40,779 nt of DNA from Conexibacter sp. GTDB lineage: Bacteria > Actinomycetota > Thermoleophilia > Solirubrobacterales > Solirubrobacteraceae. Below, piece by piece: positions 1-40,779 of this stretch. The stretch is taken from the NCBI GenBank assembly GCA_025964325.1, contig JAOPZA010000171.1, positions 1 through 40,779 of the forward strand, read 5' to 3'. Position numbers and translations under genes: made by a program. Each line of letters starts with the position of its first letter. The stretch's first letter is position 1. Under the pieces are notes generated by a model. The model had not been told where the DNA came from, searched no databases, and worked only from the letters and a program-made list of their open reading frames with translations.

Positions 1-2830
1 CAGCCGGTCGCGGCGGCGCGGGCGCCGTCGCCGTGCGGCCGCGACGCGGTCTGCGCGCGCCGGCGGTCGGCGCAGCGAGGTCGTCGTCGACCTCGAGGTC
101 GCGCTTCAGCTCCTCGAACTCCGCCGCCGAGACCTCGCTCGGATCAGGATCGCTGAGCCCTCTGCGACGACGGCGCTGCACACGCTCCGGCTCGACGTCG
201 ATCGGCTGGCCGCCGACCGTCGCGAGGGCGTACGGCGGCACGACGCCGCCATTCTCGGCCTGGATCCGCTTGCGGCGCGCGACGTAGACCGGCTCGCGCT
301 CCTTCCAGTGCGTCAGCACCGGACCGGCGATGAAGATCGACGAGTACGCGCCCGAGATCACGCCGACGAGCAGCGCGAACGCGAAGTCTCTCAGCGTGCT
401 CCCGCCGAACAGCAGCAGCGCGAGCACCGGCAGCGCGGTCGAGAAGGAGGTCGCCAGCGAACGCGTCAGCACCTCCGACATCGAGCGGTTGACGATCTGC
501 GAGAAGGCGGCGCGCGGCATGCGCGGCATGTTCTCTCGGACGCGGTCGAACACGATGATCGTGTCGTAGAGCGAGAAGCCCAAGATCGTCAGCAGCGCCG
601 CGACCGTCGACGTCGTCACCTCCCGGCCGAGCAGGGCGTAGACGCCCGTCGTGATCAGCAGGTCGTGCATCAGCGCGATCAGCACCGGGACGGCGAACTT
701 CCATTGGAAGCGCAGCGCGATGTAGGCCGAGATCACCAGCAGCGAGGCGATGATCGCGATGATCGCGCTGTTCGCGACGGTCTGACCGAAGGTCGGCCCG
801 ACCGACGAGCTGGAGAAGTTGGTGGTGCCGCCGAATCTGGCGTCGAGCTTGGCGCGCAGGCTGCTGACCTTCGACGGCTGCAGCTTCGCGGTCGAGATCT
901 GCACGACGTTGGGGCCGAGCTGCTTGTTCGCGACGCGCTGGATCTTCGCGTCGCTGGCGCCGAAGCCGCTCAGCACCCCGCGCAGGTCCGACTCGCTCGC
1001 CGGCTTCACGAGGTTCGTGGTGACGCGGGTGCCCGACGTGAAGTCGATGCCGAAGTTGATCCCCTTGCCGCCGATCGCGAGCGCGCCGATCAGCAGGATG
1101 ATCCCGGACATCGAGAAGAACCATCTCGACTTGCCCATGAAGTCGAAGCGCCAGCGGCGACCGGCGATGTGGGCGCCGAGCGCCGAGGGCCGCGCCATCA
1201 ATCTGGAGCGCCCGAGCGTCGAGAGGATCGCCTGCGTCGCCATCACGGCGGTGAACAGCGAGACGAGCGTGCCGACGCCGAGCGTGAACGCGAAGCCCTT
1301 GACGCTCGAGGTCGCGAGCATGAAGAGGATGAAGGCGACCATGACGGTCACGACGTTGGCGTCGATGATCGCCGTCAGGCCCTTTCTGTAGCCGGCGCTG
1401 ATCGCGGCCGGGATCGAGCGCCCGGCCCGCACCTCTTCCTTCACGCGTTCGAAGATCACGATGTTGGCGTCGGCGGCGACGCCGATCGTCAGGATCAGAC
1501 CGGCGATGCCAGGCAGCGTCAGCGTGATCGGGATCAGTCTGATGAGCGCGAAGAAGTAGAGGCCGTAGACGATCAGCGCGCCGGTCGCGATCAGGCCGAG
1601 CACGCGGTAGAAGACGATCAGGAAGAGCGCGACGATGCCGAGGCCGACGAGGCCGGCGAGGAGGCCCTGGTTGAGCGCCTGCTTGCCGAGCGTCGCCGAG
1701 ACCTGCGACTGCGAGATCAGCTTGAGGTCGATCGGCAGCGCGCCGAGCTTCAGCAGGTTCGCAAGATCCTGGGCGCTCTGGATCGTGAAGCCGCCCTCGA
1801 TCACCGCGCCGTTGTTGCCGTCGATGCCGTCCGACAGCTGCCGGAAGTCGATCGAGGCGACCGAGACGAGCTTGCCGTCGAGCGCGACGGCGAAGTGCTG
1901 CAGGACGTTCTGGTCGTTGACGCCCGGGAGCGCGAGCGACTGGCCGCGCTGGGCGATCGTCCGCGTGACGTTGTGGAACGCGGTCTTGCCCTTGCCGGTG
2001 AATCTGAACTCGACGTCGGGCGACTGCGACTGGTTGAAGCCCTGCGTCGGATCCTTGATGTCGGCGCCGCTCAGCGCGACGCTGTCACGCAGCACGTAGA
2101 AGCGGGCGACCGGATCGCTCGTTCTGACCTGGTTCTTCGAGTTGCGGTCGACCGCCTGGAGCACGACCGTGCCCTGCGGGACCGCGACGACCTCGGTGCC
2201 GGCCGGCAGCGTGGATCTGCCGATCGCGGTCAGCAGGTCCTTCTGCGTCTGCTCCGGACCGGCAAGGTAGGTGTGGTTCGCGGAGAAGGCGTAGTAAGCC
2301 GGGCCCTTGCGCGAGCCGCCCGCCTGGGTCGGCTGCTTCGAGGCCAGTCTGACGGCGTCGTAGAGGGGCTGGCCCTGGGCCGCGTTGCCGGCGTTCTGGC
2401 TGATCGCGACGGCCTGCGCCTGCTGCGCGGGGAGCTCGGGCGCGATCGGCTTGCCGTTCGGCCCAAGGACGTTCGACTCCCAGTCGTAGAAGTAGAGCTG
2501 CGCGGGCGTGCCGACCTGCTGCTTGGCGCGCTCGACGTTCTGGACGGCGGGCAGGCCGACCGAGATCTGGTTGTTGCCGGAGCGCTGGATCTCCGGCTCG
2601 CCGACGCCGAGCTGGTCGACGCGCTCGCGGATGATCTCGACCGCCCGGTCGAGGGCGGCCTGCGTGACCTTCGGCACCTGCGGGGTCGGCGCGCCCTGGT
2701 AGACGAGCTCGACGCCGCCCTTGAGGTCGAGGCCGAGCTTCGTCTTCTTCGTGGCGATCGCGGCAAAGGACCCCGCGAGGAGCCCCAGCACGAGCAGCAG
2801 GATCAATCCATTTCGGCGCCGGTCAGTCAT
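1..2830 (-). CDS. secDF: Fused protein-export membrane protein SecDF (3' end outside window)
   Basis: Proton-motive-force-driven subunit that helps complete SecYEG translocation on the outer face of the membrane. The frame opens at ATG 2830 (MTDRRRNGLILLLV) and stays open to base 2, about 943 codons, with no stop. The SecD half starts with a membrane segment and the LGLDLKGGVELVY signature (residue 32 on), then a large extracytoplasmic region and the SecD membrane block. The SecF half follows in the same frame, beginning near MGKSRWFF (1138) with GINFGIDFTSGTRV and its own membrane block. I checked the codon phase at both places and across the join, so this is a true fusion as in Bacillus, not two genes. 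After the last membrane helix comes a charged tail of about 80 residues, Arg-rich then acidic, running out of the window. AGA codons recur. A TAGGAT hexamer lies 10 nt upstream of the ATG. Confidence 0.95.
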   Translation of the reverse strand, partial: MTDRRRNGLILLLVLGLLAGSFAAIATKKTKLGLDLKGGVELVYQGAPTPQVPKVTQAALDRAVEIIRERVDQLGVGEPEIQRSGNNQISVGLPAVQNVERAKQQVGTPAQLYFYDWESNVLGPNGKPIAPELPAQQAQAVAISQNAGNAAQGQPLYDAVRLASKQPTQAGGSRKGPAYYAFSANHTYLAGPEQTQKDLLTAIGRSTLPAGTEVVAVPQGTVVLQAVDRNSKNQVRTSDPVARFYVLRDSVALSGADIKDPTQGFNQSQSPDVEFRFTGKGKTAFHNVTRTIAQRGQSLALPGVNDQNVLQHFAVALDGKLVSVASIDFRQLSDGIDGNNGAVIEGGFTIQSAQDLANLLKLGALPIDLKLISQSQVSATLGKQALNQGLLAGLVGLGIVALFLIVFYRVLGLIATGALIVYGLYFFALIRLIPITLTLPGIAGLILTIGVAADANIVIFERVKEEVRAGRSIPAAISAGYRKGLTAIIDANVVTVMVAFILFMLATSSVKGFAFTLGVGTLVSLFTAVMATQAILSTLGRSRLMARPSALGAHIAGRRWRFDFMGKSRWFFSMSGIILLIGALAIGGKGINFGIDFTSGTRVTTNLVKPASESDLRGVLSGFGASDAKIQRVANKQLGPNVVQISTAKLQPSKVSSLRAKLDARFGGTTNFSSSSVGPTFGQTVANSAIIAIIASLLVISAYIALRFQWKFAVPVLIALMHDLLITTGVYALLGREVTTSTVAALLTILGFSLYDTIIVFDRVRENMPRMPRAAFSQIVNRSMSEVLTRSLATSFSTALPVLALLLFGGSTLRDFAFALLVGVISGAYSSIFIAGPVLTHWKEREPVYVARRKRIQAENGGVVPPYALATVGGQPIDVEPERVQRRRRRGLSDPDPSEVSAAEFEELKRDLEVDDDLAAPTAGARRPRRGRTATAPAPPRPA

Positions 2831-2843
2831 TCAATTGTCGATC

Positions 2844-3293
2844 CTACTTGGATGGCGTGAGGACGAGTAGCAACCCGCCGTCAGCGTCGTACGCGGGAAA
2901 CAAGTCGGCAACGGCTCGGGCCGGCAGATCGCCCTCCGCGTTGACCGTCACCGGCTTGCCGAGCGCGCGCACTCCCCACTCCAGCACCGTTCCGACGGCG
3001 TCCTCGCCGCTCTCGAAGTCGAGCCCGAGCACCTCGCGCACGGGCCGCCCGATCACGCGCTCGTCGTCGAGGCCGGTCAGCTCGAAGGAGCCGCGGCCGC
3101 AGCCGATCACGCGTCCTTCGCGATCGCAGACGAAGAACGCGGCGTTGGGCGCCGGGTAGTAGTCGTCGAGCAGCTCGAAGAGGAAGCCGAAGCCGCACTT
3201 CTCGCAACCCTTCGGGTCGCGTCGGAAGCCGGCGTTTCGATCGGTCGCGCTGGAGCGCGTGCCGCAGTTGGGACAGATGAAGAGGTGCGCCAT
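2844..3293 (-). CDS. Zinc-ribbon plus PAS-like small protein, function unknown
   Basis: 149 aa. The N-terminus has two CxxC knuckles (C7, C10, C30, C33) that should form a zinc ribbon. Residues about 45-95 (PAPNAAFFVCDREGRVIG, then a GLDDERVIGRPVREVLGL stretch) read like a PAS fold, where family members bind small ligands or mediate contacts. The rest, to the C-terminal LLLVLTPSK, has no motif I recognise. It ends 13 bp before secDF and is co-directional, so the two may be co-transcribed, but secDF also has its own -10-like hexamer. A TATCCT hexamer sits 10 nt before the ATG, suggesting an almost leaderless transcript. The gene assignment is firm because of the Cys pattern and coding phase; the function is not known. 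Confidence 0.82.
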   Translation of the reverse strand: MAHLFICPNCGTRSSATDRNAGFRRDPKGCEKCGFGFLFELLDDYYPAPNAAFFVCDREGRVIGCGRGSFELTGLDDERVIGRPVREVLGLDFESGEDAVGTVLEWGVRALGKPVTVNAEGDLPARAVADLFPAYDADGGLLLVLTPSK

Positions 3294-3342
3294 CTCAGTG
3301 CTAAGGATAGGAGCCCGCGCAGGGTGCGCGGGCGGTGAACCG

Positions 3343-4359
3343 TCAGAAGAGCTTTCTACCTTGCTCGGGTAAATCGATCTTCAAGTGATCGAAGGCACGA
3401 CGGGTCGCGACGCGTCCGCGCGGCGTCCGCTCGATCAGCCCGCATTGCAGCAGGTAGGGCTCGTAGACATCCTCGATCGTATCCTGTTCCTCGCCCACGG
3501 CCACGGCCAGCGTCGAGAGACCGACCGGCCCGCCCCCGAACATCTCGCAGATCGCGCGCAGGATCGAGCGATCGAGATGGTCCAACCCGACGTGGTCGAC
3601 CTGCAGCAGGTCGAGCGCGTGCGCGGCCACGTCCGCGGTGACGATCCCGTCGCCCCGGACCTCGGCGTAGTCGCGCACCCGCTTCAGCAGGCGGTTGGCG
3701 ACGCGCGGCGTGCCACGGCTGCGCGCCGCGATCGCGCGCGCACCGGCCGACTCGACCTCGATCCCGAGCAGCTGCGCCGAGCGCCGCACGATCCGGCCGA
3801 GCTCGTCGGCGTCGTAGTGCTCGAGCCGGTGCTGGATCCCGAAGCGGTCGCGCAGGGGCGTCGTCAGCAGGCCCGCGCGGGTCGTCGCTCCGATCAACGT
3901 GAAGGGCGGCAGGTCGAGCGTCACGACGCGCGCCCCGGCGCCCTGGCCGACCGTGATCGGAAGCTGGCCGTCCTCCATCGCCGGGTAGAAGACCTCCTCC
4001 AGCGCGCGCGGCAGCCGGTGGATCTCGTCGACGAAGAAGATCGCGCGCGGCTCGAGCGCGGTCAGCAGCGCGGCGATGTCGGCCTTGCGCTCGAGCGCCG
4101 GCCCGGCCGTCTGCACGAACGGGGCCCCGAGCTCGGCCGCGACGATCTGCGCGAGCGAGGTCTTGCCGAGCCCGGGCGGGCCGGCCAGCAGCACGTGGTC
4201 GAGCGCGTCGCCGCGCGCGCTCGCCGCCTCGATCGAGACGGAGAGCTGCGCGCGCACCGCCTCCTGCCCGACGAAGTCCGCGAGGCGGCGCGGCCGCAGC
4301 GAGCGGTCGAGCTCGTCCTCCGCCAGGACGTCGGGGGTCTGGATCCGCGGCGCGCTCAT
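3343..4359 (-). CDS. ruvB: Holliday junction branch migration ATPase RuvB
   Basis: Hexameric AAA+ motor that drives branch migration of Holliday junctions loaded by RuvA. 338 aa, the usual length. It shows the N-terminal signature [11 protein letters not shown], Walker A GPPGLGKT (60-67), Walker B with D111-E112 (FVDEIH), sensor region GATTRAG and the C-terminal winged helix with [11 protein letters not shown]. The ATG overlaps the ruvA stop by 4 bp (ATGA), so translation is probably coupled. It is the last gene of ruvC-ruvA-ruvB. Arginine codons are almost all CGN, with a single AGA in the terminal GRKLF. Confidence 0.98.
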
Positions 4360-4958
4360 CGCCGCGAGGTGCGCAGCGCGTGGGCGATCAGGTCCTCGGC
4401 CGTCTCGCCGGGCGCTCCGTCGAGCAGCGCGTCGACCTCCTGCGCGGTGAAGCCGAGGCCGACGAGCGCGGCGCGTGCGAGCGAGCGCGGATCGTCGCCG
4501 ACGACGGTCGCTCCACCCCTCGAGACCTCGTCCGGAAGCGAGACGCCGGCCTTCTCGCGCAGCTCGACGATGATCCGCTCGGCCGTGCGCTTGCCGATCC
4601 CGGGGACCGCCTGGAAGCGGGCGACGTCGCCGCCGGCGAGCGCGCCGAGCAGCTCCCGCGGCGTGCCGCCGGAGAGCACCGCGAGCGCGACCTTCGGGCC
4701 GACCGACTGGACGCCGAGCAGCATCAGGAAGAGGTCGCGCTCCTCCTCGGTCGCGAAGCCGTAGAGCGCGAGCGCGTCGTCGCGGACGATCAGGTGGCTG
4801 TGGAGCGTGACCGGCTTGCCGACCGCCGGCACGTGGCCCATCGTCTCGCTCGAGACCGCGAGCCGGTAGCCGACCCCGCCGACGTCGACGACCACCTCTC
4901 CCCCGCTCGGACCGGCGGGACGGCGGCCCGCGACCTCGCCGCGGACGAGCGCGATCAC
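4356..4958 (-). CDS. ruvA: Holliday junction DNA-binding subunit RuvA
   Basis: Tetrameric junction-binding protein that targets RuvB rings to the crossover. 200 aa starting at GTG 4958, which overlaps the ruvC stop (GTGA). The reading frame is open far upstream, so the start was chosen from the canonical RuvA beginning ([10 protein letters not shown]) and the overlap. Domains: OB fold (1-65, with GGVGYRLAV), tandem helix-hairpin-helix region ([18 protein letters not shown] and [17 protein letters not shown]), then domain III ([19 protein letters not shown]), which contacts RuvB. Confidence 0.96.
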
Positions 4959-5449
4959 GCCGGCACCAGCGCCGCCGCGAGCGGCGCCCGGTTGGCGTGG
5001 CAGATCGCGACCGCGAGCGCGTCGGCGGCGTGGTCGGGGCGCGGTGGCTCCGGCAGCGACAGCAGCCGCTGGACCATCCCCTGGACCTGCGCCTTGTCCG
5101 CCCGGCCGCTGCCGCAGACCGCGCCCTTGACCTGCTGGGGCGTGTAGGAGCTGCACGGGATCCCGTGCTGCCCGGCGGCCAGCAGCACGACGCCGCGCGC
5201 CTGCCCGACCGCGAAGGCGGACCGGGCGTTGACCCCGAAGAAGAGGTCCTCGACCGCGACCGCGACCGGCGCGTGCTCCGCGATCAGCTCGACGACGCGG
5301 GCGTGGATCTGCGCGAGCCGGCGTTCGAGCGGCAGCGCAGCGGACGTCTCGATCACGCCGCCGTCGAGCGCGACGACGCGGCCGCGTCGCTGGGCGACGA
5401 CGCCGTAGCCCGTGTTGGCGGTGCCCGGGTCGATGCCGAGGACGATCAT
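4955..5449 (-). CDS. ruvC: Crossover junction endodeoxyribonuclease RuvC
   Basis: Dimeric resolvase that nicks Holliday junctions symmetrically. 164 aa with an RNase H-like fold. Catalytic carboxylates are visible at D7 (GIDPG), E67 (VEDLFF), and D139/D143 with H140 ([10 protein letters not shown]). The order ruvC-ruvA-ruvB with 4-bp overlaps is typical of actinobacteria and implies one translationally coupled operon. A palindrome-rich gap separates it from yebC upstream. Confidence 0.97.
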
Positions 5450-5488
5450 GTGTTCGTATTCTGCGCCGTCGCCCGGACGCCTCCGTGT

Positions 5489-5569
5489 CCAATCGGCTGG
5501 CGGTCCAATCGGCTGGCGCCGATTGGATGGCGCCGATTGGATTGGGAGATCGGCTGGCGCCGATCTCCC
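5489..5569. repeat. Cluster of hairpins with a shared GCTGGCGC centre between yebC and ruvC
   Basis: Two perfect hairpins: 5505-5526 (9-bp arms CCAATCGGC/GCCGATTGG, loop TGGC) and 5544-5569 (11-bp arms GGGAGATCGGC/GCCGATCTCCC, loop TGGC). Partial copies of the CCAATCGGCTGGCG arm occur at 5489-5503 and again around 5527-5540. The cluster lies just downstream of the yebC stop and just upstream of ruvC. It could be a terminator for yebC, a leader element for ruvCAB, or a small dispersed repeat. A hairpin of the same build occurs at 21878-21903. Confidence 0.7.
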
Positions 5570-5596
5570 GGCCGGGTTGGCGGAGACGGCGCCTTG

Positions 5597-6346
5597 CTAC
5601 CCAGCGATGCGTTCGAGCACGGCGGCGTCGACGTCGAAGTTGGCGTGCACGTCGCCGACGTCGTCGTTCTCCTCCAGCGCGTCGATCAGGCGCATCAGTC
5701 TGCCGGCCTGGTCCTCCTCGACCGGCACGCGCGTCTTCGGACGCTGCGTCAGGTCGGCGGCCTGCACCTCGATCCCCGCCTCCTCCAGCGCGGCGCGCAC
5801 CGGCCGCAGGTCCGTCGGCGCCGTCAGGATCTCGAACACGTCGTCGTCCTGCTGGATGTCCTCGGCGCCGGCGTCGATCGCGACCATCAGGTCGTCCTCG
5901 CTCCAGCGCTCGGCGTCGACCACGATCACGCCCTGCTTGTCGAACAGGTACGCGACCGAGCCCGGCTCGCCGAGGCTGCCGCCGTGCTTGGAGAGCAGGT
6001 GGCGGACGTCGGCGCTCGTGCGGTTGCGGTTGTCGGTCAGCGCCTCGATCAGCAGCGCGACGCCGCCCGGGCCGTAGCCCTCGTAGAGGATCGTCTCGAT
6101 CGCGTTCGCGTCGGCCCCGGCTCCGGTGCCTCTCGCGATCGCTCGCTCGATGTTGTCCTTCGGCATCGAGGCGTCTCTCGCCTTCTGGACGGCGTTCCCG
6201 AGCGCGGCGTTCATCTCCGGATCGCCACCGCCCTCGCGCGCCGCGACCGTGATCGCGCGCGCCAGCTTCGTGAAGGCCGCGCCGCGCCGTGAGTCGACGA
6301 TCGCCTTCTTGTGCTTGATGCTCGCCCACTTGGAATGTCCAGACAT
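5597..6346 (-). CDS. yebC: YebC/TACO1-family translation factor or transcriptional regulator
   Basis: 249 aa, normal for the family. Begins MSGHSKWASIKHKKAIVDSRRG, the family hallmark. It also has the conserved NIERAIARGTG and YEGYGPGGVALLIEALTDN segments and a C-terminal acidic region (LIDALEENDDVGDVHANFD). Members bind DNA or act on the ribosome to relieve stalls. The start is fixed by homology: the open frame continues upstream, but TACAAT (6354-6359, read on minus) lies 7 nt before this ATG, which suits a leaderless transcript. Several arginines use AGA. YebC next to ruvCAB is a common bacterial arrangement. Confidence 0.96.
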   Translation of the reverse strand: MSGHSKWASIKHKKAIVDSRRGAAFTKLARAITVAAREGGGDPEMNAALGNAVQKARDASMPKDNIERAIARGTGAGADANAIETILYEGYGPGGVALLIEALTDNRNRTSADVRHLLSKHGGSLGEPGSVAYLFDKQGVIVVDAERWSEDDLMVAIDAGAEDIQQDDDVFEILTAPTDLRPVRAALEEAGIEVQAADLTQRPKTRVPVEEDQAGRLMRLIDALEENDDVGDVHANFDVDAAVLERIAG

Positions 6347-6391
6347 GCCTCTGATTGTATGTGGGGCGGCCGATCGAGGCGACCTCTTTCC

Positions 6392-6802
6392 ATGCGACGC
6401 ACCACGAAGCTCCGTCTGCTGCTGCTCCCGGCCCTGCTGCTCGGGCTGCTGCTGCTGGCCGGCTGCGGCGGCGGATCCGGTCGCAGCACCACCTCGACGA
6501 CGGCGCCGTCGACCTCCGCGCAGCCGGGCACGACGGGCGGCGCCGGCGCCGGCGTGCAGGTCGAGATGCGCGGGATCCAGTACGCGCCGCGGCGGCTCAC
6601 GGTGCGGGTCGGGCAGCAGATCACGTGGGTCAACGAGGACGCCGTCCGGCACGACGTCCAGTCGACCGCGGGCGAGAAGATCGCCTCGCCGCTCTTCGGC
6701 AAGGGCGCGTCGTTCTCGTTCACGCCGATGCAGGCGGGCGCGATCGCCTACCTCTGCTCCGTCCACCCCGGCATGGACGGCACGATCGTCGTGACGAAGT
6801 AG
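6392..6802 (+). CDS. Blue (type 1) copper lipoprotein, plastocyanin/azurin family
   Basis: 136 aa. The N-terminal hydrophobic segment ends in a lipobox (LLAGC, C25), so it should be a lipid-anchored exported protein. A Thr/Ser/Gly-rich linker (about 29-54) precedes a cupredoxin domain. Copper ligands are visible: H87 (RHDV) and the loop C122-x2-H125-x2-M128 (LCSVHPGM). Likely role: one-electron carrier outside the membrane. The in-frame region upstream of ATG 6392 lacks a sensible start. It is divergent from yebC and convergent with the SDR gene. The redox partner is unknown; the PQQ/cytochrome protein at 37370 is a speculative candidate. Confidence 0.93.
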   Translation: MRRTTKLRLLLLPALLLGLLLLAGCGGGSGRSTTSTTAPSTSAQPGTTGGAGAGVQVEMRGIQYAPRRLTVRVGQQITWVNEDAVRHDVQSTAGEKIASPLFGKGASFSFTPMQAGAIAYLCSVHPGMDGTIVVTK

Positions 6803-6814
6803 CTCGCGCCGCGC

Positions 6815-7798
6815 TCAGCGCAGCGCGTCGGGATGGGCGCGGTACCAGTCGACGGTCCGGCGCAGCCCGGCCTCGAGCTCGACGCGCGGCGCCCAGCCGG
6901 TGCGCTCCCGCAGCTTGCCGGCGTCGACGTACTGACGGTCGATCTCGCCTCGCGGCGACCCCGTCCCGGCGCGCCCGCGGATCTCGGGGACGACGTCGGT
7001 CCCCGCGATCGCGCAGATCAGCGCGACGACGTCGCGCACCGCGTGGGGGCGGCCGCCGCCGGCGTTGAAGGCCTCGCCGCGCGCCGTGCGGGCGGGATCG
7101 GCGTCGTCGAGCGCGTCGGCGATCCGCAGGTACGCGTCGACGGCGTCCTCGACATAGAGGAAGTCGCGCTCCGGCGTGCCGTCGGAGCGGATCACCGGCG
7201 CGCGTCCGGCGAGCACGGCGGCGACCGCCTCGGGCACGAGCCGCGAGCGGTTCAGGTCGCCGCCGCCGTAGAGGTTGGCGAAGCGCGTGACGGCGACCGG
7301 CAGGCCGAACGTGTGCCAGTAGGAGCGGGCGATCAGGTCGGTCGCGGCCTTGCTGACGTCGTAGGGGAAGCGCGGTTGCAGCGGATCGCTCTCGCGATAG
7401 GGCAGCGTCGCGCTCGCGCCGTAGGCCTTGTCCGACGCCGCCACGACGACGCGCGCGACCGCCTGCGACCGGCATGCCTCCAGCAGCGTCCAGGTGCCGC
7501 GGATGTTGGTCTCGAAGGTCGCGAGCGGCGAGCGGTTCGCCGTGCCCACGATCGTCTGCGCGGCGAGGTGGAAGACGGTGTCGACCTCGTGCTCGCCGAG
7601 CGCGCGCTCGAGCAGGCCGGGATCGAGGAGGTCGCCGTGGACGACGTCGACCGAGCGCTCGACGTCGTCGAGCAGCAGCGCCGACCGCGGCGTGCGGTCG
7701 CGCTGCAGGACCACGACGCGGTCGCCGCGGGCGACGAGCGCGCGCACGAGCCACGAGCCGAGCAGCCCGTACGCGCCGGTGACGAAGACGGTCGCCAT
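6815..7798 (-). CDS. NAD-dependent SDR epimerase/dehydratase (CDP-glucose 4,6-dehydratase-like)
   Basis: 327 aa. Rossmann nucleotide-binding motif TGAYGLLG (7-14), and the SDR catalytic pair Y146/K150 (YDVSK). The stretches ASDKAYG, RFANLYGGGDLNRSRLVPEAV and SDGTPERDFLYVEDAVDAYL resemble CDP-glucose 4,6-dehydratases. It starts 3 bp after the stop of the nucleotidyltransferase gene, so the two form an operon that would activate a hexose-1-phosphate and then dehydrate the sugar nucleotide. The substrate is inferred; a GDP- or dTDP-sugar enzyme is also possible. Confidence 0.9.
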   Translation of the reverse strand: MATVFVTGAYGLLGSWLVRALVARGDRVVVLQRDRTPRSALLLDDVERSVDVVHGDLLDPGLLERALGEHEVDTVFHLAAQTIVGTANRSPLATFETNIRGTWTLLEACRSQAVARVVVAASDKAYGASATLPYRESDPLQPRFPYDVSKAATDLIARSYWHTFGLPVAVTRFANLYGGGDLNRSRLVPEAVAAVLAGRAPVIRSDGTPERDFLYVEDAVDAYLRIADALDDADPARTARGEAFNAGGGRPHAVRDVVALICAIAGTDVVPEIRGRAGTGSPRGEIDRQYVDAGKLRERTGWAPRVELEAGLRRTVDWYRAHPDALR

Positions 7799-7801
7799 AC
7801 G

Positions 7802-8533
7802 TCAGTGCGCGACGCCCGCGCGGGTCCAGGGCGCCGCGTCGGCGGCCCACAGGTCGTTCAGCAGGATCGCGTCCTTGTAGGTGTCCATGCAGTCCCAGAA
7901 GCCGGCATGGCGATAGGCGTGCAGCAGCCCGTCGGCGGCGAGCCGCTCGAGCGGCTCGCGCTCGAGCACGCTGTCGGCCTCCAGATAGCCGGCGACGCCC
8001 GGCTCGAAGACGAAGAAGCCGCCGTTGACCCAGTGCTCGGCGTGCGGCTTCTCGCGGAAGGCCCGCACGCGGCCGCCGTCGTCGAGCTCGGCGACGCCGA
8101 ACTGCAGCCGCGGGCGCACGACCGTCATCGTCGCCAGCTCGCCGTGGGTCCGGTGCGCCTCGAGCAGCGCGCGCAGGTCGATGTCGGCGACGCCGTCGGC
8201 GTAGGTGGCGCAGAAGCGCTCGCCCGGCAGGTGGGCGGCAGCCTGCGCGAGGCGCCCGCCGGTCGGCGTCTCGAGGCCGGTGTCGAGGCATTCGACGACG
8301 ACGCCGTGAGGCCACGGTCCGGCCGCCGCGAAGCGTTCGATCAGCTCTCGCTTGTAGCCGGTGCAGAGCAGGAAGCGGCGAAAGCCCTGCGCGAGGTAGA
8401 TCTCGATCACGTGCCAGAGGATCGGGCGCGCGCCGATCTCGACCAGGGGCTTTGGGATCGACTGCGTGCGTTCCTGCAGTCGCGTCCCCCGGCCCCCGCA
8501 GAGAATCACGACGGTCAGCTCGGCGGGGTCCAT
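7802..8533 (-). CDS. Sugar-1-phosphate nucleotidyltransferase (glucose-1-phosphate cytidylyltransferase-like)
   Basis: 243 aa with the NTP-transferase signature ILCGGRGTRL and the following IPKPLVEIG with K28. It also carries the family segment GGFFVFEPG and the C-terminal FWDCMDTYKDAILLNDLW, close to RfbF-type cytidylyltransferases. Start ATG 8533 (MDPAELTVVILCGG) is the only well-placed one; the frame upstream is not protein-like. It makes an NDP-sugar for the adjacent dehydratase. It is divergent from the phosphohexomutase at 8591, which could supply hexose-1-phosphate, so 6815-9961 may be one sugar-nucleotide unit. Confidence 0.92.
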   Translation of the reverse strand: MDPAELTVVILCGGRGTRLQERTQSIPKPLVEIGARPILWHVIEIYLAQGFRRFLLCTGYKRELIERFAAAGPWPHGVVVECLDTGLETPTGGRLAQAAAHLPGERFCATYADGVADIDLRALLEAHRTHGELATMTVVRPRLQFGVAELDDGGRVRAFREKPHAEHWVNGGFFVFEPGVAGYLEADSVLEREPLERLAADGLLHAYRHAGFWDCMDTYKDAILLNDLWAADAAPWTRAGVAH

Positions 8534-8590
8534 GCGGGCGCCGATGATGGCAGAGCGCTCCGCTGCTCGCTGCACGTAGGATGCCTGCAT

Positions 8591-9961
8591 ATGGCCGCCG
8601 TCAACCCGGACATCTTCAAGGCGTACGACATCCGCGGCATCTACGGCCAGGAGATCGACGGCGACGTTGCCGAGCAGATCGCACGCGCCTTCGCGCACGT
8701 GCTCGCCGGGCTCGAGGACAAGCCGGTCACGGAGCTGCGCGTCGCGCTCGGCCGCGACATGCGCCTGAGCGCGCCGGAGCTGTCGGCCCGCTACCGCGAC
8801 GGACTCGTCGGCGAGGGCGTCGCGGTGCTCGACGCCGGCCAGGTCGGCACCGAGATGCTCTACTGGCTCGTTGGCTCGCGTGAGCTCGACGGCGGCCTGA
8901 TGTGCACCGCGTCGCACAACCCGAAGGCCTACACCGGCGCGAAGCTCGTGCGCTCGGGCGCGCTGGCGCTGTCGGGCGACGAGGGGATCCAGGACATCCG
9001 CCGGCTGATCGAGACGGGCATCCCCGCCTCCGAGGGCACCGGCAGCGTCGAGGAGGTCGACCTCTACGACGACTTCCGCGCCGCCGCCCTCGCGCTCGTC
9101 GACACCTCCGCCGTCAAGCCGGTGCGCGTCGTCGCCGACGGCGGCAACGGGATGGCCGGCCCGATGGTCGGCCCGCTGCTGGAGCAGCTCGGGCTCGACC
9201 TCGTGACGATGTACTGGACACCGGACGGCAACTTCCCCGACCACGAGCCGAACCCGCTGCTGCCGGAGAACCGCGAGCTGATCATGAGACGCGTCGTCGA
9301 GGAGCGCGCCGACCTCGGGATCGCGTGGGACGGCGACGCCGACCGCTGCTTCTTCATCGACGACACCGGCCACTTCGTCGACGGCGACTTCCTCACCGCG
9401 CTGCTCGCGGAGGTGATGCTCGACAAGTACCCGGGCGCGACGATCCTCTACGACGTGCGCGCCAGCCGCGCCGTGCGCGACATCGTCGAGGCGAAGGGCG
9501 GGACGGCGCTCCGCAACCGCGTCGGCCACGCCTTCTTCAAGAGACGGATGCGCGAGACCGGCGCCGTCTTCGGCGGCGAGGTCTCGGGCCACTACTACTT
9601 CCGCGACTTCTACAACGCCGACTCCGGCACGCTGCCGGCGCTGCTGCTGCTCGAGCTGATCTCGAAGAGCGGCAAGCGGCTGAGCGAGCTGACGCAGGCG
9701 CTGCGCGACAGATACTTCATCTCGGGCGAGATCAACTCCGAGGTCGACGACGCGCAGGCGAAGCTGGACGAGATCGAGCGGCGCTACAGCGACGCGCAGA
9801 TCGACCATCTCGACGGCGTCTCCGTCGACTACGACGACTGGCACTTCAACGTCCGCGCATCGAACACGGAGCCGCTGCTGCGCCTCTGCCTCGAGTCGCT
9901 CGTCTCCCGGGAGGACATGGAGACGCGCCGCGACGAGGTGCTCGCTCTGATCCGCGGGTAG
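8591..9961 (+). CDS. Phosphomannomutase/phosphoglucomutase (alpha-D-phosphohexomutase family)
   Basis: 456 aa, full length. Phosphoserine loop TASHNP (S108), metal loop DGDADR (247-252), sugar-binding GGEVSGHYY and the C-terminal phosphate-binding RASNTEPLLR are all present. It interconverts hexose 6- and 1-phosphates in the cytoplasm, feeding NDP-sugar synthesis and glycan assembly. TAGGAT (8577-8582) ends 8 nt before the ATG, suggesting a nearly leaderless mRNA. The MBL gene begins 4 bp after its stop, so the two are probably co-transcribed. The choice between mannose and glucose cannot be made from sequence alone. Confidence 0.95.
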   Translation: MAAVNPDIFKAYDIRGIYGQEIDGDVAEQIARAFAHVLAGLEDKPVTELRVALGRDMRLSAPELSARYRDGLVGEGVAVLDAGQVGTEMLYWLVGSRELDGGLMCTASHNPKAYTGAKLVRSGALALSGDEGIQDIRRLIETGIPASEGTGSVEEVDLYDDFRAAALALVDTSAVKPVRVVADGGNGMAGPMVGPLLEQLGLDLVTMYWTPDGNFPDHEPNPLLPENRELIMRRVVEERADLGIAWDGDADRCFFIDDTGHFVDGDFLTALLAEVMLDKYPGATILYDVRASRAVRDIVEAKGGTALRNRVGHAFFKRRMRETGAVFGGEVSGHYYFRDFYNADSGTLPALLLLELISKSGKRLSELTQALRDRYFISGEINSEVDDAQAKLDEIERRYSDAQIDHLDGVSVDYDDWHFNVRASNTEPLLRLCLESLVSREDMETRRDEVLALIRG

Positions 9962-9965
9962 TCGC

Positions 9966-11036
9966 GTGGGCGTCGACGCCGTCTCGCCCATGCAGGCGCT
10001 CGCGCGGGCGGCGCAGGCCGGCATCCACTGCCTCCCGGTGCCGACGCCGTTCGCCGTCGGCCGCATCAACTGCTACCTGATCGAGGACGATCCGCTCACG
10101 CTCGTCGACTGCGGCCCGAACTCGGGCACGGCACTCGACGAGCTCGAGCGTCTGCTGGCCGCGCACGGCCGCGCGGTCGAGGAGATCGAGCTGATCGTGA
10201 TCACGCATCAGCACCTCGACCACATCGGGCTCGTCGACGTCGTCGCGCGCCGCTCGGGCGCCGAGATCGCCGCGCTCGACCGCGTCACCCGCTACCTCGG
10301 CGACTACGACCGCGAGGCGGGTCTCGACGACGACTACGCCGTCGGGATCATGCACCGTCATGGCATCCCGCCCGACGTCGCGACCGCGCTGCGCTCCGTC
10401 TCGGCCGCCTTCCGCGGCTTCGGCGGCGCCGCCGCCGTCACGCGGCCGCTGGCCGACGGCAGCCGGCTCGAGCTGCGCGACCGCAGCTTCGAGGTGCTCC
10501 ACCGTCCCGGGCACAGCCCGTCCGACACGCTCTTCTGGGACGAGCGCAGGCAGATCCTGCTGGCCGGCGACCACCTGATCAAGCACATCTCCTCCAACCC
10601 GCTGATCACGCGACCGCTGCCGCCGGATCCGGCGGACGACCGGCCGCACGCGCTGCGCTCGTACGTCGCGTCGCTCCAGGCGACGCACGAGCTGCCGGCC
10701 GAGCTCGTGCTGGCGGGGCACGGCGAGCCGATCAGCGACCACCGGTCGCTGATCGAGGAGCGCCTCGCGGCAACCGAGCGGCGCAAGCGCAAGGTCCTCG
10801 GGCTGCTGGCCGAGCGACCGCTGACGGCGTACGAGCTGGCGCAGCGGATGTGGGGCAACGTCGCCGTCACGCAGGCGTTCCTGACGCTCTCGGAGGTCGT
10901 CGGCCACCTCGACCTGCTGCGCGAGGAGGGCGCCGTGCGCGAGCTCGAGGCGGGCGGGGTCGTGCGGTTCGAGGCGCTCGTCGCGGCGCCGTCGCCGGAC
11001 GACGGACCGGCGCGCCCGCCGTCCTCCGGCCGCTAG
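9966..11036 (+). CDS. MBL-fold metallo-hydrolase with C-terminal winged helix
   Basis: 356 aa from GTG 9966. Metal ligands are evident in THQHLDHIG (H81, H83, D85, H86), HRPGHSPSD and LLAGDHLIKHIS, with a late His in LAGHGEPI, as in the RNase Z/glyoxalase II/LACTB2 superfamily. Residues from about 255 on (RKRKVLGLLAERPLTAYELAQRMWG) form a winged helix as in LACTB2-like hydrolases. The substrate is unknown; thioesters, lactones or RNA are possible. It starts 4 bp after the phosphohexomutase and 10 bp before the methyltransferase-like gene. Confidence 0.9.
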   Translation: MGVDAVSPMQALARAAQAGIHCLPVPTPFAVGRINCYLIEDDPLTLVDCGPNSGTALDELERLLAAHGRAVEEIELIVITHQHLDHIGLVDVVARRSGAEIAALDRVTRYLGDYDREAGLDDDYAVGIMHRHGIPPDVATALRSVSAAFRGFGGAAAVTRPLADGSRLELRDRSFEVLHRPGHSPSDTLFWDERRQILLAGDHLIKHISSNPLITRPLPPDPADDRPHALRSYVASLQATHELPAELVLAGHGEPISDHRSLIEERLAATERRKRKVLGLLAERPLTAYELAQRMWGNVAVTQAFLTLSEVVGHLDLLREEGAVRELEAGGVVRFEALVAAPSPDDGPARPPSSGR

Positions 11037-11046
11037 CGTCATCCGG

Positions 11047-11814
11047 GTGATCGCGGAGTCCCCCGACGCGACGCGGGCGCTGACCTGCGCCTGGTGCGAG
11101 CAGCCGACGCTGCCGGCGCGACGCGCCGTCGCCGTGCCTGCGCGCACGCGACCTGCGGCCGCACGCTGCTCGAGCTGCGGCGCGCGCACGGAGCACGTCT
11201 GGTCCTCGGACGAGGAGGCCGACGGCGAGCTGATGGCACGGCGCGGGGACAGCGGGCGGATCCGGCTCTGGCCGCCCGGCGAGGCCGTGCGGGATCGGAC
11301 CCGGCGGCGGCTCGCGGCGCGGCTCGCCGCTGGCGGCCCGTCCGGGCCGGTGCTCGCGATCGGCGGCGGCGATCGCCTCCTGCTCGAGGCGCTGCGGAGC
11401 GCCGGGCGCCTCGTCACGAGCGTCGACCGCGCGGCGTCGCACGAGGCCGACGTGACGCACGTCGGCGGGCGCTACGCGGCGGTCGTCTTCTGGCACTCGC
11501 TCGGACGTCTCCCGGCTCCCGCACTCGCGCTCGAGCATGCCGCCATGCTGCTGAAGCCCGGCGGCCTGCTCGCCGTCGCGCAGCCGCATCCGGCGATGCG
11601 CGCCGCGCACGCGTTCGCGTCCCGGCGGCTGCCCCGCGACCTGCCGCGTCAGCGGGTGCAGATCCCGCCCGGCGTGCTGATCGAGCGGCTCCGAGGCCTG
11701 GGGCTGCGGGTCGAGTCCGCAGGCGTGCCGGCGGCCTCGCTCGGGCAGGGCGGGATCGTCTCGATCGTCGCGCGCCGCGACGATCCGTCGCGCGCGGCGC
11801 GACGGATCGTCTAG
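11047..11814 (+). CDS. Zinc-ribbon protein with degenerate class I methyltransferase-like domain
   Basis: 255 aa from GTG 11047. An N-terminal zinc knuckle pair (C14/C17 and C41/C44) is followed by a Rossmann-like domain: VLAIGGGDRLLLEALRSAG stands where a SAM-binding motif I would be, then VTSVDRA, VVFWHSLGRLP and LLKPGGLLAVAQP, as in SAM-dependent methyltransferases. Motif I is atypical (GGGD instead of xGxGxG), so catalysis is uncertain. TAGCGT (11034-11039) ends 7 nt before the GTG, overlapping the preceding stop codon, and may give an internal leaderless transcript. The last codons carry a strong inverted repeat. Confidence 0.8.
   Translation: MIAESPDATRALTCAWCEQPTLPARRAVAVPARTRPAAARCSSCGARTEHVWSSDEEADGELMARRGDSGRIRLWPPGEAVRDRTRRRLAARLAAGGPSGPVLAIGGGDRLLLEALRSAGRLVTSVDRAASHEADVTHVGGRYAAVVFWHSLGRLPAPALALEHAAMLLKPGGLLAVAQPHPAMRAAHAFASRRLPRDLPRQRVQIPPGVLIERLRGLGLRVESAGVPAASLGQGGIVSIVARRDDPSRAARRIV
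11779..11811. terminator. Hairpin inside the last codons of the methyltransferase-like gene
   Basis: Perfect 15-bp arms (GACGATCCGTCGCGC and its complement at 11797-11811) around a 3-nt loop, directly before stop TAG 11812-11814. There is no T-tract. It lies between convergent genes (next stop at 11830), so it may act in both directions; the last residues of the protein are dictated by it. Confidence 0.6.
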
Positions 11815-11829
11815 CAGCGCCGCGGTCGC

Positions 11830-12534
11830 TCAGGCGGCCGGATCGCTGCGGAGCGCGCCGGCGGTGCTGACGATCTCGACGACGCGCGCGGGATCGTCGG
11901 TGAGCTCGATCAGATCGAGGTCGCCGGGATTGATCTTGCCGGCGGGGGCGACCTGGTCGCGGAGCCAGCCGAGGAGCGGCTGCCAGTACTCGCTCCCGAC
12001 GAGCACGAGCGGGAAGCCACGGATCTTGCGCGTCTGGATCAGCGTCAGCGCTTCGAACATCTCGTCGAGCGTCCCGAAGCCGCCCGGGAAGACGACGAAG
12101 GCGGAGGCGTAGCGCACGAACATGATCTTGCGCGTGAAGAAGTAGTGGAAGCGGACCGGCCGGTCGATCCAGGGGTTCTCGGGCTCGCGGAACGGCAGGT
12201 CGATCACGAGCCCGATCGACGGCGCTCCCGCCTCGCTCGCGCCGCGGTTGGCTGCCGCCATGATGCCGCCCGCGCCACCCGTGATGACGGCGAAGCCGGC
12301 CTCCCCGAGGCGGCGTCCGACCTCGACCGCGAGCGCGTACTCGGGATCGTCGGGTGGCGTGCGAGCGGAACCGAACACCGCCACCCCGCGATCGACGTCG
12401 GCGAGCGCCCCGAACCCCATCTCCAGCTCGCGCTGCATGCGGCGGACGCGGATCGGATCGGTCTCGACGTGCGCCGAGGGCTCGAGCAGCTCCTCGTCGG
12501 GTGTGCGCGGATGGGCGTCGCCTGCCTGGGTCAC
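11830..12534 (-). CDS. LOG-family protein (TIGR00730-type, putative cytokinin/nucleotide phosphoribohydrolase)
   Basis: 234 aa from GTG 12534. Family motifs: VAVFGSARTP, VITGGAGGIMAAANRGA, and PGGFGTLDE at 150-158, the LOG catalytic signature. Known relatives hydrolyse nucleoside 5'-monophosphates to free base and ribose phosphate, or bind nucleotides; in bacteria the natural substrate is often unclear. About 45 extra N-terminal residues precede the fold. GATACT sits 7 nt upstream of the GTG. The preceding minus-strand gene (DnaC-like) is 78 bp away. Confidence 0.92.
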   Translation of the reverse strand: MTQAGDAHPRTPDEELLEPSAHVETDPIRVRRMQRELEMGFGALADVDRGVAVFGSARTPPDDPEYALAVEVGRRLGEAGFAVITGGAGGIMAAANRGASEAGAPSIGLVIDLPFREPENPWIDRPVRFHYFFTRKIMFVRYASAFVVFPGGFGTLDEMFEALTLIQTRKIRGFPLVLVGSEYWQPLLGWLRDQVAPAGKINPGDLDLIELTDDPARVVEIVSTAGALRSDPAA

Positions 12535-12612
12535 GCGTTCGAGTATCGCAACGTCGTCGCAGCTCGCCGCGGCGACGTGTCCGCGTTGCGACCGGCAGGC
12601 CGCCGTCGCCCG

Positions 12613-13404
12613 CTAGGACTCCCAGGCGTGGGCGCGGTACTGGGCGCGCCGGTTGTCCGATCCCATCAGGATGTGCGGGTCGCCGCACATCTCCACCAGC
12701 CGCGAGAAGTTGCGCTGGGTGATGTGCCGCGCGAGCCGGTCCGGCCGCGGCGGCGAGGCGTCCTCGCGCTCCTCCTCGCCGGTCCCGTCGCCCGTCAGGT
12801 CGCAGGTGAAGACGATCGAGCGCTCGTTCTCGTAGCGGCCGTTGATGATGTTGTAGAGCTGCTCGAGCACCCACTCGGTCGGACGCGCGACAGCGAGGTC
12901 CTCGATGTGCAGCAGCTCGACGCTCGTCAGGCGGTCGATCAGGTCGAGCGTGCTGTTCGAGTCCTCCTCGCCGTAGGTTCGGCGGATCTCGTCGAGCAGG
13001 CGCGGCCCGGTGTAGATCGCGACCGAGCGGCCGGCGGCGAGCGCGTGCTGGGAGATCAGGTAGGCGAGGTGGCTCTTGCCGGTCCCCGGACTGCCGAGGA
13101 ACCACATCCCCTCCCCCTGGGCGAGCATCTCGTCGACGCGATCGCAGTAGCGGCGGACCGCGCGGACCGCGTCCGGCGCGGTGCGCGCGATCGACGGGAT
13201 CGGCTCGCGCTCGAAGCCGACGTTCTGGAAGCGCGCGGGGATCTCGCGCGAGAGCTGCCGCGCACGCCGGCGGGCGACGCGCTCAGGCCAGCAGCGGCAG
13301 CGGTACGTGGTGTTGGCCTCGAGATCGACGATCATCCCGCTGCCGTCGCAGAGCTCGTAGTCACATGCACGCGATTCGCGCACGAGTCGCAGGTCACCGG
13401 CCAC
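12613..13404 (-). CDS. DnaC/IstB-like AAA+ ATPase with N-terminal zinc knuckle
   Basis: 264 aa from GTG 13404. A Cys-rich start (CDYELCDGSGMIVD, then YRCRCWPERV) resembles the zinc knuckle of DnaC/DnaI-type helicase loaders. Walker A is GSPGTGKSH, Walker B LLHIEDL, and a sensor stretch SIVFTCDLTGDG follows. Helicase loaders deliver DnaB; IstB proteins assist transposases, but no transposase gene is nearby. The frame is open to a TTG at 13506 that overlaps the upstream stop (TTGA); the extra 34 residues are Arg-rich and unlike a domain, so I prefer the GTG, though coupled translation from TTG is possible. Confidence 0.85.
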   Translation of the reverse strand: MAGDLRLVRESRACDYELCDGSGMIVDLEANTTYRCRCWPERVARRRARQLSREIPARFQNVGFEREPIPSIARTAPDAVRAVRRYCDRVDEMLAQGEGMWFLGSPGTGKSHLAYLISQHALAAGRSVAIYTGPRLLDEIRRTYGEEDSNSTLDLIDRLTSVELLHIEDLAVARPTEWVLEQLYNIINGRYENERSIVFTCDLTGDGTGEEEREDASPPRPDRLARHITQRNFSRLVEMCGDPHILMGSDNRRAQYRAHAWES

Positions 13405-13502
13405 GCCCTCAGTCAAGCACACGTCACGGCGGAGATCGCGGCTGCGATCCCGCGTGCTGCGGGAACTCCTCGCGCACGCGCCCGAGCGTGCACGCGCCAG
13501 CC

Positions 13503-14168
13503 TCAATTCATCACGGTGAAGCTCGACAGGAAGAGCTCGGCGAGCTCGCCGTCGCCGCTGATCGTGAGCCCGTCCGTCAGCTGCGCCGGACCGAACGCGT
13601 CAGCCCAGGCCGGCGCGGTCGCCTTGATCACCGCGTCGGCGTCGAGCGCGGGCTCGTGCAGGACGCGCGCCTCGCCCCTGCGCAGCGTCAGCGTGTAGAG
13701 GTCGAGCGCCAGCTCGAGCTCGTCCTCGACGATCAGCTCGAGCTCGGCGTCGAGCCCCGCCGGCGGGCGCACGACGCAGCCGGCGAGGCGGAACATCGCC
13801 GTCACGTCGACCCACTCGTCGGCGGTTGGCGGCGTCCAGGCCCAGCGGAGCGCCCAGCGCATCAGCGGCTCGAGGATCGTCAGCAGCTCGCGGCCGGCAT
13901 CGGTCAGCTCGAACTCCACGCGCGGCGGCACCTCGGCATAGCGGTGGCGCAGCACGAGCTCGTCGGCCGCCATCCGCCCGAGTCGCTGCTCGAGCGCTCC
14001 CGTCGAGAGCCCCGGGAAGGCTCGCTGCAGTTGCGAGAGCCGCATCGGCCCGAACGCGAGCTCGCGCACGATCAGCAGCATCCAGCGGTCGCCGACGATC
14101 CCGAGCGCGCGGGCGTCGGGCGCCCATTGCCGGCGTCGCCGGACTACCGGCAGGTCGCATCGAGGCAC
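13503..14168 (-). CDS. HxlR-type winged-helix regulator with SCP2-like C-terminal domain
   Basis: 221 aa from GTG 14168, preceded by GAGGGG about 7 nt upstream. The longer open frame upstream is Arg-rich and rejected. Residues about 10-100 form an HxlR/MarR-like winged helix (ALGIVGDRWMLLIVRELAFG, MRLSQLQRAFPGLSTGALEQRL, FELTDAGRELL). The remaining 110 residues (ELELIVEDELELALDLYTLTLRRG, then DGLTISGDGELAELFLSSF) look like an SCP2/sterol-carrier or MDMPI-C type ligand pocket, so a hydrophobic ligand could control DNA binding. It is followed by the DnaC-like gene and divergent from TetR at 14531 across 362 bp. Its target is unknown. Confidence 0.88.
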   Translation of the reverse strand: MPRCDLPVVRRRRQWAPDARALGIVGDRWMLLIVRELAFGPMRLSQLQRAFPGLSTGALEQRLGRMAADELVLRHRYAEVPPRVEFELTDAGRELLTILEPLMRWALRWAWTPPTADEWVDVTAMFRLAGCVVRPPAGLDAELELIVEDELELALDLYTLTLRRGEARVLHEPALDADAVIKATAPAWADAFGPAQLTDGLTISGDGELAELFLSSFTVMN

Positions 14169-14310
14169 GACTGTCCCCTCTCTTCGCCTCCGTGGACGAC
14201 GCTGGAACGCGCGACCGACGCGCCTTCGTGCGCTTCCCCTGCTCGCACGAGAACCGCCGCCCGGCACGCCAGCTATCGCTGGGAAACTACCATGACTCTC
14301 GATGCGCTGT

Positions 14311-14329
14311 CCACCATCAACCGTGGTGG
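14311..14329. promoter_or_regulatory. Inverted repeat in the HxlR/TetR divergent gap
   Basis: CCACCA and TGGTGG separated by 7 nt, in the middle of the 362-bp gap 14169-14530. It is a possible operator for the HxlR-type or another dimeric regulator. I see no convincing gene in the gap. Confidence 0.35.
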
Positions 14330-14493
14330 GCGCACATCGCCGAAACTCCCGCCATGACAGGAGATCCGCGTCTGCGTCGGCCTGATTGCTCAGACGTTCC
14401 TGCGCAGTCAGGCGCCCGTTGCGACGGACGCTTCGACGGCGGCTGGCCCACGCCGTTCGCCCGCGCGTCGCGGTCGCCCGCGGCCGGGTGACC

Positions 14494-14518
14494 GAGTAAA
14501 GTAAACGGTGACGTACTC
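14494..14518. promoter_or_regulatory. A/T-rich inverted repeat upstream of first TetR gene
   Basis: GAGTA and TACTC flank AAGTAAACGGTGACG, an A/T-rich island 13 bp upstream of ATG 14531. Its position suits an autoregulatory TetR operator overlapping the promoter. The internal ACGGTGA recurs in the palindrome at 15203-15230. Confidence 0.4.
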
Positions 14519-14530
14519 CAGCGGCCGCAC

Positions 14531-15199
14531 ATGAGCTTCGAGGGGATGCATCGCAACGGAACGGACGAGGTCGACGAGCACGCCGCGATGCCGTCCGACG
14601 CCCGTCCCTTCGTCCCCGTGACCCAGCGCGAGCGCCTGCTCGACGGGATGGCGCGCGCGGTCGCCCGGCGCGGGTACGCGGCGACGACGGTCGCCGACGT
14701 GCTGAAGGAGGCGCGCATCTCGCGCCGCACGTTCTACGAGACGTTCGCCGACAAGGAGGACTGCTTCCTCGCGGCCTACGACGACGTCGTCGCGCGGTGC
14801 GACGCCCACGTCGCGGCCGCCTACGCCGGCGAAGACCCGTGGGAGGCGCGGCTCGCGCGCGCCGTCGAGGCGCTCCTCGCGTTCCTCGCCGCCGAACCCG
14901 ACTTCGCGCGCCTCGGGGTCGTCGAGGTGCTCGCGATCGGGCCGCGCGGGCTCGCCCGCCGGGATGCGACGGTGACCCGCTTCCGGCGCCTCGTCGACAC
15001 CACCCGCGCGCACCTTCCGGCGAGCGCGCCGCCCTCGGACCTGGTCGCCGAGGCGATCGCCGGCGGCATCTACGAGCTCGTCTACGCGCGCGTCGCGCGA
15101 GGCGAGGCGGCGCGCCTGCCGGAGCTGCTCGACGATCTGCTCCATTACACCTCCATGCTGCTCGGAATGGGCCGCACGCCGGGGCAGAGCCAGCATTGA
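14531..15199 (+). CDS. TetR/AcrR-family transcriptional regulator (copy 1)
   Basis: 222 aa. The DNA-binding helix-turn-helix is YAATTVADVLKEARISRRTFYETFADKEDCFLAAYDDVV (about 48-85), the classic TetR layout. The C-terminal ligand/dimer domain holds the paralogue-specific segments GVVEVLAIGPRGLARRDA and AEAIAGGIYELVYARV. No clear Shine-Dalgarno precedes ATG 14531; in-frame ATGs at residues 6 and 20 are alternatives. The closest relatives in the window are the TetR genes at 15257, 25293 and 26023. The ligand is unknown. Confidence 0.93.
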   Translation: MSFEGMHRNGTDEVDEHAAMPSDARPFVPVTQRERLLDGMARAVARRGYAATTVADVLKEARISRRTFYETFADKEDCFLAAYDDVVARCDAHVAAAYAGEDPWEARLARAVEALLAFLAAEPDFARLGVVEVLAIGPRGLARRDATVTRFRRLVDTTRAHLPASAPPSDLVAEAIAGGIYELVYARVARGEAARLPELLDDLLHYTSMLLGMGRTPGQSQH

Positions 15200-15202
15200 T
15201 TC

Positions 15203-15230
15203 ACTCGTCACCGGGTCACGGTGAACGAGT
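15203..15230. promoter_or_regulatory. Imperfect palindrome between the two TetR genes
   Basis: ACTCGTCACCG and CGGTGAACGAGT face each other around GGTCA with one bulged base. It covers the GTG at 15221 that could otherwise be taken as the next start. A likely operator. Confidence 0.45.
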
Positions 15231-15256
15231 CGACATCTGTTAGCTTCCGACGCCGC

Positions 15257-15946
15257 GTGCACCCAGCCGACAGCAAGAGCCAACCACCGGAGGGCTTCTC
15301 CTCCCAGCTGCCCAGCGGGCGCCACGGACTCCCGCGCGAGTACGTCCGCCACTCCCAGCGAACCCGGCTGCTGGCCGCCGCGATCGAGGTCGCCGGCGCC
15401 GAGGGCTACGCCGGCATGACGGTCTCCGCGGTGATCGCCCGCGCAGGCGTCTCGCGCAAGACGTTCTACGAGTTCTTCGCCGACCGCGAGGCCTGCTTCC
15501 TGGCCGCCTTCGACAGGGTGCTCGAGCAGGGGCTCGCCGGCGTCCGCGAAGCCTACGACGGCGGCGCGAGCTGGCCCGCGCAGGTGCGTACCGCGCTCGC
15601 ACGCGGCCTCGACGCCCTCACCGCGCATCCACACGAGGCGCGCGTCGGCTTCGTCGAGGTGCTCGCCGCCGGGCCGCGGGCGCTCACGCGCCGCGACGAT
15701 GCGATGCGCGCCTTCATGGTCTTTCTCCAGCCCGGCTACGACGCCGTGCCGGACTCGCTCGAGGTCCCGCCGCTGATGTCGGAGGCGGTCGTCGGCGCGC
15801 TCTACGAGATCGTCTATGCGCGGGTGCTGAACGGTCGCGTCGGCGAGCTGCCCGGACTCCTTCCGCAGCTCGTGTTCTGCGCGCTCGCACCGTTCCTCGG
15901 CGCCGAGCGCGCCGCGGTCGAGGCGGCGGTCGGCGCGAGCGCCTGA
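15257..15946 (+). CDS. TetR/AcrR-family transcriptional regulator (copy 2)
   Basis: 229 aa from GTG 15257. An in-frame GTG at 15221 adds 12 residues but lies inside a palindrome; TAGCTT (15241-15246) just upstream of 15257 suits a very short leader. The N-terminal segment QLPSGRHGLPREYVRHSQR matches copy 4 (RLPRGRHGLPRRFIVHNQR). The HTH is YAGMTVSAVIARAGVSRKTFYEFFADREACFLAAFD. C-terminal GFVEVLAAGPRALTRRDDAM and SEAVVGALYEIVYARVL match the other copies. It is probably controlled with or by copy 1; the effector ligand is unknown. Confidence 0.92.
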   Translation: MHPADSKSQPPEGFSSQLPSGRHGLPREYVRHSQRTRLLAAAIEVAGAEGYAGMTVSAVIARAGVSRKTFYEFFADREACFLAAFDRVLEQGLAGVREAYDGGASWPAQVRTALARGLDALTAHPHEARVGFVEVLAAGPRALTRRDDAMRAFMVFLQPGYDAVPDSLEVPPLMSEAVVGALYEIVYARVLNGRVGELPGLLPQLVFCALAPFLGAERAAVEAAVGASA

Positions 15947-15967
15947 CCCGCGGGCGGCTCTAGAACC

Positions 15968-16062
15968 CGACGGCCGCACGAGCCGCCGGCGCCCGCGGCT
16001 TTACATCGCGACGGTCGCACGAGCCGGGCCGCCCGAGCGCCTGTCCCACCTGCGGCTTTACA
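15968..16062. repeat. Two imperfect direct repeats before the TPR-like gene
   Basis: Copy A (15968-16005) and copy B (16009-16062) share CGACGGYCGCACGAGCCG at one end and GCGGCTTTACA at the other, with an unequal middle. They lie in the 174-bp gap after TetR copy 2 and may be binding sites or duplicated terminator debris. Confidence 0.5.
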
Positions 16063-16120
16063 AGGCGGCGGCCCGCAGTCACGATACCCCCGAGGAGGCG
16101 CCTGATCGAGGGGGAAGGCC

Positions 16121-17287
16121 GTGGTCGTGTTGTCGTCGGAGCAGTTCGCGAGCGCAGCGAGGCCGCTCGACGCGAGCCAGATCCCGCATCACTTCGCCGC
16201 GGCGCTGCGTCACCGTAGGCATGGACGGGCGCTGGCCGCCTGCACGCTGTGGGCGCAGCTGGAGGCGGCCGCAGAGGACGCCGGCGACCGGCACCTCGCG
16301 ATCCAGGCGGGCGCCGAGCGATCGATGACGCTGACGGGGATGGGCGCCCTCTCCGCCGCCGGCGTGCTGTGCGAGCGGATGCTGACCGAGCTCGAGGCGC
16401 TCGAGGCGCTCGGCGAGCCGCTGCCGCCGCCGCCGATCGGACGAACGCTGCTCCATGCCGGCGCCGGCGTCTGGTTCTCCGTCGCTGGCCTGCACCGGCT
16501 GCGCGCCGAGCAGCTGCGCCGCGCGGGCGACTACGTCGGCGCGCTGGAGGAGCTGGACGAGGCGGCGCGCCGCCCCGACCAGCGCCCGGAAGCCGCGCTG
16601 CCGCTGTGGGGGCGCGTCATCCTGTCCGACACGATCCGCCTCGCCGGCGACTTCGAGGGCGCGCTGGAGGTCGCCTCGGCGGCGCGGCGGCGCGCCGCGC
16701 GCGAGCCCGGCGGTCACCCACGGGTCGTCGGCCTCGCCGAGCGCGCGGAGGCCCGCGCGCTGCTCGCGCTCGGCGACCTCGACGGCGCGCTCGCGCAGTT
16801 CGAGCGGCTGGGGCGACGCTCCCCGCACAGGACGGCCGAGGCGCGCGAGGCCGGCGACCTCGGCATCGGCGAGCTGCTGCGTCGCCGCGGGCTCTACCCC
16901 CGAGCGCGCGGGCACCTCGAGCGTGCGCGAGACCTGGCGCTGCGCGAGGGGCACGTGATCGCGTGGATCCACGCGCAGCTCTGCCTCGCCGAGCTGGACC
17001 GCGCCAGCGGCGCGCCGGCGGCCGCGACGCGTGCGCTGGTCGGCGACGTGCTGCGGCGGCTGCCGCTGGCCGAGCATCCCTGGCTGCGGATGCGGACCTT
17101 CCTGATGGCCGCGCTGAGCGCCGAAGGCGCGCAGGCCGAGGGGCTGATCGACCGGGCTGAGCAGGAGCTGCCGCGCTTCCATCGGCGCAGCTGCGACCTC
17201 GAGCTCGAGCGCGTCCTGCTGGAGCGCTGCCGGATCGCGGTCGAGACGGGCGCGACCGCCGATCCGATCGACATGGACTTCCTCTGA
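16121..17287 (+). CDS. TPR-like alpha-helical repeat protein, function unknown
   Basis: 388 aa from GTG 16121, preceded by GAGGGGGAAGG. It is almost wholly helical and Ala/Leu/Arg-rich, with repeated helix pairs such as RRAGDYVGALEELDEAAR, RLAGDFEGALEVASAARR, LLALGDLDGALAQFERLGR and RRRGLYPRARGHLERARDLA, the pattern of tetratricopeptide repeats. There is no signal peptide, membrane segment or DNA-binding domain. Such proteins act as scaffolds, or as sensor halves of regulators such as MalT-type proteins, whose ATPase part is not present here. A GTG 6 bp later is an alternative start. Confidence 0.8.
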   Translation: MVVLSSEQFASAARPLDASQIPHHFAAALRHRRHGRALAACTLWAQLEAAAEDAGDRHLAIQAGAERSMTLTGMGALSAAGVLCERMLTELEALEALGEPLPPPPIGRTLLHAGAGVWFSVAGLHRLRAEQLRRAGDYVGALEELDEAARRPDQRPEAALPLWGRVILSDTIRLAGDFEGALEVASAARRRAAREPGGHPRVVGLAERAEARALLALGDLDGALAQFERLGRRSPHRTAEAREAGDLGIGELLRRRGLYPRARGHLERARDLALREGHVIAWIHAQLCLAELDRASGAPAAATRALVGDVLRRLPLAEHPWLRMRTFLMAALSAEGAQAEGLIDRAEQELPRFHRRSCDLELERVLLERCRIAVETGATADPIDMDFL

Positions 17288-17357
17288 AACGCGGTCTGAG
17301 TCAGCGGACGGCCGTGCGAACGGTGCCGACCCTTCGCGAAACGGGTAAAAAGATGTC

Positions 17358-17747
17358 ATGGCCTCGGCGTTCAAGCTGACGCTCGCCGCCCTCCTCGTGG
17401 GCTCCGTGCTCGCGGCCCTCCTCGGCCCACCGCCGCGGCGGCGCGCCGCGATGCGGCTGCGCGGCAGCGTCCTGGCGACGGGGATGGCCGGCTACGCGAT
17501 CGCGGCCGTCGCCCTGACGGCCGGGTCGGTCCTCGGCGGCGTGCTCGCGCTGGCGGCCGCCGGGGAGCTCGTCTGCGCCGCCTGCTGGCTCGGGCGCGGC
17601 GACTCGCCTCCGACGGACGAGGACGACGGGGGCGGCGGTGGCGGCGGCGGTGGCGGACGCGGTCCAAAGCCCCCGCCGAGCGACTGGGACGCGTTCGAGC
17701 AGGCCTTCCGCCGCTACGCGCGCGAGCGCGATCGGCAACCGGTCTAG
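17358..17747 (+). CDS. Small membrane protein with Gly-rich cytoplasmic tail
   Basis: 129 aa. Two or three hydrophobic segments (about 5-23, 40-58, 58-78) are followed by an acidic stretch, a run of ten glycines, and a charged helix (DWDAFEQAFRRYARERDRQ). TAAAAA (17346-17351) ends 6 nt before the ATG, consistent with a leaderless message. I do not recognise the family. It follows the TPR-like gene by 70 bp on the same strand and is convergent with pdxT across the 85-bp repeats. Confidence 0.72.
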   Translation: MASAFKLTLAALLVGSVLAALLGPPPRRRAAMRLRGSVLATGMAGYAIAAVALTAGSVLGGVLALAAAGELVCAACWLGRGDSPPTDEDDGGGGGGGGGGRGPKPPPSDWDAFEQAFRRYARERDRQPV

Positions 17748-17774
17748 GCTCGGGCAGAGCCCTCGCCTAGACGT

Positions 17775-18009
17775 GCAGGTACTCGCCTAGCGGCTCGTAC
17801 CTGCGGGGGTCGGCGCGTCCGTCCTACGACCGGGTCCGAGCTGCGCCGTTGCTCAGATTGCAGGTACTCGCCTAGCGGCTCGTACCTGCGGGGGTCGGCG
17901 CTTCCGTCCTACGACCCGGCCCGAGCTGCGCCCTTGCTCAGATTGCAGGTACTCGCCTACCGCTCGTACCTGCGGGGGTCGGCGCCTCCGTCCTACGACC
18001 CGGCCCGCT
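17775..18009. repeat. Three tandem copies of an 85-bp unit ending in the pdxT 3' end
   Basis: Units start at 17775, 17860 and 17945 (85-bp period). Each opens with a hairpin with arms GCAGGTAC and GTACCTGC, followed by GGGGGTCGGCG and then TCCGTCCTACGACC. In the third unit that last part contains the real pdxT stop (CTA at 17993-17995) and its last codons. The two outer units are therefore extra copies of the pdxT tail plus its downstream hairpin. Likely three terminators in series between convergent genes. Confidence 0.85.
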
Positions 18010-18571
18010 CGGCGACGCACTCCCGCACGAGTGTGAGGAAGCGCTCGTGGATGCGCTGCTCGCCGGTCAGCTCGGGGTGGAAGGAGATCGCCAGGAGGCG
18101 CCCCTGCTGCACGGCGACCGGGCGGCCGTCGACCTGCGCCAGCACCGTGACGCCGTCGCCGTGCTCGGCCACCCACGGGGCGCGGATGAACACGGCGCGC
18201 ACCGGACCGCCGTCGATCCCGTCGATCACGAGGTCGGCCTCGAAGGAGCGCACCTGGCGACCGAACGCGTTGCGCTCGGCGCGCAGGTCCATCATCCCGA
18301 GGTGGTCGCGGTCGAGCATGATCAGCCCGGCGCAGGTGCCGAGCACCGGCGTGCCGGCGGCGCCGAGCGACCGCAACGGCTCGGCCAAGCCCTCGCGCTC
18401 GATTCCGAGCGTCATCGTCGTCGACTCGCCCCCGGGGATGATCAGCCCGTCGAGCCCGTCGAGGTCGGCCGGCACGCGCACCTCGCGCGGCTCAGCGCCG
18501 AGCGCGCGCAGCACGCGGCCATGCGCCTCGAAGTCGCCCTGCAGGGCGAGGACGCCGACCGTCACGTCCAT
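17993..18571 (-). CDS. pdxT: Pyridoxal 5'-phosphate synthase glutaminase subunit PdxT
   Basis: 192 aa from ATG 18571 (MDVTVGVLALQGDF). Class I glutamine amidotransferase: it hydrolyses glutamine and passes ammonia to PdxS. Visible motifs are GGESTTM (48-54), nucleophile C80 in GTCAGLIML, and the His-Glu pair in SFHPEL near residue 170. It follows pdxS by 7 bp, so both are made together. The 3' end lies inside the third copy of an 85-bp tandem repeat, which means the end of the gene has been duplicated twice downstream. Confidence 0.97.
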   Translation of the reverse strand: MDVTVGVLALQGDFEAHGRVLRALGAEPREVRVPADLDGLDGLIIPGGESTTMTLGIEREGLAEPLRSLGAAGTPVLGTCAGLIMLDRDHLGMMDLRAERNAFGRQVRSFEADLVIDGIDGGPVRAVFIRAPWVAEHGDGVTVLAQVDGRPVAVQQGRLLAISFHPELTGEQRIHERFLTLVRECVAERAGS

Positions 18572-18578
18572 CGAGGGG

Positions 18579-19463
18579 CTACCAGCCGCGCTGGGCGAGC
18601 AGCTGCTCGGACTCGAGCTTGGAGGACTCGAGGCTGACCATCGCCCGGCCGAGGCCGTCGGAGGCGGCCGCGACACGGGCGGGATCCTGGAAGTGGGTCG
18701 TCGCCTCGACGACGGCGCGAGCGCGCCGCTCGGGATCCTCCGACTTGAAGATGCCGGAGCCGACGAAGACGCCCTCGGCGCCGAGCTGCATCATCAGCGC
18801 GGCGTCGGCCGGCGTCGCGATGCCGCCGGCGGAGAAGACGACGACGGGCAGCTTGCCCTCGGCGGCGACCCTGCGCACGAGGTCGAGCGGCGACTGCAGC
18901 TCCTTCGCCGCGGTCGCGAGCTCGGCGTCGTCGAGCGATCTGAGGCGACGGATCTCGCCGGTGATCTTGCGCATGTGGCGGACCGCCTCGACGATGTCGC
19001 CGGTGCCCGCCTCGCCCTTCGAGCGGATCATCGCCGCGCCCTCGCCTATGCGCCGCAGCGCCTCGCCGAGGTTCGTGGCGCCGCAGACGAACGGGACCTT
19101 GAAGTTCCACTTGTCGATGTGGTTCGCCTCGTCCGCCGGCGTCAGCACCTCGGACTCGTCGATGTAGTCGACTTCGAGCGCCTCGAGGATCTGCGCCTCG
19201 ACGAAGTGGCCGATTCGCGCCTTCGCCATCACGGGGATCGTGACGGCCGCCTGGATGCCGCGGATCATCGCGGGGTCGGACATGCGAGCGACGCCGCCGT
19301 CGCGGCGGATATCGGCTGGTACGCGCTCGAGCGCCATCACGGCGGCAGCGCCGGCGGCCTCCGCGATCTTCGCCTGCTCGGCATCGACGACGTCCATGAT
19401 GACGCCGCCCTTGAGCATCTCGGCGAGGCCTGCTTTGACGGTGAAGGTGGCTTCGTCGCGCAT
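18579..19463 (-). CDS. pdxS: Pyridoxal 5'-phosphate synthase subunit PdxS
   Basis: 294 aa TIM-barrel enzyme that builds PLP from ribose 5-phosphate, glyceraldehyde 3-phosphate and ammonia from PdxT (deoxyxylulose-independent route). It shows [64 protein letters not shown] and [30 protein letters not shown]. The start at ATG 19463 gives the canonical N-terminus, and TATATT (19470-19475, minus strand) ends 6 nt upstream, one of the clearest leaderless promoters here. It is divergent from the thioesterase gene. Confidence 0.98.
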
Positions 19464-19529
19464 GCCGCCAATATACCCGGGAAACCGCCCCTGCCGCGCT
19501 CCGGTCCGCTCGCGATTACCATCGCCGCC

Positions 19530-20324
19530 GTGCCGGACGGGATCTTCATCCAGCAGGCCGAGGACCGCTTCCTCCCGACGGAGCTGGCCCGCGGTCCCTG
19601 GGATCTCGACGCGCAGCACGGCGGTGCGCCGGCCGCGCTGATCGCCCGCGCCTTCGAGCGGATGGCGGAGGACGGCACGGCGGACCCCCCGGCCGTCGTG
19701 CGGCTCTCCTATGAGTTCCTGCGCCCCGTGCCGCTGACGCCGCTGACGCTCGCGACCGCGGTCGCCCGTCCCGGGCGCCGCGTGCAGCTGCTCGAGGCAT
19801 CCCTGCGCGCCGGCGAGCTGGAGGTCTGCCGCGCGAGCGCGCTGCTGATCCGCCGCGCCGACGTCGCAGCGCCCGCCCCGGAGCCGACGCCGCCCCCGCC
19901 CCACGGCCCCGACGACAGCGCACCCGCCGGCACCGCCGTCTTCGACGCGGCCCCCATGTTCGCGCGCGAGGGCATGGAGGTCCGTCTCGCACGCGGCGAC
20001 TTCGGGACGGTCGGTCCCGCCTTCGCGTGGTTCCGTCTGCGCGTCCCGCTCGTCGCCTGCGAGCCGACGTCGCCGCTCCAGCGGCTCGCGGCCGCCGGCG
20101 ACTTCGGCAACGGCATCAGCGCCGCGGTCGGCTGGGACACGCACGTCTTCATCAACCCCGACCTGACGATCTACGTCGAGCGGCTGCCGCAGGGCGAGTG
20201 GGTCGGGCTCGACGCCGTCACGCGCCTGGGGACCGACGGCGCCGGCGTCAGCGACTCGGTCCTGCACGACGCGCGCGGCCGCATCGGCCGCGCGCAGCAG
20301 GGCCTCTACTTGGCCGAGCGCTGA
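19530..20324 (+). CDS. Acyl-CoA thioesterase-like double hot-dog protein
   Basis: 264 aa from GTG 19530. The first half holds [25 protein letters not shown] and [35 protein letters not shown], typical of TesB-like thioesterase N-domains. The second half ([42 protein letters not shown] and GRAQQGLYL) is the second hot dog. Likely cytoplasmic hydrolysis of acyl-CoA; chain length is unknown. TACCAT (19517-19522) ends 7 nt before the GTG. Its stop is 1 bp from the stop of the convergent RpiR gene. Confidence 0.88.
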
Positions 20325-20325
20325 G

Positions 20326-21210
20326 CTACTTGAGCCGGAACGCCTTGATGCGCGTGTCGTACTGCTGCGAGTCGCGCGAATAGACGCCGTAGGCGAGCGC
20401 CTGGATCAGCGACAGCAGCGCAACGTGCGAGCGCACGTAGGCGGGGCTGTTGGAGGAGTAGTAGAGGCGGATCCGCGCCAGGCGCGCGACCTCGGACAGC
20501 GTCGCGTCGGTGATCGCGATCGTCTTCGCCTTGCGGTGGCGCGCGAGCTTCATCGTCCGCGTGATGAGCGGGTGGGGACGTCCCGCGGAGAGGCCGATAA
20601 CGAGCGTCGTCTCGTCGATCCGCGACAGCCTTCCGAGCGCCTCCTGGGAGGGGCTCGCGACGACCTCGGCGCGGATGTCGAGCAGCATCAGCAGGTGGCG
20701 CAGGTAGCTGGCGAAGAACGCCATCTGGTCGGTGCCCGCGATCAGCACCTTCTCGGAGGTGGAGATCGCCTCGACGGCCGCCTCGACCTCGCTGCGCGAG
20801 AGCTTGCGCGCCGTCTCCTCGACGTTGACATGGTCGGTCGCGAGGGCCGTCTCGTACTCCGTCTGGTCGAGCGAGAAGAGCGGCGTCGCGGCGGCGTTGG
20901 CGGAAGCGTCCGCGGGACCTGCCGGGCGCCGCCGGTACTCCTCGCGAGCGGCCTGCTGGAGCTCGGGAAAGCCCTCGAAGCCGAGCGCCTGCGAGAAGCG
21001 CACGACGGTGCTCGAGGACGTCGATGCGCGGCGGGCGAGCTCCTCGGCCGTCTGGAAGGCGGCCTCGTCGAGGTGGTCGACGATGTACTGCGCAACGTCC
21101 TTCTGAGAGCGCGAGAACTCGTCGAAGCGGGCGGTGATGTAGTCGGAGAGCGCCTGGTGGCCGTGTGGTGGCGGCGGCGCAGTGGTGGGCGTGGCTGTGG
21201 CTCGCTTCAT
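20326..21210 (-). CDS. MurR/RpiR-family regulator with SIS sugar-phosphate domain
   Basis: 294 aa from ATG 21210; the 37 residues upstream in frame are Arg-rich and not domain-like. The N-terminal HTH_6 domain ([37 protein letters not shown], then [19 protein letters not shown]) is diagnostic. The C-terminal SIS domain ([52 protein letters not shown]) should bind a phosphosugar. Regulators of this family control sugar or amino-sugar catabolism. The neighbours give no sugar pathway except the divergent rfbC, 91 bp away. Confidence 0.93.
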
Positions 21211-21301
21211 GGGCAGCGAGGGTTTCGACGCGCCGCGGGGCACTCCTGCACGCACCGGCCGACTCGCCCTCGTCCTGGAAGACCTTCTAAGCTGCCGGCC
21301 G

Positions 21302-21850
21302 GTGCAGCGCCTTCCCACCACGCTCGACGGTCCGGTCTTGATCGAGCCGGCCGTCTACGGCGACCATCGCGGCTTCTTCGCGGAGACCTACCGGGCCGAT
21401 ACCTGGGGCGAGGCCGGCATCGACGTCGCCTTCGTGCAGGACAACCACTCGCGCTCGGTCAAGGGGACGCTGCGCGGCCTGCACTTCCAGACCTCGCCAG
21501 GTCAGGCGAAGCTCGTGCGCTGCGCGCGCGGCTCGATCTTCGACGTCGTCGTCGACCTGCGGCGGAGCTCGCCGACCTTCGGCGCCTGGGAGGGCTTCGA
21601 GCTCGACGACGAGCGCATGCGCCAGCTGTTCGTGCCGGTCGGCTTCGCCCACGGCTTCTGCGTCACGAGCGACGAAGCCGACGTCGTCTACAAGTGCTCG
21701 AGCTACTACGACGGGGCGACCGAGGCCGGCATCGCCTACGACGATCCGGCGGTCGGCATCAGCTGGCCGACCGATGTGGCGCCGATCGTCTCCGAGCGAG
21801 ACGCGACCGCGCCGAGCCTCGGACAGCTGGCCGACACGCTGCCGTTCTGA
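21302..21850 (+). CDS. rfbC: dTDP-4-dehydrorhamnose 3,5-epimerase (RmlC/RfbC family)
   Basis: 182 aa from GTG 21302. Cupin fold with FFAETYR, QDNHSRSVKGTLRGLHFQ (catalytic His at 61), VVDLRRSSPTFGAWEGFEL, PVGFAHGFCV and a Tyr in VYKCSSYYD. It converts dTDP-4-keto-6-deoxyglucose to the L-lyxo sugar in rhamnose synthesis. It stands alone without rmlA, B or D in the window. TAAGCT (21288-21293) ends 8 nt before the GTG; the longer frame upstream overlaps the RpiR gene and is not supported. Confidence 0.95.
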   Translation: MQRLPTTLDGPVLIEPAVYGDHRGFFAETYRADTWGEAGIDVAFVQDNHSRSVKGTLRGLHFQTSPGQAKLVRCARGSIFDVVVDLRRSSPTFGAWEGFELDDERMRQLFVPVGFAHGFCVTSDEADVVYKCSSYYDGATEAGIAYDDPAVGISWPTDVAPIVSERDATAPSLGQLADTLPF

Positions 21851-21856
21851 CCGCGT

Positions 21857-21903
21857 TGACGCCTGACGGCGTCACCTGGGAGTCTCGCTGGCGCGAGACT
21901 CCC
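21857..21903. terminator. Two hairpins downstream of rfbC, one of the GCTGGCGC type
   Basis: Hairpin 21857-21874 (arms TGACGCC/GGCGTCA, loop TGAC) is followed by hairpin 21878-21903 (arms GGGAGTCTCGC/GCGAGACTCCC, loop TGGC). There is no T-tract. They sit between convergent genes (rfbC and the small membrane protein). The second has the same outer GGGAG/CTCCC and inner GC-TGGC-GC as 5544-5569. Confidence 0.65.
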
Positions 21904-21921
21904 GCCCGGGGGCGCCGGTGA

Positions 21922-22086
21922 TCAGGCTTCGTAGGTGTGGCGGCGGTTCTCTTCGTTCTGGCGACGCTCGCCCATCACCTGGACGGCGATGTAGACGATC
22001 AGGACGTTGACGATGACGCCGATGCCGAGGAACGTGAGGCCGAGCCCGAAGGTGAACTGGAAGGCGGTGTTGGCGAGGACGAGCAT
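21922..22086 (-). CDS. Very small membrane protein (54 aa)
   Basis: MLVLANTAFQFTFGLGLTFL begins a hydrophobic stretch of about 40 residues (one long or two short membrane segments), then a charged tail (GERRQNEENRRHTYEA). TAAGCT (22094-22099, minus) ends 7 nt before the ATG; the same hexamer precedes rfbC. The frame is open far upstream, but only this tail looks protein-like. I do not know the family. It is divergent from the zinc-ribbon protein 64 bp away. Confidence 0.7.
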   Translation of the reverse strand: MLVLANTAFQFTFGLGLTFLGIGVIVNVLIVYIAVQVMGERRQNEENRRHTYEA

Positions 22087-22149
22087 GGGCCGCAGCTTAC
22101 CGGAGCCGTCGGCGAGTCGCGGCGCGAGGATCCGATACCGTGTTCGGCG

Positions 22150-23175
22150 ATGGAGCCATCGCGCGAGCGTCTCTGCCCGAACTGCTCCGCGTCCGCCGAG
22201 CAGCGCCAACGCTGGTGCCTCGAATGCGGTGCGGAGCTGCCCCACTCCCGCCGCCCCGGTCTGCGGCCCGCCATCGGGCTCGCGACGACGCTGACGGTGC
22301 TCGTCGGCGCGACCTCGGCCGGTGCCTACACCCTGCTGCAGGACAAGCAGAAGACGCCGCCCCCGCCGACGACCGTCGCCCAGGCGCCACCCCAGACGAC
22401 GACGACCCCGCCCGCCACGACGCCACCGCCGGTCACGCAGCAGCCGCCGACGACCTCCGTGCCCCAGCAGACCTCGAAGCTGCCAGCGGCGACGACCCCG
22501 CCGGTGACGCCCGCGCCGGCTCCGACGCCCGCGCCGACGAGCAGCAGCTCGTCGGGCTCGAGCGGCAGCTCCGGCTCCAGCGGCTCCTCGGGCAGCAGCG
22601 GGTCGTCGGGCTCCAGCGGCTCCACGGGCAGCAGCGGCTCGTCGGGCTCCGGCAGCTCCGGCGGCAACGGCTCGACGGGCACGACCGGCACGACGCCGAC
22701 GACGCCCGCCGCGCCTCAGATGGCGGTCACCAACATCGCGCTCGGCGCGGCGGCGGTCGCGTACGCCCCCTACGCCGCCCCCGACGTCGATCTCGGCGAT
22801 CCGAGCGCGCTCGTCGACGGCTCGACGCGGACCGTCTGGCGGACGCCGAAGGTCACCGACCCCAGCGGGCACGCCCAGATGGGCGTGTACGTCGACCTCG
22901 CCGACCGCGAGAAGCTGCGCAAGCTGCTGATCGAGACGCCGACGCCCGGCATCAGCGTCGAGATCTACGCGGCCAAGCAGGGTCCGCCCGACAAGATCAC
23001 GGATCCGGGCTGGGTCCACCTCGCGACGCGCAACGACATCGCCGCGAAGACGACGATCGGCCTGCCGCGCGACGAGGCGTTCCGCTACGTCCTCGTCTGG
23101 ATCGTCGGCCTGCCGGCCGGGACCGATCGCGCCGCGATCTCCGAGCTCTCGCTCCTCAGCCTGCAGCCCAAGTAG
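22150..23175 (+). CDS. Zinc-ribbon, single-TM protein with Ser/Gly linker and discoidin-like C-terminal domain
   Basis: 341 aa. Order: cytoplasmic zinc ribbon (C9, C12, C23, C26); one membrane segment (about 40-62); Pro/Thr-rich stretch (about 68-130); a run of SSG-type repeats (about 130-185); and a C-terminal domain of about 150 residues containing VDLGDPSALVDGSTRTVWRTPKV, YVDLADREKLRKLLIETPTPG and AFRYVLVWIVGLPAG, similar to F5/8-type-C (discoidin) ligand-binding domains seen in actinobacterial serine/threonine kinase and MurJ-associated proteins. The linker would carry the domain through the cell wall. TACCGT (22136-22141) ends 8 nt before the ATG. Function unknown; envelope sensing is a guess. 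Confidence 0.85.
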   Translation: MEPSRERLCPNCSASAEQRQRWCLECGAELPHSRRPGLRPAIGLATTLTVLVGATSAGAYTLLQDKQKTPPPPTTVAQAPPQTTTTPPATTPPPVTQQPPTTSVPQQTSKLPAATTPPVTPAPAPTPAPTSSSSSGSSGSSGSSGSSGSSGSSGSSGSTGSSGSSGSGSSGGNGSTGTTGTTPTTPAAPQMAVTNIALGAAAVAYAPYAAPDVDLGDPSALVDGSTRTVWRTPKVTDPSGHAQMGVYVDLADREKLRKLLIETPTPGISVEIYAAKQGPPDKITDPGWVHLATRNDIAAKTTIGLPRDEAFRYVLVWIVGLPAGTDRAAISELSLLSLQPK

Positions 23176-23199
23176 CGCTCGCCGCAGCGGGCTGGCACG

Positions 23200-23219
23200 A
23201 AGCCCGTGATGGCGGGCTT
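23200..23219. terminator. Hairpin downstream of the zinc-ribbon/TM gene
   Basis: Arms AAGCCCG/CGGGCTT with a 6-nt loop, 25 bp after the stop at 23175. The upstream overlapping stretch GGCTGGCACGAAGCC can form an alternative stem and recurs nearly exactly at 24004-24018. The remaining 23220-23433 is a long untranslated leader for the CBS gene; I recognise no known riboswitch in it. Confidence 0.5.
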
Positions 23220-23433
23220 GCGACGGTTGCAGCTTGAAGCTCGCGCCATCTCCTGGAAAGCTGGATGGATTCCCATCCGCGCCGATTTGGAGGAGGCTGG
23301 GCCGACGAGGACACAACCGTTGCTCGACGGTATGTGGCACGCAGGGTCTGGGACACCTTGCAACGGCACGTTCGCCGCATCCCGCCGGCCTGAGGTCAGC
23401 TCGTGCAATGGGGGGCGCAAAACAGGAGGAGAG

Positions 23434-23856
23434 ATGTCCAAGACGGCTCGGGAGTTCGTTACCGGAGTCGGGGACTGCGTCAGCGAGTACGAGACCGTGC
23501 TCGACGGCGCACGCAGGCTCGCCGAGCTCGGCGTCGATTCGCTGCCGATCTGCGGCGACGATCGCACCGTGGTCGGGATGCTGTCCGAGCGCGACGTCGT
23601 CCGGATCGTGGCCGAGCGCCGTGACCCGGACGCGATACGCGTCGGCCGGCTCGCCGGCGTCGAGGTCGACGTCGTCGACGCCGATGCGCCGATCTTCGAC
23701 GCCTGGACGGCGATGATCGAACGCGACCTCGTCCACGTTCCGGTGACCGACGACGGTCGCCTGGTCGGGATGCTGCGGCGCACCGACCTGCACGACCGCA
23801 TCGGCGATTCCGCCGCCGGCGAGGCGCGCGTCGCGCGCCCCGTCATCGCGGCCTGA
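23434..23856 (+). CDS. CBS-domain pair protein
   Basis: 140 aa consisting of two CBS motifs (about 10-65 and 72-128: VVGMLSERDVVRIVAERRD and LVGMLRRTDLHDRIGDS). Stand-alone CBS pairs bind adenine nucleotides or related ligands and signal energy state. The start is secured by a strong Shine-Dalgarno (AGGAGGAGAG directly before the ATG), unlike most genes in the window. A 258-bp gap precedes it, so a long regulated leader is possible. A strong terminator follows at 23878. Confidence 0.92.
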   Translation: MSKTAREFVTGVGDCVSEYETVLDGARRLAELGVDSLPICGDDRTVVGMLSERDVVRIVAERRDPDAIRVGRLAGVEVDVVDADAPIFDAWTAMIERDLVHVPVTDDGRLVGMLRRTDLHDRIGDSAAGEARVARPVIAA

Positions 23857-23877
23857 GTCGACGCCTCGCGGACGCAC

Positions 23878-23904
23878 GACGGGCGCCTCGGCGAGGCGCC
23901 CGTC
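23878..23904 (+). terminator. Terminator-like hairpin after the CBS gene
   Basis: Perfect 12-bp arms (GACGGGCGCCTC/GAGGCGCCCGTC) with loop GGC, followed by TCGTTCG. 22 bp after the stop. Confidence 0.7.
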
Positions 23905-23953
23905 TCGTTCGCGGTCCCGCGGCGTGTCGGTCGTCAGCCCGGCGGGGAAAGGT

Positions 23954-24025
23954 GACGCGGCCGGGGCGGATCCCATCCGCACGCCCCGGCCGCGTCGAGC
24001 GTGAGGCTGGCACGTAGCCTCACGC
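23954..24025. repeat. Two strong hairpins in the CBS/secreted-protein gap
   Basis: 23954-23996: 14-bp arms GACGCGGCCGGGGC/GCCCCGGCCGCGTC with an inner GGAT-CCC-ATCC stem. 23999-24025: 10-bp arms GCGTGAGGCT/AGCCTCACGC with loop GGCACGT. They lie between convergent genes in a 380-bp gap (23857-24236) without an ORF I trust. A weaker stem, GTTCCC/GGGAAC, follows near 24029. Confidence 0.6.
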
Positions 24026-24170
24026 CGGTTGTTCCCGGGGAGGGAACCCTGCGGGCGGACATCCTCGGACGAGCGGTCCCGAGTGGCATGGCCGCCCGCG
24101 CGGCTCCGGTCCGGGACGGGCGATCACCTTCGCCGCCGTCCTCCCCCGTGCGATGCGGGACGTCGGCGCG

Positions 24171-24200
24171 ACGGCCGGTCGCCCGCGGGCGACCGGCCGT
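24171..24200. terminator. Perfect 30-nt GC-rich palindrome
   Basis: Arms ACGGCCGGTCGCCCG and its exact complement, with no spacer. It lies 37 bp beyond the stop of the minus-strand secreted protein gene, so it is probably its terminator. Confidence 0.6.
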
Positions 24201-24236
24201 GCGTTCCGATGGTCGAGCGATGTCGACCGCGCCGGA

Positions 24237-24959
24237 TCACTTCTTGCACTTCACCGTCGTCTGGGCGCTACTCGTCACGCCGTCGGTGTAGGTCGTGTCG
24301 AGCTTGAACGCCCAGCCGGAGCTCGGGCACGTCGACGGGTTCTGGATGAAGCTGACTTGCTTGCCCTTGACCGTTCTGAACGCGCCGACCGGCCCGATGT
24401 TGAAGTTCTTGATGTAGGGCTCCTTCGTGTCCGGGAGGATCACCGGGAGCTTGAGCGGCACGTCGAGCTTGAGGCCGTACGGGCCGCTCGAGACCTTCGT
24501 CAGCGTGCCTCTGATGTAGATCACGATGTCGGCCGGCTGCGTCACGACGGCCGGGAGATAGATCGAGTTGCCGCCGCCGTTGTAGACGTTGAGCGTGGCC
24601 TTGACGTTGTGGTTGTCCTGGAGACGGCCCTCGTTGAACGCGAATCCCGGGCCGAGTCTCGCCTTGTTGCAACTGGCCGGCACGCGGGCCGAGGCCGGAA
24701 CGACGCAGCTGGGGAAGTCCTTGAAGTCGACCTTCGCGCCCTTCGGGAACCACACGACGATGTGGTTCTGGAACGGCGCCGAGTCGACCGGCTCGGTCGT
24801 CGTGTTGCTGTACAGGACGGTGAGCTTCGAGTTCGCCTTCGCCTTCGTGCTCGACAGCTTGATGCCGAGCGTCGTCGACTCGTTTCCGGCCTGGGCGACC
24901 GACGTCAGGCCCAGCGTGGCCAACGATGCGATGCAACACAAGAGAATGATCCGGCGCAA
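24237..24959 (-). CDS. Secreted protein with signal peptide, function unknown
   Basis: 240 aa from TTG 24959, preceded by AAGGAGG 8 nt upstream, which decides the start; the longer ATG frame at 25079 is rejected. Signal peptide: RRIILLCCIASLATLGLTSVAQA, cleavage after AQA. The mature part is beta-rich (LGIKLSSTKAKANSKLTVLYSNTT, IVVWFPKGAKVDFKDFPSC, GGGNSIYLPAVVTQPADIVIYIRGTL) with four Cys, including an SC..SCNK pair and a C-terminal TVKCKK. Similar secreted proteins of unknown role are common in this lineage. Arginine codons include AGA (F-R-T, Y-I-R-G, K-A-R-L), as in other exported proteins here. Confidence 0.88.
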   Translation of the reverse strand: MRRIILLCCIASLATLGLTSVAQAGNESTTLGIKLSSTKAKANSKLTVLYSNTTTEPVDSAPFQNHIVVWFPKGAKVDFKDFPSCVVPASARVPASCNKARLGPGFAFNEGRLQDNHNVKATLNVYNGGGNSIYLPAVVTQPADIVIYIRGTLTKVSSGPYGLKLDVPLKLPVILPDTKEPYIKNFNIGPVGAFRTVKGKQVSFIQNPSTCPSSGWAFKLDTTYTDGVTSSAQTTVKCKK

Positions 24960-25241
24960 GAGCGTGCCCTCCTTGAGATTTGCTTCCGACTCGCGACGCG
25001 AGGGACGGCCTGCGGAGCAGCCGAGTCGCATCGCCCCTACTTCCATGCCCGTGGACGAGCGCGGATTCCAGACGGTCAAGATCAGTTCGGCCGGCCTGCC
25101 TCCGGCGGGAGCGTCCGAGGTCGCACCGCGATCGCGATCGACCTGCCTGAGCTGCGACGGATCCGCCTCCCGCGGCGTGCCTGTGATCCTCTCCTCTCTC
25201 TGCGCGCCGCACGACGGGAGACGCGCCTCGAAAAACTATAA

Positions 25242-25286
25242 ACAACTCCGTCTTTTGTTGTCAACCGGCCTCGCAACGGCTAATGT
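25242..25286 (+). promoter_or_regulatory. Promoter and inverted repeat for TetR copy 3
   Basis: -35 TTGTCA (25258-25263), 17-nt spacer, -10 TAATGT (25281-25286), then 6 nt to GTG 25293: a promoter for a leaderless mRNA. An inverted repeat ACAAC/GTTGT with a 10-nt spacer (25242-25261) overlaps the -35, as expected for autorepression. The rest of the 333-bp gap 24960-25292 shows nothing else clear. Confidence 0.65.
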
Positions 25287-25292
25287 CGCCGG

Positions 25293-26003
25293 GTGGCACC
25301 GCACTACGGCCAGCCGACCACCCTCGACGCCGCCGCGCGCCTCTTCCCCGTGCGCAGCCGCCGCGATCGGCTGCTCGTCGCGATGGCCGACGTCGTCGCC
25401 GAGGAGGGCTTCTCGGCCGCCTCGGTCAGCAAGGTCGTCGCCGATGCCGGCGTCTCGCGCAACACCTTCTACGAGCACTTCTCCAACAAGGAGGAGTGCT
25501 TCCTCGCCGCCTACGACGCAACCGTCGAGCAGGTGATGCTGAGCGTCCGCGCCGCCCGCCCGCTGGACAGCGGCTGGAGCGCCTGCCTCGAGGCCGGCTT
25601 CGGCGCCTTCCTGCGTTTCGCGGCGGCCGAGCCGGCGCTCGCCTGGCTCTGCGTCGTGGAGGTGCTCGCGGCCGGACCGCGAGCGCTCGCGCGCCGCGAT
25701 GCGGCGATGTCGGCGTTCGGCGCGTATCTCGAGCAGAGTCGCGCGGGCGATCCGCGAGCGCGCGTGCCGCGGCTGATGACCGAGGTGCTCGTCGGCGGCG
25801 TCTACGAACTGATCTACGCGCGCATACTCCACGGCCAGACGGCGGATCTGCCCGATCTGCTGCCGGACATCATGTACGTCTGGCTGGCCCCGTTCCTGGG
25901 GGCGGCCGGCGCGGCTGGCGCTGCCGCGGGCGACACCGCTGCACGGCTGCGGGTCGTCGAGCCCGCGATCCGCGGCGCACACGAGGACGTAGATGTTTTC
26001 TGA
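25293..26003 (+). CDS. TetR/AcrR-family transcriptional regulator (copy 3)
   Basis: 236 aa from GTG 25293, fixed by the promoter spacing just upstream. The HTH is FSAASVSKVVADAGVSRNTFYEHFSNKEECFLAAYDATV. The C-terminal domain contains CVVEVLAAGPRALARRDAAM and TEVLVGGVYELIYARIL, shared with the other three copies, and ends in an Ala/Gly-rich stretch. It stands directly before copy 4, as copy 1 stands before copy 2. Ligand and targets are unknown. Confidence 0.93.
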   Translation: MAPHYGQPTTLDAAARLFPVRSRRDRLLVAMADVVAEEGFSAASVSKVVADAGVSRNTFYEHFSNKEECFLAAYDATVEQVMLSVRAARPLDSGWSACLEAGFGAFLRFAAAEPALAWLCVVEVLAAGPRALARRDAAMSAFGAYLEQSRAGDPRARVPRLMTEVLVGGVYELIYARILHGQTADLPDLLPDIMYVWLAPFLGAAGAAGAAAGDTAARLRVVEPAIRGAHEDVDVF

Positions 26004-26022
26004 GCGCGTCTATGGTCGCGAC

Positions 26023-26727
26023 GTGTCCGCGTCACCGGATCGCTCTCCGCAGCGCCTGCCGCGGGGTCGCCACGGCCTCCCCCGCCGCTTCATCGTGCAC
26101 AACCAGCGCGAGCGCATGCTGCTCGCGGTCGCCGAGGCGGTCGCCGAGCAGGGCTACGCGACGACGACCGTCGCCGACATCATCGCGCGCGCGCGGCTCT
26201 CCCGCCGGACCTTCTACGAGCACTTCGCGGACAAGGAGGAGTGCTTCCTCGCCGCCTACGACACCGTGGTCGAGCAGATGCTCGCCGGCGTCGGCCGCGC
26301 CTACGAGCAGGGCGGCACGAGATGGACGCAGCGCGTCCATGACGGGCTCGAGGCGTTCATCAGCTACCTGATCTCCGAGCCGGCGTTCGCGCGCATGTGC
26401 ATCGTCGAGGTCGTCGCCGCCGGCGCGGAGGCGCGCGGGCGCCGCGACGCGGCGATGCGCGTCTTCATCGAGTTCCTCGAGCCGGGTCGCGACGAGGCGC
26501 CCAACGGCGTGACGATCCCGTCGCTCGCGGCCGAGATAGTCGTCGGCGGGATCTACGAGATCATCTACACCCGGCTCCTGCGCGACGCGGCGGACGAGTT
26601 GCTGGAGATGCTTCCCGACCTGCTCTACTGCGCGATCGTCCCGTACGTCGGGCACGAGGGCGCTGAGCGGGCCGTCAAGGAGGCGCAGCAGCGCCGCCCC
26701 GACGACGCGTCGCCCGCGACCGACTGA
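26023..26727 (+). CDS. TetR/AcrR-family transcriptional regulator (copy 4)
   Basis: 234 aa from GTG 26023; an ATG at 25993 would add 10 residues and overlap copy 3. I prefer GTG because TATGGT (26011-26016) ends exactly 6 nt upstream, the same geometry as copy 3. RLPRGRHGLPRRFIVHNQR matches copy 2. The HTH is YATTTVADIIARARLSRRTFYEHFADKEECFLAAYDTVV, closest to copy 1. The C-terminus has CIVEVVAAGAEARGRRDAAM and AEIVVGGIYEIIYTRLL. It precedes the tRNA gene. Targets are unknown. Confidence 0.92.
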   Translation: MSASPDRSPQRLPRGRHGLPRRFIVHNQRERMLLAVAEAVAEQGYATTTVADIIARARLSRRTFYEHFADKEECFLAAYDTVVEQMLAGVGRAYEQGGTRWTQRVHDGLEAFISYLISEPAFARMCIVEVVAAGAEARGRRDAAMRVFIEFLEPGRDEAPNGVTIPSLAAEIVVGGIYEIIYTRLLRDAADELLEMLPDLLYCAIVPYVGHEGAERAVKEAQQRRPDDASPATD

Positions 26728-26795
26728 CGCAGGCCCGCGGGCGCTCGGACCCCTCCCCCGGCGGCCCGCCGCTCTGGTAGCGTCGCTCGGGCGCG

Positions 26796-26869
<74 letters not shown>

Positions 26870-27041
26870 TCACCAGAATCGCTGCCCCCGCTTGAAAATC
26901 CGGAAAGCGGGCGGCGGCCCGAGGGGGCAGCGCCGCGCGACGATCTGGCGCTCTGGCGACGGGCCCTGCCCTCGCGCGAAGGCGTCGACGACTATCGGCC
27001 TGTCCCGAGCGGTAGCGGATCAGCCCGCTGCTTCCGCGGCG

Positions 27042-27109
27042 CCACCGCCCCGCCGACGTGCGGGGCGGTGGACGTGGCGGCCCCGCTGCGGGGTCAGCCG
27101 GTGACCCCG
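27042..27109. repeat. Hairpins within the degenerate stretch after the tRNA
   Basis: 27042-27071: 12-bp arms CCACCGCCCCGC/GCGGGGCGGTGG, loop CGACGT. 27089-27109: arms CGGGGTCA/TGACCCCG, loop GCCGG. The whole stretch 26870-27438 holds no gene I can support. A minus-strand frame ending at 27094 (TVRALSGASGKKANHAVASS and following) resembles the tail of an exported protein but is disrupted upstream by a frame change near 27240, so it may be a gene remnant. Confidence 0.45.
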
Positions 27110-27438
27110 CCTCCCTTCACCGCGCCGGCGAGCACGCGGACGGTGCGCGTGGCCCGCTTGGTCCTGGCATCCGGCGAGGAAGCGACCGCGTGGTTGGCCT
27201 TCTTGCCGCTCGCGCCGGAGAGCGCGCGCACGGTCATGCGGTGCCGCCGAACGTGGCGCTGAACACCTGGAAGACGCCGGCGTCGCCGAGCGCATGATCG
27301 CCGCAACCGATCAGCGAGCGTGGAGCGCGAGGATCCACCGCCTCGCCGTCGAGCACGGGTGCGGCCCGACCCACGCGCTGGCGGAGGTAGCGGCCGTGAC
27401 GAACGACCGCCGGCGACCGGCCGGCGCTCAACAAGAAC

Positions 27439-27485
27439 GCGGTCTCATAGTCCATTGGTCCCAGGTTCGAGTCCTCGTTGGGCCA
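27439..27485 (+). pseudogene. Decayed copy of the 3' part of the CAT tRNA (putative att remnant)
   Basis: 47 nt align without gaps to tRNA bases 26823-26869, from the anticodon stem to the discriminator A, with 39 identities. Mismatches break the anticodon stem (GCGGT/TCCAT) and T-stem (CCAGG/CCTCG), and no D-arm or 5' acceptor strand precedes it, so it cannot be a working tRNA. Duplicated tRNA 3' ends are typical scars of integrative elements. Confidence 0.8.
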
Positions 27486-27512
27486 TAAGAAAAGCCCTGG
27501 TAATCAGGGCTT
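27486..27512 (-). terminator. Intrinsic terminator of the surface-protein operon
   Basis: Arms AAGCCCTG/CAGGGCTT, loop of 5 nt (27492-27512). On the minus strand it runs into TTTTCTTAT, a proper T-tract. It lies 40 bp beyond the stop at 27552. Confidence 0.85.
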
Positions 27513-27551
27513 CTCTATGCGTCGGTGCGGCCTTGGCCCCGTGACGGTCGG

Positions 27552-29996
27552 TCACTGCTTCGTGACGGTCGCCGAGGCGCTCGTGTAGGACGTGCCCGTC
27601 GCGGTCTGGACGCTGAACGTATCGAAGAACCAGCTTCCGCTCTGCGCCTTGAACGTGAACAGCGCCGTCGAGTCGGCCGCGCCGGTGGAGCTGATCGTGA
27701 GGGTGACCGACGAGCCCGACGTGGGCGCGATGAAGCTGCCGCCGCTGCCCCCGCCTCTCGTCGGCGTCGAGACCGTGACCGTGTGGCCGGTCCCGAGGCC
27801 GCTCACGGCGTTCCCGTCGGCATCGGTGACGCTCACGTTCGCCGTGAACGTGCCGTTGTTGCCGAGTGCCGTGTCGGTGCAGCTGAAGAGGCAGGGCGAG
27901 CTGAGCGTTCCGGCGCTGACGCTCACGTGGGTCCAGGCCAGTTGGGCTGCGGCGCCCGGGGCGACGGTCACCGAGAGGCCGCTGCCGTTGCCGATCGTGC
28001 CGTCCGTGACCGTGATGCTGGCCGTCTCGGCCTTGTGGAGCGTCATCGCGCCGTTGTTCCCGCCCGACACGGTCGCCACGCCGCTGCTGAAGCTGATCGA
28101 CTCCGTCGTGCCGAATACGACCGCGTTCCCCGAGCTGCTCGTGACGGTTGGCTGCGTGCCGTCGGGCGAGGTGCCGGCGCCGTTGAATCTGAGGTTGTGC
28201 GTGCCCGTGTAGGCCGTCGCCGTGTTGCCGCCGGCGTCGAGCGCCGTGATCGTCAGGTTGTCGGCGGTCCCCGCCGTCGGCGTCGCCGTCGCCGCGGAGA
28301 GGACGAGCTGTGACGCGGCGCCCGCGCTCACGTTGAACGCGGTGCTGTCGATCGTCAAGGTGCCGTCGTTGGCGCGGAGTTGATAGCCGGTTCCGACCTT
28401 GTCGATCTTGCAGCCGGAGAAGGTCGTCACGCCACCGGATCGGACACCGCTGCAGCTGGTCAGCGCGGCGCCCGCGGCGCCCGTGCCGCTCTTGATCGAG
28501 AGCGTGACCGTGCCCGCATAGGTGGTGACTGTGTTGCCCGCCGCGTCCTCGGCCGTCACGACCGGCTGCGTCGCGAACGCCGCCCCGCCCGCCGCCCCAG
28601 CCGGCTGCGTCGTGAACACCAGCTGGGACGCGGCACCGACGGCCACGTTGAACGCCGTGCTGTCGATCGTCAAGGTCCCGTCGTTGGCGCGGACTTGATA
28701 GCCGGTTCCGACCTTGTCGATCTTGCAGCCGGAGAACGTCGTCACCCCACCCGACCGCACGCCGCTGCAACCCGTCAACGCCGCGCCCGCCGCGCCCGTG
28801 CCGCTCTTGATCGAGAGCGCGACCGTGCCCGCATAGGTGGTGACTGTGTTGCCCGCCGCGTCCTCGGCCGTCACGACCGGCTGCGTCGTGAACGCCGACC
28901 CGGCCGCCGCCCCAGCGGGCTGCGTCGTGAAGACCAGCTGCGACACCGCACCCGCCGTGACGTTGAACGCGGTGCTGTCGATCGCCAGGGTCCCGTCGCT
29001 CGCACGCAGCTGGTAGGCCGTGCCGGCCTTGTCGATCTTGCAGCCGGAGAACGTCGTTACCCCACCTGACCGCACGCCGCTGCAGCTGGTCAGCGCGGCG
29101 CCCGCGGCGCCCGTGCCGCTCTTGATCGAGAGCGCGACCGTGCCCGCATAGGTGGTGACTGTGTTGCCCGCCGCATCCTGGGCCGTCACGACCGGCTGCG
29201 TCGTGAACGCCGACGCACCCGCCGCGCCAGCCGGCTGCGTCGTGAACACCAACTGCGACACCGCCCCGGCGGTCACGTTGAACGCCGTGCTGTCGACCGC
29301 CAACGTCCCGTCGCTCGCACGGAGCTGGTAACCGATACCCGACTGGTCGATCTTGCAACCCGAGAACGTCGTCACCCCGCCCGACGGCACGCCGCTGCAA
29401 CCCGTCAACGCCGCGCCCGCGGCGCCCGTGCCGCTTTTGATCGAGAGCGCGACCGTGCCCGCATAGGTGGTGACTGTGTTGCCCGCCGCGTCCTCGGCCG
29501 TCACGACCGGCTGCGTCGTGAACGCCGTCGCACCCACCGCACCCGCCGGCTGTCTCGTCAGCACGAGCTGCGAGACCGGGCCGAAGCTGATCTGCGCGGT
29601 TGCGGTCGCACTCGTCGCCGTCCAGGACCGCCAGACCGCGGTGACGGTGTACTGGTGTCTCCCGACCGACACCCCGCTGTCGGTGCAGCTCGTCGCGCTC
29701 GACGGGGTCGACGAGCTCGGGCAGGCCGCGCTCGCGGCGCCGCCGTCGCGGCTCACGTAGTAGGTCACCGTCCCGGAGGCCGGCGCGGCGACGGTCGACC
29801 AGCTCAGCGCAACCGTGCCAGCGCCCGCGGTCGCGCTCGCGATGCTCGGCGCCGCGAGCGTGCCGATGGTCGCGCTCCTGCTGCCGCTTCCCGGCGCGGT
29901 CCAGTACGCGAGCGCGGGCTGTGCGGCGCCGACGAGCAGCGCGGCACCGGCGGCGACGACCGTGCAGCCGCGGACGAGGAGGCGGCGAAGTCTCAC
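27552..29996 (-). CDS. Exported repeat protein: SipW-type start, FN3-like domain, four 105-aa Ig-like repeats
   Basis: 814 aa from GTG 29996, which overlaps the stop of the upstream gene (GTGA). The N-terminal segment (VRGCTVVAAGAALLVGAAQPALA) is followed by YWTAPGSGSRSATIG, like SipW-dependent signal sequences. Then an FN3-like domain (about 32-125), and four repeats of exactly 105 residues, each with SQLVFTTQPAG, DAAGNTVTTYAGTVALSIKS and a Cys pair (CSGV ... SGCKID) likely forming a disulfide. Two or three diverged Big/Ig-like domains follow (DNLTITALDAGGNTATAYTG; VTDADGNAVSGLGTGHTVTV) up to the C-terminus. No sortase or anchor motif is seen. Probably a surface stalk or fibre; adhesion is inferred. 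Confidence 0.88.
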   Translation of the reverse strand: MRLRRLLVRGCTVVAAGAALLVGAAQPALAYWTAPGSGSRSATIGTLAAPSIASATAGAGTVALSWSTVAAPASGTVTYYVSRDGGAASAACPSSSTPSSATSCTDSGVSVGRHQYTVTAVWRSWTATSATATAQISFGPVSQLVLTRQPAGAVGATAFTTQPVVTAEDAAGNTVTTYAGTVALSIKSGTGAAGAALTGCSGVPSGGVTTFSGCKIDQSGIGYQLRASDGTLAVDSTAFNVTAGAVSQLVFTTQPAGAAGASAFTTQPVVTAQDAAGNTVTTYAGTVALSIKSGTGAAGAALTSCSGVRSGGVTTFSGCKIDKAGTAYQLRASDGTLAIDSTAFNVTAGAVSQLVFTTQPAGAAAGSAFTTQPVVTAEDAAGNTVTTYAGTVALSIKSGTGAAGAALTGCSGVRSGGVTTFSGCKIDKVGTGYQVRANDGTLTIDSTAFNVAVGAASQLVFTTQPAGAAGGAAFATQPVVTAEDAAGNTVTTYAGTVTLSIKSGTGAAGAALTSCSGVRSGGVTTFSGCKIDKVGTGYQLRANDGTLTIDSTAFNVSAGAASQLVLSAATATPTAGTADNLTITALDAGGNTATAYTGTHNLRFNGAGTSPDGTQPTVTSSSGNAVVFGTTESISFSSGVATVSGGNNGAMTLHKAETASITVTDGTIGNGSGLSVTVAPGAAAQLAWTHVSVSAGTLSSPCLFSCTDTALGNNGTFTANVSVTDADGNAVSGLGTGHTVTVSTPTRGGGSGGSFIAPTSGSSVTLTISSTGAADSTALFTFKAQSGSWFFDTFSVQTATGTSYTSASATVTKQ
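28314..29573 (-). repeat. Four 315-bp in-frame tandem repeats
   Basis: The period is exactly 315 bp: the word CGTTGAACGC recurs at 28331, 28646, 28961 and 29276. Four units encode the 105-aa repeats; a fifth diverged start lies just below 28314. Units differ by scattered, partly synonymous changes. Confidence 0.95.
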
Positions 29997-31627
29997 GAGT
30001 GCGCGCTCCCGCCGTAGCTGAACGAGAACCCCGCACCCTTGCAGGCGTCCTGGTTCGTCGGGAGGTCCTTCATCAGAGCCTGCGGCGCGCTGACCGTGCC
30101 GGAGGGAAGCGTCACGTGCCCGCCCGCGGGCACGACGAGCGGGTTGGAAGCGGACGCGTTGGACTCGGTGACCTGGAGGTTCGTCGGCCCGTCGCAGCCG
30201 GGCTTCGTGCTCCCGGGCTGGACGGTGACGGTCAGGCTCGTGACGGAGATCGCGACGCTGTTCGGGTTCGTGACCGTCAGCGCGAGCGGCTGCGAGACGC
30301 CCGGGAAGAGCGCTCCGAGCGCGCCGCCCGCGACGGTGAACCCCGCGCCGCCCTGCTGCTGCTTCACCTTCCACTCGAACTCTGCGGCCTCGCTGCGGTT
30401 CCCGGCCGCGTCGATCGCGCGAACGTCGAACTCGTGCTTGCCGACGCCGAGTCCGCTGTAGCCGACCGGGCTGGTGCAGCTCGCCGTCCATGCGCCACCG
30501 TCGAGCCTGCACTGGAAGCCGACCCCGGACTCTCTGTCGGTGAAGGCGAAGGTCGCGGCGCTCGAGCTCGACGGGTCGCTCGGGTTCTGCGTGATCCGCG
30601 GCCTCGGCGGCGCGATGGTGTCGACGGTCCACGACGACGATGCCGCGGCGCTGAGGTTGCCGGCCGCGTCCCGCGCCTCGACGGAGAAGTGATGTGGGCC
30701 CTGGGAGAGCCCGTCGAGGCGCTCCGGGCTGGAGCACGGCGAGAACGCCTCGCCGTCGAGCCTGCACAGGAAGCTCACGCCGGGTTCGGCGTCGGTGAAC
30801 GCGAACGTCGCGCGCCTCGACGTGGACACGCTCGGCGGCGTGTCGACGAGCTGCGGCACGGGCGGCGCGTGCGTGTCGATCGTGAACGACGAGCTCGCCT
30901 GCGAGCCGGGTGCGGTCGCGTTGCCGAGGCCGTCGGTGGCGCGCGCATGGATCGAGTACGCCCCATCGCTTGCGGGCAGAGCCAGCGGGTAGCGCCAGCT
31001 CGTGGTGCCGGTGGCGGCGTTGAAGACCTCGCTCGCCGAGGAGAAGCTCGAGCCGTTCCAGTACTTCCCGGTCGCCTGCTGCCGCACGGACAGCTTAACC
31101 GAGGCCACGCCGCTCGGGTCGGCGGCGCTCCCGCAGATGCCGGGACCGCTCGGACAGCCGCTGCTCCAGCGCGCGGCGCCGTACGACGAGCTGCCGCCGG
31201 CAGGGAACGAGAGGCCGATCGCGGGCGCCATCGTGTCGACCGCCCAGGTCCGGGAAGCCGGCGAGCTGAACCGTCCGGCGCTGGTCCGCGCCCGCACGCG
31301 GAAGGTGTGCGACCCCGGCGCGAGCGGGCCGGCGTACGCCTTGGGGCTCGAGCACGCCGTGAAGTCGGATCCGTCCAGCGAGCACTGGAACGTCAGCGAC
31401 GCCGGACTGCCGGCGAACGCGAAGCCGGCGGAGGTCTGGCTGGTCGGGCCCGCGGGGCCCGAGGTGATCGTCGGAGACGGGACGGAGGCCTCGTTCGATG
31501 CCGCGAAGGCGATGCCGCCCGCAAGCGCCGTGACCGCGAGCGCGACGAGCGTGGCCAGGCCTCGGCCGTGGCGCCGCCGCCGGCCGACGCGGGCGCTCTT
31601 CGCGTTGTTGGTGAAGGGCAGGTTCAT
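29993..31627 (-). CDS. Exported Ig-like repeat protein with C-terminal NQDxCxG module
   Basis: 544 aa from ATG 31627. Signal segment about 24-43 (LATLVALAVTALAGGIAFAAS). Three copies of a Cys-paired Ig-like domain with the pattern FxCxLDG...CxSP...GxHxFxVxAxDxAGN...W.VDT.AP (about 48-128, 235-320, 322-405), plus a different domain (130-235) with a CPSGPGICG pair. The last about 100 residues (PLALTVTNPNSVAISVTSLTVTV ... GTVSAPQALMKDL, then PTNQDACKGAGFSFSY) resemble the mature 158-aa protein encoded just upstream. Its stop overlaps the GTG of the next gene by 4 bp. Likely a wall- or fibre-associated protein. Confidence 0.88.
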   Translation of the reverse strand: MNLPFTNNAKSARVGRRRRHGRGLATLVALAVTALAGGIAFAASNEASVPSPTITSGPAGPTSQTSAGFAFAGSPASLTFQCSLDGSDFTACSSPKAYAGPLAPGSHTFRVRARTSAGRFSSPASRTWAVDTMAPAIGLSFPAGGSSSYGAARWSSGCPSGPGICGSAADPSGVASVKLSVRQQATGKYWNGSSFSSASEVFNAATGTTSWRYPLALPASDGAYSIHARATDGLGNATAPGSQASSSFTIDTHAPPVPQLVDTPPSVSTSRRATFAFTDAEPGVSFLCRLDGEAFSPCSSPERLDGLSQGPHHFSVEARDAAGNLSAAASSSWTVDTIAPPRPRITQNPSDPSSSSAATFAFTDRESGVGFQCRLDGGAWTASCTSPVGYSGLGVGKHEFDVRAIDAAGNRSEAAEFEWKVKQQQGGAGFTVAGGALGALFPGVSQPLALTVTNPNSVAISVTSLTVTVQPGSTKPGCDGPTNLQVTESNASASNPLVVPAGGHVTLPSGTVSAPQALMKDLPTNQDACKGAGFSFSYGGSAHS

Positions 31628-31702
31628 CGTGGCGGGTCGCTTGCTGCTCGGGGAACGCCGGCGGAGGGACGCGTCTCAGCGCCCCTCCCACCGCCGATCC
31701 GG

Positions 31703-32179
31703 CTACAGGCCCGTGTTGTCGACCTTCAGGTTGAGGATCGGGCTCGTCCCCTGGCAGGGATCCTGGTTCGCGCTCGTGTTGTCCATCGAGAGCGTGCCCG
31801 TGCTCGCCGCGGTGCCTCTGGCGGCGATCTCCGTGCCGACGACGACGTCGCCGAAGTGGAAGTCGGCGGCGGAGCATCCCGCGGGGAGGCCGGAGATGCC
31901 GTTGACGCCGGCGCTGAGGTCTGCGACGACCTTCCCGACTCTCACGGCCGTGTCCGACGACGTGTTGTTGATCGTGAAGTGCACCGTCGACTGGCCGCCC
32001 GGGTACAGGGGGCCGTCGATCGTCACGGGGCTGATCGTCACGCCGCTGTCTCTGCCGACCGTCGCGGTACCCGAGCCTGTGCCCGAGGACGTGAAGTACG
32101 CCACCGCGACACCGGCGAACGCGAGCGCCACCACTGCGGCGACCGGAATGAGAATCCGCTTGCGCATGAGCTTCCGCAT
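31703..32179 (-). CDS. SipW-type signal-containing small exported protein
   Basis: 158 aa from ATG 32179, chosen over ATG 32167 because AAAGGA lies upstream. The signal segment RILIPVAAVVALAFAGVAVAYF runs into TSSGTGSGTATVG, the motif of SipW-dependent (TasA-like) exported proteins. The mature part is a single beta-rich domain (GGQSTVHFTINNTSSDTAV), a GCSAADFHF stretch and a C-terminal NQDPCQGTSPILNLKV. First gene of the operon with the 544-aa and 814-aa proteins. No SipW peptidase gene occurs in the window. It could be the main subunit of a fibre, but this is inference. Confidence 0.87.
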   Translation of the reverse strand: MRKLMRKRILIPVAAVVALAFAGVAVAYFTSSGTGSGTATVGRDSGVTISPVTIDGPLYPGGQSTVHFTINNTSSDTAVRVGKVVADLSAGVNGISGLPAGCSAADFHFGDVVVGTEIAARGTAASTGTLSMDNTSANQDPCQGTSPILNLKVDNTGL

Positions 32180-32213
32180 GAGCGCGATGTTCCTTTCGTC
32201 CGTGTGCATTGCC

Positions 32214-32230
32214 TGGAGCCATCGGCTCCA
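32214..32230 (-). promoter_or_regulatory. Hairpin in the leader of the surface operon
   Basis: TGGAGCC/GGCTCCA with a 3-nt loop, 35 nt upstream of the ATG at 32179. Confidence 0.35.
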
Positions 32231-32355
32231 TGCCGCGGTGGATCGCTTCGGCTTCGGAGTCTGCGTGGACGCGATCGTGGGCTGGGGCGGTTCCTTCCGC
32301 GGACACGGAGGTTGGTGGCGGACCAGCCGTCGTTCAATGGTCCGCGCGCACCCTT

Positions 32356-32379
32356 CCGCGTTCATTCGCATGAACGCGG
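32356..32379. promoter_or_regulatory. Perfect 10-4-10 palindrome in the divergent regulator/surface gap
   Basis: Arms CCGCGTTCAT and ATGAACGCGG around TCGC, in the 274-bp gap between the surface operon (minus) and the LuxR-type response regulator (plus). It is a good candidate operator for that dimeric regulator or another factor controlling both directions. Confidence 0.5.
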
Positions 32380-32453
32380 GGAGGCGAGACGGCGGTTGCG
32401 TTCGAGCCGACTGCGGGCGAGAGTACGCCCCGACGCACCGACCCGTGGAGAAC

Positions 32454-33137
32454 GTGACCGACACCCAGGCAACACCGCCGCCCCCCGCCCGCGATCGCCC
32501 GGTTCGGGTGCTGATCGTCGACGACCACGACGTGTTCCGGCACGGCCTCGCCCAGCTCGTCGCCGAAGCGGGCATCGAGATCGTGGCCGAGGCGAGCAGC
32601 GGAGCGATGGGCATTCGCCTTGCGCGCGAGCTCGAGCCCGACGTCGTGCTGATGGACCTCAGCATGCCGGTGATGTCGGGGATCGAGGCGACGCGCGCGA
32701 TCGTCGCGCTCGGCTCCCCGACACGCGTCGTGATCCTCACGATCTCGGAGGACGACCACTCGATGATGGAGGCGCTGCTCGCCGGGGCGGTCGGCTACGT
32801 GCTCAAGGACGCCGAGCTCGAGCGCATCGTCGCCGCGGTCCGCAGCGCCGCCGCCGGGGAGGCGATCGTCCCACGCCCCGTCGCCGCCGAGGTCCTGCGC
32901 CGGCTGCGAGCAGCGGAGCCGGATGCGCCCGCGCTCCTCACGCTCGAGCTGTCAGAGCGCGAGTTCGACGTCCTGCGGCTCATCGTCGAGGGGCGGGACA
33001 ACGCCACGATCGCGGCCGAGCTGTTCATCAGCCCGAACACGGTCAAGAACCACGTCGTCAAGATCTTCGCCAAGCTCGGCGTCGACAGCCGGCTCCAGGC
33101 GTCGGTGCACGCGCTGCGGCGCGGCCTCGTCTCCTGA
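32454..33137 (+). CDS. NarL/FixJ-type response regulator without adjacent kinase
   Basis: 227 aa from GTG 32454 (a GTG 9 bp earlier is an alternative). Receiver domain: VRVLIVDDHDVFRHGL with the acidic pair, phospho-Asp in VVLMDLSMPVMSG, and Lys in GYVLKDAE. LuxR helix-turn-helix at the C-terminus: LSEREFDVLRLIVEGRDNATIAAELFISPNTVKNHVVKIFAKLGV. It stands divergent to the surface operon and convergent (4 bp) with the next response regulator, so no kinase gene is in its own unit; the kinases at 33819 or 35505 could serve it. Likely regulator of the surface operon (inference). Confidence 0.93.
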   Translation: MTDTQATPPPPARDRPVRVLIVDDHDVFRHGLAQLVAEAGIEIVAEASSGAMGIRLARELEPDVVLMDLSMPVMSGIEATRAIVALGSPTRVVILTISEDDHSMMEALLAGAVGYVLKDAELERIVAAVRSAAAGEAIVPRPVAAEVLRRLRAAEPDAPALLTLELSEREFDVLRLIVEGRDNATIAAELFISPNTVKNHVVKIFAKLGVDSRLQASVHALRRGLVS

Positions 33138-33141
33138 GCCG

Positions 33142-33822
33142 CTAGAACCGCGCAGCACGGCCGCGGACGCGGTCCAGCAGCGCGAACGCCGTCCGCCGGT
33201 CGGGCACGCGCAGCTTGTGCAGCACCGAGGAGACATGCCGCCGCACGGTCACCTGGCTGATGCCCAGACGCGCCGCGACTTCGGCGGTCGAGGCGCTCTC
33301 GCGCAACAGCTCGAGGATCTCCCACTCGCGGTCGGTCAGCTCGGCGCCTCCGCTGCCCAAGAGCGGCACGCGCCGGCGCCGGCGCTCGCTGAGCTCCTCG
33401 ACGATGCGGCTGACGAGCCGCCGGGGAATCGCCGCCTCGCCCGTCAACACCCCCTCGAGCGCCGCCGACAGCCGGGCCGGGTCGACGTCCTTCAGCAGGT
33501 ACCCGGCCGCGCCGGCCTTGATCGCGGCGAACAGATCATCCTCGTCGGCCGAGACGGTCAGCATCACGATCGCGGTGCCGGGCAGGCGGGCGGCGATCTG
33601 GGCTGCCGCCTCGATGCCGTCCCCTCCGGGCATGTGGACGTCGAGCAGGCAGACGTCCGGGCGCTCGCGGATCGCCGCCTCGACCGCCGACGGCCCGTCG
33701 GCCGCCTCGGCGCAGATCTCGAAGCCCGTTCCCTCCAGCGCCATGCGGACGCCGGCGCGAGCGGCGACGTGGTCGTCGGCGACGAGCACGCGTCGTGAAG
33801 CGGTGGTCGCCGGCTCACTCAC
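33142..33822 (-). CDS. NarL/FixJ-type response regulator, partner of the upstream kinase
   Basis: 226 aa from GTG 33822, which overlaps the kinase stop (GTGA); the longer frame is inside the kinase gene. Receiver: RRVLVADDHVAARAGVRMAL, phospho-Asp in VCLLDVHMPGGDG, Lys in GYLLKDVD. LuxR HTH: LTDREWEILELLRESASTAEVAARLGISQVTVRRHVSSVLHKL. Phosphorylated by the co-transcribed kinase; target genes are not visible. Confidence 0.94.
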   Translation of the reverse strand: MSEPATTASRRVLVADDHVAARAGVRMALEGTGFEICAEAADGPSAVEAAIRERPDVCLLDVHMPGGDGIEAAAQIAARLPGTAIVMLTVSADEDDLFAAIKAGAAGYLLKDVDPARLSAALEGVLTGEAAIPRRLVSRIVEELSERRRRRVPLLGSGGAELTDREWEILELLRESASTAEVAARLGISQVTVRRHVSSVLHKLRVPDRRTAFALLDRVRGRAARF

Positions 33823-35270
33823 GGCAGCGCCACCTCGACCTCCGTGCCGAGGCCGGGAGCCGAACGGACCGCGAGGCATCCGCCGAAGGCCTCCGCGCGT
33901 TCGCGCATGGCGAGCAGCCCGTAGGAGTCGCGGGAGGGACTCCTCGCGTCGGGGTCGAAGCCGCAGCCGTCGTCGCGCACCGTCACGCTGCGCGGCTCGC
34001 CGTCGCGCAGCTCGATCGCCGCCGTGCGCGCGCCGCCGTGCCGGGCCGCGTTGGAGAGGGCCTCGCCGACGATCCTCATCAGCGCCTCACGCACCGGCGG
34101 CGCGACCTGCAACGTCGGCTCGCCGCTCACCCGCACGTCCAGATCCAGCCGCCGGCCGAGCTCGTCGGCCGCCCGCTCGAGCGCCTCGTGGAGCGGCTCG
34201 TCGAGCGGCACCCGCAGCGTCGAGATCGCCGCGCGGGACTCGTCGAGCGCGCGCTCGGCGGCGCTCAGCATCCGCTCGGTGACCGGTCCCGGCTGCAGCG
34301 TGTGCAGGCGGCGCGCCTGTCCGAGCAGGTACATCAGCTCCTGGGCCACGCCGTCGTGCAGCTCGCGCGCCACGCGCCCCCGCTCCTCGATCGTCACGAG
34401 TCGCGCCCGATCGCGCTGATACGCCCGGATCTCCCCCACCGCGCCGGCGGCCAGCAGGATGTAGGCGCCGAGCGCGAGCACATCGCCGGCGTAGAACCAG
34501 TCGACGTACAGCGAGGGCACGAGCAGGTAGTTCAGCCAGGCGAACGCGAGCAGGGTCGTGCCCCATGTCAGGAACAGGGAGAACGAGTCCAGCCGTCGGC
34601 GCCGGCGAGCGATGAACCCGGCGGCCGCCACGACGACCAACGCCGCGGAGATGCCCTTCAGCACGATCGATCCCGCGGTCCCCGAGAGCACACGGTAGGC
34701 GACCGCGCCGGTGGGCTGGCCGCCGCCGGCGTCCTGCGGCAGGTCCGGACCGAGTGTCGCGAGGACGAGCGCGAGCACGCCGAGCGCGCAGACCGTTCCC
34801 GCGACGAGCGTGCGCGCGGCATGGGGCCGCGGGCGCCGGCTGCGTGCGGGGACCAGCGCGGCCGCGGCCAGCAGCGCGGCGGCGACGAGCCGTCCCGACA
34901 CCGGAAGCCAGGTCGCCAGTCCGCCCGGACTGCGCCCCGTCGCGGCCGGGATCGCGTTGAACAGCAGGTTCGAGACGCCGAGCACGGCGAAGGACACGGC
35001 CAGCAGCAGGTCGCTGGCCGCGGGCAGGCGCCGGAAGCGCCCTGCCGCCAGCATCGAGACGAGCAGCGCGACGAGCGCCGACGCAGTGGCGATCTGGGCG
35101 TGCAGCGTCGCGCGGTGGTAGGCGAACCGCAGGCTCGGCACCGTCACGACGAGCGTCGTGACCGCCGCGCCGACCAGGCCCGCGACCAGCAGGCCGGTCC
35201 AGCGCAGCGACATCTGACTCGACCGGCGGTCGATGATCCTCCGTGTGCTCGTTGGCGCTTCCGTGGCCAT
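33819..35270 (-). CDS. Membrane sensor histidine kinase (HisKA_3 type)
   Basis: 483 aa from ATG 35270, chosen over ATG 35285 because GGAG lies 8 nt before it. About seven or eight hydrophobic segments fill the first 270 residues with no large external sensor domain, so the signal is probably sensed in or at the membrane. Dimerisation/phospho-acceptor: IEERGRVARELHDGVAQELMYLL (His in RELHD). ATPase: EALSNAARHGGARTA, VRDDGCGFDP, YGLLAMRERAEAFGG. It is divergent from the second kinase at 35505 across a gap of about 230 bp. Confidence 0.94.
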   Translation of the reverse strand: MATEAPTSTRRIIDRRSSQMSLRWTGLLVAGLVGAAVTTLVVTVPSLRFAYHRATLHAQIATASALVALLVSMLAAGRFRRLPAASDLLLAVSFAVLGVSNLLFNAIPAATGRSPGGLATWLPVSGRLVAAALLAAAALVPARSRRPRPHAARTLVAGTVCALGVLALVLATLGPDLPQDAGGGQPTGAVAYRVLSGTAGSIVLKGISAALVVVAAAGFIARRRRRLDSFSLFLTWGTTLLAFAWLNYLLVPSLYVDWFYAGDVLALGAYILLAAGAVGEIRAYQRDRARLVTIEERGRVARELHDGVAQELMYLLGQARRLHTLQPGPVTERMLSAAERALDESRAAISTLRVPLDEPLHEALERAADELGRRLDLDVRVSGEPTLQVAPPVREALMRIVGEALSNAARHGGARTAAIELRDGEPRSVTVRDDGCGFDPDARSPSRDSYGLLAMRERAEAFGGCLAVRSAPGLGTEVEVALP

Positions 35271-35504
35271 CGGCGGAGCTCCCATTTTTCACGGCTGTCG
35301 TCGTCTTACCAAAGACGTGTGCACCGAATCTACGGAGAACGGGACCGTGCAACAAGCTTCGGTCGGTTCCGCAAGGTCGCTGTCACTACGCCGCGAGCGG
35401 TACGCCGGCGTCTCGGCGCCCCTCCGCGTACTCCCACAGCAGCAGCCGGGCGGCGTCCGCTCGGCCGATGACGCGCCGCAACGGGCGGAGTAGCGTCCCG
35501 CACG

Positions 35505-36638
35505 ATGCCGAAGCCTCGCCTGCGATCCTGGAACGTCGTGCTCGCCGTCGCGGCAGCGGCTGCGCTGATCGTCGAACGGCACCTGCGGGCGGAGGGCGGC
35601 ATCGGATGGGTCGGCGCGCTGGTTCTCGCGATCGCGGCGGCGACGCCGCTCGCGTGGCGCACGCGCGCACCGCTGGCGGCGCTCGTCGGGGTCGAGGCCG
35701 GCGCGCTGCTCTGCGTGGTCGCGTTTCACGCGAGCTGGGCGGCGACGGCGATGGTGCTCGTCGAGCTCTATACCGTCGCGCTCCTCGGCGACCGGCTGCG
35801 ATCGCTGCTCGTCGGGGCGATCACGGCAATCGGGGTGATCGTCGCGATCGTGCTCGTCGACGGCACGCTGGACCCGGGGGGCATCGCGATGCGGGTCCCG
35901 CTGGTGTTCGCGGCGCTCGCCCTCGGAGACACGGTCCGCTCGCGGCGGGCGCTGCGCGCGGCGGCGCGCGAGCAGGCGCTGCGCGAGGCACGTGAGCGCG
36001 AGGAGGAGGGCCGACGCCGCGTCGCCGGCGAGCGTCTGCGGATCGCTCGAGAGCTCCACGACACGCTCGCGCATTCGCTTGTCGCGATCAACGTCAGGTC
36101 GGGCGTGGCGGTCGACCTCCACGACTCGCAGGACCCGTTGCCCGCGCTCCAGGACATCAAGCACGTCTCAGCCGTCGCGCTGCGCGACCTGCGCGCGACG
36201 CTGAGCCTCCTGCGCGAGCAGGACGACGCAGCTCCGACCACGCCGGCGTTCGAGCTCGACGCGCTGCCGCGACTCGTCGATCACGCGCGGTCGAGCGGGC
36301 TGCGCGCGGAGATCGATGTCGAGGTCGACGGCGCCGCCGTCCCGTCCGCGATCGGCGGCGCCGCCTTCCGGATCGTGCAGGAAGCGCTGACCAACGTCGT
36401 GCGCCACGCCGATGCGTCGAGCGCGCACGTGCGCGTCCGAGCGAGCCCCGACACGCTCGACATCGAGATCACCGACGACGGTCGAGGCGCCGGCAGCGGC
36501 GTTCACGCGGGATTCGGCCTTCGCGGCATGGCCGAACGCGCCGCCGCGCTCGGAGGCCGCCTCAACGTCGGCCCGCGCGAGGAAGGCGGCTGGCGGGTCC
36601 ACGCGATGCTTCCGCTCAGCGGCGGGGATCGCCCGTGA
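35505..36638 (+). CDS. Membrane sensor histidine kinase (HisKA_3 type), second system
   Basis: 377 aa. Four or five membrane segments in the first 140 residues, a charged coiled segment (RALRAAAREQALREAREREEEGRRR), then phospho-acceptor RIARELHDTLAHSLVAINVRSGVAVDL and ATPase motifs EALTNVVRHADASSAHV, ITDDGRGAG and GFGLRGMAERAAALGG. TAGCGT (35491-35496) ends 8 nt before the ATG. The stop overlaps the GTG of its response regulator. The signal is unknown; such kinases commonly sense envelope stress. Confidence 0.94.
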   Translation: MPKPRLRSWNVVLAVAAAAALIVERHLRAEGGIGWVGALVLAIAAATPLAWRTRAPLAALVGVEAGALLCVVAFHASWAATAMVLVELYTVALLGDRLRSLLVGAITAIGVIVAIVLVDGTLDPGGIAMRVPLVFAALALGDTVRSRRALRAAAREQALREAREREEEGRRRVAGERLRIARELHDTLAHSLVAINVRSGVAVDLHDSQDPLPALQDIKHVSAVALRDLRATLSLLREQDDAAPTTPAFELDALPRLVDHARSSGLRAEIDVEVDGAAVPSAIGGAAFRIVQEALTNVVRHADASSAHVRVRASPDTLDIEITDDGRGAGSGVHAGFGLRGMAERAAALGGRLNVGPREEGGWRVHAMLPLSGGDRP

Positions 36639-37300
36639 CGCCCACACGGGTCGTTCTCGCCGAGGACCAGCCGATGGTCCGAGCCGGCTTCCGCGCGCTG
36701 CTGGACTCCCGCAGCGACATCGAGGTCGTCGGCGAGGCCGCAACGGGAGCGGAGGCACTCGAGCAGGTTCGCGCGCTGCGGCCGGACGTCGTCGTCATGG
36801 ACATCCGGATGCCCGAGATGGACGGGCTCGAGGCGACCCGCCAGATCATCGGCGACCGCGCGCTCGGCCACACCCGCGTCCTGGTCCTGACGACGTTCGA
36901 TCTCGACGAGTACGTCTTCGGCGCGCTCCGCGCCGGCGCCAGCGGCTTCCTGCTCAAAGGCGGCGAACCCGCCGACCTCGTCCAGGCGATCCGCATCGTC
37001 GCCGACGGCGAGTCGCTGCTCGCCCCGAGCGTCACGCGGCGACTGATCCAGACCTACATCTCGCAACCGCAGCCGCCTGCGCGAAGCGAGCCCGACGCGA
37101 TGGCAGAGCTGACGGCGCGGGAGCGCGAGGTCCTCAGCCTCGTCGCCACCGGCCTGAACAACGCCGAGATCGCTCACGCGCTTCAGCTGAGCCCGCTCAC
37201 AGCCAAGACGCACGTCTCGAGGATCCTCATGAAGCTCGGCGCGCGCGACCGCGTCCAGCTCGTCGTGATCGCCTACCAGAGCGGGATCGTCGAGCCGTAG
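36635..37300 (+). CDS. NarL/FixJ-type response regulator, second system
   Basis: 221 aa from GTG 36635 (GTGA overlap with the kinase stop). Receiver: TRVVLAEDQPMVRAGFRALL, phospho-Asp in VVVMDIRMPEMDG, Lys in GFLLKGGE. LuxR HTH: LTAREREVLSLVATGLNNAEIAHALQLSPLTAKTHVSRILMKLGARDRVQLV. Complete two-component pair with the preceding kinase; followed by a strong palindrome before the convergent PQQ gene. Confidence 0.95.
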   Translation: MTPTRVVLAEDQPMVRAGFRALLDSRSDIEVVGEAATGAEALEQVRALRPDVVVMDIRMPEMDGLEATRQIIGDRALGHTRVLVLTTFDLDEYVFGALRAGASGFLLKGGEPADLVQAIRIVADGESLLAPSVTRRLIQTYISQPQPPARSEPDAMAELTAREREVLSLVATGLNNAEIAHALQLSPLTAKTHVSRILMKLGARDRVQLVVIAYQSGIVEP

Positions 37301-37306
37301 GCGTCG

Positions 37307-37335
37307 GGCTGCATGCCACGCCGTGGCATGCAGCC
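37307..37335. terminator. Bidirectional terminator-like palindrome
   Basis: Arms GGCTGCATGCCAC/GTGGCATGCAGCC (13 bp) around GCC, 6 bp after the response-regulator stop and 35 bp beyond the convergent PQQ gene stop. There is no T-tract. Confidence 0.65.
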
Positions 37336-37369
37336 GTGCGCGGCGGCCGCGCGAGGAGCGCGTCCCGTC

Positions 37370-39343
37370 CTACGGAGCGGCCGCCCCGGCGCCGCCGCCA
37401 CCGCCGCCACCGCCGCTCTTGCCCTCGACCGAGGCGACGTATCTGGCGATCGAGTCGATCTGCGCTCTGGAGAGCGTTCCGCCGAACGCCGGCATCCCGG
37501 GGCCGCCGTCGGTGACCTGTCTCACGACACGCGCTTCGTTCGGTCTGAGCTGGTCGAGGTTCGGCCCGGTCGTGCCGGTCGTACCCGCGTCGGCGAGCGT
37601 GTGGCAGGTGGCGCAGTTGGTTCTGAACAGCGCTCTGCCCGCCGCTGCGGATGCGCCGCCGCCCTGCTGGGGTGGCTGGGTGCTCGTGGTCGGCGTCGGG
37701 GCCGCGCCCGTGGCGCCGAGGCGGTAGGCGACGATCACCGGTCTCTCTGCTCTACCCGACGGGAAGCTGCCCGCTGTGATCACGGTGTCGTCGTCGATCG
37801 CCACCGGCGCGTTCGTCCCGGCCGGGAGTCTTCTCGACCACGCGACGGCGCCCGTCTGCTTGTTCAGCGCATAGGCCGTGCCGTCGAACGTCGTCGTGAA
37901 GACGAGGTCGTTGGTGACCGCCGCCGCGCCATAGGCGGAGCTGGGCAATCTCTGGTCCCATCTCACCGTGCCGCTCGCGATGTCGAGCGCGACCATCTCA
38001 CCGGTGCCCGTCGCCGGGTTCGCGCTGGTCTCGACCTGCTTTCTGACGATGCCGGCGAGGTTGTTGATCGGCAGGTAGAGCGTCGCGCCGTCCGACGCCA
38101 TCGGCGACTCGACGCCGCCGAACTCACCGGGGAGCACGTTGTACGTCGCGCTCGGACTCGGCAGCTTGCTGTACTGCCTACTCTGGGCGTAGATGTGGTC
38201 GTTGTCGTGGCCGTTGTGTCTGCCGACTGAGGTTCTCCACAGCAGTCTGCCGGTGTTCGCGTCGTTCGCGATCGCGATCCCGCCCTTGCCGGCGGACAGC
38301 GTGACCGGCGTGCCATTGGCCTGGGCGAGGATCGGCGAGTTGTTGAGGTCCCAGTCGTAGACGTCGTGCGGGATCAGCTGGTAGTGCCACAGCAGTCTGC
38401 CGCTGGCGGCGTCGAGCTTGACGACGGCGTTTGTGTAGAGGTTCGGCCCGGGGCGCGAGCCGCCGAACGACGCCGACTGGCTCGTCGACGGTCTCGTGAA
38501 GTTGCTGCCGACGAACGGCGCCGGATTCGAGACGTTCAGATAGACGTTGCCGGCGGCGTCGAACGACGGCGGCTCCCACTGCCCGCCACCCGAGTTGACC
38601 TTCGGGTTGCCCCAGAGCGACGCCGGAACCTCGTCCCACTTCCATCTGGTGGCACCGGTGTTCATGTCCATCGCCCACAGGATCGCCTGGCCGTTGCCGG
38701 CGTAGAAGCCTCTCGGATTGCCCGGCACCGTCGAGACGTAGACGACCCCGTTGTTGACGCCCGGCGCCATGTCGATGCCCTCGTTGCCGTTGCGGACCAG
38801 TCTTCTGCTCCACAGCTGCTCACCGGTTCTCGCGCTCAGCGCGAACGCGTTGGTCTGCGTCGCGCCGAAGACTCTGCCGTCCGCGACCGCGACACCATTG
38901 GGGCCCGTGTCGGGCGAGTTGTAGCTTCTCGTCCACATCACTCTGCCGGTTCTGCGGTCGATCGCCTGCACGTCGGACGTCAGGTTCTGGGTGTACATCA
39001 CGCCGCCCACCACGACCGGGGTCGTGGCGTAGTTGCCGAACGCGCCCGCGCCTCTGATCGGGACCGTCCAGGCGACCCCGAGCTGCGACACGTTGCTCGA
39101 TCTGATCTGGCTGGTCACGCTCCGCGTGTTGCCGAGATCGCCGTTGGGCATCGTCCAACCGGCGGCGGCCGTCGTGGCCGGGATCGTGGCCGGCGTCCCC
39201 CCGGGCGTCGTCCCCGCGGCGGTGCTCGACGTCGTTGAACTCTTCTTGCCCCCGCCGCCGCATCCGGCCACGACGAGCGCCGCCAGCACGACCAGGGGAA
39301 CGATCAAACGTGCGCCTGCCCGTACACCGCCTGTCCAACCCAT
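37370..39343 (-). CDS. PQQ-type beta-propeller lipoprotein with C-terminal cytochrome c domain
   Basis: 657 aa from ATG 39343 (AGAGG 8 nt upstream); the ATG at 39430 is rejected. Lipobox LVVAGC near residue 26, then a Thr/Ser linker. Propeller blades show AxDxxTGxxxW motifs (QAIDRRTGRVMWTRSY, ALSARTGEQLWSRRL, KLDAASGRLLWHYQ, ALNKQTGAVAWSRRL), as in PQQ-dependent alcohol/sugar dehydrogenases. A heme c site CATCH (577-581) and a distal Met in GPGMPAF (617) follow, then a Gly-rich end. Likely an outer-membrane-side quinohemoprotein oxidising an alcohol or sugar; whether PQQ is bound is unproven, and PQQ synthesis genes are not in the window. Arginine is AGA in 29 of 38 codons, extreme for this genome. 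Confidence 0.9.
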   Translation of the reverse strand: MGWTGGVRAGARLIVPLVVLAALVVAGCGGGGKKSSTTSSTAAGTTPGGTPATIPATTAAAGWTMPNGDLGNTRSVTSQIRSSNVSQLGVAWTVPIRGAGAFGNYATTPVVVGGVMYTQNLTSDVQAIDRRTGRVMWTRSYNSPDTGPNGVAVADGRVFGATQTNAFALSARTGEQLWSRRLVRNGNEGIDMAPGVNNGVVYVSTVPGNPRGFYAGNGQAILWAMDMNTGATRWKWDEVPASLWGNPKVNSGGGQWEPPSFDAAGNVYLNVSNPAPFVGSNFTRPSTSQSASFGGSRPGPNLYTNAVVKLDAASGRLLWHYQLIPHDVYDWDLNNSPILAQANGTPVTLSAGKGGIAIANDANTGRLLWRTSVGRHNGHDNDHIYAQSRQYSKLPSPSATYNVLPGEFGGVESPMASDGATLYLPINNLAGIVRKQVETSANPATGTGEMVALDIASGTVRWDQRLPSSAYGAAAVTNDLVFTTTFDGTAYALNKQTGAVAWSRRLPAGTNAPVAIDDDTVITAGSFPSGRAERPVIVAYRLGATGAAPTPTTSTQPPQQGGGASAAAGRALFRTNCATCHTLADAGTTGTTGPNLDQLRPNEARVVRQVTDGGPGMPAFGGTLSRAQIDSIARYVASVEGKSGGGGGGGGAGAAAP

Positions 39344-39356
39344 TCTCGCGCCTCTT

Positions 39357-39373
39357 CTCTGTCGTGAACAGAG
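39357..39373. promoter_or_regulatory. Inverted repeat upstream of the PQQ lipoprotein gene
   Basis: CTCTGT/ACAGAG with a 5-nt spacer, 14 bp upstream of ATG 39343; it may be a leader hairpin or operator. The rest of the 308-bp divergent gap to 39652 shows no gene I can support. Confidence 0.35.
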
Positions 39374-39651
39374 CAACTCGTCGGAGCGAGCGAACCGACC
39401 GCGATGCCCAATGTAGGTGAAGTAGTCCAATGCCGGCCGATGCGTAGCGCGGCAGCGCCATCATCCGCAGCGCTGGCGTCGGCGCCATCACACCTCCAAC
39501 CGGCATCACGCGACGAGCCCGGGCGCCGGCGCGCCATCGTCGGCGTCCGACGTGCCCTGCGGCTCCGCGCTCGCGATGTCGCCGACCGGTCCGAGTACGC
39601 TCGAGACGACCCTGCCGAGGCGAGCGACGGCCGTGAGCGGGGGTCGTGCGG

Positions 39652-40779
39652 GTGAACGCCGTGATCTTCCGCCAGCTCATCCACGACGACCTCGGGTGCG
39701 CGAGCTACCTGATCGGCGACGAGTCGGCCGGAATCGCCGCGGTCGTCGATCCCAAGCTGGACATCGACGAGTACCTCCACCTCGCGCGCTACCTCGGCGT
39801 GCGCATCGAGCACGTCCTCGAGACCCACAACCACGCCGATCACGTCTCCGGACACGGACGCCTCGTCGCCGCGACCGGCGCCACGATCCACATCCACCGC
39901 GCGGCCGCCCCCGACTACGACCACGAGCCGTTCGACGACGGCTGGGAGCTCGCGCTCGGCTCGCTGCGGGTGCGCGCGCTGCACACGCCGGGGCACCGTC
40001 CGGAGCACGCCGTGTTCGCGCTCGTCGACACCGCCCGCGGCGAGGAACCGTGGGCGGCGCTGACCGGCGACACGCTGTTCGTCGGCGACATCGCACGCCC
40101 TGACCTCGCCGTCGAGAAGGAGGCGGGCGCGCGCGCGATCTACCACTCGCTGCACGAGCGGCTGCTACGACTGCCCGACACGACCGAGGTCTGGCCCGGC
40201 CACCTCGGCGGGTCGCTCTGCGGCGGCCCGGGAATGGACCTCAAGGTCTCCTCGACGATCGGGTTCGAGCGCGAGCACCAGCAGCTGCTCGGCATCGCCG
40301 ACGTCGAGGAGTTCGTCGCACGCACGACCGCGGCGCTCGGCCCGCAGCCGCCGAACTTCCAGGAGATCGTCGCGCTCAACCGCGGCCCGCTCGTCAAGGA
40401 GAGCGTCGAGGCGCACCCGCTCGCCCCCCGCCAGGTCCAGCAGGCCCAGGCCGGCGGGGCGCTCGTCGTCGATCTCCGCACCGACCTCCAGTTCGACGAG
40501 GCGCACACCCCCGGCGCCGTCGCCGTCACCGCCCGCCGCGCCGGCTTCGGCTCCAAGCTCGCGTGGCTCGCCGCGCCCGGGCAACCGCTCGTGCTCGTCG
40601 GCCGCGACGACGAGGACGCGCTCGCTGCGACGGCGCTCGCCGCGGCCGTCGGACTCCGCACGATGGCCGGCTACCTCGCGGGCGGCATGACCTCCTGGCG
40701 CGAGGACGGCCTGCCCGTCGGACGCATCGAACGCCTCACCGTGCCCGAGCTGCACGCCCGCTGGCGGGCCGACGACGGG
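39652..40779 (+). CDS. MBL-fold/rhodanese protein, persulfide dioxygenase-like (3' end outside window)
   Basis: 376 codons from GTG 39652 to the window edge, still open. MBL domain: ETHNHADHVSGHG (H59, H61, D63, H64), HTPGHRPEHAVF, ALTGDTLFVGDIARPDL and VWPGHLGGSLCGG, as in ETHE1/CstB-type persulfide dioxygenases and related hydrolases. A rhodanese-like domain follows from about residue 270 (ALVVDLRTDLQFDEAHTPGAVAV). The loop where its active Cys would sit reads PLVLVGRDDEDA, so this rhodanese copy looks inactive; a second one may begin at ERLTVPELHARW. Probable role: sulfide/persulfide oxidation in the cytoplasm. Confidence 0.9.
   Translation, partial: MNAVIFRQLIHDDLGCASYLIGDESAGIAAVVDPKLDIDEYLHLARYLGVRIEHVLETHNHADHVSGHGRLVAATGATIHIHRAAAPDYDHEPFDDGWELALGSLRVRALHTPGHRPEHAVFALVDTARGEEPWAALTGDTLFVGDIARPDLAVEKEAGARAIYHSLHERLLRLPDTTEVWPGHLGGSLCGGPGMDLKVSSTIGFEREHQQLLGIADVEEFVARTTAALGPQPPNFQEIVALNRGPLVKESVEAHPLAPRQVQQAQAGGALVVDLRTDLQFDEAHTPGAVAVTARRAGFGSKLAWLAAPGQPLVLVGRDDEDALAATALAAAVGLRTMAGYLAGGMTSWREDGLPVGRIERLTVPELHARWRADDG

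What the first reader, a model, noticed from the sequence alone, without database searches (positions are those of the whole stretch)
27552..32379. Three-protein surface operon built around a shared NQDxCxG module, with divergent LuxR regulator
The small SipW-type protein (31703-32179) and the C-terminal 100 residues of the 544-aa protein (29993-31627) look homologous: both have a proline/glycine start, a beta-strand pair of the type LTVTNPNSVAISV / HFTINNTSSDTAV, a GC turn, a TGTLSM / SGTVSA strand, and a closing NQDPCQG / NQDACKG. The third gene (814 aa) is coupled by a GTGA overlap and carries a SipW-type AYWTAPGSG start. This suggests a co-assembled extracellular structure: small subunit, tip or anchor protein bearing the same module, and repeat stalk. 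The divergent response regulator and a perfect palindrome (32356-32379) offer a switch. No SipW peptidase or sortase lies in the window. I know of no described system with this layout.
Basis: partly seen in the sequence, partly recalled or inferred. Interest (0 to 1): 0.72.

Follow-up and report, generated by a model that had tools for sequence, protein, structure and literature searches.

The report
Actinobacterial secreted matrix-fibre operon candidate
Three neighbouring genes encode secreted proteins that share building blocks in a pattern expected of a self-assembling surface fibre, and their dedicated genetic switch is the same one that relatives place in front of a biofilm-sugar gene cluster, so this looks like an unstudied actinobacterial counterpart of the Bacillus biofilm-fibre operon.

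Summary
P1 (158 aa) and the C-terminal ~115 residues of P2 (544 aa) are homologous. A P1-family profile finds the P2 module in this genome (E 2.8e-13), and no other copy. Both modules are predicted as similar Ig-like sandwiches with two conserved cysteines. The operon is real: 22 of 32 P1 loci across Actinomycetota have a P2-type gene beside P1, and most have an adjacent P3-type gene; some lineages lack P2. Occurrence is sparse.

The anatomy is modular. P1 has a SipW-type N-segment plus the module, P2 only the module behind Ig repeats, P3 only the N-segment before FN3/Ig repeats. No sorting signals are visible, and this genome has no SipW-type peptidase.

The palindrome, with a fixed-spacing promoter facing P1, occurs once in the genome. 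In congeners lacking P1, the same element and orthologous kinase-regulator triad accompany a PelF/GH114/Agd3-like exopolysaccharide cluster. This suggests matrix function.

Best explanation: a sortase-independent, TasA-like matrix fibre with P1 as subunit and P2/P3 as end or adhesin proteins. Polymerisation is inferred. TasA-family membership is not established. New variant of a known kind.

The parts
31703..32179 (-). P1, 158-aa secreted protein: hydrophobic signal, SipW-type N-segment (AYFTSSGTGSGTA), then the two-Cys module; proposed fibre subunit
   Evidence: best match 61% identity in congener G006
32051..32098 (-). P1 SipW-type N-segment (mature residues ~1-16), low confidence in the model, shared in pattern with P3; proposed donor strand
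   Evidence: role inferred
31706..32041 (-). P1 two-Cys NQDxCxG module, predicted Ig-like beta sandwich (block pLDDT 79-92 except the C-terminal end)
29993..31627 (-). P2, 544-aa secreted protein: ordinary signal peptide, Big_13/OmpL47-like Ig repeats, C-terminal module
29996..30346 (-). P2 C-terminal two-Cys NQDxCxG module, homologous to P1; predicted Ig-like sandwich, mean pLDDT 88.9
27552..29996 (-). P3, 814-aa secreted repeat protein: SipW-type N-segment, FN3-like domain, Ig-like repeats; no module, no sorting signal seen
   Evidence: FN3/Ig-like assignment for this protein is by pattern, no Pfam match over cut-off
28306..29578 (-). four 315-bp direct repeats (88% matches) coding the ~105-aa repeats of P3
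32356..32379 (.). operator: 10-bp inverted repeat, core GCGTTCAN6TGAACGC, once in the whole genome
32308..32337 (-). proposed promoter facing P1: -35 TTGAAC (32332-32337), 17 nt, -10 near 32308-32314, at fixed 20-nt spacing from the operator
   Evidence: comparative prediction
32445..33137 (+). divergent LuxR/NarL-type response regulator (GTG start assumed); likely operator-binding protein
   Evidence: binding inferred
33142..33879 (-). second LuxR/NarL-type response regulator of the conserved triad
33819..35285 (-). histidine kinase (MASE3-like membrane part, HisKA_3, HATPase_c) of the triad

Best explanation
A biofilm-matrix or surface-fibre operon that works like tapA-sipW-tasA of Bacillus, without sortase or usher. 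Each protein leaves by Sec with its own signal peptide, probably cut by the general LepB peptidases. P1 has two halves: a flexible Gly/Ser-rich SipW-type N-segment and a two-cysteine Ig-like module. I propose that the N-segment of one P1 completes the module of the next, giving a strand-donor polymer. P2 has the module but no N-segment, so it could only accept, and would end or anchor the fibre. P3 has the N-segment but no module, so it could only donate, and would cap the other end while displaying variable FN3/Ig domains. Transcription starts from one dedicated promoter, controlled by the triad's LuxR-type regulator at the palindrome. Shown: homology, operon conservation, domain logic, conservation of operator and promoter, association of the same regulators and operator with exopolysaccharide genes. 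Inferred: polymerisation, strand donation, end-cap roles, regulator binding and its sign, biofilm function.
For: Homology and operon. Split architecture: P1 = N-segment + module, P2 = module only (none of the 12 P2 proteins read shows the N-segment), P3 = N-segment only. The P1 model has a low-confidence N-segment and a confident sandwich. P3 distal domains vary (Ig, FN3, one beta-propeller) while the module is constant, as expected of display versus assembly parts. Operator once per genome in G000 and G006, at P1 (0.009 expected from base composition). The same element, with 20-nt spacing to a -35, lies near orthologous kinase-regulator-regulator genes in G002-G004, where it precedes an Agd3-like deacetylase in a cluster with a PelF-like (DUF3492) transferase and two GH114 proteins. 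In another genus it precedes an ECF-sigma-like gene. PelF and the deacetylase PelADA are needed for Pel-dependent biofilm in B. cereus (PMC13254593), and TapA starts TasA filaments by strand donation (PMC10151520).
Against: No experiment or filament structure. Fold matches are generic Ig-like domains, none with Z of 8 or more, and no TasA chain in the lists shown. The window P1 matches no Pfam or NCBIfam family. The N-segment shared by P1 and P3 is also the generic SipW-type signature, so its resemblance need not mean strand donation. Nine P1 loci show no P2, one of them at a contig end. The regulator triad adjoins the operon only in G000 and G006; other P1 loci have other neighbours. Regulator-operator pairing rests on genomic association.
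Confidence: 0.5

Rival explanations
1. Non-polymeric surface-adhesin cluster: P1, P2 and P3 are separately secreted wall-associated or released proteins, and the shared module is a binding domain (for glycan, wall polymer or each other) rather than an assembly unit.
For: The module is a generic Ig-like sandwich. P3 is variable like fibrillar adhesins. Short P2 proteins of genus g28 are signal + module + Lys/Arg-rich tail, which could hold them on an anionic wall.
Against: The complementary split of N-segment and module over P1, P2 and P3, and loci with P1-P2-P1b (L028, L120, L154, L159), are easier to explain by assembly.
Confidence: 0.3
2. The operon is a true member of the TasA/CalY/BsaA (camelysin) family, i.e. 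a diverged TasA fibre by descent, not merely an analogue.
For: 6 of 20 P1 homologues match PF12389 at E<=1 (best 6e-6) and one matches TIGR04090 BsaA at 0.0011. Two P1 homologues of G054 pass the PF12389 cut-off when neighbouring pieces in the frame are summed.
Against: With the signal peptide removed, one of seven proteins still matches PF12389, at E 0.073. SipW-type peptidase over the cut-off in only 3 of the 18 genomes searched, not in this one. No TasA chain reached E 10 with the P1 profile.
Confidence: 0.12
3. The module binds the exopolysaccharide, so the operon encodes matrix proteins that crosslink a polysaccharide rather than a fibre.
For: The same operator and triad accompany Pel/Agd3-like polysaccharide genes in congeners. 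This genome has PelF-like genes on another contig.
Against: G006 keeps the operon and operator but has no PelF-like gene. No carbohydrate-binding family is matched by P1 or P2.
Confidence: 0.08

Closest known systems
tapA-sipW-tasA of Bacillus subtilis (TasA fibres, TapA initiator; PMC10151520, PMC9674648)
   Same: Secreted small subunit with SipW-type N-terminus and flexible N-segment, an accessory partner gene in the operon, no sortase; [quoted passage not shown]
   Different: No SipW peptidase in operon or genome; two conserved Cys and NQDxCxG end; predicted plain Ig-like sandwich; partner P2 carries the subunit's own module and P3 the N-segment; two-component LuxR-type control in two genomes.
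sipW-tasA / calY / capP of Bacillus cereus (PMC13082335)
   Same: Tripartite, sortase-independent extracellular filament system with an accessory protein.
   Different: Different gene content; the Bacillus proteins are processed by SipW; no CapP relative was sought here.
BsaA SipW-dependent matrix proteins (TIGR04090; Clostridium perfringens, PMC7395162)
   Same: SipW-type signal, biofilm matrix proteins; one P1 homologue touches the model at 0.0011.
   Different: Window protein gives no match.
Gram-positive Pel clusters with PelADA, an Agd3-like deacetylase (PMC7112168, PMC13254593)
   Same: Resembles the cluster governed by the same operator in G002-G004: PelF-like transferase, Agd3-type deacetylase.
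   Different: Not part of the window operon; those clusters add two GH114 proteins, and PelD/PelE were not sought.

Membership tests
TasA/CalY camelysin family (PF12389) | Match to the family profile over its cut-off | tested here: not met
   Window P1: no Pfam family at E<=1. Six of 20 homologues match; mature sequences: one of seven, E 0.073.
TasA/CalY camelysin family (PF12389) | SipW-type signal and N-terminus | tested here: met
   Pattern A[YF][FW][TS]..G.G after a hydrophobic stretch in P1 and P3; cleavage not tested.
TasA/CalY camelysin family (PF12389) | Cognate SipW-type peptidase in operon or genome | tested here: not met
   TIGR02228 over cut-off in 3 of 18 genomes, not in G000; the three sub-threshold G000 hits read as LepB.
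TasA/CalY camelysin family (PF12389) | TasA fold | tested here: inconclusive
   Generic Ig-like matches, Z up to 7.4; TasA not listed.
TasA/CalY camelysin family (PF12389) | Polymerises into filaments by strand donation | not testable with these tools
   Needs purified protein and electron microscopy.
Sortase-assembled pili | LPXTG-type sorting signal and a sortase in the locus | tested here: not met
   No such C-terminus in P1-P3; the only sortase hit of G000 is on contig C54, and none was found in G121, G147 and G099, which have the operon.
NarL/FixJ (LuxR-type) response regulators | Response_reg plus GerE | tested here: met
   Both regulators of the triad, over cut-off.
Pel-type polysaccharide cluster (G002-G004) | PelF-like transferase with Agd3/PelA-type deacetylase | tested here: met
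   PF11997, PF25115, PF25116 and PF03537 (twice) over cut-off in G004.
Pel-type polysaccharide cluster (G002-G004) | PelD c-di-GMP receptor and PelE | not tested
   Not searched for.

The most novel reading that the evidence does not exclude
A previously undescribed, phylum-wide class of sortase- and SipW-independent actinobacterial fibre whose polymer logic is written in the gene set: a subunit with donor and acceptor parts, one acceptor-only partner and one donor-only adhesin, stapled by a conserved disulfide; and a two-component regulator-operator unit that in different species is wired either to this protein fibre or to a Pel-like exopolysaccharide.
Probability: 0.3. Interest if true: 0.78.

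Novelty: new variant of a known kind. Interest (0 to 1): 0.6.

Why it matters
My paper searches turned up no described protein matrix fibre in these uncultured Actinomycetota (open-access library only). If right, this gives a genetic handle, a recognisable operon and operator, on how they build a matrix, and a clean test of whether subunit and end-cap roles can be predicted from a split of donor and acceptor parts. The swap of protein-fibre and polysaccharide genes behind one regulator-operator pair is a testable case of matrix rewiring, comparable to shared SinR control in Bacillus.

Tried and rejected
Pairwise BLASTP P1/P2 was too weak to decide. P1 and the P1 profile against PDB sequences gave only chance matches, the P2 profile none. 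TasA/TapA were not seen in the structural lists, which does not exclude them. Camelysin membership: the match fades once the signal peptide is removed. A search for camelysin proteins in the PF12389 loci by a simple motif gave nothing usable for a profile comparison. L040 (G056), first returned as a P1 homologue (1.4e-4), lacks the motif and was dropped. Some palindrome hits in the family survey lack the promoter element (e.g. G085), so the bare 14-base pattern alone is not proof of an operator. The idea of a SipW peptidase elsewhere in the genome was tested and not supported. A viral-collection scan with the P1 profile found no relative; with the P2 profile one contig, L120. The structure jobs could use only window, L022 and L120 sequences, so the alignments were shallow (7 and 6 rows).

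Full report
1. What is in the window. Three same-strand genes lie at the stated places: P1 31703-32179 (158 aa), P2 29993-31627 (544 aa) and P3 27552-29996 (814 aa, start overlapping the P2 stop by GTGA). P1 has no Pfam or NCBIfam match. P2 has Big_13 and OmpL47-type Ig repeats. P3 has no family match over a cut-off and contains four 315-bp direct repeats. Upstream, divergent, is a LuxR/NarL-type response regulator (32445-33137, start assumed), then a second such regulator and a histidine kinase.

2. The shared module is real. BLASTP between P1 and P2 gives only E 0.11. Relatives settle it: 18 of 151 genomes had a P1 match in the first search (one, G056, was later dropped). Aligning 20 P1 proteins and 12 P2 C-termini and comparing profiles gives probability 99.1, E 1.2e-18. 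A P1-profile search of the whole own genome finds P1 and, as the only other hit, the P2 module at E 2.8e-13. The invariant columns include PG, N and two Cys in P1 and PG and two Cys in P2. A disulfide between the two Cys is my inference.

3. Structure. The P2 module reaches 88.9 (pTM 0.79) with a similar strand order. PDB comparison gives only generic Ig-like domains (Z up to 7.4, no Foldseek match at E 0.001). The two models align to the same residue ranges of several of these chains. That is indirect superposition, not a direct one.

4. Operon conservation. In the same-genus genome G006 (L022/L023) the order kinase, regulator, divergent LuxR, P1, P2, P3 is kept. Across the order and phylum I read 32 loci with a strong P1, some of them two to a genome. 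A second gene bearing the module follows P1 in 22 of them by my count (L038 is weak). Nine have none, one of these (L151) at a contig end with a second P1-like gene; in L027 P2 is cut by the contig end. A P3-type gene with the SipW-type N-terminus follows in most. Some loci have P1-P2-P1b (L028, L120, L154, L159). In the sample of 396 genomes of the phylum about a dozen have strong P1 hits, so the distribution is sparse.

5. Modular logic. P1 = SipW-type N-segment + module. P2 = ordinary signal + Ig repeats + module (short P2 of g28: signal + module + basic tail). P3 = N-segment + FN3/Ig domains, no module. P3 distal domains vary, including a beta-propeller in L030. This is what a polymer with a donor-and-acceptor subunit and two one-sided partners would look like. 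In Bacillus, TapA donates its N-terminus to TasA but has a complete Ig fold and therefore can only sit at the filament start (PMC10151520). The analogy is a lead; no polymerisation was tested. The SipW-type N-segment is also a generic signature, so the P1/P3 resemblance is weak evidence by itself.

6. Peptidase and sortase. The genome (96.65% complete) has no SipW-type peptidase over the TIGR02228 cut-off, only three sub-threshold hits that read as LepB. It has one sortase hit, on another contig; three of six operon-bearing genomes examined have none. The three proteins show no sorting signal.

7. The switch. The palindrome core GCGTTCAN6TGAACGC occurs once in the 4.34-Mb genome and once in G006, both at P1, and reversed controls give none. 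By base composition 0.009 would be expected. With the downstream CATTG element, no other site with up to two mismatches exists in either genome. In congeners G002-G004, which had no P1 match, the same element sits in a divergent promoter of a cluster with a PelF-like transferase, two GH114 proteins and an Agd3-like deacetylase. It lies near orthologues of both regulators (46-48% identity; each is the best match among the regulators compared) and of the kinase. Eleven sites share palindrome, 20 nt, a TTG-type -35 and a -10-like A..cT after 17 nt; three more (L108, L110, L117) have 21 nt. In genus g25 (L108-L110, L114, L117, L118) the element precedes an ECF-sigma-like gene, again close to the regulator pair. 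Of 146 family genomes, 24 have the bare pattern against one with the reversed control, but several of those sites lie elsewhere. I infer that the LuxR-type regulator binds it; the direction of control is unknown.

8. Relation to known systems. It works like TasA-type matrix operons in anatomy. It is not filed as a member: the family profile does not match the window protein, the match of homologues fades without the signal peptide, and no SipW peptidase is present. G000 has PelF-like genes on another contig without the operator; G006 has none.

9. Mobility hint. A degenerate 48-bp copy (83%) of the 3' half of tRNA-Met (26796-26869) lies at 27439-27486, just beyond the P3 stop, like a relic of a tRNA-targeting element. 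The IMG/VR contig L120 carries the operon beside a gene that reads like a tyrosine recombinase (my reading). Together with the sparse distribution this suggests that the operon moves or is often lost.

10. Limits. The genomes are mostly unnamed and many are incomplete; gene calls outside the window come from a simple home-made scorer. Functional statements rest on comparison only.

Noticed in passing
26796-26869 and 27439-27486: Intact tRNA-Met(CAT) and, 616 bp further, an 83% copy of its 3' 48 bp next to the P3 stop: looks like an attachment-site relic of a tRNA-targeting element.
   Followed up: partly
L120 (IMGVR_UViG_3300036795_000436), 3683-5905: A contig of the viral collection carries a P1-P2-P1b-P3 operon near a gene that reads like a tyrosine recombinase; possibly a mobile element or a misassigned bacterial contig.
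   Followed up: partly
L090, L091, L092 (G004, G003, G002): PelF-like + two GH114 + Agd3-like deacetylase exopolysaccharide cluster under the same operator and regulator triad.
   Followed up: yes
L108, L109, L110, L114, L117, L118: The same operator-promoter element precedes an ECF-sigma-like gene in another genus; a possible regulon of envelope or glycan genes.
   Followed up: partly
L035 9271-9344, L036 8485-8557, L037 11329-11401: In genus g28 the operon lies near a tRNA-Phe gene, in L035 about 165 bp from the P1 start.
   Followed up: no
35505-37300: A further histidine kinase/LuxR-type regulator pair beside the triad, target genes unknown.
   Followed up: no
37373-39289: PQQ-type beta-propeller protein with a C-terminal cytochrome c domain.
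   Followed up: no
L092 7159-8079: Secreted 306-aa protein of unknown family with its own copy of the operator, adjoining the LuxR orthologue in G002.
   Followed up: no
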